The position numbers and the translations under genes were made by a program. Below, one piece after another: positions 1 through 64,000 of a DNA stretch of 64,000 bases; the stretch's first letter is position 1, and each line of letters begins with the position of its first letter. The notes beneath the pieces were generated by a model. It was not told the DNA's origin. It worked only from the letters and a program-made list of their open reading frames with translations, and did no database searches. Source of the stretch: an uncultured Jannaschia sp. (GTDB taxonomy: Bacteria; Pseudomonadota; Alphaproteobacteria; Rhodobacterales; Rhodobacteraceae); NCBI RefSeq assembly GCF_947494025.1, contig NZ_CANLTQ010000011.1, forward strand, positions 1 through 64,000, read 5' to 3'.

Positions 1-537
1 CGCGGCCGTCACGGTGGCGTAGCGCAAGCTCGGCCGGATCGTCACGATCGTGTTCGTGACGACCACCGCCGGGATCAGGCCCAGGAGGACCGGCCCGCCG
101 AGCGTATATGTCGCGATCAGGCCGACGACCGCCCCGATGCTGGCGCCGGCGATCCGGCCCACCGCATTCCTGTAGGTCAGGTCGGAGCTCACGCCGATGG
201 TGAAGAGCACCGAGATGATACCTCAGGAGAGATGCGCCGGGGCGATCCGGTCGATCAGCAGATAGGCGGCGAGCGTCGCGACGCCGGTCTGCAGCGCGAC
301 CCGCAGGACCTGTCGCCTCTGCCGCCGCAAATCGTCGGAGGCGGCTTTCAATGTCCTCGAACTGATCAGAACGACCGCTTCCCTTGCTGAACCCGGTTCG
401 GAGCCTTCGTTGCAGCGTACACCGCCGGCTCCGAACGCAGTGATGCGGCCCACCGGTTCCCGAAAAGGAACCGGTTCGGGCGAACGAAGAATAGTCCTGG
501 CCCCGGTTGGCGATCTGGCCGAAGCAGCCGTTCGCAT
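1..537 (-). pseudogene. FUSC/aromatic-acid-exporter-like membrane protein, broken by an in-frame stop; runs off the window
   Basis: The reading frame from 537 to 226 ends in a basic helix (LRRQRRQVLRVAL) and a first membrane segment, then hits TGA at 223-225. The same frame continues without another stop to base 1 with more membrane segments and the pattern RNAVGRIAGASIGAVVG. This matches the N-terminus of the FUSC family, where a Trp normally follows the first short turn (HLS-W-G). TGA is one base from TGG, so a single nonsense mutation explains the break. The start is unclear because residues before ISSRTLKAASDD do not look conserved; the true start may lie near 375. The gene would have exported small aromatic or other organic acids across the inner membrane. 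Family assignment is from pattern recognition of a partial protein. Confidence 0.68.
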
Positions 538-584
538 GTCACACGGCGGATAGCTGGAAGGAACCCGTCCTCACTCCGGGCGCT

Positions 585-1304
585 TCATATCCGCCCCTGG
601 TTCACCCTCTTTGACAAGGCTTCCGCAGTCTCGACCCGCTCCGAGTAGCGATCGGTCAGAGCACCGGAGCGGCCACGCGTCATCAGGGTGAACTTCACCA
701 GCTCCTCCATGACGTCGACGATGCGCATGTAGAGCGGCGAGGGGCGCATCCGGCCGGCGGCGTCGAACTCGTCCCAGGCTTTGGGAACGGAGGACTGGTT
801 CGGGATCGTGACCATGCGCATCCACCGGCCGAGAACGCGCATCTGGTTCACCGCATTGAAGCTCTGCGATCCGCCGCAGACCTGCATGAGTGCGAGCGTC
901 TTGCCCTGCGTGGGACGCACACCCCCGAGGGAGAGGGGGATCCAGTCGATCTGGCTTTTCATGACGCCCGTCATGGCCCCGTGGCGCTCCGGCGAGGACC
1001 AGACCATGCCTTCCGACCATGTCGCGAGATCGCGGAGCTCCGCGACCTTGGGGTGATCGTCCGGTGCGCCGTCGGGCAACGGCAGGCCCCTCGGGTCGAA
1101 GACGCGAACCTCCGCACCGAACCAGCGCAGCACCCGTGCCGCCTCCTCCGCGGCGAGGCGGGAGAAGGAGCGTTCGCGCAGGGAGCCGTAGAGGATCAGG
1201 ATGCGCGGCGGATGCCCGTCGTCCCCGGGGGCGGCGTAGACCGCGGGTTCGATGGCGTGCAGGTGGTCGGCGTCGACGTTGGGCAGATCGGGAGCGGGGG
1301 TCAC
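585..1304 (-). CDS. arsH: ArsH, NADPH-dependent FMN reductase of the arsenic operon
   Basis: This is a flavodoxin-like protein of 239 residues, the normal ArsH length. The phosphate-binding loop [11 protein letters not shown] is near residue 30, and the ArsH-specific stretches [30 protein letters not shown] and MVTIPNQSS follow. ArsH proteins reduce FMN or quinones with NADPH, and several oxidise trivalent organoarsenicals. It starts with GTG at 1304, overlapping the arsC stop by four bases (GTGA), so it is translationally coupled and last in the operon. The much longer ORF in the track (to 2921) is only the open frame running through upstream genes. Confidence 0.95.
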
Positions 1305-1702
1305 GGACGGACCACCTCCCCGTCTTCCTTGGTGAAATGGCCGATATCGGCGGCGTCGAGGACCTTCCAGACCTCTTCGGAGGGGCGGCACAGGCGCGTC
1401 CCCCCCCCCGCACCCACCACGATGGGACGGTTGATCAGGATCGGATGTGCCATCATCGCGTCGATCAGGTCGGCATCCGTCAGGTCCGGATCGTCGAGCC
1501 CGAGCTCCTCGTAGGGCGTGCCCTTGCGACGCAGCAGGTCGCGCGGGGTGATTGCCATTGCGGCGATCAGCGCTTCGAGCCGGTCCCGCGTGGGCGGTGT
1601 CTCGAGGTAGAGGATCACTTCGGGCTCGATGCCGGCGGTCCGGATCATGGCGAGCGTGTTGCGGGACGTGCCGCAGGCGGGGTTGTGGTAGATGGTGACC
1701 AT
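1301..1702 (-). CDS. arsC: Arsenate reductase, glutaredoxin-dependent type
   Basis: The protein has 133 residues. The catalytic loop [12 protein letters not shown] is at the N-terminus with the nucleophilic Cys at residue 10, and the C-terminal half carries the ArsC pattern NRPIVV. Enzymes of this class reduce arsenate to arsenite with glutathione and glutaredoxin in the cytoplasm and hand arsenite to the exporter. The gene lies three bases downstream of acr3 and overlaps arsH by four bases. A run of nine C on the plus strand near 1402-1410 is inside the gene and does not break the frame. Confidence 0.96.
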
Positions 1703-1705
1703 GGA

Positions 1706-2752
1706 TCAGGCTCCTGCAAAGCGGGCACGGGTGCGGTTGGCGAAGGCCACGAGCGACAGCATCACCGGCACCTCGACGAGCACACCCACGACGGTGGCGA
1801 GCGCCGCACCCGAGTTCAGGCCGAAGAGGCTGATGGCGACGGCGACGGCCAGCTCGAAGAAGTTCGACGTGCCGATCAAGGCGCAGGGCGCGGCGATCCG
1901 GTGCGGCACACGCATCGCCCAGGCGGCACCGTAGGCCAGCGCGAAGATGCCGTAGCTCTGAATGAAGATCGGCACCGCGATCATGGCAATGACCAGCGGC
2001 CGCTCCAGGATCGCGCCGCCCTGCAGGCCGAACAGGATCGCCACCGTGGCGATCAGCCCGAGGGCCGAGAGCGGCTTGATCCGGGCGGTGAAGGCGTCGA
2101 TCCGGTCGCGGCTCCCGAGCGCCTGCCGGGTCAGGAACCCCGCGACGAGTGGCAGCACAACGTAGAGAACCGTCGCGAGCAGCAGCGTCTCCCACGGCAC
2201 CGCGATCTCGGTCACACCGAGGAGGAACGCCACGATCGGTGCGAAGGCGACGATCATGATCAAGTCGTTCACCGAGACCTGCACCAGCGTGTAGGTCTCG
2301 TCCCCGCGGGTGAGCTGCGACCACACGAACACCATCGCCGTGCAGGGCGCGGCGCCCAGCAGGATGAGCCCCGCCACGTATTGCGCTGCATCTTCGGGTG
2401 CGAGGAAGGGCGCGAAGACGATCTCGAAGAACAACACCGCCAGCGCCGCCATGCTGAACGGCTTGATCAGCCAGTTCACCGCCAGCGTGATCAACAGCCC
2501 CCGCGGCTGCTTCGCCACCTGCGCGACCGCCCCGAAGTCGACGCCGACCATCATCGGGTAGACCATCGCCCAGATCAGCACCGCGACGACGAGATTGATC
2601 GAGGCGACCTCCGCCGCCGCGACGGTCTCGAAGAGTCCGGGGGCCAGCGAGCCGAGCACCAGTCCCGCCACGATGGCGAATGCCACCCACAGCGAAAGCC
2701 AGCGTTCGAAAGCCCCCATCGGAGAGGGGGCACTCTGCGTTGCATCGGTCAT
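1706..2752 (-). CDS. acr3: Acr3-type arsenite efflux permease
   Basis: The protein has 348 residues with about ten membrane segments. The Acr3 signatures are visible: the conserved Cys in [15 protein letters not shown] (the essential membrane-embedded cysteine of the family) and the Glu in VLVEVPVML near the C-terminus. It exports arsenite across the inner membrane using the proton motive force. It follows arsR by 26 bases and precedes arsC by 3, so the operon order is arsR-acr3-arsC-arsH. It is clearly Acr3 (BASS superfamily) and not ArsB. Confidence 0.96.
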
Positions 2753-2778
2753 GATACTCTTCCCGTTCAGTCCCGCCG

Positions 2779-3111
2779 TCAGCAGGCGCAGGCGATGTCG
2801 TCGATGAGCGGCCGGCAGAGCGCGGGTTCACCTCCGCAGCAATCCTCGAGCAGAAACCGCAACAGCCCGGAGACCCCTTCGAAATCGGCGTAGTAACGGA
2901 TCGACCGCCCCTCCCGGACATTGCGCACGAGCCCCGCGTGGCGCAGCACGGTGAGATTGGCCGACAGCGTGTTCTGCCGCACTTCCAGGGCTTCGCCGAT
3001 CCGCCCGGCGGTCATTCCCTTCGGCCCGGCCTTGATGAGCAGGCGGAACGTGTCGAGCCGCGTTGACTGGCTCAAGGCAGCGAAGGCGGAAAGAGCAGTA
3101 AGAGAATCCAT
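2779..3111 (-). CDS. arsR: ArsR-family arsenic-responsive repressor
   Basis: This is a 110-residue winged-helix repressor with the ArsR fold; the recognition helix region is [18 protein letters not shown]. It lacks the classic ELCVCDL metal site in the alpha-3 helix. Cysteines instead cluster at the C-terminus: C91, C92 and C99 (CC-x6-C), plus a terminal CAC. A C-terminal cysteine triad is the arrangement known from Acidithiobacillus ferrooxidans-type ArsR. It is first in the ars operon and should autorepress until arsenite binds. No Shine-Dalgarno sequence is visible before the ATG; the predicted transcript start lies about one base upstream, so it may be leaderless. Confidence 0.93.
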
Positions 3112-3146
3112 AATTCATGTAGTATGGATATATATGGCGTAGTCAA
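3106..3146 (-). promoter_or_regulatory. Likely ars operon promoter with overlapping ArsR operator
   Basis: On the minus strand TTGACT (3146-3141) is followed after 16 bases by TACTAC (3124-3119), a plausible sigma-70 pair, placing the transcript start next to the arsR ATG. An exact inverted repeat ATCCAT-N12-ATGGAT (3106-3111 and 3124-3129) spans the -10 element and the start codon. A tighter imperfect palindrome, ATTCAT-GTAGT-ATGGAT, lies inside it. The stretch is AT-rich compared with its surroundings. A repressor bound there would cover the -10 and start site. Confidence 0.55.
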
Positions 3147-3225
3147 GTCTCCCTTGCCTGACTGTTCAGTCCCACGCTGTGATGGCGGAGTTCTGACTGC
3201 CACGGAGAGAGATGAACTAGGGGCC

Positions 3226-3460
3226 GGGTTCTGCACGGGAGCGTCACGACCACGCACGCGGTCCGAGCGGCGATACAGCGGTCGCAGGCAGTCTCGCAGC
3301 TGGCCGAGCGCTACGGACTCAGCGAGAAGACCGTCCGGAAGTGGCGCAAGCGCACGACCGTCGGGGACGCCCGGATGGGGCCGAAGGGAGGTCCGTTCGT
3401 CGGCTCTCGGCCCCGAGCAGGAAGGCATGTGCGGGGCCTTCCGCCACCAGCGCCTTCTCC
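3226..3460 (+). mobile_element. IS481-family transposase remnant (N-terminal part, frameshifted)
   Basis: The plus strand reads HGSVTTTHAVRAAIQRSQA, then a helix-turn-helix LAERYGLSEKTVRKWRKR, which is the typical N-terminus of IS481-family transposases. After GPK near 3383 the frame shifts; the continuation RSSALGPEQEGMCGAFR is in the next frame and still resembles the family. No catalytic DDE core follows, because the sequence passes into the IS256 remnant around 3440. No start codon with a ribosome site is evident. This is a dead fragment. Confidence 0.75.
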
Positions 3461-3724
3461 GAAGTGCGGGGCGGCTCGAGGAAGCCCGAACTAGGAGCCC
3501 TGCTGCAGCTTGGGCACTCGCAAGCTCGAGGCTCCGAGCCGGGTATTCAGCTCTCGATCACGGTAGCCGTTGCGATAGGTCTGGCGGCCGTCGCCGCGCT
3601 CGTAGCGGTTCGCGCCGATAAGGCCCTCGGCACCGTGCTCCATCAGCGTCTGACGCACTATTTACGCCGCAGCGGGGAGAAATTCGCCCTCATCATGCTT
3701 TCGCAGCAGTTCGATCGGAAGCAT
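3436..3724 (-). mobile_element. IS256-family transposase remnant (N-terminal part, with stops and a frameshift)
   Basis: Starting at an ATG at 3724 the minus strand reads MLPIELLRKHDEGEFL, then after a TAA reads VRQTLMEHGAEGLIGANRYE, TYRNGYRDRELNTRLGA and LRVPKLQQGS. This is the well-known IS256-family N-terminus. A TAG replaces the usual Tyr codon after QQGS, and the next part, FLEPPRTSEKALVA, is in another frame. The fragment ends near 3436 against the IS481 remnant on the opposite strand. The catalytic domain is missing. Confidence 0.78.
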
Positions 3725-3894
3725 GGTGGTCCCGGTCGTCGGGGTCTCCCTCGGTCCGTGGTTGAAGTCCGATAAATCCACTATAACCGACATCCTCGAT
3801 GGCCACCCCGGCTGCACCGTCAGCGCAGCGTGAAGGTCCACCACGTGACGGAACACGACCCCGACAGATTGGCCCGCAGTGGTATCTGGCGGGT

Positions 3895-6330
3895 CTACCC
3901 GGTCTGGCGAGCAGAGGAAGAAACGATCGAACCCCCCGACGGAAGTGCCTGTGCAATCGCTTGTGACAATCGCTTCTCGGAAAAAGGCTTTTCCAGTCGA
4001 ACGGAGATATGTCGTTCGCCACCTTCCGGCATTTCCGCGTATCCGGTGGCAAGGATGACTGGGAGGTCGGGGCATCCGTCGTGGATCAGCTCCGCGAGCT
4101 GCACCCCGGTCATCTTCGGCATCGCATGATCCGTGATGACGAGGTCGATATCCGTCCGCGTGGCGAGTATCTCGAGAGCCTTCTTACCCGAATTCGCCTC
4201 GAGGACCTCGTAGCCCATATCTTCCAGCAATCCGGTCGTTCCCATGAGCACAAGGGCGTCGTCGTCGACCGCAAGGATTGTGGCTTTCTCGGTCCGCAAG
4301 ACCGACACCGGGCTTTCCACGGTCTCGACAGGACGACGCCGCACCGCGTCCTTCGCGACGGGAAGAAGCAGCTCTGCCGTCGTGCCTTTGCCCGGCTCGC
4401 TGGAAAGCTGCAAAGTGCCGCCCGATTGACTGGCGAATCCGTAGACCATCGAAAGGCCGAGCCCGGTTCCCTTTCCGACGCCCTTGGTCGTGAAGAACGG
4501 CTCCATCGCCTGCGCCAGCGTCGCGGCATCCATGCCCGTGCCGCTATCGGTGATCGCAATACGCACGTATTCGCCGGAGCCTGGCTCGCCCGACCCGCGA
4601 AGTTCCACGTTGTCGAGCATGATCGTAAGCCTGCCGTTTCCGTCCATCGCGTCCCGGCCATTGACGCAAAGGTTAAGGAGAGCGAGTTCGAGCTGATTGG
4701 CATCGACATGCGCCTCGGCCGTGTCCGGCGATAATGCATAGGAAATCTCGACCTGCGGACCGAGGGAACGCTCCAGAAGATCGCGAGTCCCTTCCAGCAA
4801 GGCTTCGACATTCACCGATTGCGCGTCGAGTTCCTGCTTTCGGGCGAAGGCGAGCATCCTCTGCGTCAGCCCGGCGCCCCTGTCGGTGGCCAGGATCGCG
4901 TTCTCGAGGCGTTTCGCCAGCCTGTCGTCCCCCGCTGGCAGACGGCGTAGCATAAGCTCGAGGTTCGACCGGATTGCCATCAACAAGTTGTTGAAGTCGT
5001 GCGCGACGCCGCCCGTGAGTTGTCCGATCGTCTCGAGTTTCTGGCTTTGCCGCAGGGCCGCCTCTGCCATGTCCCGAGCCGCTTCCGCGCGCTTCCGCTC
5101 GGTCACATCGACAATAGACGCCATGATTCTCGACACGGTCCCATCGCGGGCAATCGTCGTGCGCGCCGAAACGAGCACATCCGCGAGTTCGCCGCTCTTC
5201 TTGATGCAGACACACGGAAGGTCTTCGACGACCCCGGACTCGAACAGCGACTGGCGATACTCGGAATCGTGCGCCGCAAGGCTTTCGGCGGAGATGAAAT
5301 CGACAATGCTGCGTCCGATCACCTCGTCGCGGCTGTCGTAGCCCATGAAGGCCAGCCACCGGTCGCTGACGCTGATCAGACGCTCGGAGGCATCGAGGGA
5401 ATGCAGGGCGACCGGGGTCTTGGTATAGAGATCGGCGAGTTCGGCGGTACGATCCCGGACCGCGGTTTCAAGGTGTTCGCGTGACTTCGCGAGGGATTCG
5501 CGAGCCAGGACCTGCTCATGGATATCGGTGCAGCTTCCATACCAGCGGGTGGTGCGACCGTCTTCGTCCCGCACCGGCTGCGCCCGGCCCAGAACCCAGC
5601 GGTACTGTCCCGTGCGATGTCTCAGCCGATATTCGATATGATAGGTTTCGCCGGTTTCCAGACAACGCCGCCAGACCGACCAGGCGCGTTCCTGATCATC
5701 GGGGTGAAACATGCCGTTCCAGCCTTCGCCATCGGTCGATCCGGCGGGTACCCCGGTAAACTCGTACCATCGGTCGTTGTAGTAATCGTGGAAGCCGTCG
5801 GAGCGGGTCGACCAGATCATCTGGTCGACGGAATTGGCGATGGCGAGAAACTTCTGCTCGCTGTCACGCAGGTCGGCCTCGCGCGCTTGGAGTTCCAGCA
5901 TACGCGCACGGACTTCGTATTGGCGGTGGCGCGCCTTGAGGGCGGACCGTGCGGCGCGCAGGATTTCGTCGCCATGCAGGGGGCGGGACAGCAGAAGGGC
6001 GTTGCCGAGCGCATCGATCCTGTCGAGTTCCGTTGCGGTGCGCGTCGCCCCGGTCCCGTTCGTCATGACCACGAACGGGAGGTCCGACCAGGCCGGCTGG
6101 TCGGCCAGCAACGCCTGCAAAGTGCCGAGATCGTGGCCCTGCAGCGCTTCCTCGGTGATCAGGACCGCGCCTATGCCCTGCGTCAGGAGATGACATAGAT
6201 CAGCCAGGGATCGCAGTACGACACAGGGAATACCCGCCGCGGCAAGGAGGCTCCTCGCGACGTCCGCATCGCGCCCGCGCGGGGCCAGGATCGCGACATG
6301 GCCGGCCCGGGGGCCGCTACTCGTCGGCAT
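3895..6330 (-). CDS. Hybrid sensor histidine kinase: pseudo-receiver, two PAS, HisKA/HATPase, receiver
   Basis: The protein has 811 residues. Residues 1-130 look like a receiver fold but lack the phospho-acceptor Asp (GAVLITEEAL at that place). Two PAS domains follow (about 160-290 and 300-420; the first carries WYEFTGVPAG). The phospho-acceptor His is in GGVAHDFNNLL near residue 450, then comes a HATPase with NLCVNGRDAM and GTGLGLSMVYGF. A C-terminal receiver has DDD, the acceptor Asp in VITDHAMPKMTG and the Lys in LEKPFS. No membrane segment is seen, so it is likely cytoplasmic. It overlaps the upstream KaiC-like gene by 14 bases, which implies co-translation. It probably senses redox or a small ligand, and its target is unknown. 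Confidence 0.93.
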   Translation of the reverse strand: MPTSSGPRAGHVAILAPRGRDADVARSLLAAAGIPCVVLRSLADLCHLLTQGIGAVLITEEALQGHDLGTLQALLADQPAWSDLPFVVMTNGTGATRTATELDRIDALGNALLLSRPLHGDEILRAARSALKARHRQYEVRARMLELQAREADLRDSEQKFLAIANSVDQMIWSTRSDGFHDYYNDRWYEFTGVPAGSTDGEGWNGMFHPDDQERAWSVWRRCLETGETYHIEYRLRHRTGQYRWVLGRAQPVRDEDGRTTRWYGSCTDIHEQVLARESLAKSREHLETAVRDRTAELADLYTKTPVALHSLDASERLISVSDRWLAFMGYDSRDEVIGRSIVDFISAESLAAHDSEYRQSLFESGVVEDLPCVCIKKSGELADVLVSARTTIARDGTVSRIMASIVDVTERKRAEAARDMAEAALRQSQKLETIGQLTGGVAHDFNNLLMAIRSNLELMLRRLPAGDDRLAKRLENAILATDRGAGLTQRMLAFARKQELDAQSVNVEALLEGTRDLLERSLGPQVEISYALSPDTAEAHVDANQLELALLNLCVNGRDAMDGNGRLTIMLDNVELRGSGEPGSGEYVRIAITDSGTGMDAATLAQAMEPFFTTKGVGKGTGLGLSMVYGFASQSGGTLQLSSEPGKGTTAELLLPVAKDAVRRRPVETVESPVSVLRTEKATILAVDDDALVLMGTTGLLEDMGYEVLEANSGKKALEILATRTDIDLVITDHAMPKMTGVQLAELIHDGCPDLPVILATGYAEMPEGGERHISVRLEKPFSEKRLSQAIAQALPSGGSIVSSSARQTG

Positions 6331-7837
6331 GCGCCTCGCCGTCGATCAGCCGGTCGCCCTTGGCGGCAAAGCTCGGACTTCCGCTGAGAACTCCCCGGAA
6401 GCCCCTCATCGGGGCACCTATGACGAGACCCGTTCGGTTGATCTCGAGTTCGCGGATGGTGCGCTCGTGATCGGAGGTCCGGGTCTTGAGGACCGCCATC
6501 GACTTTCGGATCTCGCCGTCCGCCTCGAAGAACCGCAGCAACATGACCGTGTCCGCGAGATAGCTCATGTCAACGTCCGAGCGCAGCTCGCCGGTGATGC
6601 CGTGCTGGGCCAGGATCATGAGGGAGATCACGCCCTTCTGGCTGAGATAGCTTAGGAGCTCGTGCATCTGCAGGACCAGGAAGTTGTCACTCGGCATCGC
6701 GTGAAGATAGGCGTTGAGGCTGTCGATCACGATGACGCTCGCACCGTCCGTCTCGACCGAGCTCTGGACGGCGCCAGCGAATTCCCCGGGCGAAAGTTCT
6801 GCCGGATCGATCTGTCGGAGCATGAGTTGTCCGCGTTCGATATAGGGCCGAAGGTCCATGCCGAGCGCGGCCGACCGGATCAGAAGCGTTCCGAGCCGTT
6901 CGTCGAACAGGTAATAGGCCGCGCGCTGTCCGCGCTCCAGCGCCGCAATCATGCAACGGACGGCCGTGGTTGTCTTGCCCACTCCGGCGGGCCCCGAGAG
7001 CAGCGTGTTGGTGCCCGGCGTCAGCCCCTGACCGAGCAGCGCATCAAGCTCCGCGAGGCCGGTCGACAATGGCCGGGCATCGAAATTCGCGTGATGCTCG
7101 GCGGCAATCAGTCTCGGATAGACCCTGATGCCCCCCTTCTCGATGGTGAAGTCGTGATACCCGCCGCGGTATTGCAATCCGCGCATCTTGACGATCCTGA
7201 GACGCCGTCGTTCCGCCCCGAAGTCGCTTGCGGTCTGCTCCAGAAGGATGACGCCGTGGGCGATGGAATGCAGCTGCAGATCGCCCGGCTCCGCTGTGCG
7301 ATCGTCGAGCATGAGTACCGTGCAGTTGCGGTTGGCGAAGAAGTGCTTCAATGCCAGAATCTGGCGGCGGTAGCGCAGCGGGTTCTGCGACAGGAGCCGG
7401 AGTTCCGACAGGCTGTCGAGCACGACGCGCTTCGGATTCGTCTCCTCGACCTTGGCAATGACGCCGCGCACGGTCTCGCCCAGTTCCACCTCGCTGGGGT
7501 GTAGGAGGGATTGCTCGTTGTCGCCGCTTATCCCGTCCTCGCTGACCAGTTCGAACAGGTCGAGCTCGTCGAGGGACCAGCCATGCGACCGCGAGACCGC
7601 GGTCAGTTCGCTTGTCGTTTCCGACAGCGTGACGTAAAGGCCCGTTTCTCCGGTCTTGAGACCCTCGAGAAGGAATTTCAGCGCCAGCGTGGTCTTGCCG
7701 GTACCTGGCGTTCCCTCAACGAGATAAAGACGACTGCTGGTCAATCCCCCTTGCAGGATATGGTCAAGGCCATCGGTGCCGGTCAGGCTGCGTTCGGCCT
7801 GCCCGGCTGGTTCGGATATCTTCTTGGCTTTCGTCAT
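6317..7837 (-). CDS. KaiC-like double-domain RecA/RAD55-type ATPase
   Basis: The protein has 506 residues with two RecA-like domains, each with a Walker A motif (GTPGTGKTT near residue 45, GPAGVGKTTT near 285) and a Walker B motif (RVVLDSLSEL; VIVIDSLNAY). Where KaiC has the catalytic EE pair, domain 1 has SE (TLSETTSEL). In domain 2 the KaiC Ser-Thr autophosphorylation pair aligns with Ser-Tyr (DMSYLADTVMLL), so the site is altered. The C-terminal GVLSGSP matches the KaiC tail. It overlaps the histidine kinase gene by 14 bases and likely feeds it a signal. There is no kaiA or kaiB nearby, so a clock role is not supported; a stress or redox switch is more likely. Confidence 0.93.
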   Translation of the reverse strand: MTKAKKISEPAGQAERSLTGTDGLDHILQGGLTSSRLYLVEGTPGTGKTTLALKFLLEGLKTGETGLYVTLSETTSELTAVSRSHGWSLDELDLFELVSEDGISGDNEQSLLHPSEVELGETVRGVIAKVEETNPKRVVLDSLSELRLLSQNPLRYRRQILALKHFFANRNCTVLMLDDRTAEPGDLQLHSIAHGVILLEQTASDFGAERRRLRIVKMRGLQYRGGYHDFTIEKGGIRVYPRLIAAEHHANFDARPLSTGLAELDALLGQGLTPGTNTLLSGPAGVGKTTTAVRCMIAALERGQRAAYYLFDERLGTLLIRSAALGMDLRPYIERGQLMLRQIDPAELSPGEFAGAVQSSVETDGASVIVIDSLNAYLHAMPSDNFLVLQMHELLSYLSQKGVISLMILAQHGITGELRSDVDMSYLADTVMLLRFFEADGEIRKSMAVLKTRTSDHERTIRELEINRTGLVIGAPMRGFRGVLSGSPSFAAKGDRLIDGEAHADE

Positions 7838-8137
7838 GGTTCAGGCCTCGCGCTCTGGAGGCTCCTTATTTCCGATCAAAAGGCGATTGCACTCCCTATG
7901 TGGCTCTCGCCAGCCATTCTTGCAGGATTCACGCACGTAATTAGATAAAGGGCGACCGTAATCTGACGCGACCTTGCTGCCCAGAGCCTGCCCGGAATTT
8001 GCTTCGAACCGATTTCGTTATCTTTCGAAGGCAATTACCGATCGCTGATGGGACGGTCTGCATTCGTCCGGGTGAAGTCGGCCCCGCGACCGAGACAAGT
8101 CGCCAGCAGTCGCGACGGCGGGGAGCGATCGTGACCG

Positions 8138-8210
8138 GGATGCGCCATGGGGTGATCTAGGCGCATCCACGCGGAAGGTCGTCGACAGCGAACGACCACG
8201 GCGGATGCGC
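8138..8210 (-). terminator. Competing stem-loops downstream of the oxidoreductase gene
   Basis: Arm A GGATGCGCC (8138-8146) pairs perfectly with arm B GGCGCATCC (8160-8168). Arm B can instead pair with arm C GGATGCGC (8203-8210), enclosing a smaller stem GGTCGT/ACGACC (8177-8182, 8192-8197). Arm C begins 7 bases after the stop of the minus-strand gene. No T-run follows. The rest of the 379-base gap 7838-8216 shows no gene and no convincing promoter for the kaiC-like operon. Confidence 0.5.
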
Positions 8211-8216
8211 GGCCCG

Positions 8217-9140
8217 TCAGGCGACGAGAAGCACGATCTTGCCGCGGACGTGGCCCGTTTCCAGCCGGTCCTGCGCGTCGGCGGCCCGTTCGAGCGGAAA
8301 GGTCTCGGCCACCACGGGGCGGAGCTGGCCCCGCGTGACGAGCCGCCCGATCTCCTCAAGCTGCGTGCCGTCGGGCTTCACGAGGAACGCGGTCGCCCGG
8401 GCGTCCTTCTCGCGCGCCTTTTCCTCCGACGGTTCCTGCAGGGAGGAGACCATCGCGCCGCCATGCCGGAGCACCGACCAGGACCGCTCCTGCGTTTCGC
8501 CGCCGATGAGGTCGAGCACGAGGTCGACCTCGCCCGTCTCCTCCTCGAAACGCGCGTTCCTGTAGTCGATCACGGTGTCGGCCCCCAGCTCCCGCAGGAC
8601 GTCCTCGTCCCCGGCGGAGGCGGTCGCGAGGACGGTCGCGCCGCGCGCCTTGGCGATCTGTACGGCGAAATGGCCGACCCCGCCCGCGCCGCCATGGATC
8701 AGGACGCGCTGACCCGCCGTGAGCCCGCCGTGGTCGACGAGCCCCTGCCACGCGGTCAGCGCGGCAAGCGGGATCGCGGCGGCCTCGGCGTCGCTCAGGC
8801 CCTCGGGCACGGCGGCGGCATCGCCGGCGCTGACGACGACATGCTGCGCGTAGCCGCCGGCGGACACCATCGCATGAACGCGCGCGCCGCGAGCGAAGCT
8901 TTCGACGCCCTCGCCGACGGCCTCGACCGTGCCGGCGACCTCGTGGCCCATCGCGAGCGGCAGGTCGTCCCGGCTGACCATCGGATAGCTGCCCTCGCGG
9001 GTCTTGAAGTCCACCGGGTTCAGGCCGGCGGCGGCGACGCGGATACGAACCTCGCCGGGCCCCGGTTCGGGCACGGGCCGGTCCTCGACGCGAAGGACGT
9101 CGGAGGCGCCGAATTCGTGGATGCGGATCGTCGTGGACAT
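8217..9140 (-). CDS. NADP-dependent quinone-oxidoreductase-like MDR family enzyme
   Basis: The protein has 307 residues and is a medium-chain dehydrogenase/reductase without the catalytic zinc ligands. The N-terminal GroES-like domain has GLNPVDFKTREG and GHEVAGTVEAVGEG. The Rossmann domain carries IHGGAGGVGHFAVQIAKARGA, and VIDYRN lies near residue 200. Such enzymes reduce quinones or reactive enones with NADPH. The start is supported by AAGGAAAGGTG about 8 bases upstream. The leader contains a 13-bp hairpin and a candidate EcfG-type promoter. The exact substrate cannot be read from sequence. Confidence 0.92.
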   Translation of the reverse strand: MSTTIRIHEFGASDVLRVEDRPVPEPGPGEVRIRVAAAGLNPVDFKTREGSYPMVSRDDLPLAMGHEVAGTVEAVGEGVESFARGARVHAMVSAGGYAQHVVVSAGDAAAVPEGLSDAEAAAIPLAALTAWQGLVDHGGLTAGQRVLIHGGAGGVGHFAVQIAKARGATVLATASAGDEDVLRELGADTVIDYRNARFEEETGEVDLVLDLIGGETQERSWSVLRHGGAMVSSLQEPSEEKAREKDARATAFLVKPDGTQLEEIGRLVTRGQLRPVVAETFPLERAADAQDRLETGHVRGKIVLLVA

Positions 9141-9163
9141 GTTGCGTCACCTTTCCTTATCTG

Positions 9164-9195
9164 CGGACGGGCGCGCGGGGCGGCGCGCCCGTCCG
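9164..9195 (-). promoter_or_regulatory. 13-bp perfect stem-loop in the leader of the oxidoreductase gene
   Basis: CGGACGGGCGCGC (9164-9176) and GCGCGCCCGTCCG (9183-9195) pair perfectly with a 6-base loop. It lies 24 bases upstream of the start codon and just upstream of the ribosome site, at the 5' end expected from the candidate promoter at 9206-9230. It could protect the transcript, attenuate it, or act as a terminator for readthrough. Confidence 0.5.
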
Positions 9196-9205
9196 GTTCG
9201 GGCTG

Positions 9206-9230
9206 AACAGACGGGCAGGCCGGATGTTCC
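9206..9230 (-). promoter_or_regulatory. Candidate EcfG-type promoter with one mismatch in the -10
   Basis: On the minus strand GGAAC (9230-9226) is followed after 16 bases by TGTT (9209-9206), against the consensus GGAAC-N16/17-CGTT. It points at the oxidoreductase gene with a leader of about 60 bases. It is weaker than the three exact matches at 49559, 50158 and 52577. Confidence 0.35.
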
Positions 9231-9422
9231 GCCGACCGGGGCGGACGTGACCGCGCCGCGGCCGGGCGCGCGCCGTCCTTTCCCGTGGAACGCGGCCTGG
9301 CGCGCCGAGGGTGGCACGGGGTCGCGGGACGCGGTGTTCGCCGGAACCTGCGGGGCCGCCCGGGGTCGGGTTCGCGACAAGCGGGCGGGACATATGGTCT
9401 GTCCGGCAGAGGGAGGTGCGAC

Positions 9423-10832
9423 ATGACGGAACATCGATGCGACGTGGCCGTGATCGGGGCCGGCACGGCGGGGCTCGCGGCGGAGCGCGCCGCGCGGGCG
9501 GCGGGTGCGACGACCCGGCTCATCGACGAGCGCTTCGCCGGAACGGTCTGCGCGACGGTCGGCTGCATGCCGTCGAAGCTGTTGATCGCCGCGGGGCAGG
9601 CGGCGCACCGCGCCCGCCGCGCGCCGATTTTCGGGATCGAGCCGGGCGGGGTGACGGTGGACGGCGCCGCCGTGATGGCCCGGCTGCGGACGGAGCGCGA
9701 CCGCTTCGTCGCGGCCACGCGGGCCTCCTTCGACGAGCTGCCTTCGGGGACGTGTCTGAAGGGCCGGGCGCGGTTCACCGGACCCGCGCGGCTCGCGCTG
9801 GACACCGGCGACACGGTGGACGCCCGGGCCGTGGTGATCGCGGCGGGCGCCTTCCCGATGGTGCCGGGACCGTTCCAGGCTTTGGGCGATCTGGTCCTGA
9901 CGAACCGGACGGTGTTCGAGCTCGAAACGCTGCCCGGCTCGCTCGCGGTGATCGGCGGCGGGGCCATCGGGCTGGAGCTCGCGCAGGCCATGGCCCGCCT
10001 CGGCGTGCGCACCTCCCTCTTCGATCATGCCGAGACGCTGGGCGGGTCGAGGGACGCGGCGGTGCAGGGGGCGCTGGCGGAGGTTCTGGGCGAGGAGGTG
10101 ACCCTCCATCTCGGCGTCGAGGTCGAGGCCGAGCGGCTGGGGGACGCGGCCTGCCTCCGCTGGTCGGGCGCGTCCGAGGGGGAGGCGCGTTTCGAGCGCG
10201 TGCTCGTCGCCACCGGCCGGCCGCCACAACTCGCCGTTCTCGACCTCGAGGCCGCGGGGCTGCCGCTCGACGACGGGGGCGTGCCCCGGTTCGATCCGGG
10301 GACGCTGCAATGCGGCGACGCGCCGGTCTTCGTGGCGGGGGACGCGAATGGCGACCGCCCGGTGCTTCACGAAGCCGCCGACGAGGGGGCGCTGGCAGGG
10401 CGGAACGCCGCCGCCTGGCCCGACGTCGCGTCCGTGGCGCGTTCCGTGCCGTTCCGCCTGACCTTCACCGATCCGCCTTTCGCCGTGCTGGGCGCGCCGG
10501 CCGGGGAGGGGAGCGTCATCGGCACCGCGTCCTACGCCGATCAGGGGCGGGCGCGGGTGGAGGCGAGGGCGGAAGGACTCGTCCGCCTTTACGCCGACGC
10601 GCCGGACGGGCGGCTGACGGGGGCGGAACTCTTCGCGCCGGGAGCCGATCACATGGCACATCTGCTGGCGCTGGCGCTGGCGCGGGGGGAGACGGCGGCC
10701 GCGCTCCTCGACCTGCCGTTCTATCACCCGACGCTGGAGGAGGGGCTGAAGCCCGCGCTGCGCGAGATCTGCGGGGCCACGGAGGTCGCCTCGCGGAGCG
10801 GGCGGGACAACGGCGACCCGCCCGGCGCGTGA
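9423..10832 (+). CDS. Class I pyridine nucleotide-disulfide oxidoreductase (dihydrolipoamide dehydrogenase / mercuric reductase-like)
   Basis: The protein has 469 residues. The N-terminal FAD motif is GAGTAGLAAE, and the redox-active pair C43-x4-C48 lies in GTVCATVGCMPSK. The NAD(P)H-binding motif is GGGAIGLELAQAMARLG, the second FAD motif is VFVAGDANG, and the C-terminal His-Glu dyad sits in FYHPTLEEGL. There is no N-terminal heavy-metal-binding domain and no partner 2-oxoacid dehydrogenase gene nearby, so it is not the housekeeping Lpd. It could reduce a low-molecular-weight disulfide or quinone. The ATG at 9423 has GAGGGAGG 6 bases upstream; the longer track ORFs from 9285 and 9311 are shadows or extensions without support. 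Confidence 0.92.
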   Translation: MTEHRCDVAVIGAGTAGLAAERAARAAGATTRLIDERFAGTVCATVGCMPSKLLIAAGQAAHRARRAPIFGIEPGGVTVDGAAVMARLRTERDRFVAATRASFDELPSGTCLKGRARFTGPARLALDTGDTVDARAVVIAAGAFPMVPGPFQALGDLVLTNRTVFELETLPGSLAVIGGGAIGLELAQAMARLGVRTSLFDHAETLGGSRDAAVQGALAEVLGEEVTLHLGVEVEAERLGDAACLRWSGASEGEARFERVLVATGRPPQLAVLDLEAAGLPLDDGGVPRFDPGTLQCGDAPVFVAGDANGDRPVLHEAADEGALAGRNAAAWPDVASVARSVPFRLTFTDPPFAVLGAPAGEGSVIGTASYADQGRARVEARAEGLVRLYADAPDGRLTGAELFAPGADHMAHLLALALARGETAAALLDLPFYHPTLEEGLKPALREICGATEVASRSGRDNGDPPGA

Positions 10833-10988
10833 AGGGCGGGGCGCGGGCTACGGAGCGCCGAAAGCCGCGGCGCGACGCTGACGGACGAGGAGGGCGCGTT
10901 CCGGAGAAACACGCCGCAGGTCGCGCCGGACCTCGGGCAGTCTCACGACCGATGCGCCTGCGACGTCGAGGACGACGATGGGGGCGCG

Positions 10989-12800
10989 TCAATCCCGGAG
11001 GCAGCGGTCGAGGTAATGGGCCGCCGAGATCAGGGCGAGGTGGGTGAAGGCCTGCGGGAAGTTCCCGAGCTGGTCGCCGGCGGGGCCCGTCTCCTCGGCG
11101 AAAAGGCCGAGATGGTTGCCGTAGCCCAGCATCTTGTCGAAGAGGTAGCGCGCCTGCTCCACGTCGCCGGCGCGGGCGAGGCATTCCACGTACCAGAACG
11201 AGCACATGTTGAACGTGCCCTCCAGCCCGTCGAGCCCGTCGTCGTTGGCCCCGTCCCGCGTGGCGTAGCGGAACACGAGACTGTCGTCGGTGAGCTCCCG
11301 ACCCACGGCCTCGAGCGTGGAAAGCCAGCGCGGATCGGTGGGCGAGATGAAGCGGACGAGCGGCATCAGCAGGCAGGACGCGTCGATCGCCTCGCTGTCG
11401 AGGCTCTGGACGAAGTAGCCGCGCGCCTCGTTCCAGAATTGCGTGTGGATCTCGGTGCGGATGGCGTCGCGGATGCTGCGCCAGCGTTCGATGGGGGCGG
11501 GCAGGGACCGCTTCACCGCGAGACGGACCCCGCGGTCGAAGGCCACCCAGCACATCAGGCGCGAATGTAGGAAGTGCCGCCGGCTCCCGCGCACCTCCCA
11601 GATGCCCTCGTCGGGCTCGTTCCAGTGCTCCTCCAGCCATGTCAGGTTGCGGACGATGCCTTCCCACGCGTACCAGGGCACCATGTGCCCGCTCTTGTCG
11701 ACCAGATAGACCGCGTCCATGGGCTCGCCGTAGATGTCGAGCTGAAGCTGGTCGTGCGCGGCATTGCCGACCCGGACGGGGGCGGAGCGCTGGTGGCCGC
11801 GCAGGCTGTCCAGCACGGTTTCCGGCAGGTCGGTGCGCCCGTCATAGCCGTAGAGCACGTGGAGCGGCCCGTTCCGCTCGGCATCGTCCTCCTCGCGGTG
11901 GGCCACGCAGGTGCCGAGCCAGCCCATGAACGCCTCCGCCTCCGCCCGGTGGCCGAGGCGGAGAAAGGCGTAGACGGCGAAGGCCCCGTCGCGGATCCAG
12001 GTGTAGCGGTAATCCCAGTTGCGCTCGCCGCCGATCCGCTCCGGCAGGCCGAAGGTCGCGGCGGCGAGGATCGAGCCGTGCCCGGCCGAGGTCAGCAGCT
12101 TCAGCGTCAGCGCGGAGCGGTTCACCGTATGGCGCCAGCGACCGCGATAGGTCGAGCGGTCGGTCCAGTCCCGCCAGAAGTTCGTGCAATGCTTGAAGGC
12201 CCCGACCGCCCAGGCGTCGAGATCCGCCTCGCATTCGGTCGCGGCGTCCTGAAGCACGAAAAGCGCGTTCTCCCCCGGGCCGAGGCGCAGGTCGGCGGCG
12301 ACGGCATCGTCTTCGACGCGGAGGGGCACGTTCGCGCATAGTCGCAGACGGGTCGCGTCGGCGCCGGTCGAGCGCATGACCACGCCGTTCTCCTCGGCCA
12401 CGCAATGCGTGCCGGCGCGGGCATAGTCGAAGCGGGGGGCGCAGCGCATCGTGACCCGGAACTCACCCCGGATGGCCTTGATGCGCCGCACCAGCCTCTG
12501 CGGCGCGCCCGCCCCCTGCGGCACCATGAAGTCGGAGATCTCGGCCACCCCGTGCTCCGACAGGAACCGGGTGAGCAGGACGTTGGTGTCGGGCAGGTAG
12601 AGCTGCCGGTGGCGGGCCTGCGGCAGCTCGGGCGTGATCGCGAACGCCCCGCCGCGCTCGCTGTCGAGCAGGCTCGCGAAGACGGAGGGGCTGTCGAAGC
12701 GGGGCCAGCAGAGGTGGTCGATCGTCCCGTCCAGTGTGACGAGCGCGGTGGTCGCGAGGTCTCCGATGATGCCGTGGTTCTCGATCGGGGTTTCGGTCAT
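10989..12800 (-). CDS. Glycoside hydrolase family 15 (glucoamylase or trehalase type)
   Basis: The protein has 603 residues. An N-terminal beta domain begins with the typical IENHGIIGDLATTALV and TIDHLCWPRFDSPSVFA. The (alpha/alpha)6 barrel carries NWDYRYTWIRDGAF, GNAAHDQLQLDIYGE, GIWEVRG with the predicted catalytic acid Glu, and the C-terminal GNFPQAFTHLAL after the ETGPAGDQ segment that holds the predicted base. Bacterial members hydrolyse alpha-glucans or trehalose. No signal peptide is seen, so it is cytoplasmic. It lies 92 bases after the small gene that ends the oxidase operon and may be cotranscribed. The ATG at 12800 begins the conserved domain; the longer track ORF is an upstream extension. 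Confidence 0.93.
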   Translation of the reverse strand: MTETPIENHGIIGDLATTALVTLDGTIDHLCWPRFDSPSVFASLLDSERGGAFAITPELPQARHRQLYLPDTNVLLTRFLSEHGVAEISDFMVPQGAGAPQRLVRRIKAIRGEFRVTMRCAPRFDYARAGTHCVAEENGVVMRSTGADATRLRLCANVPLRVEDDAVAADLRLGPGENALFVLQDAATECEADLDAWAVGAFKHCTNFWRDWTDRSTYRGRWRHTVNRSALTLKLLTSAGHGSILAAATFGLPERIGGERNWDYRYTWIRDGAFAVYAFLRLGHRAEAEAFMGWLGTCVAHREEDDAERNGPLHVLYGYDGRTDLPETVLDSLRGHQRSAPVRVGNAAHDQLQLDIYGEPMDAVYLVDKSGHMVPWYAWEGIVRNLTWLEEHWNEPDEGIWEVRGSRRHFLHSRLMCWVAFDRGVRLAVKRSLPAPIERWRSIRDAIRTEIHTQFWNEARGYFVQSLDSEAIDASCLLMPLVRFISPTDPRWLSTLEAVGRELTDDSLVFRYATRDGANDDGLDGLEGTFNMCSFWYVECLARAGDVEQARYLFDKMLGYGNHLGLFAEETGPAGDQLGNFPQAFTHLALISAAHYLDRCLRD

Positions 12801-12892
12801 GCGAACGGCCTGCTGCGCGGTTTCTGGGTTTCCCGGGCGTTTAGGACGAACGCGCCGGAGACGGAATTGCGCGGATTGTCCCAAGGCCGGCG

Positions 12893-13216
12893 TCAGGCGG
12901 CGCAGGGAGTCGTGGTGGCCACCGGCAGGAGCGACCAGAACGCGGCGACGAGCCCGACCCAGCCGCCGAGGACGCTGACCCGCCGCACGAGGGGTCGGTC
13001 GGCGCCGAAACGGTCCGAACGCAGGGCGCCGAGAAGCGCGACCTGCATGAGGATCGTCAGTCCCCACGCGGCGACGAGAAGAAGGCGCAACGGCGACGGG
13101 CCGTCCGCCGTGGCGTCCCAACCCGCCGCGCAGCCGAGACCCTGCAGCCCGTAGACGGCGCTGAAGGTCGCGAGCCAAAGGAGCGGCGCGACGAGGATGC
13201 GCGCGAGGTCGATCAC
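12893..13216 (-). CDS. Small membrane protein of the oxidase operon
   Basis: The protein has 107 residues with three hydrophobic segments (LARILVAPLLWLATFSAVYGL, LRLLLVAAWGLTILMQVALL, SVLGGWVGLVAAFWSLLP). It starts with GTG in a GTGA overlap with the stop of the fused subunit I/III gene, so it is translationally coupled to the oxidase. Small membrane proteins in this position occur in several alphaproteobacterial oxidase operons. I do not recognise a named family. It may be an accessory or fourth subunit. Confidence 0.75.
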   Translation of the reverse strand: MIDLARILVAPLLWLATFSAVYGLQGLGCAAGWDATADGPSPLRLLLVAAWGLTILMQVALLGALRSDRFGADRPLVRRVSVLGGWVGLVAAFWSLLPVATTTPCAA

Positions 13217-15693
13217 GCGATGAGGCCCGGCAGATGGGCGAGCCCGAGGGTCGCCGCCGCCACCAGCGCCGCGTAATCGGCCCAAAGGCGGACGATCGGG
13301 AACTCGGCCCGGCGGGCGGGCGAGGTGTAGCCGCCCCGCACCCGCAACAGCAGGAAGCCAGTCATCAGCGCCAGCAGCGCCGCGTGGAACAGCGCGTAGC
13401 TGCCCATCATGGTCAGCGTGGCGTCGTAGGCATGGCCGGCCGGATCGGGGATGCGCCCGAGGAACGAGACGAGCGCGCCGAGGAGCGCCAGCGCCCCCGC
13501 CGCGGCGAGCAGGAGGCCCGGCACGGGGCGGCCCCGGCGATTGCCGCGGACCGCCAGACGCAGCCCGGCCGCGCCGGCGACGGCACCGCCCGCGCCGACG
13601 GCGAGCTCCGCCGGGGCGGCGGGAAGCCAGGCCGGGGGCGGCCAGCCCGGCGCCACGGTCCACAGGAACGCGTAGCCGAACAGGAGCGAGCCGAAGAGGG
13701 TCGCGTTCGCGGTGAGCAGAAAGACCGAGCCCCACCAGCCCGGCGCGCGGTCGGTTTCCCCGGCGAGGGGCAGGGCGAGGCCGTGCCCCGCATCCTGCGG
13801 CCCGGCATCTGCGCGCGCGCCCAGCCCCCAGACCCAGCGGCAGGCGAGCGCCGCGACGCCCGCGAGCGCCAGCGGCGTGATCCAGTAGGTCTTGAGAAGG
13901 AGCGACAGGAAGAAGAGCCCCGTCACCGCCGCCATGAGGACGGGCAGGGCGGTGTTCGGCGGAAAGATCACCATGTAGTCGGGCCGCCCGCTGCTCGTGT
14001 CGACGGTCAGCGTTTCCCGACGGTCCTGCGCGGGCGTGCCGAGATGACCCTCCCCCCGCGCGAGGCGGAGGGGCAGGGCGGGGTCGAACGCGAGCGGGTC
14101 GCGGTCCGTGACGCGGGGCAGGCTGGCGAAGTTGTAGGCCGGCGCGGGCAGCAGCATCGCCCATTCGAGCGTGCCGGCCTTCCACGGATTGCGGGCGGTG
14201 CGGGCCGAGATCATCGTGTGCAGCACCACGTCGATCAACACGAGCGCCAGGCCGATCGCCATGACGAAGCCGCTGATGGTGGAGACGAGGTTGATGGCGC
14301 TCCACCCAGTTTCGGGGTCGTAGGTCTCGATCCGGCGGCGCTGGCCCAGGAGGCCGACCCAGTGCATCGCGAGGAACGTGCCGTGGAAGCCGAGGAAAAT
14401 CAGCGCGAAGGCCGCCTCGCCCAGCTTGAAGAAGCGCCGTCGCCCGCTGAAATGCGGCAGCCAGTAATAGATGCCGGCCAGCACCGGAAAGACGAAGCCG
14501 CCGAACAGGACGTAATGGAGATGCGCGGTGATGAAGGCGGTGTCGTGCGCCTGCCAGTCGAAGGGCACCACGGCGACCATGACCCCGGTGAGCCCGCCCA
14601 TGACGAAGGTGGCGAAGAAGCCGAGGATGTGCAGCATCGGCAGGCGGAGTTGCGGACTGCCCTTCCAGAGCGTCCCGATCCAGGCGAAGATCTGCACCGC
14701 CGTCGGCACCGCCACCAGCGTCGAGGCCGCCGAGAAGAAGGCGAGCCCCATATGCGGGATGCCGGTGGTGAACATGTGGTGGACCCAGAGGCCGAAGCTC
14801 AGGAAGGCGAGCGCCACGGCCGCGGCGACCACCCAGCCGTAGCCCAACAGCGTGGTGCGGGCCATGACCGGCAGCACGGTCGAGACGATCCCCGCCGCCG
14901 GCAGGAAGATAATGTAGACCTCGGGATGGCCGAAAAGCCAGAACAGGTGCTGCCACAGAAGCGCGTCGCCCCCCAGGGCCACCTGGAAGAAGGGCATGCC
15001 GAAGGCGCGCTCGAGCTCCAGCAGGATCGAGCCGAGAATGAGCGGCGGGAACCCGGTCAGGATCATCAGCGAGGTGACGAGCGCGTACCACGCGAAGATC
15101 GGCATCCGGTCGAGCGACATGCCCGGCGCCCGGTATCGCAGGATCGAGACGGAAAACTCCACCGCCGCGGCGATGGCCGAGATCTCCACGAAGGTGATGC
15201 CGATCAGCCAGAAATCCGTATTAATCCCCGGTGAGTAGATCGCGCCGGACAGCGGCGGATACATGAACCAGCCGCCCTTCGGCGCGATGCCGAACAGAAG
15301 CGAGACCAGCATCATCGTGCCGCCGAAGGCGTAGCACCAGTAGCCGTAGGCGGTGAGGCGCGGAAAAGCGAGGTCGCGGGTGCCGAGCAGCTTCGGCAGC
15401 AGGTAGACCGCGAGCCCCTCGAAGGCGGGGATCGCGAACAGGAACATCATGATCGTTCCGTGCATCGTGAAAAGCTGGCTGTAGGTCTCTGCGCCCACGA
15501 AGGCCGAGTTCGCGGTGGCGAGCTGCGCCCGGATCAGCATGGCGAGCACGCCGCCCACGGCGAAGAAGAAGAACGCGGTAACGAGGAACATCCGGCCCAG
15601 ATCGGTGTGGTTCACCGTCGTGAACCAGCCGCGCCAGCCCGGGTCCGAGGCCCAGATCCGCGTGAGCCGGCGATGGCGGGCGAGCGTGTTCAC
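13213..15693 (-). CDS. Heme-copper terminal oxidase, fused subunits I and III
   Basis: The protein has 826 residues. Residues 1-550 are subunit I with all heme and copper ligands: His in TMHGTIMMF, GHPEVYI with the Tyr and the D-channel Glu, HH in LWVHHMFTTG, and the His pair in TAHLHYVLFGG. The D-channel Asp is seen in RDLAFPRL. Where the K-channel Lys normally sits (FKTPML) this protein reads LRLPML. The last 250 residues, after a linker, are a subunit III-like domain (GWWGSVFLLTANATLFGSLLFGYAF). It reduces oxygen to water and pumps protons in the inner membrane. The start is GTG in a GTGA overlap with subunit II. Context makes it a quinol oxidase candidate. Confidence 0.93.
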   Translation of the reverse strand: MNTLARHRRLTRIWASDPGWRGWFTTVNHTDLGRMFLVTAFFFFAVGGVLAMLIRAQLATANSAFVGAETYSQLFTMHGTIMMFLFAIPAFEGLAVYLLPKLLGTRDLAFPRLTAYGYWCYAFGGTMMLVSLLFGIAPKGGWFMYPPLSGAIYSPGINTDFWLIGITFVEISAIAAAVEFSVSILRYRAPGMSLDRMPIFAWYALVTSLMILTGFPPLILGSILLELERAFGMPFFQVALGGDALLWQHLFWLFGHPEVYIIFLPAAGIVSTVLPVMARTTLLGYGWVVAAAVALAFLSFGLWVHHMFTTGIPHMGLAFFSAASTLVAVPTAVQIFAWIGTLWKGSPQLRLPMLHILGFFATFVMGGLTGVMVAVVPFDWQAHDTAFITAHLHYVLFGGFVFPVLAGIYYWLPHFSGRRRFFKLGEAAFALIFLGFHGTFLAMHWVGLLGQRRRIETYDPETGWSAINLVSTISGFVMAIGLALVLIDVVLHTMISARTARNPWKAGTLEWAMLLPAPAYNFASLPRVTDRDPLAFDPALPLRLARGEGHLGTPAQDRRETLTVDTSSGRPDYMVIFPPNTALPVLMAAVTGLFFLSLLLKTYWITPLALAGVAALACRWVWGLGARADAGPQDAGHGLALPLAGETDRAPGWWGSVFLLTANATLFGSLLFGYAFLWTVAPGWPPPAWLPAAPAELAVGAGGAVAGAAGLRLAVRGNRRGRPVPGLLLAAAGALALLGALVSFLGRIPDPAGHAYDATLTMMGSYALFHAALLALMTGFLLLRVRGGYTSPARRAEFPIVRLWADYAALVAAATLGLAHLPGLIA

Positions 15694-16439
15694 GGGCGTT
15701 CTCCGCGCAGAAAGGCGCTCCAGCCCGCCGCGTCGTGCGCGTGGACTTCGAAGTGGTGGCCGGCATAGCCCGCGCCGCTGTATTCGGCGCTCAGGCCGGC
15801 ATAGACCCCCGGACGGTCGGCCTCCAGCCGGAGCACGTTCACATGACCCGGGATCGCGTCGAGCTTGCCGGCGAGCCGGGGCACCCAGAAGCTGTGGATC
15901 ACGTCGCGGGTCGTGATGGCGACGTCCACCGGCCGGCCGGCGGGGATGTGGAGGACACCCTGCGTCACGCGGCCTTCCGCGTCGTCGTAGCCGAAGGACC
16001 AGATCCATCGCTGCGCCACGGCCGAGACGCTCACGACGTCCGAACCGGCCCGCGGCATCAGGCGCTCGCCCACCCAGAGCCCGTAGAACAACAGCGCGGC
16101 CAGGACGGCGAACGGGAAGGCGAGGCCGAGGCCGTGGATCCACACCCGTTCCCCGCGCGCGCCGTCCGCGCCGTCCGCCACGGGGCGCGACCGGAAGGCG
16201 CCCCAGAGAAGACCCGCCACGAGAAGGCAGATCAGCGCCGCGCCCGCCAGCATCACCCACCAGAGCGTCGCGATCGCCGCCGCGGCGGGCCCCGCCGGGG
16301 CGACGACGGACAACGCTTCGTTGCAACCCGCCAGCGCGAGCGGCATTGATGCGAGAACGCCCCCGCGCAGGAGCCGCCGCCCGTGCCCGAACAGGTCCAG
16401 AACGCCGACGAGACCCTGATCGACCCGATCACCAGCCAT
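15690..16439 (-). CDS. Heme-copper oxidase subunit II lacking CuA ligands (quinol-oxidase-like), lipoprotein
   Basis: The protein has a lipoprotein signal (RRLLRGGVLASMPLALAGC), two membrane helices, and a cupredoxin domain with QRWIWSFGYDD and SFWVPRLAGKLDAIPG. At the CuA site, cytochrome c oxidases have C-x3-C-x3-H-x2-M. Here the stretch is LSAEYSGAGYAGHHF, with Ser replacing both Cys. The SAxYSGxG form is that of CyoA of cytochrome bo3 quinol oxidase, so quinol is the likely electron donor. The start is uncertain: ATG at 16346 would leave only 7 residues before the lipobox Cys. ATG at 16439 (used here, 249 residues) or a CTG at 16394 gives a proper signal but overlaps the divergent DUF2231 gene. 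Confidence 0.85.
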   Translation of the reverse strand: MAGDRVDQGLVGVLDLFGHGRRLLRGGVLASMPLALAGCNEALSVVAPAGPAAAAIATLWWVMLAGAALICLLVAGLLWGAFRSRPVADGADGARGERVWIHGLGLAFPFAVLAALLFYGLWVGERLMPRAGSDVVSVSAVAQRWIWSFGYDDAEGRVTQGVLHIPAGRPVDVAITTRDVIHSFWVPRLAGKLDAIPGHVNVLRLEADRPGVYAGLSAEYSGAGYAGHHFEVHAHDAAGWSAFLRGERP

Positions 16440-16898
16440 CCCGGATGGGATCAGACGGAGTCGAAGATCTCGATCCACGGGCATCCGATCCACGCGATGA
16501 CGGTCTCCTTCCCGGTCGCGCTGACCTTCTGCACCTTCGGGGCCGACCTCCTCTACTGGTGGACGGGCGATCCGTTCTGGGCGCGGGCCGGCATCTGGGC
16601 GGCGGGAACCGGGTTCCTGTTCGGGATGCTGGCCGGGCTGTCGGGAACGATGGAGCTTTTGTTCGTGTCGGGCATCCGCGCGCGGGCCGCGGCCTGGACG
16701 CATTTCATCATCGCGGTCCTGCTGCTGGCGCTTCTGGGCACGAACTGGGGCCACCGGCTCTATGGCTATGAGACGGCGGTGCTGCCCTACGGGCTGCTTC
16801 TGTCGAGCGTCTGCGTGCTCGTGGTGGCGTTCACCGGATGGCATGGCGGCAAGCTCGTCTTCGACTATCGGCTGGGAACGTCGAAGGGCAGCGACTGA
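16383..16898 (+). CDS. DUF2231 membrane protein
   Basis: The protein has 171 residues with about four membrane segments. The DUF2231 signature GHPIHAMTVSFPVALTFCTF is near residue 33, followed by YWWTGDPFWARAGIWAAGTG. The function of the family is unknown; it often accompanies redox or copper proteins and resembles heme-binding membrane domains through its conserved His residues. The GTG start at 16383 has AGGAG about 11 bases upstream. The gene is divergent from the oxidase operon and its 3' end overlaps the convergent CopD-like gene by 34 bases. Confidence 0.88.
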   Translation: MPEQVQNADETLIDPITSHPGWDQTESKISIHGHPIHAMTVSFPVALTFCTFGADLLYWWTGDPFWARAGIWAAGTGFLFGMLAGLSGTMELLFVSGIRARAAAWTHFIIAVLLLALLGTNWGHRLYGYETAVLPYGLLLSSVCVLVVAFTGWHGGKLVFDYRLGTSKGSD

Positions 16899-17377
16899 TC
16901 CCTCGGCGTGGAAAGCCAGTCCGGAAAGCGGATGTCCCCCAGATCCGGCTTTGCCGTGACGAGGGTGATCACGGCAAGGATCGGGACCATCACCCCGAAG
17001 ACGAGCGGCAACGGAGGCGGCGGGCGATGCATGCCGGACGTTTCCGCCACGCGGACGAGGATGTTGCCGAGCCAGGCGTGGAAGGCGACCATCGCGCCCA
17101 CGAAAACGAGCTTCAGGAAGAGCCACGGCACGAACGCCTCGCGCAGGAAGATGAGCCAGGTGCCCGAGATCACCGCGATCACCGCCATGGGCGTCATCAG
17201 GAACGTGAAGGTGAGATGGGTCGAACGGCGCACGCGCGTGTAGTCCGCCTGCGCGATGGCCGGATCGTGGAGCGCCAGCATCAGCGGCAGCGCGATCAGC
17301 GCCGCGCACCAGACGCTGAGCGCCGTGACATGGAGCGCCTTCACGTGCGGGACCAGGACCGAAAGCGTCTCGATCAT
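16865..17377 (-). CDS. CopD/HemJ-like membrane protein
   Basis: The protein has 170 residues and four hydrophobic segments, starting HVKALHVTALSVWCAALIALPLMLALH. The helix ending WLGNILVRVAE is typical of the CopD-domain / DUF2214-HemJ group. The His residues in the first helix could bind heme or copper. It is coupled by an ATGA overlap to the CtaG-like gene upstream, which suggests a joint role in oxidase metal or heme assembly. Its 3' end overlaps the DUF2231 gene on the other strand. Confidence 0.78.
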   Translation of the reverse strand: MIETLSVLVPHVKALHVTALSVWCAALIALPLMLALHDPAIAQADYTRVRRSTHLTFTFLMTPMAVIAVISGTWLIFLREAFVPWLFLKLVFVGAMVAFHAWLGNILVRVAETSGMHRPPPPLPLVFGVMVPILAVITLVTAKPDLGDIRFPDWLSTPRDQSLPFDVPSR

Positions 17378-18072
17378 GCCGGTGCCCGCCGGAGCGCGGT
17401 CCAGCCGCGCCGCGCCACGAACGCCGCCACCGCCGCGTAGGGCAGACCCGCCGGAACCCACATCAGGAGTCCGCCGAGCCGCTGGTCGTCGAGCGGCGCG
17501 AGGCCCCAGGCGAAGGGTGCGAGCAGATGCGCCTCGTAGAGCGGTTGCGGGGCGAAGAACAGGATCGCGCCGAGCATGCCCATCTGCGCGAAGGCCGCCA
17601 CGATCAGCGTCAGCGCCTCCACCCCGGAGCGCTCCGGCGCGAGGACGACGCGCCAGAACCAGACCGCGCTGCCCAGCAGGGAAAGCTGCATGAGCCAGTA
17701 GACCCCCACATGCGATAGCGCGAGGTCGTAGGCCCCGGGCCAGTGCCAGGCCCAGAGCGTCGCCGTCGACACCGCGAAGGCTGACGCCGGCAGGCCCGCG
17801 CCCCGCGGTCCGGCGGCCCGCACCAGAAGCGGAGCGGCCACCGCCACGAGTAGCACGTGATGCACCACGCGGGCGGAGAAGAGCGCGGAGGACAAAGCGC
17901 AGAGCGGCGACACGAAGGCGAGGAACAGGACCGCCACGGCGAGGCGCCCCGAGATGGTCCGCCAGACCAGTGCGGCGAGGAGCGCGAGCGCCCCCAGAAG
18001 GACCGGGTCGAGGTTCCAGCGCGACCAGAGCTCGGCCGGAAGGGGCGCGACGCCGCAATAGATTCGATCCAT
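17374..18072 (-). CDS. CtaG-like cytochrome oxidase assembly protein (caa3-type family)
   Basis: The protein has 232 residues and about seven membrane helices. Family features include SPLCALSSALFSARVVHHVLL, LWAWHWPGAYDLAL, VYWLMQLSLLGSAVWFWR and DDQRLGGLLMWVPAGLPY. This is the Caa3_CtaG family of membrane proteins (distinct from the periplasmic Cox11-type CtaG), tied to CuB insertion in oxidases. GGAGAC lies about 5 bases before the ATG at 18072; the longer track ORF has no support. Together with the CopD-like gene it flanks the oxidase operon and likely serves it. Confidence 0.9.
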   Translation of the reverse strand: MDRIYCGVAPLPAELWSRWNLDPVLLGALALLAALVWRTISGRLAVAVLFLAFVSPLCALSSALFSARVVHHVLLVAVAAPLLVRAAGPRGAGLPASAFAVSTATLWAWHWPGAYDLALSHVGVYWLMQLSLLGSAVWFWRVVLAPERSGVEALTLIVAAFAQMGMLGAILFFAPQPLYEAHLLAPFAWGLAPLDDQRLGGLLMWVPAGLPYAAVAAFVARRGWTALRRAPA

Positions 18073-18221
18073 GTCGTCTCCGTTCGTCTTGGAGATCGGC
18101 CGGGGCAGGGGGCCGCCCCGCCATCGGTCCGGCGCGTTCCGGGCAGCCCGCGGGGATCCCGCGCCGCGCCCCATCTGTATCGGTTTCGGCCCGGCGGTCC
18201 AGCCCGAACGCGCCCGCCCGC

Positions 18222-19373
18222 TCAGCGGCGGCCGAGCTCGTCGAGGGCGTCGGGATCGGTCCTGTCACCGAGCAGGAGCGCGACGGGCCGGAGCGGCCGG
18301 ACATGCACGGAGATCACGGTGATCGCGATGGTGACGGGGACGGCGAGGACGGTCCCGACGATCCCCCAGACCCAACCCCAGAAGAGCAGGGCGACCAGCA
18401 CCACCAGCGGCGACAGCGCGACCTGCCGGCCCTGCACGCGTGGATCGACGTAGTTGCCCATGATCTGTTCGATGACGAGCAGGCCGCCGCCGATCGCCAG
18501 CGCCGTGCCGACGTCCTTTTGCAGAAAGGCATAGAGGATCGGGAGGATGCCCGCGATCAGCGAGCCGAAGGTCGGGATGAAGTTCAGGAAGAAGGCCAGC
18601 AGGCCCCAGACGATCAGCAGGTCGAGGCCGAAGATCCACAGCCAGGCCATGTAGAGGATCCCGGTCAGCAGGCCCATGAAAGCGCGTGCCAGCAGATACC
18701 ATCGCAACCGCTCGGCGACGACGCCGACTGCTTCCAGCGCGTCGTGACGGGATCCGCCGGCCAAGCTGGCGACCTTCTCCTTCCAGAGTGGGGCCTCGAT
18801 CAGCATCAGGAGGGTCAGGAAGAAGATCAGCACGAGAGAGCCCATGGTCGCCTCCGCGGCGCCAAGGATGGCCGAGGCATGTTCCGATGCCCATTCCGCC
18901 AGACGCGCGCCCGGGGAACGGTCCGACATGTCGAAGATCGCCTTGACACTGTCCGGAAGGATCCCGGTGTCGGTCTCCGCCGCCGGCACGCCTGACGTCC
19001 CCGACGCGGCACCTTCCGGGGACCGGAGGCCGCCGTCGAGGTCCAGGGGGAAGCGGTCCACCACCCGTCTCGCCGCGAACCAGACGGCGCCGAGAAAGAC
19101 AAGGAGAGCTCCCACGATCGTGCCCATCGCCGCGACGTGTCCGAGCCATCGAAGCCGGCCCGGCACGTGTGCGGCGATCCGGCGATCCACCGGCGCGACG
19201 AGAAGCACGAGAAAGACCGAAAAGACGAGGGGGACGACCACGGGGGCCGTCGCGCGCAGTGCCCAGCCAAGAAGAATCAGGGCGATCGCCACGACGCATC
19301 CCGGCAGCAGGGTCCCCGCAAGGCCCCGCGCGTCCCGGCGCTCCGGGTCGTCCCCCGGCGCGTCCCGGCTCAT
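18222..19373 (-). CDS. AI-2E family transporter (PerM-like)
   Basis: The protein has 383 residues with about eight membrane segments and the family core ILYMAWLWIFGLDLLIVWGLLAFFLNFIPTFGS followed by NYVDPRVQGRQVALSPLVVLVALLFWGWVWG. Members export autoinducer-2 or act as sodium/proton antiporters; the substrate here is unknown. A charged periplasmic loop (about 120-190) separates helices 3 and 4. The ATG at 19373 also overlaps the stop of a 138-residue upstream ORF (19370-19786) in an ATGA arrangement, but that ORF is Pro/Arg-rich and unrecognised. Confidence 0.92.
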   Translation of the reverse strand: MSRDAPGDDPERRDARGLAGTLLPGCVVAIALILLGWALRATAPVVVPLVFSVFLVLLVAPVDRRIAAHVPGRLRWLGHVAAMGTIVGALLVFLGAVWFAARRVVDRFPLDLDGGLRSPEGAASGTSGVPAAETDTGILPDSVKAIFDMSDRSPGARLAEWASEHASAILGAAEATMGSLVLIFFLTLLMLIEAPLWKEKVASLAGGSRHDALEAVGVVAERLRWYLLARAFMGLLTGILYMAWLWIFGLDLLIVWGLLAFFLNFIPTFGSLIAGILPILYAFLQKDVGTALAIGGGLLVIEQIMGNYVDPRVQGRQVALSPLVVLVALLFWGWVWGIVGTVLAVPVTIAITVISVHVRPLRPVALLLGDRTDPDALDELGRR

Positions 19374-20533
19374 CGGCGCACCGGAACCGGGCGTCCCGGC
19401 GCCCGGCCGGCGCGTGTCAGCGGGTTCGGCTTTGGCGCGTCCATCCGATCCGGTCCCGTCCTGCCCGACCCGTCCATCGCGGGGGCCGTTCTCGAACCAA
19501 AGCGGACGGGCGGCCCGATTGTTCCGGGTGGGGCCGGAGTCTCGCGGCCCCGCGTCGGGTTTCCGTCGCGGCACCGCCGGACGCCTCGGAGCGTGCATAT
19601 TGGGTGGCCGGGACGACGCGATCCCGTCCGATGCGAGGCAAGGCCGAACCGCCCGACGGCCAGCGGCACGGCCGCCACCAGCCCCGCCGACCGGATCACG
19701 AAGCCGCCGTTCCGCATGGGCAAGCCCGCGGGGAAGATGGCGATGACGGGCGGAGCTTGGGAACCCGAGGTGGTAATCCACTCCATGTCGATGTTCGCCC
19801 CTTCGGCAACCGCCTGGGGTCACGGACGTGTCATGGCGGGAAGCGGGGCATTGGGCGTCACGGAATTGAACGATTCCGTCGCGTATCTGCGGACCGTTCG
19901 TCGGTGGTCTCGACCTGGGTCACGACGCTGGCTTCGTCCTCGATCGCGGGCGGTCCTGCGAGCGGTGGCGGGCTCTCGACGATCCCGGTCTTTAAGGCGG
20001 AGGCGTAATTGATCGTGAAGCGACCCGTCCTGCATCCGTCCAACCTGCCGGGAATGATGGCGGGCACTGGCAATCCCGTGATGTCGATGTGGCGGGAAGG
20101 GCCGGACGGTGCCGGTCCTGCTCCGTGGGGGTGACGGTCAGCCGGCAGGCGCCCGTAGGCGCGGTCGTGGCGACGTGTTGCCGCTGACTGCGAGGGGGAT
20201 CCGCTGCTGATCAGCCGGGTTTTTCGGGTGCGATTACGGCTCTGGACGGTTCCAAACCGGCGGATACGCTTGCCGGCGTGTCATCCCTGGCGCGTCGCCA
20301 ATGCGCAAAGTCTCGTCGGAAACGGGATCGGCCGATCGTGTACGGCACGATCGACCGATACTGGGGTCACGGATCGTCGGGGGCCGACGACGGACTTCGA
20401 GCGGAGATTGACGCCGGCCTGATCGGAAAGGTGCCGGAGGCCGAAGCGTCACACGATCTTCCGGCGTCCTGTCATGGAGCGATCACGGGGCATCACATCG
20501 AAGCGCGCCTGACGAACCGTTTCCAGTCGCCCG
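19374..20533. other. 1.16-kb region without a recognisable gene
   Basis: No convincing gene is seen. Two minus-strand ORFs are worth noting. One is 19370-19786 (138 residues, MEWITTSGSQAPPVIAIF..., ending in an ATGA overlap with the AI-2E gene). The other is 19858-20073 (71 residues, containing RTGRFTINYASALKTGIVE and a Pro-rich tail), which has protein-like composition and may be a decayed gene. An 8-bp inverted repeat CGATCGTG-TACGG-CACGATCG is at 20333-20353. The promoter of the AI-2E gene must lie in the left part. Confidence 0.5.
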
Positions 20534-22816
20534 TCATCGACGTGAACCGGTTCCGCGAGCCGCGCGGGGCATGTCCGGGTCGGGGCGTACGAAGCGTTGC
20601 ACCGCCCAGATCGCGGCCGCGCCGCCGATCCCGATGAGGTCGGTCACGATGCCGCCTTCGATCATGAAGAGCGCGACGACGCCGAGCGCGATCTGAAGCC
20701 ACCAGGCGATGCGTCCGCCGAGGAACCAGCCCTGCACCGCGGCCGAGAGCAGGTAGACCCCCGCCGTCGCGGTCAGGACCGCGCGGCCGATCTCCGGCCA
20801 GGTCCCGTCCATCAGCAGCGCCGAGTTGTAGAAGAACATGAACGGAACGACGAAGGCGGTGATGCCGATCTTGAACGACGCCATCGAGGTGGCCATCGGA
20901 TTGGCGCCCGAGATACCCGCAGCGGCGTAGCTCGCCAGGGCGACGGGGGGCGTGATCGCGCTGACGACGGCGAAGTAGAAGACGAAGAAATGCGCCGTGA
21001 GCGGCTCGATCCCGAGGTTCGTCAGGCCCGGCGCGACGACGCTCGCCGCGACCGCATAGGCGGCCGTCGTCGGCATCCCCATCCCGAGCATGATCGCGAT
21101 GCACATCGCGAAGAACAGCGCCAGCAGCTCCGACGCCCCGGCGATGCCGAGCAGCAGCGAGGAGAAGCGCGCACCGATCCCGGTCAGCGCGATCACGCCC
21201 ACGATGATGCCGGCGCAGGCGCAGACCGCGATGATTTGGATCGACATGATGCCGGCAAGCTCGAACGCGCGGCCGATCTGGCGCAGGCCCATGCGGTAGG
21301 GCGTCAGCCAGGAGACGACGGCGGCAGAAAGCGTGGCGAGCGTGCCCGCGCGGATCACCGAATAGCCCATGAACAGCGCCCCGATCAGGATGACGATCGG
21401 AAGGAACAGGTAGACCTGCCGCGCCATCTTGCGGAACTTCGGCAATTCGTCCTCGCGCATGCCCCGCATGCCGAGCTTGGCCGCCTCGAAATCCACCATG
21501 AAGTAGATCGACACGAAGTACAGGATCGCGGGGATGATCGCGGCGAGCGCGATCTCGGTGTAGGGAATGCCGGTGATCTCGGCCATGATGAACGCGCCGG
21601 CCCCCATGATCGGCGGCATGATCTGTCCGCCGGTCGAAGCGGCGGCTTCCACGGCCCCCGCGGTCGTGGACTTGTATCCGACCTTCTTCATCAGCGGGAT
21701 CGTCAGCGAGCCGGTCGCCACGACGTTGCCCGCGGAGGTGCCGTTGATCATGCCCATCAGGCCGGAGGCGAAGATCGCGACCTTTGCCGGTCCGCCCCGC
21801 GAACGCCCGGCGGCGGCGAAGGCGAAGTTGACGAAATAATCGCCGACCTTGGAGGCCGACAGGAACGCCGCGAAGATGATGAAGAGGATGATGTAGGTCG
21901 AGGACACCGCCGTGGTCGGCCCCAGGATGCCCGCATCGGTGTAGACCTGACTGAAGAACCGCTCCCATGAGATCGCGGGCGAGTTCAGGAAGCCGGGCAG
22001 GAATTGCCCGGTGAAGACATAGACGAGGAAAATGCCCGAAATGACGACGAGCGCGAGGCCCGCGACCCGGCGCGTGAGTTCCAGGATCAGCGCGACGCCC
22101 GCCACCGCGGCGAGCGAAATGCCGATCGGCGCGAACGGCGTGCCGGTCGAGTTGCGCATCAGGGTGCCGTAGATCGTGATCAGATAGACCGCGACGGACA
22201 GGGCGCAAATGCCCAGCACGATGTCGGGCGCGGCGAAACCGCCGCGAGGGTGCCGATGGACCCAGCTCAGGACGATGCCGCCCGCGGTGGCCGCGAGGAG
22301 GGGGGCGCCGAACCACCAGATCTCCCGGCCCCGGATGCCGGGATCCATGCCGTTCCACATCGCGCCGTTGGCGATCTCGATCGAGAACGACAGCGCGGTG
22401 CCGAGCGAAACGAGGCCCACCACCGCGAAGGCCCAGGAGAGCCCGTCGACCGCGCGTGTCCCCTTGGACGCGTCCTCGGCAAACGCGCGGCCGGCGAACA
22501 TCGCGAAGCCCAGCAGCAGCGCGCCGGCGACGTGGACGATGCGGAAGTTCCAGGTTTCCATCGGGAAGGTCGGCAGGAGCGGCAGCTCGACCCCGGTCCA
22601 CCGCTCGATCGATATGCCGTTCAGGGCCGCCATGTGAAACGCCGCGTAAAGTCCGGCGAACCAGGCCATCAGGCTCAGCCGCCAGCCTGAATAGTCGCGG
22701 CGGTTGGCCTCGACAGGTTCGTCGTCGACGCCTTCGGCGATCACCCCGCCGCCTTCGGCGAGCCCCCCCGCTTCGAGCTTCGGCTTCGTTTCTAGGTCGT
22801 CCCGGCTTTCGGCCAT
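20534..22816 (-). CDS. TRAP transporter fused permease, TAXI type (DctQ-DctM fusion)
   Basis: The protein has 760 residues. A charged cytoplasmic N-terminus precedes four to five helices (DctQ-like part) and then the large DctM-like part with MINGTSAGNVVATGSLTIPLMKK and the signature EAAASTGGQIMPPIMGAGAF. It imports an unidentified small acid or amino-acid-like substrate with sodium or proton symport, together with the TAXI-type binding protein encoded just upstream. GGGGAAAG precedes the ATG at 22816. The larger track ORF in another frame is a shadow. Confidence 0.94.
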   Translation of the reverse strand: MAESRDDLETKPKLEAGGLAEGGGVIAEGVDDEPVEANRRDYSGWRLSLMAWFAGLYAAFHMAALNGISIERWTGVELPLLPTFPMETWNFRIVHVAGALLLGFAMFAGRAFAEDASKGTRAVDGLSWAFAVVGLVSLGTALSFSIEIANGAMWNGMDPGIRGREIWWFGAPLLAATAGGIVLSWVHRHPRGGFAAPDIVLGICALSVAVYLITIYGTLMRNSTGTPFAPIGISLAAVAGVALILELTRRVAGLALVVISGIFLVYVFTGQFLPGFLNSPAISWERFFSQVYTDAGILGPTTAVSSTYIILFIIFAAFLSASKVGDYFVNFAFAAAGRSRGGPAKVAIFASGLMGMINGTSAGNVVATGSLTIPLMKKVGYKSTTAGAVEAAASTGGQIMPPIMGAGAFIMAEITGIPYTEIALAAIIPAILYFVSIYFMVDFEAAKLGMRGMREDELPKFRKMARQVYLFLPIVILIGALFMGYSVIRAGTLATLSAAVVSWLTPYRMGLRQIGRAFELAGIMSIQIIAVCACAGIIVGVIALTGIGARFSSLLLGIAGASELLALFFAMCIAIMLGMGMPTTAAYAVAASVVAPGLTNLGIEPLTAHFFVFYFAVVSAITPPVALASYAAAGISGANPMATSMASFKIGITAFVVPFMFFYNSALLMDGTWPEIGRAVLTATAGVYLLSAAVQGWFLGGRIAWWLQIALGVVALFMIEGGIVTDLIGIGGAAAIWAVQRFVRPDPDMPRAARGTGSRR

Positions 22817-22843
22817 GTCGTTCTTTCCCCGTGGACCGGCTCC

Positions 22844-22920
22844 GCACCGGTTACGCGATCTTCCGGTGCGTCAAGGCACCTTTCCTAGTCCGAAAGGACC
22901 GCACCTCAAAAGAGGCGCGG
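22844..22920 (-). promoter_or_regulatory. Three consecutive stem-loops between binding protein and permease
   Basis: GCACCGG/CCGGTGC (22844-22850, 22863-22869), CCTTTC/GAAAGG (22879-22884, 22892-22897) and a 9-bp stem with one mismatch and an AAAA loop (22899-22920) lie in the 154-base gap. Such hairpins commonly protect the upstream message or attenuate, so that the binding protein is made in excess over the permease. Confidence 0.55.
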
Positions 22921-22970
22921 TTCCGACCATGCCGACGCGGGCCCGGATGGGACCGGGACCGCGTGCGGCG

Positions 22971-23972
22971 TCACCGCGCGCTGTAGACCATGTCGTCGGG
23001 TATCTCGGCCCCCGCATTCTCGCGGAACCAGCGGGCCGCGCCGGGGTGCCATTGCAGAACCGTGTTCTTGTCCCAGTTCTCCGGCACCGTCTCGGCCGCG
23101 GAGCCGTGGATGTTCATCATGCGGGCATTGTCCGACATCACGATGTCGGTGGCCGCGTAGACGAAATCCTCGGGCAAGTCGCAGTTGGCGATGGCGAAGT
23201 TCCACATCGCGACCGAATGCATGTCCTCCTCGAGCGTCGAGTAGGTATCGGCGGGGATGGTGAACTCGGAGACCGGGAACTCCTCGATGATCTGCGCCTG
23301 CTCCTCCTCCGAGAAGTCGACGAAGTTGATGTCGGTCTGCACCTCGGCCTGACTGATCGCCGGCGTCGGGATGCCGACGGCGAAGGCCACCGCGTCGAGA
23401 AGGCCGTCCTGGAGCTGGCCGCCAAGGTCGTCCCAGCCGCCGTTGCGCCGCTCGAAGTCGACGCCGAGCGCTTCGAGCATCGCAGGGAAGTAGGTGTCGG
23501 AGGTGGAGCCGGCGGGCCCGAAGCCGATGCGCGCCCCGGCCGGGATCGACTCGACCGAGGTGATGCCCGAGCCGGAAAGCGCGGCCATCGAGAACGGCGT
23601 CTGATACATCGGGAACATCGCGCAGGCCTGCGTCATCGTCAGGCCGGGAGCGATCGGGTTGGTCCCCTCGAGCGACTCGCGCGCCGGGCCCATCGTCGTC
23701 ATTCCGAACGCTGCATCGCCCGTATGCACGAGCGCCATGTTCTGCATCGGTCCGCCGGTGACCTCGCCACCCCCGGAGATGCCCAGCTCCTCGCCGACGA
23801 GGTTCGCCCAGCCCGAGCCGTAGACGAAGAACGTGCCGCCCTGCGACGCGGTTCCGACGGTGAAGCTGTCGGGCCAGCCCGTGCGGTCGAGATCGGCATA
23901 GGTCTCGTTCTGCGCGGTGGCGGTCGTGGCGGTCAGTGCCGCGACGGCGGCAAGAATCTCGGTGGTTCTCAT
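22971..23972 (-). CDS. TAXI family TRAP transporter solute-binding protein
   Basis: The protein has 333 residues with a short Sec signal (MRTTEILAAVAALTATTATAQ). The TAXI core is seen: VGTASQGGTFFVYGSGWANLV, then ALVHTGDAAFGMTTMGPA, PAGARIGFGPAGSTSDTY and the C-terminal W-H-PGAARWFRENA. It binds the substrate in the periplasm for the fused permease downstream. GGGAGG lies 8 bases before the ATG at 23972; the upstream in-frame extension to 24146 is unsupported. Confidence 0.94.
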   Translation of the reverse strand: MRTTEILAAVAALTATTATAQNETYADLDRTGWPDSFTVGTASQGGTFFVYGSGWANLVGEELGISGGGEVTGGPMQNMALVHTGDAAFGMTTMGPARESLEGTNPIAPGLTMTQACAMFPMYQTPFSMAALSGSGITSVESIPAGARIGFGPAGSTSDTYFPAMLEALGVDFERRNGGWDDLGGQLQDGLLDAVAFAVGIPTPAISQAEVQTDINFVDFSEEEQAQIIEEFPVSEFTIPADTYSTLEEDMHSVAMWNFAIANCDLPEDFVYAATDIVMSDNARMMNIHGSAAETVPENWDKNTVLQWHPGAARWFRENAGAEIPDDMVYSAR

Positions 23973-24224
23973 CGTTATCCTCCCAATGGGCGCATGTTGT
24001 CCGGCCGGCGCGATGCCTCGCCGTAATCGCCAGACAATCTTGTGACCAAGGTCGCGGGAAAAGGCCAGACGGGACCGACGATGTAAGAATTTCCCTGACG
24101 GCATCGACGAGCCGAAGGGGCGGCGACCGTCCTCGGAAGCGGTCATGGAATAACGTGTCCGCGTCCTGCCCGGATCGTAGCCGTAATATCCGGGTCAGAG
24201 CCTGGGATGGATCGCCCGGGCCGG

Positions 24225-24265
24225 GTCGGTCCGGCAAGAACGCGCCGCGCGCCGCCCGGACCGAC
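24225..24265. repeat. 10-bp perfect inverted repeat downstream of the alkaline phosphatase gene
   Basis: GTCGGTCCGG (24225-24234) and CCGGACCGAC (24256-24265) are separated by 21 bases, itself GC-rich. It is about 140 bases past the phosphatase stop and about 250 bases before the TAXI gene start. It has no T-run. It may be a Rho-type terminator element or a regulator site. The rest of 23973-24406 shows no gene. Confidence 0.4.
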
Positions 24266-24406
24266 GCATCGACGGACGGCAGGGATCCGAACCGCGCCCG
24301 GTCGAACGGCACACCGGGACGGCGATTGCCGACCCGGTGGCGGTCGCGGGGCAGGGCACCGGCGGAACTGCCGGACCGGCCTTCGCGAAGCGCGGATGAT
24401 CCGCTC

Positions 24407-25972
24407 CTACTCCTCCGCGTTCATCGCGTGGTTCATCACGTGAAAGATTACGTTCTGCTCGATGGTGCCGTCGAACAGATGGGCCCAGGGACCCTTGGCA
24501 TAGAGGGCCACGTCGGTCCCGGAATGGGTCTCCGACGGCATCGGCACCAGCGCCTGCTGGAGGTAGTCGATATCGGTCGCCTCCTCCTCGGTCAGATCGG
24601 GACGCGAACCGGCATAGAGCGGCTGCGCCTCGCCCTCGGCTTCACCGACATCCGGTTCGGTCGGCTGGGAATTGTCCGCGTCGGGGATCTCGTCCACCTG
24701 CTCCACGAGGACGGAGCCGGCCCCGTTCAGGTAGCCCGCCACGGTATAGGGCATGCCGTCCGAGGCGACGTTCGGGTTGCCGGTATGCTCGATACCGGAC
24801 GGATCGACCTCCATGCAGAGCCCCGTGATGTCGGAGCCGCGACCGCAATACCCGTTGAACTGAAGGGCGTGATCATGATCGGCGGTCACGACGATCAGCG
24901 TGTCGGCGTCGTCCGTCATCTCGTCCGCCATCGCGATCGCCTCTGCGAAGGCGCGGCCGTCCCGCACTGTCCGGGCGAGGTTGCCGGCGTGGTTGGCGTG
25001 GTCGACCCGTCCAGCCTCCACCAGCAGATAATAGCCGTCCTCGTTCCGCGAAAGCACCTCGATCGCCGCCTGCGTCATCTCGGCAAGGCTCGGCTCGCCC
25101 GAGCGATCCGCCTCGTACTGCATGTGGCTCGGCTCGAAGAGGCCGATGACGGGACCCTCGACGCTCGCGGTGTCGATCGCGTCGAACTCCTCCTGCGTCT
25201 GGACATAGATGCCGTTCTCTCCGGCCATCTCCTCCGCGAGGTTGCGCCCGTCCCCGCGGCTGCCGGTTCCACCCTCCGCGTCGGTCACTTCGGCGGGAAT
25301 GAAGTGCTGGCGCCCGCCGCCCATCGCCAGGTCGATGACCCCTGCCTCGACCTGCTCGGCCAGTTGTGACGCCAGGTCGGCCTGCTCGCACCCCTCCGGG
25401 ATCAGAGTGTCGTCCTCGAAATCGCGATCGACGGTGCGCCCGTAGACGGCGGCCGGGGTCGCGTGGGTCAGCCGGGCCGTCGAGACCATGCCGACCGATT
25501 TGCCCGCCTCGGCGACGATCTCGGACAGGAGCGTCACCTCTTCCGCGGCCCCCGCGGCGCAATCCCCGACAGCCACGGCGTCGGTGACGTTGATCACGTC
25601 GTTCTTGGCCTTGATCCCCGAGTTGAACGCGGCCGCGGTCGGCGCGCTGTCGGGCGTCTGGCCGTTGGTCGTGTAGGTCTTGATCAGCGCAAGGTTCGGG
25701 AACGCCTCGTGCGGCTGGACGTAATCGTCGCCAAGACCGCCCTCCTGCTGTCCGGTGAAGAGACGGGTCGCATAATTCGACGCGACGCCGTTACCGTCCG
25801 CGACCAAGAGGATGACGTTCTTGGCACGGTTCGTGTTGGGCTCCCGCGACAGCATCGCCTCGAGCGTGGCCTGCGCGTCCTCGTACCACTGGTTCGACGC
25901 CTGCGGCACGTCTTGGGCCGAGGCCCCGGCCGCCGAAAGCGCGAGGATGGAAAGTGACAATCCGAATTTCAT
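24407..25972 (-). CDS. Alkaline phosphatase (PhoA superfamily), periplasmic
   Basis: The protein has 521 residues with a signal peptide (MKFGLSLSILALSAAGASA). The first metal site is ILLVADGNG, the catalytic Ser is in TPDSAPTAAAFNSG (family TxDSA-x-TA), later metal ligands are in VEAGRVDHANHAGN and VTADHDH, and the C-terminal VALYAKGPWAHLFDGTIEQN closes the site. It hydrolyses phosphomonoesters in the periplasm to release phosphate. GGGAG precedes the ATG by about 7 bases. I did not find a convincing Pho box upstream. It is a single-gene unit. Confidence 0.94.
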   Translation of the reverse strand: MKFGLSLSILALSAAGASAQDVPQASNQWYEDAQATLEAMLSREPNTNRAKNVILLVADGNGVASNYATRLFTGQQEGGLGDDYVQPHEAFPNLALIKTYTTNGQTPDSAPTAAAFNSGIKAKNDVINVTDAVAVGDCAAGAAEEVTLLSEIVAEAGKSVGMVSTARLTHATPAAVYGRTVDRDFEDDTLIPEGCEQADLASQLAEQVEAGVIDLAMGGGRQHFIPAEVTDAEGGTGSRGDGRNLAEEMAGENGIYVQTQEEFDAIDTASVEGPVIGLFEPSHMQYEADRSGEPSLAEMTQAAIEVLSRNEDGYYLLVEAGRVDHANHAGNLARTVRDGRAFAEAIAMADEMTDDADTLIVVTADHDHALQFNGYCGRGSDITGLCMEVDPSGIEHTGNPNVASDGMPYTVAGYLNGAGSVLVEQVDEIPDADNSQPTEPDVGEAEGEAQPLYAGSRPDLTEEEATDIDYLQQALVPMPSETHSGTDVALYAKGPWAHLFDGTIEQNVIFHVMNHAMNAEE

Positions 25973-26376
25973 GAGGTGCTCCCTTGTCCGTCGATACCGC
26001 AGGGTTGCCCCTCCTCGGGCGCCTGCCTGTTTACCCTAAGGGATCTTCGACAGGTGGCAATCGTGTTGCGACGCTTACCGGCGCAACGACGACCGCTGGC
26101 AATCCCTCACCGGATTTGTGCAACAAAGCCTCCGAAGAGACCCAGATCGACCGCGGCGTTCCGGGTCCATTCTGCACACCCAGTCAAACGCTCTTCGTCG
26201 TGAACGATCCTCGGTGGTCGTTCCTGATGGTCCACCGGGCGCTTCCTTTCTCGAATGTGACGCGCACATCGCTTGCCAAATTCGACCCGTACTCGGGGAA
26301 CGGGTATTTCCTGACAGCGCGGCCAAGGCGGAGCTGAAACAGCGCTTCCCGAAGGAGACGTTTTTCCGGGCGTCCC
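25973..26376. other. Gap of 404 bases without a recognisable gene
   Basis: The gap holds the promoter of the alkaline phosphatase gene and the 3' end of the histidine kinase transcript. The tract GTGCAACAAAGCC near 26117 resembles ends of some insertion sequences, but I cannot extend it into a transposase. GAACGA-N10-TCGTTC lies near 26203. Nothing else is supported. Confidence 0.4.
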
Positions 26377-27609
26377 CTACGTCAGAAAGGGCAGCTTGAA
26401 TGCGAAAGTGGTGGTCCCGTTCGCGCAGGTCACTTCGATCCGGCCATTATGCGCGGTCGCGATGGAGGAGGCGATATGCAGTCCGAGGCCCAGACCTTCG
26501 CCCGTCGCATGTTCCCCTCGCTGGAATGGCTGGAACAAGGTTTTCCGGACGCTCTCGGGAATGGCCTTTCCCCGGTTCGCAACCGATATTTCGACTTCAC
26601 CATCTCTGAGGACGCCCCGCACCTCGATCGTTGAGCCACCCGACGCATGCCGCGTGGCGTTGGACAACAGGTTCGAGACGGCTTGGGCCACACGCGGCGC
26701 GTCGCAACTGATCGGCCTGTCGAATTGCAAGTCCTGCGTGATCTCGTGCTCGGGTGATGCCGCACGGACCTCGTCAACGACTTGGAGGATGGCGTCCGCC
26801 AATGGGGCGTCCGGCGTTGCGGAGATCCGGATGCCGCCCCCGAGGCGCGACTTGGCATGAAGCAGGATGTTATCGATCAGATCGTTCATGCGATGGAGCG
26901 ATGCGCGCATCAGAGGCAGGATCTGCCGCGCCCTGTCCGGCAGGGGCTGCTTGTCGAGTTGCCGGATCCCGGCGCCGAGTGCGGCCACAGGATTGCGCAG
27001 ATCATGGCCCAGCACGGCGACGAACTCTTCCTGAACGCGGGCCATCTCGCGCTCGTGTTCGACGAGCTGTTCCTGTGCCTCCAGCCGCTCCTCGGTTTCC
27101 AAGCCCCGGCCAATGATTTCCGCGAACATCTCCAGCATCGCCACCGCACGTGGATGCTTCACGTCGCGCGGCTCGGTGTCGATCGCGCAAAGCGTGCCGA
27201 AGAAGCTGCCATCGCTGCGATGGATCGGTATCGAGGCGTAGCTGACGATGCCGAACCTGGCCGCGATAGGGTGACCCTTGTAGACCTCGTCCGTCGCGAC
27301 GTCGTTGAACAGGACTTTCCGGGACGTTTCCCGCACGGACTGACAGAAGGTCGACTGGATTTCGATCTCGTCGCCTCCGGCCAAACCGAAGTTGATTTCG
27401 TCCACGGTCCGGCAGGCCACCCAACGGTCGGCCGTCACTCGAGCGACCCCGGCAAAGCGCATGTCGGTGGCCAGCATCACGGTTTCGAGAATGGTGCCTA
27501 CGAGCTCGCTGCCCGCCAGCATCTCGATGTCGGCCTGAAAGTCATGTGTTCCCGCCAGAAAGGCCGCATGATCCTGAACAATAGCGCGTTGCTGTTTCTG
27601 TCCGCCCAT
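26377..27609 (-). CDS. GAF-domain sensor histidine kinase
   Basis: The protein has 410 residues. Residues 25-175 are a GAF domain (FAGVARVTADRWVAC, FCQSVRETSRKVLFNDV, YASIPIHRSDGSFFGTLCAID). A coiled linker leads to HisKA with the phospho-acceptor in FVAVLGHDLRNPVAALG near residue 200. The HATPase has VSNLLSNATRHA and GLGLGLHIASSIA. It has no membrane segment and no receiver domain, and no response regulator is adjacent. The GAF of this type usually senses redox, gas, or light through a bound cofactor. GGATAGAGG lies upstream of the ATG. Confidence 0.93.
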   Translation of the reverse strand: MGGQKQQRAIVQDHAAFLAGTHDFQADIEMLAGSELVGTILETVMLATDMRFAGVARVTADRWVACRTVDEINFGLAGGDEIEIQSTFCQSVRETSRKVLFNDVATDEVYKGHPIAARFGIVSYASIPIHRSDGSFFGTLCAIDTEPRDVKHPRAVAMLEMFAEIIGRGLETEERLEAQEQLVEHEREMARVQEEFVAVLGHDLRNPVAALGAGIRQLDKQPLPDRARQILPLMRASLHRMNDLIDNILLHAKSRLGGGIRISATPDAPLADAILQVVDEVRAASPEHEITQDLQFDRPISCDAPRVAQAVSNLLSNATRHASGGSTIEVRGVLRDGEVEISVANRGKAIPESVRKTLFQPFQRGEHATGEGLGLGLHIASSIATAHNGRIEVTCANGTTTFAFKLPFLT

Positions 27610-27625
27610 TCGCCGCCTCTATCCT

Positions 27626-27899
27626 TCATGCGCCATCCTCAGTAGCACCGGATGGCCGAGCGACAACAACCTCAATGGGTCGAAAGCTGTATGTGACGGT
27701 GCAATCGTTCGCCGTCAGCCATCCCGCCTGCGTGGGAGGCGCCGTTCGCAGCCTTCGAAACCACTCGATGAGGCGCGACCACGGGGCACGGTTCGCCACG
27801 ATGGCCGCCAGCATGCGCTGTGCGAGCGTTCGCTTCGGGCGTTACTCGCATCCCCTCCAGCAGTTCGCCGGGAATGGCGTCGCCGATCTTCTTCGTCAT
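27626..27899 (-). pseudogene. Small unrecognised gene, apparently frameshifted
   Basis: An ATG at 27899 with GGAG 9 bases upstream opens MTKKIGDAIPGELLEGMRV, which after about 25 residues becomes low-quality sequence. A second frame then carries a coherent helical stretch, TLAQRMLAAIVANRAPWSRL, and runs to a TGA at 27626, 17 bases before the histidine kinase start. Joined by one frameshift near 27825 these would give a protein of about 90 residues. I do not recognise the family. The 62-residue ORF 27626-27814 could alternatively be translated alone. The remaining part of the gap, 27900-28067, shows nothing. Confidence 0.35.
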
Positions 27900-28067
27900 G
27901 GTCCATGCTCCTGTCGTTCGCAGCACGGACCGACAGCCTCATATACGATAGATCGGACACTTCCTCCCAGGATGTTGCGAGACAGGACAGACGGGAGCAG
28001 ACCTGAAGGTGCGGACGGCCGGTCGTCCATGACCGCGATGACGAGCCGTCAATCCTGCTGTCGCGCG

Positions 28068-28610
28068 CTACACCGAGCCCGCTGACCCGGCGCTTTGCTG
28101 TTCGCCCCCGGGCAGTTCGAGCTCTTCCGGCGCGATCAGGACGCCATCCACATCGGCATAGATCCACATGCCCGACGTGACCGGCACGCCGCCGATCTCG
28201 ACGGGCCTGCCCACATCGGACGGGTTCTCTCGCCAACCTTTGCGGGGCGTGACGCCGAGCGCCATGACGCCGAACGGCAACGGTCTTGTCCCGCGCGAGT
28301 CGCGGATCGCGCCCGCGACGACGACACCGCGCCAGCCGTTCTCCACGCCGATCGCGGCCAGCCGATCCCCCATCACGCCCGTATCGACGTGACCGATCGC
28401 ATCCACCACGAGGATGCGGCCCAAGCCCGGCGTCCGAAGCTCCGCAAGGACGGGCCTGTGATCGCGCTCCACGCGAAGCGTCTGGCAAGGTCCGAAGAAG
28501 CTGTCGAGTCCCCCAAAACTGCGCAACGGAAGGTCCACCACGCCGACGTTTTGGTGGTGCAGATCGTAGAGATCGGCGGTGACGATCACGGGTTGCGGAG
28601 GAAGGGTCAC
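28068..28610 (-). CDS. RraA-like protein (possible oxaloacetate decarboxylase / HMG aldolase family)
   Basis: The protein has 180 residues with the RraA fold signatures ILVVDAIGHVDTGVMGDRLA, GWRGVVVAGAIRDSRG, FGVMALGVTP and YADVDGVLIAPEEL. The Gly-Asp-Arg/Arg-Asp arrangement of 4-hydroxy-4-methyl-2-oxoglutarate aldolases is present (GDRLA, IRDS), so an aldolase or decarboxylase role is possible; RNase E inhibition is less likely outside enterobacteria. The GTG start overlaps the carboxypeptidase stop in a GTGA, making it the last gene of the dpp operon. Confidence 0.85.
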   Translation of the reverse strand: MTLPPQPVIVTADLYDLHHQNVGVVDLPLRSFGGLDSFFGPCQTLRVERDHRPVLAELRTPGLGRILVVDAIGHVDTGVMGDRLAAIGVENGWRGVVVAGAIRDSRGTRPLPFGVMALGVTPRKGWRENPSDVGRPVEIGGVPVTSGMWIYADVDGVLIAPEELELPGGEQQSAGSAGSV

Positions 28611-30115
28611 GCGGTCAGGTCTTCCACCTTGGCCGTCAGGTCGGCGATGTAGGGCGCGGTGTCGAGGCCGCGCCCGGTGGCGCGGGTCAACGTCTCCTCC
28701 GGCGTGGACGACCGGCCGTGGGACCAGACATTCGCGCGCATGTCCTCGAAGAGTGGTCGATAATCGCCCGCCTCCAGCCCCTCGGACACCCCGGACCGCC
28801 GGCAGGCCGCCGCGAAGAGTTGCGAGGACATGACGTTGCCCAGCGTGTAGGTCGGGAACGAGCCGACATAGCCATGCGACCAGTGCACGTCCTGAAGCAC
28901 GCCGCGCGTGTCGTCGGGCACGTCGATGCCCAGCGTCTCGCGCATCTTCCCGTTCCAGACCTGCGGCAAGTCGGCCACGTCGATGGTCCCGTCTATCAGG
29001 TCCGCCTCGATCTCGGAGCGCAGGATGATGTGCATGTCATAGGTCAGTTCGTCCGCCTCGACCCGGATGTAGTCGGGACGGACGCGGTTCACCGCGCGCC
29101 AGAACTCGTCCTGCGACACGTCCGCGAGCTGGTCGGGGAACTGCGCGCGCAGATCGTCGAAATGCAGCGCCCAGAAGCGCCGCGACCGGCCGACCCGGTT
29201 CTCCCACATCCGCGACTGTGCCTCGTGCATGCCGAAGCTGGCACCGCCGACGGCATAGAGGTTCACGAGGTCCGTGGCGAAGATCGTCCGGGCATGCTCC
29301 GGCGCGACGTTCTGCTCGTACATGCCGTGCCCCGCCTCGTGCCAGAGCGCGAAGGTGCCGCCGGGCAGCCAGGACTCGCGGAACCGCGAGGTGATGCGAA
29401 CGTCGTCGCGCGTAAACGAGATCTCGAACGGATGCGCGGTGTCGTCGAGCCGGCCGCGATTCATGTCGTAGCCCATCTTTTCCGCGACCTTCAGGCCGAA
29501 CGCCTTCTGCGCGGGGATCGGGAAATCCCGCGCCATGAAGTCGTGACGCGGCTGCGGCGCGTCCGCCGCCCGCTGGATCAGCGGCACGAGCGCGGCTTTC
29601 AGCTCGGCATAGATGGCTTGCAGCCGGGCATGGGTCATTCCCGGCTCGAACTGGCCGACCATCGCGTCGTAGGGGTGGTCGCCGCCGATCGCCCCGGCGA
29701 TGCGCCGCTGCAACGCCATCATCCGCTCGAGGACAGGGGCGTAGGCGGAGAAATCGTTCGCGGCGCGGGCGGCGACCCAGATCGAATGGGCGCGCGAGGA
29801 CAGCGCGGCCTTCTCCGCGATCACGTCGGCGGGGATGCGGGCGAGCGTGCGGATCTCCCGCCGGGCCAGCGCCACGGCGCGGGCGGGCAGGTCGTCGCCA
29901 TCCCCGACTTCGTCTTGGGCAGCGTTCAGCGCGGCGGCCATCGCGTCGGACGTCGCCATCTCGCGTGCCAGCATCGTGAGCGTCGCCACCTGCTCGGCGC
30001 GCGCATCGACGCCGCCGGGTGGCATCATGGTCCGGCTGTCCCAGGCAAGCAGGTTCAGCGTGCAGAGCACGTCGTTGATCCGCGCGATGCGGGCCTGGAA
30101 ATCAGCGTAGCTCAT
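28607..30115 (-). CDS. Family M32 metallocarboxypeptidase
   Basis: The protein has 502 residues. The zinc motif is HEAGH in LWHEAGHGMYEQN near residue 270, with the downstream Glu in FGMHEAQSRMWEN. The M32 marks DYIRVEADELTYDMHIILR and VHWSHGYVGSFPTYTLGN are present. It removes C-terminal residues from peptides in the cytoplasm. The ATG overlaps the stop of the preceding ABC ATPase gene (ATGA), placing peptide breakdown directly after peptide import in one operon. The long upstream part of the track ORF is a shadow of the ATPase gene. Confidence 0.95.
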   Translation of the reverse strand: MSYADFQARIARINDVLCTLNLLAWDSRTMMPPGGVDARAEQVATLTMLAREMATSDAMAAALNAAQDEVGDGDDLPARAVALARREIRTLARIPADVIAEKAALSSRAHSIWVAARAANDFSAYAPVLERMMALQRRIAGAIGGDHPYDAMVGQFEPGMTHARLQAIYAELKAALVPLIQRAADAPQPRHDFMARDFPIPAQKAFGLKVAEKMGYDMNRGRLDDTAHPFEISFTRDDVRITSRFRESWLPGGTFALWHEAGHGMYEQNVAPEHARTIFATDLVNLYAVGGASFGMHEAQSRMWENRVGRSRRFWALHFDDLRAQFPDQLADVSQDEFWRAVNRVRPDYIRVEADELTYDMHIILRSEIEADLIDGTIDVADLPQVWNGKMRETLGIDVPDDTRGVLQDVHWSHGYVGSFPTYTLGNVMSSQLFAAACRRSGVSEGLEAGDYRPLFEDMRANVWSHGRSSTPEETLTRATGRGLDTAPYIADLTAKVEDLTA

Positions 30116-31107
30116 TCGGTCGGCTCCGGATGGTCGAGGTGGCAGGCGGCGACATGGACCGGCCCGCGAGGCGTGAGCGTCGGGACCTCCGATCGGCAGC
30201 GGTCGAAGGCGTGGGGACAGCGGGTGCGGAACAGGCAACCGGACGGCAGGTTGATGGGGCTCGGCAACTCGCCCCGCGCCGCGGCGCGATGCGTGCGGCG
30301 ACCGGGGTCGATTTCGGGCGCGGCGGCAAGAAGCGCTTGGGTGTAGGGATGGCGCGGGTCGCGGAACAGGCGCTCGGTCGGCGCCACTTCCACGACCTTG
30401 CCCAGATACATGACGGCGACGCGGTGCGAGATGTGGCGGACCAGCCGCAGGTCGTGGGCGACGAAGACCACGGTGAGCGACAACCGGTCCTGAAGCTCCA
30501 GCAGGAGATTGACCACCTGCGCCTGCACCGAAACGTCGAGCGCGGAAACCAGTTCGTCGGCGACGAGCACCTCCGGCTCGACGGCCAGCGCACGGGCGAT
30601 CCCGATGCGCTGGCGCTGCCCGCCCGAGAAGGCGTGGGGATGGCGGTCCGCCGCGTCGGGGGGCAGACGCACCGTGTCGAGCAGCTCCGCGACCCGTGCG
30701 TCGATCTCGCCCGGCGGACGCATCCGGTGGACGCGCAGCGCCTCCGAGAGGATCTGGCGCACGCTCATGCGGGGGTTCAGCGAGGAATACGGATCCTGGA
30801 AGATCATCTGGACCCGGGCGTTGAACCGCCGCCGCTCCGCCCCGGATAGGGTCGCGATGTCGGTGCCGTCGTAGACCACACGTCCATCGTCGCAGTCGAG
30901 GAGCCGCACGAGACACCGCGCCAGCGTGGACTTGCCGCAGCCGCTCTCGCCCACGATGCCGAGCGTTTCGCCGCGTTGCACGTCGAGGCTGACGCCGTTC
31001 AAGGCGTGGACGGCCGCAGGCGGCTCGCGACGCGCCCATTGCAGGAGCGAGCGGGGGATCGCGAAGTCCTTGGAGACGTCAATCGCGGAGAGAAGCGCCT
31101 CAGCCAT
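30112..31107 (-). CDS. dppF: Peptide ABC transporter ATP-binding protein, OppF/DppF type
   Basis: The protein has 331 residues with Walker A GESGCGKSTLARCLVRL, Q-loop IFQDPYSSLNP, signature HAFSGGQRQRIGIARAL and Walker B VLVADELVSALDVS; note Leu-Val in place of the usual Pro-Val after Glu. The C-terminal Cys-containing oligopeptide motif (CLFRTRCPHAFDRC) may bind an iron-sulfur cluster, as in this subfamily. The start MAEALLS at 31107 overlaps the dppD stop by 8 bases; the upstream ATG at 31173 lies deep in dppD and is less likely. Confidence 0.93.
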   Translation of the reverse strand: MAEALLSAIDVSKDFAIPRSLLQWARREPPAAVHALNGVSLDVQRGETLGIVGESGCGKSTLARCLVRLLDCDDGRVVYDGTDIATLSGAERRRFNARVQMIFQDPYSSLNPRMSVRQILSEALRVHRMRPPGEIDARVAELLDTVRLPPDAADRHPHAFSGGQRQRIGIARALAVEPEVLVADELVSALDVSVQAQVVNLLLELQDRLSLTVVFVAHDLRLVRHISHRVAVMYLGKVVEVAPTERLFRDPRHPYTQALLAAAPEIDPGRRTHRAAARGELPSPINLPSGCLFRTRCPHAFDRCRSEVPTLTPRGPVHVAACHLDHPEPTE

Positions 31108-32104
31108 CCCGCATCGCCCTCCGAACGGGAGACCCGGCGGCGGCGACTGCACCGGCATTGTGACAGGCCGCATGATGGCCGGGGCTCATCTCCGCAAGCC
31201 GGGGCCGCGTGCGCCGGCAGATGTCGGTGGCGAAATCGCAGCGCGGGTTGAAGGCGCAGCCTTCCGGGATCCGGGCGAGGCCCGGCGGCGTGCCCTCGAT
31301 GCTGAGAAGCATGCTGCGCTCCGCCCCGGCCTGCGGCACCGATCCCAGAAGACCGTGCGTATAAGCATGACGCGGACACGCGAAGACATCCGCGACCGCG
31401 CCTTCCTCCACGATCCGCCCCGCATACATCACCGCCATCCGGTCGCAGGTGGCGGAGACGACGCCGAGATCGTGGGTCACGAACACGACGCTCATCGCCA
31501 GCTCATCACGCAATTCCAGGATCAGCTTCAGGATCTGGTCCTGGATCGTCACGTCGAGCGCCGTTGTCGGCTCATCCGCGAGCAGCAGTTTCGGGTCGGA
31601 GGCGAGCGCGATGGCGATCATCGCGCGCTGCCGCATGCCACCGGAGAACTGGTGCGGGAACTCGTCAAGCCTGCGCGCCGCGTCGGGAATGCCGACCAGA
31701 TCCATCAACTCGCGCGCCCGTGCGCGGCGCCCCCGACCGTCGAGCTTCGTATGGGCGCGCAAGTTCTCCTCGATCTGCACACGGATAGGCAGGACGGGGT
31801 TCAGCGCCGTCATCGGCTCCTGGAAGATCATCGAGATCTCGCCGCCCCTGACGCCGCGAAGCTCCGCCTCGTTCATCGCCAGGACGTCGCGCCCGTGCCA
31901 GCAGACGGATCCCGCGACTCGGCCGCCCGCGGGCAGCAGGCGCAGGAGCGAGCGGAGCGTGACGCTCTTGCCCGACCCGCTTTCGCCCACCAGGCCCAGC
32001 ACCTCGCCCGGCATGACATCGAAGGAGACGTCGCGCACCGCGTGCAAGGCTCCATCGCCGAACGTGGTCGTGAGGCCCCGGACCCGGAGGATCGGCTCGC
32101 TCAT
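31100..32104 (-). CDS. dppD: Peptide ABC transporter ATP-binding protein, OppD/DppD type
   Basis: The protein has 334 residues with Walker A GESGSGKSVTLRSLLRLL, Q-loop MIFQEPMTALNP, signature HQFSGGMRQRAMIAIAL and Walker B LLLADEPTTALDVT. The C-terminal GCAFNPRCDFATDIC is the oligopeptide-transporter cysteine motif. It forms the ATPase pair with the next gene to power uptake through the DppBC pore. The ATG at 32104 overlaps the dppC stop by four bases (ATGA). Confidence 0.95.
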   Translation of the reverse strand: MSEPILRVRGLTTTFGDGALHAVRDVSFDVMPGEVLGLVGESGSGKSVTLRSLLRLLPAGGRVAGSVCWHGRDVLAMNEAELRGVRGGEISMIFQEPMTALNPVLPIRVQIEENLRAHTKLDGRGRRARARELMDLVGIPDAARRLDEFPHQFSGGMRQRAMIAIALASDPKLLLADEPTTALDVTIQDQILKLILELRDELAMSVVFVTHDLGVVSATCDRMAVMYAGRIVEEGAVADVFACPRHAYTHGLLGSVPQAGAERSMLLSIEGTPPGLARIPEGCAFNPRCDFATDICRRTRPRLAEMSPGHHAACHNAGAVAAAGSPVRRAMRDG

Positions 32105-32937
32105 CGGCGCCCCCGGAGAAGTTCGGCCAGCCCGTCGCCCAGAAGCGAGAATCCAAGCCCCGTGATCACGATCGCGATGCCGGGGAAAACCGAGATCCAC
32201 CACGCGGTCGCCATGAAATTCTTGCCGTCCGCGATCTGCACGCCCCATTCGGCTGCGGGCGGCTGCGCCCCGAGGCCAAGGTAGCCCAGCGACGATCCGA
32301 GCAGGATCGCCAGCGCCATGTCGGTCATCCAGTAGACGACGGCGGGCGTGATCGCGTTCGGCAGGAGGTGGCGGAAGATGATGCGCGCATGCGTATAGCC
32401 CATCGCGCGCCCCGCATCGGCGTAGTCGAGCCGCTTCTGCACCTTCACCTCCGCCGCGACGATCCGAGCGTAGAACACCCAGCCGACGACGCCGATGGCG
32501 ATATACATGTTCATGAGGCCCGGCCCCAGAACCGAGACGATGGCGATGACGAGAACAAGGAACGGGAAGGTGATGACGGCATCCACGACGCGCCCGAACA
32601 TCGCCTCCGTCGCGCCGCCGACATAGCCGACGATGGCGCCCACCGTCGTACCGAAAAGAAACGGAAACAGCGTCGCGAAGAGCGCGATCTGCATGTCGAT
32701 CGTGTAGGCATGCAGCACGCGGGAAAGCACGTCACGCCCGAAATTGTCGGTGCCGAAGGGATGGGCGGCGCTCGGGGGGGCGAGCAGGTTGACGTAGTCC
32801 ATCGCCAGCGGATCGTAGGGCGCAAAGAACTGCGGAAAGGCCGCGACGATCACGCTCGCCAGAAGGATCGCGCCGCCGAAGAGGAGCGGACGCGGCAGGC
32901 GGCCGACGCGGGCGGGGATGTCGGCGACGACGGTTAT
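32101..32937 (-). CDS. dppC: Peptide ABC transporter permease DppC, apparent ATA start
   Basis: The permease has the binding-protein-dependent loop in ARAMGYTHARIIFRHLLPNAITP and the OppC-N segment FAPYDPLAMDY...HPFGTDNFGRDVLSRV. The frame is open upstream of the GTG at 32853, through the residues of the first membrane helix (RLPRPLLFGGAILLASVIVAAF). No ATG, GTG or TTG occurs in that frame before the dppB stop. The overlap with dppB reads ATAA where the other junctions read ATGA, so the natural start appears to be ATA at 32937 (278 residues, normal DppC length). Starting at GTG 32853 would give 250 residues and cut into the first helix. Confidence 0.85.
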   Translation of the reverse strand: MTVVADIPARVGRLPRPLLFGGAILLASVIVAAFPQFFAPYDPLAMDYVNLLAPPSAAHPFGTDNFGRDVLSRVLHAYTIDMQIALFATLFPFLFGTTVGAIVGYVGGATEAMFGRVVDAVITFPFLVLVIAIVSVLGPGLMNMYIAIGVVGWVFYARIVAAEVKVQKRLDYADAGRAMGYTHARIIFRHLLPNAITPAVVYWMTDMALAILLGSSLGYLGLGAQPPAAEWGVQIADGKNFMATAWWISVFPGIAIVITGLGFSLLGDGLAELLRGRR

Positions 32938-33872
32938 CGCGTCACCCGCGGGTCGAGCCAGGCCTGCAGGATGTCGGTCAGCAGGAACGTGAGCGAGACC
33001 AGCACCGCGAGCGCGATGGTCAGGCCCTGCACCACCGGATAGTCGCGACCGTAGATGCTGTCGATCATCAGGCGGCCGGCGCCCGGTACGGCGAAGACGC
33101 TCTCGGTGATGACCGCTCCGCCCAGAAGCGTGCCGATCGACAGGCCGAACAGCGTAAGCGTCGAGATCAGCGCATTCCTGAGAATGTGGCGGAACAGGAT
33201 CAGGCGGGGGCGCAAGCCCTTGGCGCGCGCGAAGGTGACGTATTCGGCGTCCACCACGCCGATGATCGCGGAACGCAGGTTCCGCATCAGGATCGCCGAA
33301 AGCGACAGCGCCAGGGTCACGGCCGGCAGGAACAGGTGGTAGAGCTGGTCGACGAACCCGTCGCCGTAGCCGCCGACCGGAAACCAGCGCAGCTTGGCGC
33401 CGAACACCGTGAGCAGGATGAGGCCCACATAGAAGACGGGCATCGACAATCCGACCTGGAACGCGCCCCGGATCGCACTGTCGGCGATCCTGTCGCGGCG
33501 GAGCGCGGCGACAAAGGCCAGCGGCACGGCGACGACGACGGCGATCAGCGCGGCCATGAAGGTGAGCAGCATCGTGATCGGCAGCCGCTCCCAGATGAGC
33601 TGGGTGACGGGGATCTTCATCGAGATGGAATTGCCCAGATTGCCGGTGAAGACCGACTGCACGAAGGCCCAGAACTGCACCGGCAGCGGCCGGTCGAGAC
33701 CGAGCTCCCGGTTGATCCGTTCGACATCCGCATCCAGCGCCCGATCGCCCAGAATGGCGCTCGCCGGATCGCCGGGCAGAAGGCGAACCAGAACGAAGAC
33801 CACGATCAGGATGAAGATCAGCGTCGGAATGAGCTGCAACAGGCGTCGGCCCAGAAATGCAGGTAGCGACAT
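32934..33872 (-). CDS. dppB: Peptide ABC transporter permease DppB
   Basis: The protein has 312 residues and six membrane segments. The N-terminus MSLPAFLGRRLLQLIPTLIF and the RLLPGDPA motif are typical of OppB/DppB, and the EAA-type loop is YVTFARAKGLRPRLILFRHILRNAL. It forms the inner-membrane pore with DppC. It is separated from dppA by 81 bases that hold a stem-loop; its TAA stop is embedded in the apparent dppC start. Confidence 0.95.
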   Translation of the reverse strand: MSLPAFLGRRLLQLIPTLIFILIVVFVLVRLLPGDPASAILGDRALDADVERINRELGLDRPLPVQFWAFVQSVFTGNLGNSISMKIPVTQLIWERLPITMLLTFMAALIAVVVAVPLAFVAALRRDRIADSAIRGAFQVGLSMPVFYVGLILLTVFGAKLRWFPVGGYGDGFVDQLYHLFLPAVTLALSLSAILMRNLRSAIIGVVDAEYVTFARAKGLRPRLILFRHILRNALISTLTLFGLSIGTLLGGAVITESVFAVPGAGRLMIDSIYGRDYPVVQGLTIALAVLVSLTFLLTDILQAWLDPRVTR

Positions 33873-33916
33873 GGGGCGGGGCCCTTGTTCAGCGGAGGTC
33901 TTGCCAAGGCGGGATC

Positions 33917-33943
33917 GTCGGGCGCGCGCGCGACGCCCCCGAC
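33917..33943 (-). promoter_or_regulatory. Stem-loop between dppA and dppB
   Basis: GTCGGG (33917-33922) pairs with CCCGAC (33938-33943) across a GC-alternating loop that can extend the stem. It sits 10 bases after the dppA stop. This is the usual place for an mRNA-stabilising or attenuating hairpin that keeps the binding protein in excess. Confidence 0.5.
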
Positions 33944-33953
33944 GCGTGCGAGC

Positions 33954-35540
33954 CTATTCGGTCTCGAGATAGGTCTCGCGGAAGATGTTGTTGCCCAGCG
34001 GGATCTGATAGAACCCCTTCACGTTCTGCTGCAGCGCGACCGGATACGGCGTCTCGTAGAGCAGGATGATCGGGCCGGTCTGGTTGTAGATCTCCTGGAT
34101 GCGGGCGTATTGTTCGGCCCGCGTCTCCTCGTCCATCTCGGATTGCGACGCCTCGAACAGCGAGTCGACCTCTTCGGACTTCCAGCCGGAATGGAGGGCG
34201 TCGATTGTGGGCGAATAGGCGAAATAGGACGTGATCTGACTCGGATCGGCGATGTCGTTTGTCCAGGCGCCGGCACGCATCTGGAACGTGCCGTTGCGGT
34301 ACTGCTCCGTCCGGGTGGCGTTGTCGACCTGCTCGATCTCAAGATCGATGCCGATCTGGCTCCACATCTGTTGCAGGGCCGTGGCGATGCCCAGTTCATC
34401 CTGGTTTCCCGCGAGCGTCAGGATGCTGGCGGAGAAGCCATCGGGATACTCCGATTCCGACATCAGCCGCTGCGCCTGTTCGAGGTCGTAGGGAAACACA
34501 GCGCCGTCGCCCGTATGCAGCGGCGTGGTGGATGACATGTAGGACGAGGTGGGCGTGCCGACGCCAAAGGTCACGACCTGAATGATCGCATCCTTGTTGG
34601 TGGCGTAGTTCATCGCTTGCCGGACCTTCTCGTCCGAAAGCGGGTTCGCCTCGCCGTCGAGTTCCGGCCGTACGTTCAGGATGATGTCGGCCACGCGGGT
34701 GGACGGGAACAGTTCCATATCGATGTTCGGGTCGGCCTCGAGCTCCGCCACGCGGGCGAAGGGGATGAGCTCGGCGCCGTCGATCTCGCCCGATTGCAGG
34801 CGCAGGATCCGGGTGGCGTCGTCAGGGATGATCTCGAAGGTCACGCCATCGAGATAGGGCAGCTTCTCCCCGTCTTCCCCGTCTGCCCAGTAATGCTCGT
34901 TCTTGACGAGCTTCAGGGTCGATCCGCGGTCCCAGCTTTCCAGAACGAAGGGCCCCGATCCGATAGGGTTCTCGGCGAAGGCGGTGGCCTTCTCCAGATC
35001 GGTCTCACCCGGCATCGCCTCGAAGGCGTCCTTCGGCAGGATGGCCGTATTGAAGACCGAAAGCGCCGGCAGGATCGCCGGATCGGGCTGGCTTAGCTGA
35101 ATCTCGATGGTCGTGTCGTCGGGCGCCGTCACTTCGGACACGGCGGACAGGAGGAAGTTCCATATGCCGTTATCGGGGTTTCGGGCGCGGTCGAGCGACC
35201 AGATCACGTCCTCGGTGGTGATCGGCGAACCGTCGGAGAACGTGATGCCGTCGCGAAGCGTCAGCGTCACCACCGTGCCGTCGTCGGACACCGACCAGTC
35301 GGTGGCGAGCCCCGCCTCGACCGACTGCCCGTCGGCGGTCGGGAGCAGCAGCGTGTCGTACATGTTCGACAGGATCCAGATGTCCACGTTGGCGTCGTTC
35401 AGGACCGGATCAAGGAACAGCGAATCCGCGTAGCGCCCGAACGTCATCACGCCGCCGCGTTCCTGCGCCTGCACCAGGGCCGTCGTGCCCATCAATACCG
35501 TCGCGGCCGCGGCCAGAACTTTCGCCCGTGTCAATGTCAT
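33954..35540 (-). CDS. dppA: Peptide ABC transporter substrate-binding protein (SBP_bac_5)
   Basis: The protein has 528 residues with a Sec signal (MTLTRAKVLAAAATVLMGTTALVQAQ). Family features are LRDGITFSDGSPITTEDVIWSLDRA, NPIGSGPFVLESW and LKLVKNEHYWADG. It captures the peptide or amide substrate in the periplasm. GGGGGCC lies just upstream of the ATG at 35540. It is first in the operon dppABCDF-carboxypeptidase-rraA and is divergent from the gntR operon, with 174 bases between the start codons. Confidence 0.94.
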   Translation of the reverse strand: MTLTRAKVLAAAATVLMGTTALVQAQERGGVMTFGRYADSLFLDPVLNDANVDIWILSNMYDTLLLPTADGQSVEAGLATDWSVSDDGTVVTLTLRDGITFSDGSPITTEDVIWSLDRARNPDNGIWNFLLSAVSEVTAPDDTTIEIQLSQPDPAILPALSVFNTAILPKDAFEAMPGETDLEKATAFAENPIGSGPFVLESWDRGSTLKLVKNEHYWADGEDGEKLPYLDGVTFEIIPDDATRILRLQSGEIDGAELIPFARVAELEADPNIDMELFPSTRVADIILNVRPELDGEANPLSDEKVRQAMNYATNKDAIIQVVTFGVGTPTSSYMSSTTPLHTGDGAVFPYDLEQAQRLMSESEYPDGFSASILTLAGNQDELGIATALQQMWSQIGIDLEIEQVDNATRTEQYRNGTFQMRAGAWTNDIADPSQITSYFAYSPTIDALHSGWKSEEVDSLFEASQSEMDEETRAEQYARIQEIYNQTGPIILLYETPYPVALQQNVKGFYQIPLGNNIFRETYLETE

Positions 35541-35714
35541 TGGAAGGCCCCCATGTTCGATTGTTATATTTCCGTGGATCGTTCCATCTCGTGCGACACA
35601 AGTCAACAATACGGTTTTTGCCGACATACCTAGGAAAACCCGCTTGGCTGCTGCACCATGCGCTCATGTGCTCGGAAATCGCCCTCGAAGCGGATTACGG
35701 TGAGGAGCAAACGG

Positions 35715-36683
35715 ATGGACGTGAAGATCGATCGCGACAGCGCCATTCCCGCGCGCCAGCAGATCCGCGCGGCGATCGTTCGCCAGATCGCCTCCGGCGG
35801 GCTTGGCGTAGGGATGCCTCTGCCGTCGGTCCGCGACCTCGCCGACCGCGCGGGCATCGCCCCGATGACCGTTACCCGGGCCTATGCCGATCTCAAGCAG
35901 GCCGGCCTGATCGAGGCGCGGACGGGGGCCGGCACCTTCGTCTCCGAAAGCGCCCTGTCGCGCCTGGGCACCACCGGCCGCGCGGTCGGCATCTGGCAGA
36001 TCATCGACGACCTGATCGCGGAGGCGGCCGCGCACGGGATCGAGGTAGCCGATCTCCTGTCGCTCGTCGCCGCACGCGATCTGGCCGCGAAATCCGAGCC
36101 CCGCATCGTCATGGTCGGCCTGTTCACGGAGGCCACGCGCAGCTATGCCGCCTGCGTCGCCGAACAGACCGCGATCTCGATCGAGCCGATCGCGCTCTGG
36201 GACGAGGCGCCGGAGGATGCCGCGCTGACGGCGCGCCTTGCCGACGCGGACCTGATCCTGACCTTCGCCACCCTGCATGACAGGCTGGCGGCGCTGGCCC
36301 CCGGCCGGGAGGTCATCTCGCTGCGGTTCATTCCGGCGGAGCAGACCCGTCTGGCGCTGGCCGCGCTCGACCCGATGGCGCGGCTGGTCGCGGTGTCGCG
36401 GTTCGAGGACTTCCTCCCGATCCTGACGCTGGGCGTGCGCCGCTTCGCCTCCCACGTCCAGTCGGTCACGCCGCGCATGCTCGACGCGTCGGACCTGCCG
36501 GCGCTGCTGAAAACGGCCGACGTGGTCGTCATGTCCAGCGGTGCCGAGAGCGCGGCCAGGGCCGCCCGGCCGGGCGCGGCGCTCATCGAGTACCTGCACG
36601 TTCCCGACCCCGGCGACATTGGCCGGCTGGTCCTCCCCAGACTGGGTTTCGCGACCCCCGATGCGAGAAAGGAAGCTTCTTGA
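35715..36683 (+). CDS. GntR-family transcriptional regulator with a ligand-binding C-terminal domain
   Basis: The protein has 322 residues. An N-terminal winged helix (AIPARQQIRAAIVRQIASG, PLPSVRDLADRAGIAPMTVTRAYADLKQAGLIEARTGAGTFV) is followed by an alpha/beta domain of about 220 residues that resembles a periplasmic-binding fold rather than FCD or UTRA. It likely senses the substrate of this locus and controls both divergent operons from the 174-base intergenic region. GTGAGGAG lies upstream of the ATG at 35715; the track start at 35658 is unsupported. The downstream gene starts inside its stop (TTGA). Confidence 0.9.
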   Translation: MDVKIDRDSAIPARQQIRAAIVRQIASGGLGVGMPLPSVRDLADRAGIAPMTVTRAYADLKQAGLIEARTGAGTFVSESALSRLGTTGRAVGIWQIIDDLIAEAAAHGIEVADLLSLVAARDLAAKSEPRIVMVGLFTEATRSYAACVAEQTAISIEPIALWDEAPEDAALTARLADADLILTFATLHDRLAALAPGREVISLRFIPAEQTRLALAALDPMARLVAVSRFEDFLPILTLGVRRFASHVQSVTPRMLDASDLPALLKTADVVVMSSGAESAARAARPGAALIEYLHVPDPGDIGRLVLPRLGFATPDARKEAS

Positions 36684-37390
36684 AGATCTCCGACATGAAC
36701 TGGCAGCAGGTCGAGGACTACCTCAAGACCGACGATCTTGCGGTCCTGCCGCTGGGCAGCACCGAACAGCATGCAGGCCTGTCGCTCTCGGTCGATTCCA
36801 TTCTGGCCGAGAAGATGGCGCTCGACGCGGCCGAGCCGCTGGGCATCCCCGTCTTTCCGGTTCTGGCTTACGGCGTCACGCCCTATTTCATGGCCTATCC
36901 CGGCACGATCAGCCTCCGGGTCGAAACCTACACCGCCATCGTGCGCGACATCCTCGACGGTCTCTACACCCAGGGGTTCCGGCGCATCTTCATTCTCAAT
37001 GGCCATGGCGGCAACGCGCCCGCGGGCAGCCTTGCCACCGAGTGGATGGCCGATCATCCGGGCACCAGCGTGAAGTTCCACAACTGGTGGAACGCGCCCG
37101 AAACCCTCGCCAAGGTGCAGGAGATCGACCCGGTCGCCAGCCACGCCTCGTGGATGGAAAACTTTCCGTGGACCCGGTTGCCGGGCCAGCTGCCGACGCA
37201 GCAGAAGCCGATGATCGACCTCGCCGCGATGCGGGCGATGGATCCGGCCACGACCCGCCGCGTCTTGGGCGACGGCAACTTCGGGGGCTATTATCAGCGT
37301 GACGATGCCGAGATGCAGGCGCTCTGGGACACGGGCGTGGCCGAGACGCGCAAGCTGATGCAGGGACCCTGGGCCGAGGTGACGCGGTGA
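36680..37390 (+). CDS. Creatininase-family amidohydrolase
   Basis: The protein has 236 residues with the family motifs LGSTEQHAGLSLSVD (metal ligands; the second His of the usual HGPHLP is replaced), PYFMAYPGTISLR and FILNGHGGN. Creatininases are zinc or manganese enzymes that open cyclic amides or cleave amide bonds. The substrate is likely a product handled by this locus and need not be creatinine. The TTG start at 36680 overlaps the gntR stop; GAAAGGAAG precedes it. Confidence 0.9.
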   Translation: MKISDMNWQQVEDYLKTDDLAVLPLGSTEQHAGLSLSVDSILAEKMALDAAEPLGIPVFPVLAYGVTPYFMAYPGTISLRVETYTAIVRDILDGLYTQGFRRIFILNGHGGNAPAGSLATEWMADHPGTSVKFHNWWNAPETLAKVQEIDPVASHASWMENFPWTRLPGQLPTQQKPMIDLAAMRAMDPATTRRVLGDGNFGGYYQRDDAEMQALWDTGVAETRKLMQGPWAEVTR

Positions 37391-38406
37391 GTGGACCGAT
37401 ACTGATCTGGGGCGCCGGCGCCATCGGCGGCAGCCTAGGCGCGGCCTTTCTGCGTGCGGGGCACGACGTGGTCTTCGTCGACAACGACGCCGACCACGTC
37501 GCCGCGATGAACGCGGACGGGTTGACGATCGAAGGCCCGGTCCGGCCCGATCATGTACAGGCGGCCGCATTCCGGCCCCGCGACGTCGACGGCGTATTCG
37601 ACCGCGTCTTCCTTTGCGTGAAGGCGCTGCACACCGAGACGGCCATCGCCCAGCTTTCCCCGCATCTCGCGAAGGACGGCTATGTCGTTTCCGCCCAGAA
37701 CGGATTGAACGAGCGGACCATCGCCCGCGAGGTGGGGGCGAAGCGCACAATCGGCTGCTTCGTCAATTTCGGCGCGGATTACCTGCGCCCCGGCGTGGTG
37801 CATTATTCCGGGCGCGGCGCGGTGGTGGTGGGCGAACTCGACGGCGCCGACGGCCCACGCATCCGTGCGCTACACGATCTGATGCGCGCGTTCGACGACC
37901 GCGCCGTGCTGACGCCAAACATCTGGGGCTATCTCTGGGGGAAGATGACCTATGGTGCCCTCCTTTTCGGCACCGCGCTCACCGACGATTCCATCGCGGA
38001 CGTGCTCGACGCCGCCGATTGCCGCCCCGTCCTCACGGCCCTCGGGCAGGAGACCGGCGCAGTCGCGGCGGCCGAGGGCGTGGCTTGCGAGGGGTTCAAC
38101 GGCTTCGATCCCGCGGCCTTTGCTCCCGGCGCGCCGCCGGCCGCGCCCGATCGCTCCTTCGCGGAGATGGTGGCGCATAACCGCACTTCGGCCAAGACGC
38201 ATTCCGGCATCTGGCGCGATCTGGCGGTCCGAAAGCGCAAGACCGAATGCGAGGCGCAGCTCGGTCCCATCGTCGCCACCGGCCGCGCGCATGGGCTTGC
38301 GACGCCACTGACCGAACGTCTGATGGCGATGATCGCGGAAATCGAGCGTGGCGAGCGTCCGCTTTCGCGTGACAACCTGACCGAACTGGCGGAGGTCATG
38401 CCATGA
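37387..38406 (+). CDS. Ketopantoate-reductase-like (PanE/ApbA family) oxidoreductase
   Basis: The protein has 339 residues. The N-terminal NADP motif is WGAGAIGGSLGAAFLRAGHDVV, VFLCVKALHTETAI and QNGLNE form the nucleotide-binding loop, and the C-terminal helical domain has KMTYGALLFGTALTDDS. Its place in a catabolic operon argues for oxidation or reduction of a hydroxy or keto acid other than ketopantoate. It starts GTG in a GTGA overlap with the creatininase gene. Confidence 0.9.
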   Translation: MSGPILIWGAGAIGGSLGAAFLRAGHDVVFVDNDADHVAAMNADGLTIEGPVRPDHVQAAAFRPRDVDGVFDRVFLCVKALHTETAIAQLSPHLAKDGYVVSAQNGLNERTIAREVGAKRTIGCFVNFGADYLRPGVVHYSGRGAVVVGELDGADGPRIRALHDLMRAFDDRAVLTPNIWGYLWGKMTYGALLFGTALTDDSIADVLDAADCRPVLTALGQETGAVAAAEGVACEGFNGFDPAAFAPGAPPAAPDRSFAEMVAHNRTSAKTHSGIWRDLAVRKRKTECEAQLGPIVATGRAHGLATPLTERLMAMIAEIERGERPLSRDNLTELAEVMP

Positions 38407-39143
38407 AAATCCTGTTCGAGGACCGTATCGTCGTCATCACCGGCGGCGCGCAGGGAATTGGCCACGCCATCGCTCTGGCCTTCGCGGAGCTTGGCGCGCG
38501 GGTCCACGCGGTCGACGTGGATGCCGAGGGTCTCTCCCGCACCGTAGCGGACGACGCCCGCATGACCGCGCATACGCTTGACATCTCCGACCGCGACGCG
38601 GTTCAGGCCGTGATCCCCGCGCTGGACGCAGACATCCTTGTAAACTGCGCCGGCGGTGTGCGCGGCCAGGTCGGACGGCCCATCGAGGAGATTTCCGCCG
38701 CCGACTGGCAGACGATCTTCGACGTCAACCTGACCGGAACGTTTCTCATGTCGCAGGCAGTCGCTCCGGCGATGAAAGCGAAGCGCAAGGGGCGGATCAT
38801 TAACATCTCGTCGGGAGCGGGCCGCACGATCAGCCTCACCGGCATTCAGGCCTATGCCAGCGCGAAAGCGGGCCAGATCGGACTCACGCGTCAGCTTGCC
38901 CATGAATTCGGTCCGAGCGGCGTCACCGTGAACTGCATCGCCCCCGGCTTCGTGCGCTCCAATCCCACGACCGAGCGCCAGTGGGAGGCGATGGGCGAGG
39001 CGGGACAGGCCGCGCTGTTGCAGAACATCGCGATGCGGCGCCTCGGCACGCCGGAAGACATCGCGAACGCGGTCCTGTTCTTCGCCTCCGACCATGCCGG
39101 CTGGATCACCGGCGAGACGCTCGGCGTGGATGGCGGCAAATGA
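38403..39143 (+). CDS. Short-chain dehydrogenase/reductase
   Basis: The protein has 246 residues with all SDR features: TGGAQGIGHAIA near residue 13, NCAGG, NISSGAGR with the catalytic Ser, YASAKAGQ (Tyr-x3-Lys), and the C-terminal GWITGETLGVDGGK. It oxidises or reduces a hydroxyl/keto group with NAD(P). The ATGA overlap at both ends ties it to the PanE-like and M20 genes. Confidence 0.94.
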   Translation: MKILFEDRIVVITGGAQGIGHAIALAFAELGARVHAVDVDAEGLSRTVADDARMTAHTLDISDRDAVQAVIPALDADILVNCAGGVRGQVGRPIEEISAADWQTIFDVNLTGTFLMSQAVAPAMKAKRKGRIINISSGAGRTISLTGIQAYASAKAGQIGLTRQLAHEFGPSGVTVNCIAPGFVRSNPTTERQWEAMGEAGQAALLQNIAMRRLGTPEDIANAVLFFASDHAGWITGETLGVDGGK

Positions 39144-40519
39144 GCGGAACGGACGAGCAGGAGGCGTGGCTCGCCGCGCACGATGCCGAGACCGTCGAGA
39201 CACTGAAGGCGTTTTGCCGCATTCCGAGCGTGAGCACCGATCCCGCCTTCCGGGACGACGTGCGCAGCGCGGCCGGCTTCGTCACGGAGCGGCTGACAGA
39301 GGCCGGAATGCCGGTTGTCGAGCTTGTCGAGACCGGCGGCCATCCCTGCATCTTCGCCGAATGGATCACCGACCCGGCCAAGCCCACGATCCTGATCTAC
39401 GGCCATTACGACGTGCAGCCGCCCGATCCTGTCGACAAGTGGCAAAGCCCGCCCTTCGAGCCTGAAATCCGCGACGACCGCCTCTACGCGCGCGGCGCGT
39501 CGGACGACAAGGGCTCGCTCCTCATCCCGCTCGTGGTCACGCGCGCCTTCCGGGAGACGGCCGGATCACCCCCGCTCAACCTCAAGTTCCTGATCGAGGG
39601 GGAGGAGGAATCCGGCTCGCCTCATTTCGCGCCGACCGTCGCGGCAATGGCCGAACGGCTCGCCTGCGACGTGGCGGTTTCGGCCGACGGGGCGATGTGG
39701 CGCGCGGACCTGCCTTCGATCACCGTGGCGAGCCGGGGGATGCTCGCGATGGAGCTGACATTGCGGGGCGCGGCGAAGGACCTCCATTCCGGCCGTCACG
39801 GCGGCTCCGCCCCGAATCCGATCCGGGCGCTCGCTGGCATGCTCGCGACGCTGCATGACAAGGCCGGGCTGGTCGCGGTCTCCGGTTTTCTCGAGGGCGC
39901 GACCCCGCCCGACCCGGCCATCGTCCGGGCCATCGAGACGGTGGGCTTCGATGTGCCGGGTTATTTCGACGCCATCGGCGCACCGCATCCCCGTCCGATG
40001 CCGGACGGCCCGGCCCTGCTTACGCGGCAATGGCTGATCCCGACGCTCGAGTTCAACGGCATCTCCGGCGGCTATGCCGGGGCAGGCACCAAAACGGTCA
40101 TCCCTGCGGAAGCCAGCGTCAAGATCACCTGCCGTCTCGTCGCCGGCCAGTCGCCCGACATCGTGTTCGATGCCATCCGCAAGCATCTTGAGGCCGTCCT
40201 GCCCACCGGCTTCGCGATGGATCTGCGCCGTCATGGCCCCGGCTCGGCGGCCTTCGCGCTGGATCCGGATTTGCCGGCGATGCGGGTGACCGAGGATATT
40301 CTCGAGGAGATCATGGGAACGGCCCCGCTCCGCGTCGCGATGGGCGCCACGATCCCTATCGGTTCGGTCTTCGCGGAATATCTGGGGGTCGGAACGATCT
40401 TCTTCTCGTTCTCCACTTCGGACGAGGATTATCACGCTCCGAACGAGTTCTACCGCCTTTCCAATCTGCGCGATGGTCAGGTCGCCTGGGCACGGCTGTT
40501 CGACCGACTGGCCCGATGA
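39140..40519 (+). CDS. M20 family metallopeptidase (dipeptidase-like)
   Basis: The protein has 459 residues. The co-catalytic zinc site shows YGHYDVQPPDPVDKW, ARGASDDKGS and IEGEEESGSPHF; the lid domain has DLHSGRHGGSAPNP, and the final ligand is in the DEDYHAPNEFY segment. It hydrolyses dipeptides or N-acyl amino acids in the cytoplasm. It starts ATG in an ATGA overlap with the SDR gene. The extension to 38981 in the track lies inside the SDR gene. Confidence 0.94.
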   Translation: MSGTDEQEAWLAAHDAETVETLKAFCRIPSVSTDPAFRDDVRSAAGFVTERLTEAGMPVVELVETGGHPCIFAEWITDPAKPTILIYGHYDVQPPDPVDKWQSPPFEPEIRDDRLYARGASDDKGSLLIPLVVTRAFRETAGSPPLNLKFLIEGEEESGSPHFAPTVAAMAERLACDVAVSADGAMWRADLPSITVASRGMLAMELTLRGAAKDLHSGRHGGSAPNPIRALAGMLATLHDKAGLVAVSGFLEGATPPDPAIVRAIETVGFDVPGYFDAIGAPHPRPMPDGPALLTRQWLIPTLEFNGISGGYAGAGTKTVIPAEASVKITCRLVAGQSPDIVFDAIRKHLEAVLPTGFAMDLRRHGPGSAAFALDPDLPAMRVTEDILEEIMGTAPLRVAMGATIPIGSVFAEYLGVGTIFFSFSTSDEDYHAPNEFYRLSNLRDGQVAWARLFDRLAR

Positions 40520-40716
40520 AGGGCATCGCCGAGCCCGCCGCGGCCTATCGCGACGGTTCTCCCAGGCCGACCACCGTGGTTGCGGAAGTGCAGACCCGGA
40601 TCGTGGCCCGCGACCCGGTGCTGAACGCCTTCGCCGACCGATGCAGGGGCAGGCTGGGCGGCGACGCGGCGCTTCCGTCCGTGGCGGCGGCGATCGAGGC
40701 GCGGCTGGCGGGCTGA
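40516..40716 (+). pseudogene. Amidase remnant with probable internal deletion
   Basis: The ORF has 66 residues and starts in an ATGA overlap with the M20 gene, as expected for an intact operon member. Residues 1-45 (AAAYRDGSPRPTTVVAEVQT, RIVARDPVLNAFAD) match the N-terminal helix of amidase-signature enzymes of the AtzE kind. The remainder (LGGDAALPSVAAAIEARLAG) looks like an amidase C-terminal tail. The catalytic Ser-Ser-Lys core is absent, so about 380 residues appear to have been deleted in frame. Confidence 0.5.
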
Positions 40717-41048
40717 GGGTCAGCCGTACCGCGCCCGGTTTCCGCTCCCCCAATTCGATACGGCGTCCGCTGCATGCGCGGTTCGCCTTTAAAGCGGTTT
40801 GCGTTCAACCGGACGCGTAACCTGAAAAACTGTTCAGGCAAACCGAACCGCTTCTTCGCTCGTCCTGACCGATGATCTATCGGGTGACGACAAGAACCGA
40901 GCAACCGCAGCGATTGGTCGCTTCGTCCGCAGCGTCGCTGCGACGAAAGTACGGGACGGTTTGGATTGCCGCCGCTCGAACGGAAGCGGTGAACGTCGAA
41001 AGCCGTCTTCCTGTTCGCCGCTGCGGTGCTTGTGCGGGCGTTTGATCC
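40717..41048. other. Gap of 332 bases between convergent operons; possible dispersed repeat
   Basis: No gene is seen. A small stem CCTGAA/TTCAGG lies near 40821-40838 and a palindrome CGCAGCGTCGCTGCG near 40930. The stretch 40895-41035 (GCGATTGGTCGCTTCGTCCG..., then GGTGAACGTCGAAAGCCGTC...) reminds me of intergenic repeats seen in several Rhodobacterales genomes, but this is from memory only. Confidence 0.35.
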
Positions 41049-42260
41049 TCAGGCCACGTCCTGCGTGTCGAGGCGGCGATGGATGGCGTCCGGGCGATTT
41101 TCGAGACCGGGCAGAAGCTCGATTCCAAGGCCGGGATCGTCCGAGGCGCCGATCTGCCCGTCGCGGATTGGCGGCAGAGCAGTAACGAGTTCCGTGTACC
41201 AGCCAGTGTAAAAGGCGCGCACCGATTCCTGCACCAGCGCCATACGCGCGTGAAGCGAGAAATGACAGGAGGCCATGAAGACCACCGGCCCCGTGCAGTC
41301 ATGGGGGGCCACGGGGATGTGCGCAGCTTCCGCGAGCGCGGCGATCTTGCGTGCCTCCGTCAGGCCGCCGCACCATGACAGGTCGAGCATCGCGATCCCG
41401 GCGACCCCGGTGGCAAGGTAGTCGCGGAAGGCATGCGGGTAGGCCAGCGTCTCGGATGCGCAGACGGGCGCGCTCGAATGGGCGGCGTAGGCCTTCAGGC
41501 TGTCGAGGCTGTCCATCCGGATCGGATCCTCGTGCCAGAACGTGTCATATGGCTTCAGCGCATGCGCGATCCTCTGCGCGGCTGGCAGGTGCCACAGCGA
41601 ATGGAACTCCACCATGATGTCCATACGATCGCCCACCGCCGCGCGGATCTTTTCGAATGGCTCGAGCGCGGTCCCCAACTCGTTGGCGGAGATATCGAGG
41701 CCGTGGTTGCGCTCGGCGGCCATGTCGAAGGGCCAGATCTTCATTCCCGTGATCCCCTCCTCGAGAAGGGAATGCGCCAACTCGTCTGCACGGTGAAGAA
41801 AAGCGTCCAGATCCTCGTACGGCCCGGCATGCGGTTCGCGGTGACCCCAGTTCTCGACCTTCTGCGCACGGGTGTCGCGCACGTAACGGTAACCGGCGCA
41901 GGTATTGTAGGTACGGATCGTCTCCCGGCTCTTTCCGCCGAGAGCGACGGAGACAGGCAATCCGGTGGCCTTGCCGAAAATGTCCCACAAGGCGATGTCG
42001 ATGGCCGAGTTGCCACGCGTCTCCACGCCCGCGCCGCGCCAACCCAGGTAGCCCAGGAGATCCCGGCCGATCGCCTCGATCTGCATCGGGTCGCGTCCGA
42101 TGAGCCGGGGCGCGGCGGTTTCGTGGATATACGCCTCCACTGCCGCAGCGCCCATGAAGGTCTCGCCAAGGCCCGTAAGCCCCTCGTCGGTCTCGACGCG
42201 AACCCACAGGATATTGGGAAACTCGCCGAGGCGAAGGGTCTCGACGGCGACGATCTTCAT
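41049..42260 (-). CDS. Mandelate racemase / muconate lactonizing enzyme family protein
   Basis: The protein has 403 residues of the enolase superfamily. The N-terminal capping domain has GLGETFMGAAAVEAYI, and SAIDIALWDIFGKATGLPV is the MR/MLE signature. The barrel shows TGMKIWPFD (Lys), metal ligands in IMVEFHSLW, FWHEDPI and VCASETLA, and HDCTGPV with a His at the end of strand 7. The Lys and His acid/base residues suggest a sugar-acid dehydratase or racemase. It follows the TRAP genes by 51 bases, with a strong hairpin between, so the TRAP substrate is likely its substrate. Confidence 0.92.
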   Translation of the reverse strand: MKIVAVETLRLGEFPNILWVRVETDEGLTGLGETFMGAAAVEAYIHETAAPRLIGRDPMQIEAIGRDLLGYLGWRGAGVETRGNSAIDIALWDIFGKATGLPVSVALGGKSRETIRTYNTCAGYRYVRDTRAQKVENWGHREPHAGPYEDLDAFLHRADELAHSLLEEGITGMKIWPFDMAAERNHGLDISANELGTALEPFEKIRAAVGDRMDIMVEFHSLWHLPAAQRIAHALKPYDTFWHEDPIRMDSLDSLKAYAAHSSAPVCASETLAYPHAFRDYLATGVAGIAMLDLSWCGGLTEARKIAALAEAAHIPVAPHDCTGPVVFMASCHFSLHARMALVQESVRAFYTGWYTELVTALPPIRDGQIGASDDPGLGIELLPGLENRPDAIHRRLDTQDVA

Positions 42261-42277
42261 GCGGGCGCTCCTGCGGG

Positions 42278-42301
42278 GGGCGGGGCCGCACGGCCCCGCC
42301 C
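42278..42301 (-). terminator. 10-bp perfect hairpin between dctP and the enolase-family gene
   Basis: GGGCGGGGCC (42278-42287) pairs with GGCCCCGCCC (42292-42301) around a GCAC loop. It starts 11 bases after the dctP stop and ends near the ribosome site of the next gene. No T-run follows, so it may act as an attenuator or mRNA 3' stabiliser and not as a full terminator. Confidence 0.6.
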
Positions 42302-42311
42302 GGTGTCGAGA

Positions 42312-43313
42312 TCACTCGCCGCGAATCTCGGCGAGCTGGCTCTGCACGCGGTCGATCACGTCCTGTCCGATCGTATCGGCATTCCGCTCATAGACGCCCA
42401 GCACCGCATCGCGGATCTCGGCCATGTTCTCCTCGGAGATCTCGTTGAACGCCGTGCCGGCCTCGGTGATTCGCTCAAGGGATTGTCCGGCCAATTCCCG
42501 GCTCGCCTCGCGCTGGACGCTCTGACCCGCCATGGCGCAGTCTCTCAGGATCTGCTGCTCCTCCTCGGAATAGGTCTGGAAGATCGGCCCCGAGAACAGC
42601 ACCAGGAACGGCGTGTAGGCATGCTGCGTCGCGGAGACGTAATCCTGCACCTCGTAGAATTGCGAGGTGTCGATCGTGACGTAGGGGTTCTCCTGCGCGT
42701 CGATGGCCCCAGTCTCCAGCGCGGTGAAGACCTCGCCGAAGGCCATCGGCGTGGGATTGGTGCCGAGGGTCTGGAACGTGTCGAGGAAAATGTTGTTCTG
42801 CATCACGCGGGTGCGGATGCCCTGGAAATCCTCGAGAGACTCGATGGGCCGCACGTTGTTCGACAGGTTGCGGAAGCCGTTTTCCCACCAGGAAAGGTTC
42901 ACGAGGCCGGAATCCAGCATCCGTTCGGAGATGAACTCGCCGAATTCACCGTCGAGGACGGCATCCGCTTCCTCCGCGTTGGCGAAGAGGAAGGGCAGGT
43001 CGAACACGCCAAGTTCCGGCACGATGCCCACGATGGGAGAGGTCGAGGTGATGACCATTTCCTGCACGCCCGATCGCAAGGCCTGCGTCGCCTGCAGGTC
43101 GTCACCGAGGGCGGAACTCCAGAACGCGTTCAGGGTCCAGGCGCCGTCGGTGCGTTCGTCGGTGCATTGGCGCATGGCTTCGATGCCATCGGCGACCGGA
43201 TGATCCTCGGCTACGCCGTTGGAAATGCGGATCGTGCGCTCCTGCACCTGTGCCTGGACCGGGGCAGCGAGCGCGACCAGGGCGGTCGCCGCAAGTAGAT
43301 GTTTCATGGTCAT
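42312..43313 (-). CDS. dctP: TRAP transporter solute-binding protein DctP
   Basis: The protein has 333 residues with signal MTMKHLLAATALVALAAPVQAQ. DctP family features are MVITSTSPIVGIVPELGVFDLPFLF, NGFRNLSNN, the substrate Arg in FQGIRTRVMQN, and VFTALETGAIDAQENPY. It binds an organic acid in the periplasm. The ATG at 43313 (or ATG 43307) is preceded by AGGAGGAGGA. The longer track ORF lies in dctM. Confidence 0.94.
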   Translation of the reverse strand: MTMKHLLAATALVALAAPVQAQVQERTIRISNGVAEDHPVADGIEAMRQCTDERTDGAWTLNAFWSSALGDDLQATQALRSGVQEMVITSTSPIVGIVPELGVFDLPFLFANAEEADAVLDGEFGEFISERMLDSGLVNLSWWENGFRNLSNNVRPIESLEDFQGIRTRVMQNNIFLDTFQTLGTNPTPMAFGEVFTALETGAIDAQENPYVTIDTSQFYEVQDYVSATQHAYTPFLVLFSGPIFQTYSEEEQQILRDCAMAGQSVQREASRELAGQSLERITEAGTAFNEISEENMAEIRDAVLGVYERNADTIGQDVIDRVQSQLAEIRGE

Positions 43314-43351
43314 GGTGTCCTCCTCCTCCTGATGGACGTGATGTCGGGCCG

Positions 43352-44629
43352 TCAGCGCAACGCGTTCAGCGGTACGGTGACGAGTTCGGGAAACAGAACG
43401 AGCAGGACCAGGACAACGACCTGCGCGAGCAGGAACGGCATCACGCCGCCGATGACCTGGCCCAGAGGCACGCGGGCGACACCGCTGACCACGTTCAGCA
43501 CGACGCCTACGGGCGGGGTGATCAGGCCAATGCAGGTGGTCATTACGAAGATCACCCCGAAATAGACCGGGTCGATCCCTGCCGCGCGGATGACCGGCAT
43601 GAGTACCGGCGCCAGGATCAGGATGGTCGGCGCGAGGTCGAGCACGGTGCCCATCACGAAGACCAGCGTAATGATGGCCAGCATCAGGAGGCGCGGGTTG
43701 TCCATCAGGGGTTCGATGAATCCAACGATCTGTGCGGGAATGTTCGCTGAGGTGATCAGCCAGGACGTGACAAGAGCCGCGGCCACCAGGAACAGGACCA
43801 CCGCCGTCATCTTCGCGGCGTTCAGAAGGACGGTATAGAGTTCCCGCAGGTGCAGTTCGCGATAGACGAAGAGCCCGACGAAAAGCGCGTAGACCGCCGC
43901 GACCACCGCTGCCTCGGTGGGAGTGAAGACACCGAAGCGGATGCCTCCCAGGATGATGACCGGCATCATGAGGGCCCAGAGCGCATCCAGGGTCGCGCGC
44001 AGCCGCTCCTTGCCGGAGCGCTTCGGTAGGGTCTTCACGTTGTCCCGTCGCGCCACGATCAGCCACATTCCGACAAGCGACAGGGCCATCAGCATACCCG
44101 GCACGATGCCCCCGATGAACAGGCCCGTGATCGACACGTTGGCCGCTACGCCGAAGATGATGAATGCGATGGAGGGCGGGATCACGGGGGCGATGACGCC
44201 GCCTGCTGCCATGAGGCCCGCGGCGCGCGGCACGTGGTAGCCCGCCTCGCGCATCATCGGGATCAGGATCGCAGCGAGCGCCGCCGAGTCTGCCGCGGCG
44301 GAGCCCGACAACGACGCCATGATGACTGCGGCGATGATCGCCACAATTCCGAGCCCGCCGCGCACGTGTCCCACGCAGGCTACCGCGAAATGCACGATCC
44401 GGCGGGACAATCCGCCGGCATTCATCAACTCCCCGGCCAGCAGGAAGAACGGAATGGCCAGGAGCGTGAAGGTATTGGCCCCGGAGATCATCTGCTGGGC
44501 GATGATCTGGGTGTTGAAGATCCCCATGTAGCTCATGAGGATGATGCCGGTGAACATCAGCGCGAAGGCGACAGGCACTCCGAAGGCGAGCGTGCCGAAG
44601 AGCGCGGCAATGAAGACGCCGATGACCAT
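43352..44629 (-). CDS. dctM: TRAP transporter large permease DctM
   Basis: The protein has 425 residues and about 12 membrane segments. Signatures are AIPFFLLAGELMNAGGLSRRIVHFA, MASLSGSAAADSAALAAILIPMM and GGVIAPVIPPSIAFIIFG. It forms the sodium-coupled transport channel. Its ATG overlaps the dctQ stop by one base (TGATG). It is followed by dctP after 38 bases. Confidence 0.95.
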   Translation of the reverse strand: MVIGVFIAALFGTLAFGVPVAFALMFTGIILMSYMGIFNTQIIAQQMISGANTFTLLAIPFFLLAGELMNAGGLSRRIVHFAVACVGHVRGGLGIVAIIAAVIMASLSGSAAADSAALAAILIPMMREAGYHVPRAAGLMAAGGVIAPVIPPSIAFIIFGVAANVSITGLFIGGIVPGMLMALSLVGMWLIVARRDNVKTLPKRSGKERLRATLDALWALMMPVIILGGIRFGVFTPTEAAVVAAVYALFVGLFVYRELHLRELYTVLLNAAKMTAVVLFLVAAALVTSWLITSANIPAQIVGFIEPLMDNPRLLMLAIITLVFVMGTVLDLAPTILILAPVLMPVIRAAGIDPVYFGVIFVMTTCIGLITPPVGVVLNVVSGVARVPLGQVIGGVMPFLLAQVVVLVLLVLFPELVTVPLNALR

Positions 44630-45174
44630 CAGCGCTGCTCCGCTTTGTGACCGGGCTCTCCGGGACCGTCGTCGTAATCACCGGCGAAACGGGCGATGTC
44701 TTCCTCCGGCATCCGTCCGGTGACGATTTGGCCGAGGCGGACGGCCGCGATCAGACCGATTCCCGCGGCGGAGAAATAGCCTACCCCGAACACCCAGATG
44801 AGCGAGATGCCGACGACCGCCGCCGTCATGGAGGCGTTGATCGGGTGCTGCACCCAGGTGCCGTGGAAGAAGACTACGGCACAGATCAGGACGATGACGT
44901 TGGTGATGAACATGCAGATCAGCCGGCCGCGTCGTCCGAACAGGCGCACCATCGTCTCCACTCCGATATGGGCGTTCTCCTTGAACGTGATGACGGCGCC
45001 GATGAAGGTCAGCCAGACGAAGAAGTAGCGGCTGAGCTCCTCGGAGAACGTGATCCCCGAATTGAGACCGTAGCGCAACACGACGTTGACGAAGACCATC
45101 ATCGCCATTCCAGCGAGCAGGATCACCATCGCCATCTCTGTCAGGCGTGTCGCCGCGGAAATCAGGCGTCCCAT
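44629..45174 (-). CDS. dctQ: TRAP transporter small permease DctQ
   Basis: The protein has 181 residues and four membrane segments with the DctQ pattern NVVLRYGLNSGITFSEELSRYFFVWLTFIGAVITFKENAHIGVE. It pairs with DctM. It is first in the operon dctQMP-enolase; GGAGTG precedes the ATG. No regulator gene is adjacent. Confidence 0.94.
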   Translation of the reverse strand: MGRLISAATRLTEMAMVILLAGMAMMVFVNVVLRYGLNSGITFSEELSRYFFVWLTFIGAVITFKENAHIGVETMVRLFGRRGRLICMFITNVIVLICAVVFFHGTWVQHPINASMTAAVVGISLIWVFGVGYFSAAGIGLIAAVRLGQIVTGRMPEEDIARFAGDYDDGPGEPGHKAEQR

Positions 45175-45480
45175 AGAGCCACTCCAGCACGCATGTCATC
45201 GATCGTCGGACGCATCCGTTCCCTCTCCCAGCGGACCCGGACCGGGCCGGACGACATCATGGTCAGCGCCGTCCTCCCGGCACCTGTCAGGTGGACAAGG
45301 GCTGAATGGCATTGTCAACGGGACTGTTGCGTTGGCGTCGCCAAGTTGTCTGGGGCTGATGCGCGAACTGCGGTCGTGTCTTGCATGGAAGCTCGCCCCC
45401 GCCTCCGCCTCGGCCGGCGGCGGTCTGCCCCCTCGAGAGTGGTCCTCCCTGTAGTAGGCTTTTGGGCGGGAGGGAGGACG

Positions 45481-45605
45481 ATGGAACGGGACAGAAGAGG
45501 CGCAAGCCGGAGGAGATCGTCGTGAAGCCACGGCAGGTGGACGTGCTGGTAACGCAGGGCCGATCGGTGGCCGAAGCGGTGCGGTCGGTCGGGGGTTCGG
45601 CATGA
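45481..45605 (+). mobile_element. IS3-family OrfA remnant
   Basis: In one frame the plus strand reads KRRKPEEIVVKPRQVDVLV and then TQGRSVAEAVRSVGG before a TGA. This is the start of an IS3-family OrfA, whose usual continuation (VTYYRWR) is missing. The 30 bases before it (TGTAGTAGGCTTTTGGGCGG...) look like a terminal repeat. The rest of the element is gone. It lies between the TRAP promoter region and the decayed toxin-antitoxin module. Confidence 0.72.
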
Positions 45606-45635
45606 GCCGCCACCGGTTCGAGGCCATGCCGAACC
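45594..45635. repeat. 11-bp perfect inverted repeat at the end of the IS3 remnant
   Basis: GGTTCGGCATG (45594-45604) and CATGCCGAACC (45625-45635) are exact inverted copies separated by 20 bases. The left arm covers the TGA that ends the OrfA remnant; the toxin-antitoxin module starts 58 bases further on. It may be a transcription terminator or a scar of the IS rearrangement. Confidence 0.5.
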
Positions 45636-45692
45636 GGTTGGCGCTGTCCGATCCCGCCCTGGAATTCGCAGCGTGAAAGTAATGCCCTCCAT

Positions 45693-45958
45693 ATGAATGT
45701 ATTACCTCTCGGAGCCGATTTGCCGACGACCGTGACATCCAAGGGACAGGTGACCATCCCCGAAGCCGGTGCGCGACTTTCTCGGAATCGAGCCCGGCAG
45801 CCGCGTGGGCTTCGGACGGACGGAGGACGGTCGCGTCGAGCTACGGCCCGAAGGCGCCGCGCCGGACGCTGGCCGATCTGCGCGGCCAGGCCGGGCCTGG
45901 ACCCTCCACCGGGGAAATCATCGCGCTGACGCGAGGGGAGGTCTCGGACGGGGCGTGA
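45693..45958 (+). pseudogene. AbrB/MazE-type antitoxin, broken by two frameshifts
   Basis: The first frame gives the AbrB swapped-hairpin start TTVTSKGQVTIPE. One base later the next frame gives VRDFLGIEPGSRVGFGRTED and GRVELRP. A further one-base shift gives TLADLRGQAGPGPS, then TGEIIALTRG and a TGA at 45956-45958. All three pieces are the expected consecutive parts of one antitoxin, so two net +1 shifts (near 45758 and between about 45845 and 45870) have destroyed it. Its final TGA overlaps the toxin GTG (GTGA), the normal coupling in such pairs. Confidence 0.8.
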
Positions 45959-46353
45959 CCTTTATCAACACGAACGTCCTGCTCGATCTGGTGACGGACG
46001 ACCCGATCCACGCCGACGGGTCGCTGGCGCGGCTCGAAGAGGCGGCGCTTCGCGGACTGCTCGTGATCGGCGACGTCGTCTGTGGCGAGCTGTCCGTGCG
46101 TTACGAGCGGATCGAGGATCTCGACGCCTTCGTGGCGCAGGCGGGGCTCCGGCGGACGGCGATGCCGGACGCGGCGCTGGTTCTGGCCGGCAAGGCGTTC
46201 CGGTCCTATCGGCGCTCGGGCGGCACGCGGGTGGGGGTGTTGCCGGACTTCTTCGTCGGCGCGCAGGCGGCGCTGGCCGCCCGCCCGCTGCTCACCCGGG
46301 ACGTGACGCGGTATCGCACCTACTTCCCGTCGGTGGAGCTGATCGCGCCGTGA
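45955..46353 (+). CDS. PIN-domain toxin (VapC-like), catalytic Asp replaced
   Basis: The protein has 132 residues and an intact frame. It begins TFINTNVLLDLV, where PIN nucleases have I-D-T-N-V; the first catalytic Asp is Asn here (AAC against GAC). Other acidic residues are present: Glu in VVCGELSV, Asp in LPDFFVGAQA and Asp in LLTRDVTRYRTYFP. VapC proteins cut tRNA or rRNA; this one is probably inactive, in line with the broken antitoxin. The GTG at 45955 follows GGGGAGG. Confidence 0.82.
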   Translation: MTFINTNVLLDLVTDDPIHADGSLARLEEAALRGLLVIGDVVCGELSVRYERIEDLDAFVAQAGLRRTAMPDAALVLAGKAFRSYRRSGGTRVGVLPDFFVGAQAALAARPLLTRDVTRYRTYFPSVELIAP

Positions 46354-46555
46354 CGGGCCGGGCGGCGCGATCGCTGGCCTAGGCACCGCTTCCCCGGGAT
46401 CACAGCGTGGCCGCCGGTGCAGGTTCAGCGCCCCGGGTATCCCCGTCCGACCGCCGTGCCGGGAAGCGCGACAAAGGGCGCGGGCCGTTGGCCGGATCGG
46501 GCGCCGGATGCCGTGACCCCGGCCCGCGATCCGGCCACCGCCGGACGGGGCGTGC

Positions 46556-48019
46556 TCACACCCCTTCGAGCAGGCGGATCTTGAGGTCGCGGAAGGCGCT
46601 GCGGGCGCGGGACTCGCGCTCGTGGTCGAGCATCGCCTCGATCTCGGCCCCCATCTGGCGCAGCCGCGCGTCGCCGAGACGCTGCGCCTCCTTGAACATC
46701 GAGCGCTCCTCGGAGCTGGCATGGTGGTCGACCGCTTCGTGCAGGGCGCGAAGCTGCGCCTCGAATTCCGGGCTCGACGGCCCGAGCCGCAGCGTCACCG
46801 CGAGCATGTCGGCGAGCTGCTGGTGCTCCGCATGGGCGACGGGCACGTCCTCGCTGACGGGTCGGACGGCCGGGTAGAAGATCTCGTCCTCGACATGCTC
46901 GTGGATCTCGAGCTCACCCGCCAGCAGACGCATCACGTCGCGCCGCTCCGGGTCGTCGGGCGCCATCGCCTCGATCCGCTCGAAGAGCCGGCGCATGAGC
47001 TCGTGATGCTCGAAGAGCACTTCGTCGGCCTTGCGCGCCCCGGGCGGCGGGGACGGCTCCGGCCCTTGCGTGGCGGCGTCGATCTCCTGCGGGGTGAGCG
47101 CCTCGTCCCCCGGCTCCGGCACACGGCGGATCTCGACTTGGCCCCCTCGCACACGCGCGTCGTAGCGCGGCTGCGGCGCGGTGGAGGGGCCGTCGAGCAC
47201 GCGCCCGTCGCGGAGGCAGAAGCGCGAACCGTGCCAGGGGCAGACGAGGCCGCCATCCTGCACCCAGCCCTCGTCGAGCGGGCCGCCCATATGGGAGCAG
47301 CGCGACCCCATCGCGTGGACGCGCCCGCGATGGCGCACCAGAGCGACACCGATCCCGGCGCGCGCGGCCTCGTCCCAGACCTCCACGCGGCGCGGCCGGT
47401 CCTCCTCCAGCGCGTCGAGGGGAAGGACCGGCATGAAGGCGCGCGGCTCGGGCGAGCGGTCGGCCTGATCGACGCCCACGCCGCGGCGATAGACGAGGTG
47501 GCCGCCGAGCCAGGCGCCCGCCGCCATCGCGGCCCATCCCGCGCCGCTCAGCGCCCGGCCCGCGGAGCGGCGGCCGCGCCGGCGCAGCGCGAGCGAGCCG
47601 AGGGCAAGCGCGAGCGCGGTCGAGTTCGCGGCGGCGTGGACGAGCCCGGTGCGGCGGTCGCGGCCGTGGATCTGCCGCCAGTCGGCGATCCCGGCCGCCG
47701 CGGCGGCGACGGCCCCGCCCGCGCCGGCCGCCAGCGCGATATCGGCCGCCCGCGCCGTCCGCGGATCGTCGGAGAGGCCCAGCGTTTCCGCCGTATCGAG
47801 GGCGAAGGCCAGCGTCCAGCCGCCGACGGGCAGCGTCGCGAGCAGCGGGTGCAGCGGGTGGCCGAGCCACGTCCCGTGCAGCGCGTTCTCGATCGGCTGC
47901 GCCGCGCGTCCCATCGGCTGGAGCGCGAGCGAGGCCGCGTTGGCGACGTCGTAGGAGGGACGGTCGAGCCGCTCCTCGCCCTCGATGGCGGCAACGATGC
48001 GCTCGGTTCGCTGGCTCAT
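46556..48019 (-). CDS. DUF2231-Rieske-hemerythrin triple-domain protein
   Basis: The protein has 487 residues. Residues about 30-170 are a DUF2231 membrane domain (GTWLGHPLHPLLATLPVGGW and later helices). Residues about 200-305 are a Rieske domain with cluster motifs CSHMGG (C-x-H) and CPWHGSRF (C-x2-H). Residues about 335-470 are a hemerythrin HHE domain with FEHHELMRR, EIHEHVEDEIFYP, AHAEHQQL and VDHHASSEE as iron ligands. A membrane redox or oxygen/NO sensor or scavenger is a reasonable inference. AGAAAGGGA precedes the ATG at 48019. It neighbours EcfG-type genes; its own promoter candidate is poor. Confidence 0.9.
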   Translation of the reverse strand: MSQRTERIVAAIEGEERLDRPSYDVANAASLALQPMGRAAQPIENALHGTWLGHPLHPLLATLPVGGWTLAFALDTAETLGLSDDPRTARAADIALAAGAGGAVAAAAAGIADWRQIHGRDRRTGLVHAAANSTALALALGSLALRRRGRRSAGRALSGAGWAAMAAGAWLGGHLVYRRGVGVDQADRSPEPRAFMPVLPLDALEEDRPRRVEVWDEAARAGIGVALVRHRGRVHAMGSRCSHMGGPLDEGWVQDGGLVCPWHGSRFCLRDGRVLDGPSTAPQPRYDARVRGGQVEIRRVPEPGDEALTPQEIDAATQGPEPSPPPGARKADEVLFEHHELMRRLFERIEAMAPDDPERRDVMRLLAGELEIHEHVEDEIFYPAVRPVSEDVPVAHAEHQQLADMLAVTLRLGPSSPEFEAQLRALHEAVDHHASSEERSMFKEAQRLGDARLRQMGAEIEAMLDHERESRARSAFRDLKIRLLEGV

Positions 48020-48218
48020 GACTCGTTCCCTTTCTCGATCCGCACGGCAGGCGGGCAAGTGCCGCGCCGGGGGCAACCGCGGCCCTCCGCGCGCGCCGCT
48101 CGGGGGGCCAACGAGGGCCCGGATGATTTGGTTTCCCGCCATTCCGTCGGTTGACGCGACCGTTGCGGTTTTTGCGACGCGCTCGGAAGAGCGTTCGCAT
48201 GGGGCGTCAGACCGGCGG

Positions 48219-49430
48219 TCAGGCCTCGGAGCGCGTCGGCGGGCTTGCGTAGCGGCTGCCGCGAGGTCTGGCCACATTATCGAAATCGCGGGCCAACCGG
48301 TGCAGGGCGTCGCACACCCGCGGCCCGGCCAGCGGGGCCCCGTGGCCCGACAGGATCAGGTCGGGCGCGAGCTCGGCCAGCCGCCGCGCGGAGTCGCGCG
48401 CCTGGTCCCATTCCGTCGTGAAATAGGCGGGCGGGCCGTGGATCTCGGGGGCCTGCGTCGCCACGGCATAGGCGGATTCCTGGCGCGTGGTGACGACGGC
48501 GTCGCCGGCAAGCAGCGTCCGGTCGCGCGCGCGCCACAAGGAGATGTGGCCTAGCGCGTGGCCGGGCGTATGGAGCCAGCGCCAGTCCGGCGCCCCCGGG
48601 ACCGTACCGTCGTCGGGCAGGGAACGGAGGCGCGGCCGCACGTCCACGGGCGCGGTCGGATACAGGCCAGCGAGCGCCGCCATCGCCCCGCCGCCGACGC
48701 TCGGATCGCCCGGGGGGTAAGCCCGCGAGCCGTCGAGATAGGGATGTTCCAGCGGGTGCGCGAAAACGGGGGCGTCCCAGCGTTCGGCCAGTTCCTCGAG
48801 CGCGCCGACATGGTCGAAATGCCCGTGGGTCATCACGATGGCCGCGGGGCGGGCGCCGGATCCGAACCGTTCCGTCGCCGCCGCCGCGATCGGGCGCGCC
48901 GTGCCGGTCAGGCCGGCATCGACGAGGATCCAGTTCCGGTCGCCGGCGCCGCGTGGCCCGAGAAAGGCGACGTTGACGATGCCGAGCCGGCGATAGGCGA
49001 GTTCCGGCGCCACCTCGCGGATGCGCGACCCGCGCTCGATCCGCGCGATCGCGTCCGCGCCGACCGGAACCTGGCGACCCACGCGGCGCTGTGACCGTTC
49101 CGGCCGGTCCGTCAGAAGCGCCACCGCGATCGAGAACAGGCCGTAGCCTGCCAGCAATCCCCGCACCTCCGGCGGCTCGTGCTTGAGCATCGCGGCGGCG
49201 GCGCAGAAGCCCGCGCCCTGAAGCGCGTCGAGCGCCAGATGCTCGGACATCGACAGCGGCGCCGTCGAGGGCCGGTCGTAGCGGGTCAGCAGGCTATAGG
49301 CCGCGACACCGGCGCCGGCCGCCGCAAGCGGCGCGTGGAGCCGTCTGTTCCAGCGCAGGATCCGGGGCGCCGCGACAAGCGCGGCCGCGGACAGCGCGTC
49401 GAGCGCGGCATGAAGGCGGGGCGGGATCAT
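48219..49430 (-). CDS. Membrane-anchored metallo-beta-lactamase-fold hydrolase
   Basis: The protein has 403 residues. Residues 1-130 contain about four hydrophobic helices. Residues 150-390 are an MBL domain with the metal motif MTHGHFDHVGALEEL, His in LHTPGHALGHISLW, Asp in LLAGDAV and a final SGHGAPLAG. Such domains act as glyoxalase II-like or related hydrolases; the substrate is unknown. The start codon overlaps the stop of a 34-residue ORF (ATGA), and an EcfG-type promoter lies upstream. Confidence 0.9.
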   Translation of the reverse strand: MIPPRLHAALDALSAAALVAAPRILRWNRRLHAPLAAAGAGVAAYSLLTRYDRPSTAPLSMSEHLALDALQGAGFCAAAAMLKHEPPEVRGLLAGYGLFSIAVALLTDRPERSQRRVGRQVPVGADAIARIERGSRIREVAPELAYRRLGIVNVAFLGPRGAGDRNWILVDAGLTGTARPIAAAATERFGSGARPAAIVMTHGHFDHVGALEELAERWDAPVFAHPLEHPYLDGSRAYPPGDPSVGGGAMAALAGLYPTAPVDVRPRLRSLPDDGTVPGAPDWRWLHTPGHALGHISLWRARDRTLLAGDAVVTTRQESAYAVATQAPEIHGPPAYFTTEWDQARDSARRLAELAPDLILSGHGAPLAGPRVCDALHRLARDFDNVARPRGSRYASPPTRSEA

Positions 49431-49531
49431 GATCGGCCACCCCGGTTCGCCCGGGCGATCGCCTCGATAGGTCCGGCCGGGCCGGGCGGGCGCTTGTCCG
49501 ACGGGTCATGCGGGGTTGATGCGTCGATCAT
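49427..49531 (-). CDS. 34-residue ORF translationally coupled to the MBL gene
   Basis: This ORF is too short for the ORF track. GGGAGG lies 5 bases before the ATG at 49531, and the TGA at 49427-49429 overlaps the MBL ATG (ATGA). The peptide (MIDASTPHDPSDKRPPGPAG..., ending IEAIARANRGGRS) is Pro-rich and hydrophilic. It lies directly after an exact EcfG-type promoter with a leader of about 21 bases. It may be a real small protein or a leader that couples translation of the MBL gene. No family is recognised. Confidence 0.55.
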   Translation of the reverse strand: MIDASTPHDPSDKRPPGPAGPIEAIARANRGGRS

Positions 49532-49558
49532 GATGGCCTCCCGAGATCACAAAGGCGC

Positions 49559-49583
49559 AACGCGGGGTACGACGCGGCGTTCC
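49559..49583 (-). promoter_or_regulatory. EcfG-type general stress promoter (exact consensus)
   Basis: On the minus strand GGAAC (49583-49579) is followed after 16 bases by CGTT (49562-49559). It lies just after the DUF2243 stop and points at the 34-residue ORF and the MBL gene. Confidence 0.8.
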
Positions 49584-49587
49584 GATG

Positions 49588-50127
49588 TCACGGCCCGCCC
49601 GTCGCCGCCGCGTTCGCCTCGGCCTGTGCTTTGCGCGACGCGCGCCACAACGCCCAGCCGCCCGCGATCATCGCCGCCCCCCAGACGAGGAAGCCCACAT
49701 CCCACCAGATCCATTGCGCTCGGGGAACGGTCTCGTTGACATGGTGCAATCCGAGGATCTGATGGCTGAGGAGCCCTTCGGCGACGTTGAAGAGCCCGAA
49801 ACCCATCAGGAGCGTGCCTGCCAGCAGGCGGTTGGACCAGCGCAGGTGCGTGCCCCGCGCCGCGCGCCAAAGCAGGACGAGGCCGACAAGGACGAAGACG
49901 TAGGCCGTGGCATGGAAAAGCCCGTCGAAGAGCGTGTTCCCGCGCAGGCCCTCGACCGTGTCCACCGGAAAGCCCGCGCTGCTGGCCATGTGGTGCCATT
50001 GAAGGATCTGGTGGAGGACGATCCCGTCGAAGAACCCGCCGATGCCGAGGCCGAAAAAGATGCCGGCGGCGGTCGGAAAGGTCGTGGCGGCGCGTTCGGT
50101 CTCGGGCAGGGGCGTCGTGCGGGGCAT
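49588..50127 (-). CDS. DUF2243 membrane protein
   Basis: The protein has 179 residues and four membrane segments. The DUF2243 pattern is clear: GIFFGLGIGGFFDGIVLHQILQWHHM, NTLFDGLFHATAYVF and LLSHQILGLHHVNE, with several paired His residues in the membrane. The function of the family is unknown; the His pairs could bind metal or heme. The ATG at 50127 lies about 24 bases from the start predicted by the EcfG-type promoter at 50158-50183; no strong ribosome site is seen. Confidence 0.88.
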   Translation of the reverse strand: MPRTTPLPETERAATTFPTAAGIFFGLGIGGFFDGIVLHQILQWHHMASSAGFPVDTVEGLRGNTLFDGLFHATAYVFVLVGLVLLWRAARGTHLRWSNRLLAGTLLMGFGLFNVAEGLLSHQILGLHHVNETVPRAQWIWWDVGFLVWGAAMIAGGWALWRASRKAQAEANAAATGGP

Positions 50128-50157
50128 TCGGCAAGAACCGTGTTGGGACTGCGTCAC

Positions 50158-50183
50158 AACGGGCCGGCAAGGCGAAGCGTTCC
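50158..50183 (-). promoter_or_regulatory. EcfG-type general stress promoter (exact consensus, 17-base spacer)
   Basis: On the minus strand GGAAC (50183-50179) is followed after 17 bases by CGTT (50161-50158), pointing at the DUF2243 gene. Confidence 0.8.
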
Positions 50184-50238
50184 CGTGCCCACGCTCCCCG
50201 GTTCCCGTGGCAGGACATGGGAGCGATCCCTGCCGGCA

Positions 50239-50271
50239 CATCTCCGTGGCCGGAAACAGGCCACGGAGATG
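50239..50271 (-). terminator. 13-bp perfect hairpin after glgX
   Basis: CATCTCCGTGGCC (50239-50251) and GGCCACGGAGATG (50259-50271) are exact inverted copies with a 7-base loop, 45 bases after the glgX stop. No T-run follows on either strand. It likely ends the glgX transcript and insulates the DUF2243 promoter. Confidence 0.65.
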
Positions 50272-50316
50272 CGGGCGCCCGCGATCCGGCCGGACCGACG
50301 GGGCCAGCGGGCCGGG

Positions 50317-52542
<2,226 letters not shown>

Positions 52543-52576
52543 ATGCGGAGTGCCTGACAAGTAGGGAGCGTCGGGT

Positions 52577-52601
52577 AACGCGATCGCATCGACCCGGTTC
52601 C
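52577..52601 (-). promoter_or_regulatory. EcfG-type general stress promoter (exact consensus)
   Basis: On the minus strand GGAAC (52601-52597) is followed after 16 bases by CGTT (52580-52577), 35 bases upstream of the glgX ATG. In S. meliloti, Caulobacter and relatives this motif is read by EcfG/RpoE2/SigT under PhyR-NepR control. Confidence 0.82.
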
Positions 52602-53150
52602 GTCGCCTGCCGCGGCGGGACACGTCGCCGTGATGCTCCGCGCGGGGTCGGGACCGACCGACGGGCGTGTGGATCACGAGCGTCCGGGCACGCTCGATCC
52701 GCATGGCGGGGCGCCGTCAGGACGCGTACGGACGCACGGCAGGCGGGTCCGCCGCCCGCGCCGTGTCTCCCTTCCAGGACCGCGAGGGGTCCGCGCGGGA
52801 ACGGCTCCCCCGCGAAGAGTCGGGCGGTGCTGCGACGGGGCAGGCGGGATTGGCGGGACGGCTTGCGGAGCCTGCCGCGCGGGTTCGTCGGCGCGATCCC
52901 GTCCTTCGCGGCGGTGCCGATGTCGATCATCCCGCCCGGCGTCGGAATGATCCGCCAAAGGCCCCATCGGACAGGTCTCGATCGGCCACCTCGTCGTCGC
53001 GGGGATCGTGTTCGCGGCCTTGCTCGGCTTGCCCGACATCTTCGCCAATGGCCGAAACACGACCGGGAGCCGTTCGGCCGGCAAGATCGGCTCGGCGGAT
53101 GACCCCATCGTGTTGATGGCCGACCTGCGGAGTGCCTTCCGCCGCACGGA

Positions 53151-53499
53151 CTGCGGGCGGTGCGTGCACGCGGAAGCGGCGCCATCGTCAACATCGCCTC
53201 GCGCGCCGCGCATTGCGGCTGACCCGACGCATCCGTCTGCGTCATCGGCAGGCACGGCGTCCTCGGTCTTACCCGCACACCGGGTGCCGAATGGGCGGGG
53301 CTGGCGTGCAGGGTGAACTCGACCTTGCCCCGTTTCTTTCTGACCGAGCTGAGATGCGAACGCATGCCGGCCGCGCACAAGGAGGCCGCGCATTCCCGCG
53401 GATCGCTTCGGCACGGCGTGTGAACCTGTCCGCGCGGCGGACTTCGTGACCGGCACGGACATCGCCGCCGTCGACGGCGGCTCTCTCGCGGACGGGATC
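53151..53499 (+). pseudogene. Short-chain dehydrogenase remnant
   Basis: The plus strand reads GSGAIVNIASRAAHCG, a TGA, then IGRHGVLGLTRTPGAEWAG and VNSTLPRFFLTE in the same frame. After a frameshift it reads RFGT...ADFVTGTDIAAVDGGSLADGI, the classic SDR C-terminus. The first half of the gene is missing and the Tyr-x3-Lys motif reads Cys and Arg. About 25 residues around the NAD-specific helix are also deleted. The rest of the 52602-53637 gap shows no intact gene; a hydrophobic stretch near 52990-53045 (GIVFAALLGLPDIFANGR) is unidentified. Confidence 0.7.
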
Positions 53500-53637
53500 T
53501 CGCCGGCGACGGGCCCGGCGCGGCGACAAACCGACGGCGGCGCCCTCGGGCATCTTGCGTAATACGCCGATGATCCCGAGGATCGGGCGCGAAGGCGGCG
53601 ACGGATCCCGAGCGCCGCCATGATTGGGGAGTTTGCG

Positions 53638-54924
53638 ATGTCCGACCGAACCTACGCCTTCGACACGCTGGCCGTCCATGCCGGGGCCGAGCCGGACCCC
53701 GCCACCGGCGCGCGTCAGGTGCCGATCTACCAGACCACGGCCTACGTGTTCCGGGACGCCGACCACGCCGCCAAGCTCTTCAACCTCGAGGAGGTCGGCT
53801 TCATCTATTCGCGGCTGACCAACCCGACGGTGCAGGCGCTGGCCACGCGGATCGCGGCGCTCGAGGGCGCGGCCGGCGGCATCGCCTGCTCGTCGGGACA
53901 CGCGGCGCAGATCATGGCGCTGTTCCCGCTGATGCAGCCGGGGCGCAACATCGTCGCCTCTTCCCGGCTTTATGGCGGCACCGTCACGCAGTTCACCCAT
54001 ACGATCCGGCGCTTCGGCTGGCGGGCGAGCTTCGTGGACACCGACGACCTCGACGCGGTGGAGGCGGCGATCGACGACGACACCCGCGCGATCTTCTGCG
54101 AAACGATCGCCAATCCCGGCGGCTACGTCACCGATCTGGACGCCATGGCGCGGATCGCCGACCGCCACGGCATTCCGCTGATCGTCGACAACACCACCGC
54201 GACGCCCTGGCTCTGCCGCCCGATGGAGCATGGCGCCACGCTCGTGGTCCATTCGACCACCAAGTACCTCACGGGCAACGGCACGGTCACCGGCGGCGCG
54301 GTGATGGATTCGGGCCGGTTCGACTGGAGCGCCTCGGACAAGTTCCCGGCCCTGTCGAAGCCGGAGCCGGCCTATCACGGCCTGACCTTCGCGTCGCTTG
54401 GCGCGATGGCCTTCACGTTCCATTCGATCGCCATCGGCCTGCGCGACCTCGGCATGACCATGAATCCGCAGGGCGCGCATTACACGTTGATGGGGATCGA
54501 GACGCTGGGCCTCCGGATGGAGCGCCACGTCGCGAACGCCCGCAAGGTTGCCGAATGGCTGGAGAACGACTCCCGGATCGAGGCGGTGACCTATGCCGGC
54601 CTTCCCTCCTCGCCCTATCACGAGCGGGCGAAGCGGATCGTGCCGAAGGGGGCGGGGGCGCTCTTCACCGTGAGGGTCCGGGGCGGCTACGACGCCTGCG
54701 TGAAACTGGTCGATGCGCTGCGGCTTTTCAGCCACGTCGCCAATCTCGGCGACACGCGGTCGCTGGTGATTCACCCCGCCTCCACCACCCACCGGCAACT
54801 CGAGGCCGAGCAGCAGATGGCCGCCGGCGCCGCGCCGAACGTGGTTCGCCTGTCCATCGGGATCGAGGATCCGGACGACATCATCGCCGACCTGGATCAG
54901 GCTCTGTCTGCGGCCACGTCCTGA
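53638..54924 (+). CDS. metY: O-acetylhomoserine sulfhydrylase (MetY type)
   Basis: The protein has 428 residues and is PLP-dependent. FDTLAVHAGAEPDPATGARQVPIYQTTAYVF opens the protein, IYSRLTNPTVQALATRIAALEGAAGG holds phosphate-binding residues, and the PLP Lys is in VVHSTTKYLTGNGTVTGG. The C-terminal LGDTRSLVIHPASTTH is the family mark. It makes homocysteine from O-acetylhomoserine and sulfide. GGGGAG lies 7 bases before the ATG at 53638; the track start at 53620 would be 6 residues longer. Confidence 0.95.
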   Translation: MSDRTYAFDTLAVHAGAEPDPATGARQVPIYQTTAYVFRDADHAAKLFNLEEVGFIYSRLTNPTVQALATRIAALEGAAGGIACSSGHAAQIMALFPLMQPGRNIVASSRLYGGTVTQFTHTIRRFGWRASFVDTDDLDAVEAAIDDDTRAIFCETIANPGGYVTDLDAMARIADRHGIPLIVDNTTATPWLCRPMEHGATLVVHSTTKYLTGNGTVTGGAVMDSGRFDWSASDKFPALSKPEPAYHGLTFASLGAMAFTFHSIAIGLRDLGMTMNPQGAHYTLMGIETLGLRMERHVANARKVAEWLENDSRIEAVTYAGLPSSPYHERAKRIVPKGAGALFTVRVRGGYDACVKLVDALRLFSHVANLGDTRSLVIHPASTTHRQLEAEQQMAAGAAPNVVRLSIGIEDPDDIIADLDQALSAATS

Positions 54925-55423
54925 TGGCGCGGCGTCCCGACGGCCCCTGACGGGGTCGACGGGATCTTTTGCGCGCGTCCGGCGCGTTCCGCGTCGCGCA
55001 CACCAGAAGGGCCATCTGCGTCCGGTTGGTCGCGCCCAGCTTGCGCATCGGATGCCGCACATGGACCTTGACCGTCGCCTCCGACAGGAGGTCGAGCTCA
55101 CGGCCGATCGCCTTGTTGGTGAGCCCCTTCTCCAGCTCCATGAGGACGTCGCGCTGCCGCCGGGTGAGACGGTCATCGTTGGCGCTGATGCGGAACCGGA
55201 AACCCTTGCCCGGCGGGCCCCGCCCGTTCGGTGGGGACGTCTCGGGCGGTGTCTGCATCATCAAGGGCGACATCCGGGCGCCCATCGACGTCGCATGCGG
55301 GTAGTAGGACCTGCCCGCGAGGATGGACCGGATCGCGGCGGCCGCGACCTCCGGCGTCATCTCCGTCGGCACGATGCCCCGCACGCCGAGCGTGATGGCG
55401 GTCTGGATGCGTCGTTCGTCCAC
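54881..55423 (-). CDS. Truncated LuxR-type response regulator
   Basis: The ORF has 180 residues and starts at GTG 55423. The first 50 residues (RRIQTAITLGVRGIVPTEMTPEVAAAAIRSILAG) are the last part of a degenerate receiver domain. The C-terminal helix-turn-helix is LTRRQRDVLMELEKGLTNKAIGRELDLLSEATVKVHV, normal for LuxR/FixJ output domains. The same frame stays open upstream (WPLVLPADH) but has no start and no phospho-acceptor part, so the gene has probably lost its 5' end. The last 44 bases overlap the convergent metY gene. Confidence 0.7.
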   Translation of the reverse strand: MDERRIQTAITLGVRGIVPTEMTPEVAAAAIRSILAGRSYYPHATSMGARMSPLMMQTPPETSPPNGRGPPGKGFRFRISANDDRLTRRQRDVLMELEKGLTNKAIGRELDLLSEATVKVHVRHPMRKLGATNRTQMALLVCATRNAPDARKRSRRPRQGPSGRRAIRTWPQTEPDPGRR

Positions 55424-55769
55424 GTGATCGGCGGGCAGGACGAGCGGCCAATCCTCGGCGCGTCCTTCGATGTGGTGCCCGGCGACCCGATCGCCATCCG
55501 CGCAACGCGTGGTTCATGGCCTTTGGCGGGACGCCGATGGGGGGCCGTGCTACATCCAACGGGCCTTCGTCTTCTCCCGGCGAGAGCTGATCGAAGGGGG
55601 CGAAGATGGAATGGACCCGCGGCCGCTCCGACACGGTTCTGGACGACGAAGCCAAGTTCATCCCGCCGCCCCGGGTATCCGCAATCCGCGGGCGGCGTGA
55701 TGTATCCTTGTCGGGTCCGTCCGGCCCCGCGACGTCCGACCGAGACAAACCCGAACCCGGAGATCGACC

Positions 55770-56699
55770 ATGCCCCTCGGCGCCATACCCGGCCTGCACC
55801 ACGTGACCGCGATCTGCGGCGCACCGCAGGCCAACCTCGACTTCTACGCAGGCCGCCTCGGCCAGCGGCTCGTCAAGAAGACCGTCAACTTCGACGCGCC
55901 GGACACCTACCACCTCTATTACGGCGACGCGGCCGGCACGCCCGGCACGATCATGACCTTCTTCCCCTTTGCCGATGCCGGACCGGGCCGTGTCGGGTCC
56001 GGCATGGCCAGCGCGGTGGCCTATGCCGTGTCGAAACGGGCGTTCGACCTCTGGATGGATCGGCTCGCGCGCGATACGGCGGACTTCGATGGCCCCGCGG
56101 AACGGTTCGGCCAGCGTCTGCTCGTCCTGCGCGATCCCGACGGCGCGCCGGTGGAACTCGTCGAGAGCGGGGCCGCATCGGGCGAGGCGCTTGACGGTTT
56201 CCATTCCGTCACCCTGTGGGAGCGCGATCCCGAGCCGACGGCCCGCCTGCTTGTCGACCTGTTCGGCTATGCGGAGGCGGGCCGCGAAAGCTGCGAGGGC
56301 GTGGAGCGCCTGCGCTTCGAGGCACCAGGGGGCGGCCGGGCCGCGACGATCGACATCATGCGATCCGACGCGCCGGCAATCCGGCGCAGCGGGGCCGGCA
56401 CGATCCACCACGTCGCCTTCCGCGCCGAGAACGACGCGGTGCAACGCGGCTGGCACGACCGGCTTGCGACGGCGGGGTTCGACGTGACCCCGGTGATCGA
56501 CCGGCAATACTTCAATGCGATCTACTTCCGCGAGCCGGGCGGCGTGCTCTTCGAGATCGCGACCGACCCGCCGGGCTTCGCCACCGACGAGCCGGCGGAG
56601 ACGATGGGGCAGGCACTGATGCTGCCGCCGAAATACGAGGGGATGCGGGACCGCATCGAGCGCGTCCTGCCCCCGCTACGGCCGGCCAAGGACCCGTGA
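55770..56699 (+). CDS. Ring-cleaving dioxygenase of the VOC superfamily (MhqO-like)
   Basis: The protein has 309 residues with two glyoxalase-fold halves. Metal ligands are likely His in GLHHVTAICG, His in IHHVAFRAEND and Glu in PGGVLFEIATDPPGF. YAGRLGQRLVKKTVNFDAPDTYHLYYGD is typical of this group. Members open hydroquinone-type rings and protect against quinone or electrophile stress. CGGAGAT precedes the ATG by 6 bases. It is a single-gene unit with a terminator after it. Confidence 0.92.
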   Translation: MPLGAIPGLHHVTAICGAPQANLDFYAGRLGQRLVKKTVNFDAPDTYHLYYGDAAGTPGTIMTFFPFADAGPGRVGSGMASAVAYAVSKRAFDLWMDRLARDTADFDGPAERFGQRLLVLRDPDGAPVELVESGAASGEALDGFHSVTLWERDPEPTARLLVDLFGYAEAGRESCEGVERLRFEAPGGGRAATIDIMRSDAPAIRRSGAGTIHHVAFRAENDAVQRGWHDRLATAGFDVTPVIDRQYFNAIYFREPGGVLFEIATDPPGFATDEPAETMGQALMLPPKYEGMRDRIERVLPPLRPAKDP

Positions 56700-56738
56700 T
56701 CCGGAGCGGCGGCCGGCCGGGCGGCGAAGAGTCACCTC

Positions 56739-56780
56739 GTCCTGCGGCTTTGTCAGGACACGCCGACGTCTTCGGCTTTT
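56739..56780 (+). terminator. Tandem hairpins with TTTT after the dioxygenase gene
   Basis: GTCCTG/CAGGAC (56739-56744, 56754-56759) is followed by GCCGA-CGTCT-TCGGC (56762-56776) and then TTTT. The second hairpin has the form of a short intrinsic terminator. The rest of the gap to 57006 holds nothing recognisable. Confidence 0.55.
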
Positions 56781-57006
56781 CCGGCGCGACCCTCGGGCCG
56801 GGGCGATGCACCCGGCCGGAAGCAGGATGACCTTCAGGGCCATGCGCCCAAACGCTTCGGCTACGCAGCCCGGCTCGGGCGCGTTGCCGTCGACATGCGC
56901 CGCTAAGTGCGCGATCATATCCCGTACCGGGGAAAGCGCGACGCCGCTGCGCGACGGGACGTCTGCGATCCGCCGCGTCAGTCGGGCGGGCCGGAACGGG
57001 TTTCCC

Positions 57007-59301
57007 CTATCGCGGGCCGTCGAAGGCCCTGATGTCGGACACCTCGCCTTGCCACTTTTCGACCTGCACGCAGCAGAGCTGGCCCGTGGACCCCTGCGCG
57101 AGGCGCGAAGTCCCGGCGTCACGCGTCACGGCGTTGGGGTTGCCGTGCTGGCATATCCGCTGTCCATCGAGGTCGACCGGGTCGTACCAAGCGCCCGTGG
57201 GAAGGTTGACGACCCCCTTCGTGACCGAGTCGGTGATCGCGACGGCCGCCAGGCACGCGCCCCGGTCGCTCGAGATCCGGATGAGGTCTCCGTCCGCGAC
57301 GCCGCGATCCCGCGCGTCGTCGGGATTGAGATACGCGACCTCACGGCCCTTGCGCTTGGAGGCCTGCGAGGCCGCGCCGAAATCGAGCTGGCTGTGCAGG
57401 CGCGTCGCGGGCTGGTTCGAGACCAGCCACAGCGGACAGGACGACGTGGGCACCTCGACCCGGTCGAGCCACGCCGGATGCCCCGGGCAATCGGGGTAGC
57501 GGAACTCGGCGATCGTCTCGGAATAAAGCTCGATCCGGCCGCTCGGTGTTGGCAGGGGATGCGCGACCGGGTCCGTTCGGAACCGACGCAGCATGCCGCC
57601 GTCGTCGACGGGCGCCGGCAGGTCGACCTCGCCCGCCGCGCGGAACGCCTCGAAGTCCGGCGCCGGAAGGCCGCGGGCCTCGAGCGTCGCGCGGGTCGGC
57701 TCGTAGAGGTGGCGCAGCCAGCCTTCGGCGTCGCGCCCTTCCGTGAAGGCATCCTCGCAATCCATGCGGGCCGCGAGATCCCGGAAGATCGCGAAGTCGT
57801 CCCGCGCTTCGGCGAACGGCTCCGCGAGCGCGCGCATCGCCACCATCTGCAGGTCGGTCTTCGCGGCGCCGATATCCTCCCGTTCGAGGCTCATGGTGGC
57901 CGGCAAGACGATATCCGCATGCCGTGCGCTGGCCGTCCAGGCGAAGTCCTGCACGACGAGCGTGTCGATCCCGGCGAAGGCTCGGGTCAGTCGCGTCAGA
58001 TCCTGGTGATGGTGGAACGGATTGCCCCCGGCCCAGTAGACCAGCTTGATCTCCGGGTAGGTGAGGCGCTGGCCGTTGAAGTCGAACGCGGTGTTCGGGT
58101 TCAGCAGCATGTCGGAGATGCGCGCGCAGGGAATGAACGCCTCCACCCCGTTCCGGCCCTGGGGAAGCGTCGGCAGGGGCAGGTCGATCGGGACGCGGCC
58201 GGTATGCCCGAGCGAGCCGAGCGCGTAGTTGTATCCCGCTCCCGGCAATCCGATCTGGCCCAGCATCGCGGCGAGCGCGATCCCGGCCCAGACCGGCTGC
58301 TCGCCATGCTCGGCTCGTTGCAGGGAATGCGACACCGTGATCAGCGTCCGGCCCTTCGCGGCATCGAGGGACAGGGCGGCGATGACCTCCGCGTCGAGGC
58401 CGGTGATGGCGGCGGCCCAGTCGGGCGTCTTCGCCACGCCGTCCGCATCGCCGCGAACATAGGCAAGCAGCCTGTCCGCGCCGACGCAGTGCGTCTCTAG
58501 GTAGCCTCGATCGGCCAGGCCGCGCGCGTCGAGGACATGCATCATGGCCAGCATCATCGCGGTGTCGGTGCCGGGATCGGGCGCGATCCACTCGGCCCGC
58601 GCCTCCGGCGGAAAGTCCCCCCGAAGGGGGCTCACGTTGACGAAGCGCGTACCGCGCGCGGCGGCCTCGGCCATCGATCCCCGTTCGATATGCCGAGAAA
58701 TGCCGCCTGCCGCGACGTTCGTGTTCTTCACGGCCATTCCGCCGAACGCGATGACCAGATCGGTATGCTCGACAATCTGCGCCCAGGTGACGTTATGGCG
58801 CGAGATCGCCTCGAACGATCCGACGACATGGGGCAGCAGAAACGTCGAGGCCCCGGCGCTGTAGCTGCCGACCGACCCGACATAGCCGCCGAGGGCGACA
58901 TTCAGGAAGCGGTGCAGCTGGCCCTGGACGTGATGGAACCGGCCCGCGCTGGCCCAGCCGTAGGAGCCGCCGAACACCGCCTCGGCCCCGTGGGCGTCGC
59001 GCACGCGCAGCAGCTCGGCGGCGAGCCGGTCGAGCGCTTCGTCCCAGGGGACCTCCACATACTCGTCCGTTCCCCGGCGATCGTCGGGCCCGGGACCGCG
59101 CTCCAGCCAGCCGCGCCGGATCGCGGGTCGCGCGACCCGCGCACGGTGACGAAGCGCATCCGTGAAGTTCTCGAGCAGCGGGGAGGGATCGGGATCGTCT
59201 GGATGGGGCCGGATCTCGAGACGATCCCCCTGCAGGCGGCCGCGGAAGCGGCCCCAATGGGAGCTGTGGGGCAATCCCCAGTTCGGTCCGTCCTCTGCCA
59301 T
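57007..59301 (-). CDS. Molybdopterin oxidoreductase of the BisC/TorA (DMSO reductase) family, cytoplasmic
   Basis: The protein has 764 residues. There is no Tat signal and no N-terminal iron-sulfur motif; it starts with the BisC-type SSHWGRFRGRLQGDRL and DPDPSPLLENFTDAL. The likely molybdenum-ligand Ser is in GGSYGWASAGRFHHVQGQLHRFLN. MGD-binding stretches are YWAGGNPFHHHQDL, the LPATMSLEREDIG segment and LPTGAWYDP. The family reduces S- or N-oxides such as biotin or methionine sulfoxide. It is the last gene of a cluster with a FadR-type regulator and a Liv-type transporter, hinting that the imported compound or its product is the substrate. Confidence 0.93.
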   Translation of the reverse strand: MAEDGPNWGLPHSSHWGRFRGRLQGDRLEIRPHPDDPDPSPLLENFTDALRHRARVARPAIRRGWLERGPGPDDRRGTDEYVEVPWDEALDRLAAELLRVRDAHGAEAVFGGSYGWASAGRFHHVQGQLHRFLNVALGGYVGSVGSYSAGASTFLLPHVVGSFEAISRHNVTWAQIVEHTDLVIAFGGMAVKNTNVAAGGISRHIERGSMAEAAARGTRFVNVSPLRGDFPPEARAEWIAPDPGTDTAMMLAMMHVLDARGLADRGYLETHCVGADRLLAYVRGDADGVAKTPDWAAAITGLDAEVIAALSLDAAKGRTLITVSHSLQRAEHGEQPVWAGIALAAMLGQIGLPGAGYNYALGSLGHTGRVPIDLPLPTLPQGRNGVEAFIPCARISDMLLNPNTAFDFNGQRLTYPEIKLVYWAGGNPFHHHQDLTRLTRAFAGIDTLVVQDFAWTASARHADIVLPATMSLEREDIGAAKTDLQMVAMRALAEPFAEARDDFAIFRDLAARMDCEDAFTEGRDAEGWLRHLYEPTRATLEARGLPAPDFEAFRAAGEVDLPAPVDDGGMLRRFRTDPVAHPLPTPSGRIELYSETIAEFRYPDCPGHPAWLDRVEVPTSSCPLWLVSNQPATRLHSQLDFGAASQASKRKGREVAYLNPDDARDRGVADGDLIRISSDRGACLAAVAITDSVTKGVVNLPTGAWYDPVDLDGQRICQHGNPNAVTRDAGTSRLAQGSTGQLCCVQVEKWQGEVSDIRAFDGPR

Positions 59302-59321
59302 GTCCGTCTATCCTCTCGTCG

Positions 59322-60122
59322 TCAGGGTCGATCACGCGGGCTGAGGGCGATATCCTCCAGCGTGAGGTTGCCGTATATCAGTTGAAGGTGCCGATGGGCG
59401 TTTTCCATGTGGTCGCGCATCAGGGCGGCGGCGCGATCCCCGTCGCCGACCCGGACGGCTTCGACGATCCGGCCGTGGAAACCGCAATTCTCCTCCGACC
59501 AGGCGCCGTGCAGCCGATGGTCCGCGCTGTCGCGGGCGGTCGCCGAGACGAGCAGCCCGGCCAGAACCTCGACCATCAACGAAAGCAGCGGATTGGGCGA
59601 GGCGGCGGCGAGAACGGTATGGAACGCGAACTCGGCCTCGCGCTGGCGGCGCCGTCCTTGCGCGTCCCCGGCGGAGCGGGCCGAGATCTCGATGAGCTCC
59701 GCGAGTTCGGCGAAGGTCGCGGCGTCGACGTGACCGACCACCGACCGGGTGGCCTGGACCTCGATCATGGTGCGCAGCTCGTAGATGTCCTGAATGGTCG
59801 CCGCCTCGAAGTAGCAGAAGTTCCGGATCGACTGGATCGCCTCGCGCGCGCCGCTGGCGGCGACCACCGGACCGCCCTTCGGTCCGGTGCGGAGCTGGAT
59901 CAGTCCCTGCACCTCGAGTTCCCGGAGCGCTTCGCGGATCGTCGCCCGGCTGACGCCGTAGGCCGCGATCATGTCCCGCTCGATCGGCAGCGCGTCGCCG
60001 GGCCGCAGACGCTGCACGATGATCGAGGCGCGTATCTGTCCGGCGACGACGGCCGATCGCTTGGGCGGCCGGGCCGGGCGAGGCGCGGGCTTCCGCCCCT
60101 GCTTCATCGAACCCACCGCCAT
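59322..60122 (-). CDS. GntR/FadR-family regulator with FCD domain
   Basis: The protein has 266 residues. A basic N-terminal tail precedes the winged helix (LRPGDALPIERDMIAAYGVSRATIREALRELEVQGLIQLRTG). The FCD domain has IYELRTMIEVQATRS, FHTVLAAASPNPLL and a His-containing RDHMENAHRHL, with likely metal-binding His residues. It probably controls the flanking molybdoenzyme and transporter genes. The start may be ATG 60122 or ATG 60107 (261 residues). The track ORF to 60920 is a shadow extension. Confidence 0.92.
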   Translation of the reverse strand: MAVGSMKQGRKPAPRPARPPKRSAVVAGQIRASIIVQRLRPGDALPIERDMIAAYGVSRATIREALRELEVQGLIQLRTGPKGGPVVAASGAREAIQSIRNFCYFEAATIQDIYELRTMIEVQATRSVVGHVDAATFAELAELIEISARSAGDAQGRRRQREAEFAFHTVLAAASPNPLLSLMVEVLAGLLVSATARDSADHRLHGAWSEENCGFHGRIVEAVRVGDGDRAAALMRDHMENAHRHLQLIYGNLTLEDIALSPRDRP

Positions 60123-60183
60123 CGGACACCTCGCGCGTAAGGCCCCCCGCGGGCGAGCGCCCGCCGGGGGATGTGACGACCGT

Positions 60184-61413
60184 CTATTGCGGCTCGGCCG
60201 TGGCGACGTTCTCGGGCCAGACGATCTGGCTTGTGTCCCCCTGCACCTGCGCCACCGGCAGCGGGATGGCGTCGGGGCCGGACCGGACCGTGTGATCCTC
60301 GCCGAAGGCGTACTTGCCGACGAGGCAATCGTAGTCCGTGCCGCCGATCTCGTTCGCGATGGCATCGGCATCGGTGCCGCCGGCCGCATCCACCGCACGC
60401 AGCGCGACCACCATGGTGCAGTAGGCGTGCGCGTGACTGTAATTGGCCACCGCGCCGAACTCCGCCTCGATCCTGTCGCTGAACTCCCGATGCTCGGGCG
60501 TGATCTCGGGGCTGAACTGCAACGCCGCCCAGAACATGCCATCCGCGATGTCCGGCGCCTGTTCCATGAATTCAGGCCGGGTGGGGTAGAAGATCGCCAT
60601 GTGCGACGCCTCCAGCGCCTGCTCGTCGAGCTGTCGCACGAACGAAAGGCCCGAATTGGCCAGGGTGAACACTGAAACGAGGATGTCCGGATCCAGCCCG
60701 CGCAGCTTGGAGAGCTGCGGATAGAAATCCGTCGTTCCGGTCGGCGTCGTCTCGGTCGCGGCGACCGTCCATCCGTCGGCCTCGAAGAGCTCGCCGATCT
60801 TTTCGGCATTGGCGATGCCGTAATCGGTATCTTCGACCACGAAGGCGATCGACTTGTTCCCTTCCGGGACGACATCGTTCTCGAAGGCCCAGCGGTAGAA
60901 GCCGTGCACGGCCTTTCCATAGCCGTCGCTGTTGTAATTGCCCTTGTAGTAGAGCGCGTAGCGCTCGGGGTCGGACAAGACCTTATCGGCGATGGCCGAG
61001 GAAACGGGTTCGGCGCTCAGGATTGGCACGCCGTATTGCGGCGCCATCTCCATCAGGGCGAGCGTCACGTGACTGTGCAGCGTGTCGCCGACGATCATGT
61101 CGACCTCGTTGCGGGTCATGAGCCGCTGCGCCGCGCCGATTGCCACTTCCGGCTTGGAGTTGGAATCCTCCACCACAAGCTCGACCTGCGGCGGCTGGTC
61201 GGTGACATAGTCGCCCGCGCCCTCGTTCCACTCCTTGACCGCGAGTTCCATTCCCTCGCGATGGGCGGTGCCGGTATTGGCGGCCGGACCCGTCATCGGT
61301 CCGATCATTCCGATCCTGACGTCCTGGGCCTGGGCCGCGCCGGCCGTTCCGGCAACCAGCATCAGGGCGAGCATGCGCAGCGCCATGGCCCGGCCTTCCG
61401 AGTGTGTCGCCAT
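60184..61413 (-). CDS. Liv-type ABC transporter substrate-binding protein
   Basis: The protein has 409 residues with a signal peptide (MALRMLALMLVAGTAGAAQAQ within a longer N-terminus). The type I periplasmic fold is seen in IGMIGPMTGPAANTGTAHREGMELAVKEWN, ELVVEDSNSKPEVAIGAAQRL and VPILSAEPVSSAIADKV. It binds an amino-acid- or amide-like solute. AAGGAGGTG lies 7 bases before the ATG at 61413; the track start at GTG 61422 is inside that ribosome site and is rejected. Confidence 0.93.
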   Translation of the reverse strand: MATHSEGRAMALRMLALMLVAGTAGAAQAQDVRIGMIGPMTGPAANTGTAHREGMELAVKEWNEGAGDYVTDQPPQVELVVEDSNSKPEVAIGAAQRLMTRNEVDMIVGDTLHSHVTLALMEMAPQYGVPILSAEPVSSAIADKVLSDPERYALYYKGNYNSDGYGKAVHGFYRWAFENDVVPEGNKSIAFVVEDTDYGIANAEKIGELFEADGWTVAATETTPTGTTDFYPQLSKLRGLDPDILVSVFTLANSGLSFVRQLDEQALEASHMAIFYPTRPEFMEQAPDIADGMFWAALQFSPEITPEHREFSDRIEAEFGAVANYSHAHAYCTMVVALRAVDAAGGTDADAIANEIGGTDYDCLVGKYAFGEDHTVRSGPDAIPLPVAQVQGDTSQIVWPENVATAEPQ

Positions 61414-61453
61414 GTCTTTCACCTCCTTCGTTGCGAGTTTGTCGTCGTGGTCG

Positions 61454-62461
61454 TCATGCGGCGCTCGATCGCTCGCGCGTCCCGCGCCTGTCGCGGCGTC
61501 GCAGCCGGCCGATCCTCAGGCCCGCGATGCCGTGCGGCGCCGCGAAGACGAACCCGATCACCAGCGCACCGTAAAGGAGCATCCGGTACTCGCCGAACTC
61601 GCGCAGCAGCTCCAGCGACCCCGTCAGCAGCAGCGCCCCGTAGAGCGGACCGAAGAACCGACCCGCGCCGCCGACGATGATGATCGCCAGAAGCGTGATC
61701 AGCATCTCGGGCCCCGCGACGGAGGTGGGCGTGAGGATCATCACGTAATGGGCATAGATCGCCCCGCTCAGTCCCACGATCCCGGCGCTCAGCGCGAAGG
61801 CCGCGAGTTTCCAGGTGCTGAGGTTGATGCCGAGACTTTCGGCGGCCGCCTCGGAATCGCGGATCGCGGCGAAGGTCATGCCCGGACGGGACCGCAGGAG
61901 GAGGAGCAGGCCGGCCTGCACGGCGAAGAAGAACGCACCGGCGAGCACGTAGGACCCCCAGGCGTTGCCAAGGCCGAACCGGATCGTGGTCTCGCCGAAG
62001 GAAACGGGATCGAAGGGCGGGATGCCCCAGAACCCCAGCTCCCCGCGGGTGATGTCCTTGAGGTTGGAGAAGATCAGGCGGACGATCTCCGCGAAGGCCA
62101 GCGTGACGATCGCCACGTGCGGCATGGAGCGGATCCGCAGGATCGGCAGGCCGATGAGCAGGCCTGCCAGCGCGGCGAGCGCCGCGCCTGCCCAGATCGT
62201 CAGCCAGGGACTCACCCCGCCATAGAAGGCCACGATCGCGGACAGGTAGGCGCCGATCGCGAAGAAGGCATGATGCCCCAGCGTCTTCAGCCCGAGGATC
62301 CCGAGCGTCAGGTTCCAGCCCGACGCGAACATGGCGAAGATCAGGCTCAGCGTCAGGATATGCAGGACGTAGTCGTTGACCGGCAGGACCGAGATCAGAA
62401 GGAACAGGGCGACGCAGACGGAGAGCGTCAGGGCAGGGCGGCGGCCGAGGACCTCGATCAT
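61454..62461 (-). CDS. livM: Branched-chain amino acid-type ABC permease LivM
   Basis: The protein has 335 residues with about nine membrane helices. The LivM marks are LTLGILGLKTLGHHAFFAIGAYLSA, RGELGFWGIPPF, RDSEAAAESLGIN and GGAGRFFGPLYGALLL. It forms the translocation pore with LivH. It follows livH by 3 bases and precedes the binding-protein gene by 40. Confidence 0.94.
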   Translation of the reverse strand: MIEVLGRRPALTLSVCVALFLLISVLPVNDYVLHILTLSLIFAMFASGWNLTLGILGLKTLGHHAFFAIGAYLSAIVAFYGGVSPWLTIWAGAALAALAGLLIGLPILRIRSMPHVAIVTLAFAEIVRLIFSNLKDITRGELGFWGIPPFDPVSFGETTIRFGLGNAWGSYVLAGAFFFAVQAGLLLLLRSRPGMTFAAIRDSEAAAESLGINLSTWKLAAFALSAGIVGLSGAIYAHYVMILTPTSVAGPEMLITLLAIIIVGGAGRFFGPLYGALLLTGSLELLREFGEYRMLLYGALVIGFVFAAPHGIAGLRIGRLRRRDRRGTRERSSAA

Positions 62462-62464
62462 GGC

Positions 62465-63340
62465 TCAGGCCTCCCGTCCGGCGAAGAGCCCGTTGGGCCG
62501 TACCCAGATCACCGCGATGAGGAACGTGAAGGCCACGACGTCGCGCCATTCCGTCGGCAGGACCGTCACGCTCGCCGCCTCGATCAGGCCGAGCAGGAAG
62601 CCGGCCGCGACCGCGCCCCCGAAGGAGCCCAGCCCGCCCAGGATCACCACCGCGAACCCCTTCAACAGGAACGAGACCCCCATCCAGGGATTCACCGTCA
62701 GGATCGGCGAAAGCAGGATCGCCCCGGCCCCGGCCAGCACGGCGGAGATGGCGAAGACGCTCGTATGCACCAGTCCGGCGGGGATGCCGACGGCAAGGGC
62801 CGCCTCCGCGTCCTGCGCCGTAGCGCGGACGATCCGGCCGAGCCCCGTGCGGTAAAGGACGAGCGCGCAAAGGCCCATCAGAGCAAGCGCGATCACCAGG
62901 ATCGAGAGCCGCTGCACCGGCATGCGAAGCCCGCCGAGGCTGACCACGCCGTCGAAGAAGTAGGGCAGCGTGCGGAACTGCTCGCCCCAGACGATCTGCG
63001 CGCCGCTCTGCAGAAGGATGGACAGGCCGATCGTCGCGGCGATGACGCGGAACGCCCAGTCCTCGCGGGCAAGCAGCGGCGCGATGGTGACGCGCTGGAT
63101 GGCGGCGCCGATGCCGCCGACCAGCGCCAGCGTGACGACCGAGGCGAGGATCACGTTCCAGCCCAGCGTCACGGCGAAGAACAGCACCAGATACCCGGCG
63201 ATCATGAGGAGCTCGCCATGCGCGAAGTTCAGGACCCGCGTGGTGCCGTAGACCAGGGCGATGCCGGAGCCGACGAGGGCGTAGATCGACCCCGAGATGA
63301 GTCCGTTGATCACCATTTCGAGGAACAGGGACGCGGTCAT
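62465..63340 (-). CDS. livH: Branched-chain amino acid-type ABC permease LivH
   Basis: The protein has 291 residues and about eight membrane helices. LivH marks are NGLISGSIYALVGSGIALVYGTTRVLNFAHGELLMIAGY, RATAQDAEAALAVGIP and VVILGGLGSFGGAVAAGFLLGLIE. Its ATG overlaps the stop of the LivF gene (ATGA). Confidence 0.95.
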   Translation of the reverse strand: MTASLFLEMVINGLISGSIYALVGSGIALVYGTTRVLNFAHGELLMIAGYLVLFFAVTLGWNVILASVVTLALVGGIGAAIQRVTIAPLLAREDWAFRVIAATIGLSILLQSGAQIVWGEQFRTLPYFFDGVVSLGGLRMPVQRLSILVIALALMGLCALVLYRTGLGRIVRATAQDAEAALAVGIPAGLVHTSVFAISAVLAGAGAILLSPILTVNPWMGVSFLLKGFAVVILGGLGSFGGAVAAGFLLGLIEAASVTVLPTEWRDVVAFTFLIAVIWVRPNGLFAGREA

Positions 63341-64000
63341 CGGACGGCCTCCTCCCGCACGCCGAGATAGACGCGCTTCACTTCGGGATGGTCGAGCATC
63401 TCCTGACCGGACCCGCTCAGGATCACGCGACCGCTTTCGAGAAGGTAGCCGCGATGGGACAACGCGAAGGACAGCTTCGCGTTCTGCTCGTTGAACAGGA
63501 TGGCGACGCCCTCGTCGTTGATCGTGCGCATAATCGCGCTGACCGTCCTGACCATCGCGGGCGACAATCCGAGGAACGGCTCGTCCATCAGCAGGACCCG
63601 CGGCCGGGCCATCAGGCCGCGCGCGATCGCGACCATCTGTTGCTGCCCGCCCGACAGCTTGCCGGCGGTCGCGTCGAGATGGTCCCGTAGGTCGGGCAGC
63701 AGGCCGAGCACCCAGTCGAGGGATCCCCTCGTCTCGCGGGCGGGGCGCGCATAGGCGCCCAGAACGATGTTTTCGTGGACACTCATCCGCGGAAAGAGGC
63801 GGCGGCGCTCCAGCACGATCGCCATGCCGTGACGCGGCCGCTCCGTCGCGGGGGCGGACTGCATCTCGCGCCCGTCGAGCCGCACGCGGCCGCCCGACGG
63901 GGCCTTCAGGCCCATGGCCGCCTTGAGCACGGTGCTCTTGCCCGATCCGTTCGGACCCATGATCGCGACGATCTCGCCCTGGGCCACGTGCATGTCGACC
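63337..64000 (-). CDS. livF: Liv-type ABC transporter ATPase LivF, 5' end outside the window
   Basis: At least 218 residues are visible. Walker A is GPNGSGKSTVLKAAMGL, the signature is LSGGQQQMVAIARGLM, Walker B is VLLMDEPFLGLSP, and the LivF-type region ILFNEQNAKLSFALSHRGYLLESG follows. The frame is open to the window edge, so the true start is likely upstream of 64000. A LivG partner is expected further upstream. It is coupled to livH by an ATGA. Confidence 0.93.
   Translation of the reverse strand, partial: VDMHVAQGEIVAIMGPNGSGKSTVLKAAMGLKAPSGGRVRLDGREMQSAPATERPRHGMAIVLERRRLFPRMSVHENIVLGAYARPARETRGSLDWVLGLLPDLRDHLDATAGKLSGGQQQMVAIARGLMARPRVLLMDEPFLGLSPAMVRTVSAIMRTINDEGVAILFNEQNAKLSFALSHRGYLLESGRVILSGSGQEMLDHPEVKRVYLGVREEAVR

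Follow-up and report, generated by a model that had tools for sequence, protein, structure and literature searches.

The window analysed here, 64,000 nucleotides of DNA from an uncultured Jannaschia sp., encodes on its minus strand a 487-residue protein in which a DUF2231 membrane domain, a Rieske domain and a hemerythrin-like diiron domain follow one another (Table 1). The reading frame opens with an ATG at 48019, preceded by a ribosome-binding-like AAGGGAA, and closes with a stop codon at 46556-46558. Pfam places DUF2231 at residues 53-184 (E 2.9e-19; 70 bits against a gathering cut-off of 26.4), Rieske at residues 196-286 (E 1.4e-16) and Hemerythrin at residues 332-444 (E 1.4e-13), the latter two also above their curated cut-offs. 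This agrees with a preliminary description of the locus, which had recognised the same three domains in one chain and to which we add the strand. Third-position GC stays at 0.91-0.97 throughout the three domains and the linker, so nothing in the gene suggests a frameshift or join, and the existence of full-length homologues in other genomes rules out an assembly chimera. A longer mechanical open reading frame from 48277 was set aside, as the homologues begin at the ATG at 48019. A long antisense open frame over the same interval is unsupported as a gene, such frames being usual in GC-rich DNA. The fusion gene is single-copy in this genome.

Table 1. Features of the fusion gene and its upstream neighbour in the window (residue numbers refer to the fusion protein)
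Feature	Position	Strand	Basis
MBL-fold hydrolase, N-terminal region membrane-like; next gene upstream of the fusion	48219..49430	-	Pfam; also in congener G012
DUF2231-Rieske-hemerythrin fusion, complete CDS, 487 aa	46556..48019	-	Pfam, third-position GC, homologues with equivalent start and end
DUF2231 membrane domain, residues 53-184	47468..47863	-	Pfam, AlphaFold2
HPLH motif with H54 and H57	47849..47860	-	Invariant in 66 aligned homologues
H128	47636..47638	-	Invariant in 66 aligned homologues
Rieske [2Fe-2S] domain, residues 196-298; ligands C241, H243, C260, H263	47126..47434	-	Pfam, alignment, Foldseek
W252, Rieske domain	47264..47266	-	Trp in all scored homologues linked to an HLP; absent without HLP
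Linker, residues 300-330, lowest model confidence; gene boundary in mycobacteria	47030..47122	-	AlphaFold2, split loci
Hemerythrin-like diiron domain, residues 331-470; helix 450-484 follows	46610..47029	-	Pfam, PDB match, alignment, AlphaFold2

The fusion is genuine, rare and made of known domains. The preliminary description would have been refuted by its absence from all relatives, which is not the case: a genome-collection search found full-length fusions (51-82% identity) in at least 12 other alphaproteobacteria, among them Loktanella, Falsirhodobacter, Paracoccus, Citreimonas, Geminicoccus, Roseicella, Dankookia, Azospirillum and a Porphyrobacter MAG, and in one congener, G012. The latter, at 79-80% identity, is the only carrier among the 20 congeners sampled. 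Of 385 sampled alphaproteobacterial species, and likewise of 399 from the phylum, only the genome of the window has the fusion. In addition to the 12 full-length fusions, Paracoccus sp. WLY502 and Caenispirillum each have a fusion gene split by a break in the frame, which may reflect decay or sequencing error. The alignment of fusions used below comprises the window protein and 11 of the 12 from the collection; the Citreimonas protein was left out, its N-terminal part reading aberrantly within DUF2231 around H54 and H57, perhaps likewise through decay or sequencing error. A plasmid of Roseomonas marmotae (L014:4932-5234) carries, just downstream of an IS110 transposase, a truncated hemerythrin piece that is 69% identical to the fused diiron domain and is probably a remnant of the fusion or of its partner.

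No conserved gene neighbours of the fusion were found among the alphaproteobacterial carriers, as would be expected for a self-contained gene that spreads horizontally. The MBL-fold hydrolase gene overlaps the fusion gene by 4 bases in the congener, and we do not claim it as a component because it is not conserved beside the fusion in other carriers. EcfG, SigF and DosR promoter motifs were not enriched, and no stress-promoter motif was found. An EcfG-like GGAAAC-N17-CGTT at 48110-48136, spotted only after reading the sequence, is not consensus. Convergent with the fusion gene lies a sequence (45769-46353, plus strand) that, judged by eye, is PIN-domain-like (VapC-type) with an apparently AbrB-like start.

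The AlphaFold2 model of the fusion (pLDDT 92.8, pTM 0.70) shows an N-terminal helix (residues 16-48), four long helices (56-79, 86-114, 119-147 and 151-177), a Rieske fold, a weakly predicted linker (300-320) and a helical bundle. By helix order, the model would put H54, H57 and H118 on one side of the membrane, together with the Rieske and hemerythrin domains. The indications of which side this would be conflict: the loop at residues 144-154, across the membrane from the Rieske domain, has a charge that by the positive-inside rule would place the Rieske and diiron domains outside, whereas neither the fusion nor mycobacterial hemerythrin-like proteins (HLPs) appear to have a signal peptide, which, like cytoplasmic cluster assembly, favours the inside. 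The preliminary description had also suggested a membrane heme. H54, H57 and H128 are nearly invariant, yet no sequence similarity of this DUF2231 domain to any solved structure was detected, and comparison with E. coli cytochrome b561, for which one CybB sequence was used, gave an hhalign probability of 0.2%. A relationship to cytochrome b561 thus finds no profile support, and the suggested membrane heme is unsupported. The window also holds a stand-alone DUF2231 gene (16383-16898, plus strand; E 1.9e-37), divergent from a COX2/COX1/CtaG terminal-oxidase cluster, whose product retains the HPxH motif and the equivalent of H128.

The two metal-binding domains retain all their predicted ligands, as the preliminary description had held: the Rieske and hemerythrin ligands are invariant in the 12 aligned fusions, and the CxH...CxxH motif of the Rieske cluster is also invariant across 66 aligned homologues. 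Among the matches listed, the Rieske domain is nearest to dioxygenase ferredoxins. G246 and W262 occupy the positions of the bc1-type disulfide cysteines; with this second cysteine pair missing and the bc1/b6f NCBIfam models far below cut-off, a bc1/b6f-type Rieske subunit was rejected. S265 is present and position 267 is Tyr in 8 of 13 fusions, features that are associated with higher-potential Rieske centres. In the diiron domain, H338/H339, H373-xxx-E377, H399, H433-xxx-E437 and Y382 are invariant in the aligned fusions. The link to the CHARACTERISED enzyme is provided by the HLP of Mycobacterium kansasii (PDB 6q09), which is the best PDB match of this domain (phmmer E 6.4e-20; Foldseek TMt 0.82, 34% identity) and with which the predicted four-His, two-Glu ligand set H339, H373, E377, H399, H433 and E437 aligns. 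HLPs are reported to have a coordinating Tyr, for which the invariant Y382 is a possible counterpart; 6q09 has two adjacent Tyr, and the same Tyr-Pro occurs also in unrelated HHE proteins. The fused domain shares its diiron fold, His/Glu ligand positions and clade with the published HLPs (Rv2633c and M. kansasii HLP), which differ in having been studied as soluble, stand-alone proteins, whereas the alphaproteobacterial domain is joined to a Rieske and a membrane domain.

The M. kansasii HLP is reported to be a NO peroxidase with weak catalase activity and not to act as an oxygen carrier (PMC8913304). Oxygen-carrying hemerythrins use five His, one Glu and one Asp (PMC9388753), and the H / HxxxE / H / HxxxE pattern of the fusion differs from that set, so membership of the carrier class was rejected. 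The iron-sulfur cluster repair family (RIC/YtfE; TIGR03652, 9.4 bits against a cut-off of 204.7) and the PA2171 persister family (51.9 bits against 190) were rejected as well. A role as oxygen store or carrier, or in iron storage or cluster repair, could appeal to the hemerythrin-type four-helix bundle; given the ligand pattern, the repair-family score and the report that HLPs do not carry oxygen, we regard it as very improbable.

The diiron domain has a counterpart encoded by a separate gene. Two-domain DUF2231-Rieske proteins are common across many phyla, and no recurrent operon partner emerged for them as a class. In 19 fetched loci (17 from Mycobacterium, one from Modestobacter and one from an Eremiobacterota MAG) a separate hemerythrin reading frame of about 159 residues follows the DUF2231-Rieske gene. 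In all 19 the HLP start lies within the Rieske stop codon as a 4-bp NTGA overlap (18 ATGA, one TTGA). Among 30 further mycobacterial loci, some of which share species with the first set, an HLP gene follows in 29, 27 of them with ATG, GTG or TTG in the 4-base overlap. The same two parts are fused in one lineage and appear as translationally coupled neighbours in another, which constitutes, as read from sequence, a classical fusion link. The association is close to complete in both directions. DUF2231-Rieske lies directly upstream in 30/30 of the nearest genomic relatives of 6q09 (89-98% identity), and when both genes were scored in one sample of 119 mycobacterial genomes, DUF2231-Rieske lay within 200 bases of 42 of 45 HLP genes, while 42 of 42 close Rieske homologues stand beside an HLP gene and 0 of 12 Rieske paralogues do. 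The three exceptions among the HLP genes (L176, L177 and L178) lack an intact DUF2231-Rieske gene next to them; at L178 a C-terminal stretch of 31 residues is left of the Rieske gene, and at the other two a partner is undetectable. Four mycobacterial genomes carry two complete DUF2231-Rieske/HLP pairs each. HLPs have been stated to occur only in mycobacteria that cause respiratory disease. We found homologues in 88 of 298 sampled Mycobacterium species, and this spread, together with the fused and paired forms outside the phylum, is wider than the published range.

Alternatively, co-transcribed genes could have been joined fortuitously, with no direct electron exchange, the HLP acting alone and DUF2231-Rieske serving something else. 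Most fetched DUF2231-Rieske proteins have no hemerythrin within their flanks, and two mycobacterial HLPs are without a detectable partner. Against this, the linkage is almost complete both ways and spans three phyla, and the HLP-linked DUF2231-Rieske proteins form one group with conserved Rieske and membrane residues of their own. In the DUF2231-Rieske tree, fused, adjacent and unlinked proteins fall into three separate groups (SH-aLRT 99, 99 and 96); taken without a known root, this tree would fit a single association of the parts followed or preceded by no more than one fusion or fission. In the hemerythrin tree, 6q09 groups with the mycobacterial partners (support 100/100), and fused, adjacent and M. 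kansasii proteins split together (100/99) from a small outgroup of seven unrelated intact plasmid hemerythrins, several of them on long branches. Two-domain proteins without a linked hemerythrin share the DUF2231 and Rieske domains and ligands of the fusion at about 35-51% identity, and they are without W252, Y23 and H118, all of which the fusion has. In a first set, W252 occurs in 32/32 HLP-linked against 0/47 unlinked proteins, Y23 in 31/32 against 0/47 and H118 in 29/32 against 2%. A second set, not fully independent by descent because its linked part is all mycobacterial, gave 49/49, 48/49 and 49/49, respectively, each against 0/12. Part of this signal could come from shared ancestry. W252 sits between the two cluster-binding motifs, making it a natural candidate for a docking or conduit residue. 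Weighing these observations, we consider a fortuitous fusion decidedly improbable.

The preliminary description had suggested that electrons could pass between a membrane heme and the diiron site. The occurrence of the Rieske and diiron parts as overlapping gene pairs in other organisms strongly suggests a redox link between these two centres, and the heme end of the path is unsupported. It had further left the choice between a sensor and a scavenger of oxygen, NO or peroxide. A NO/peroxide scavenger is favoured, since the HLP of M. kansasii, for which NO peroxidase activity is reported, falls in one clade with the diiron domain. For a redox or oxygen/NO sensor, in which the diiron and Rieske centres would sense and DUF2231 or a partner would relay the signal, there is the precedent of bacterial hemerythrin domains known as O2/redox sensors (PMC9388753). 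The fusion has no signalling output domain by Pfam, no regulator or kinase neighbour is conserved among carriers, and the diiron domain falls within the HLP clade; a sensor is on these grounds improbable.

Drawing on architecture, ligands, linkage, phylogeny and signature residues, all results at the level of sequence, we lean towards a redox enzyme anchored in the membrane that would detoxify NO or peroxide through electron exchange between the Rieske cluster and a diiron site of the HLP type. That the cofactors are bound, that electrons pass and in which direction, what the substrate is and how the protein lies in the membrane are the inferred parts of this model. The fusion would unite in one chain a membrane redox system that elsewhere has two parts. 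DUF2231 would hold the Rieske domain at the membrane surface, where the cluster could dock on the four-helix bundle, with W252, Y23 and H118 as candidate interface residues. Single electrons would then pass between the [2Fe-2S] and Fe-O-Fe centres, and the diiron site would turn over NO and/or H2O2, probably yielding nitrite and water. We prefer transfer from Rieske to diiron, which would give peroxide or NO reduction and stress protection. Rubrerythrin likewise joins a diiron peroxidase to an iron-sulfur (rubredoxin) centre in one chain; it differs from the fusion in having rubredoxin in place of Rieske, a ferritin-like diiron fold and no membrane domain. A precedent for a Rieske cluster feeding a diiron site is T4moC-T4moH of toluene 4-monooxygenase, where transfer occurs at about 12 A (PMC4200526), although that system has an unrelated diiron fold, is soluble, consists of separate polypeptides and carries out hydroxylation chemistry. 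Several points count against the detoxifying enzyme. In the NO peroxidase reaction reported for the M. kansasii HLP, the electrons come from NO itself (PMC8913304), so a Rieske partner is not required by it; neither a stress-promoter motif nor a conserved stress-gene neighbourhood was found around the carriers; the loop charge conflicts with the other indications of topology; and the two mycobacterial HLPs with no detectable partner weigh in the same direction.

Electrons might instead flow the other way. As a NO oxidase, the diiron site would oxidise NO to nitrite, and the electron would leave via Rieske and DUF2231 for a membrane acceptor such as the quinone pool. The retained S265 and the Tyr at 267 would suit this, as would the position of the stand-alone DUF2231 gene next to the oxidase cluster. 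Isolated M. kansasii HLP converts NO to nitrite anaerobically and at best stoichiometrically (PMC8913304), as expected if the acceptor is missing. The bc1-type disulfide cysteines are absent, however, the dioxygenase ferredoxins that are nearest among the matches listed are usually low-potential, and no quinone or heme site was detected in DUF2231 by comparison with solved structures and b561. We consider a NO oxidase rather unlikely.

For the mycobacterial proteins, the fusion probably exposes an overlooked redox partner of a characterised enzyme. No description of the DUF2231-Rieske/HLP partnership or of this domain combination was found in the open-access literature, to which the search was confined; the terms 'hemerythrin-like protein', Mycobacterium and Rieske never occur together there, and two HLP papers, PMC8913304 being one, make no mention of Rieske. 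Work on mycobacterial HLPs has so far treated the enzymes in isolation, with NO donating the electrons or in single-turnover NO oxidation (PMC8913304). A membrane Rieske protein encoded just upstream, in a conserved position and often with overlap, and found fused to the HLP in alphaproteobacteria, suggests itself as the physiological redox partner. We regard as evenly poised the fuller proposal in which NO-peroxidase HLPs of the Rv2633c/M. kansasii type and a DUF2231-Rieske partner, which would supply or remove electrons, together make up in vivo a catalytic, membrane-bound NO/peroxide oxidoreductase that alphaproteobacteria would carry as a single polypeptide. The fusion offers a ready one-chain construct for the question of the redox partner and, if the proposal is true, it would provide the first functional context for DUF2231.
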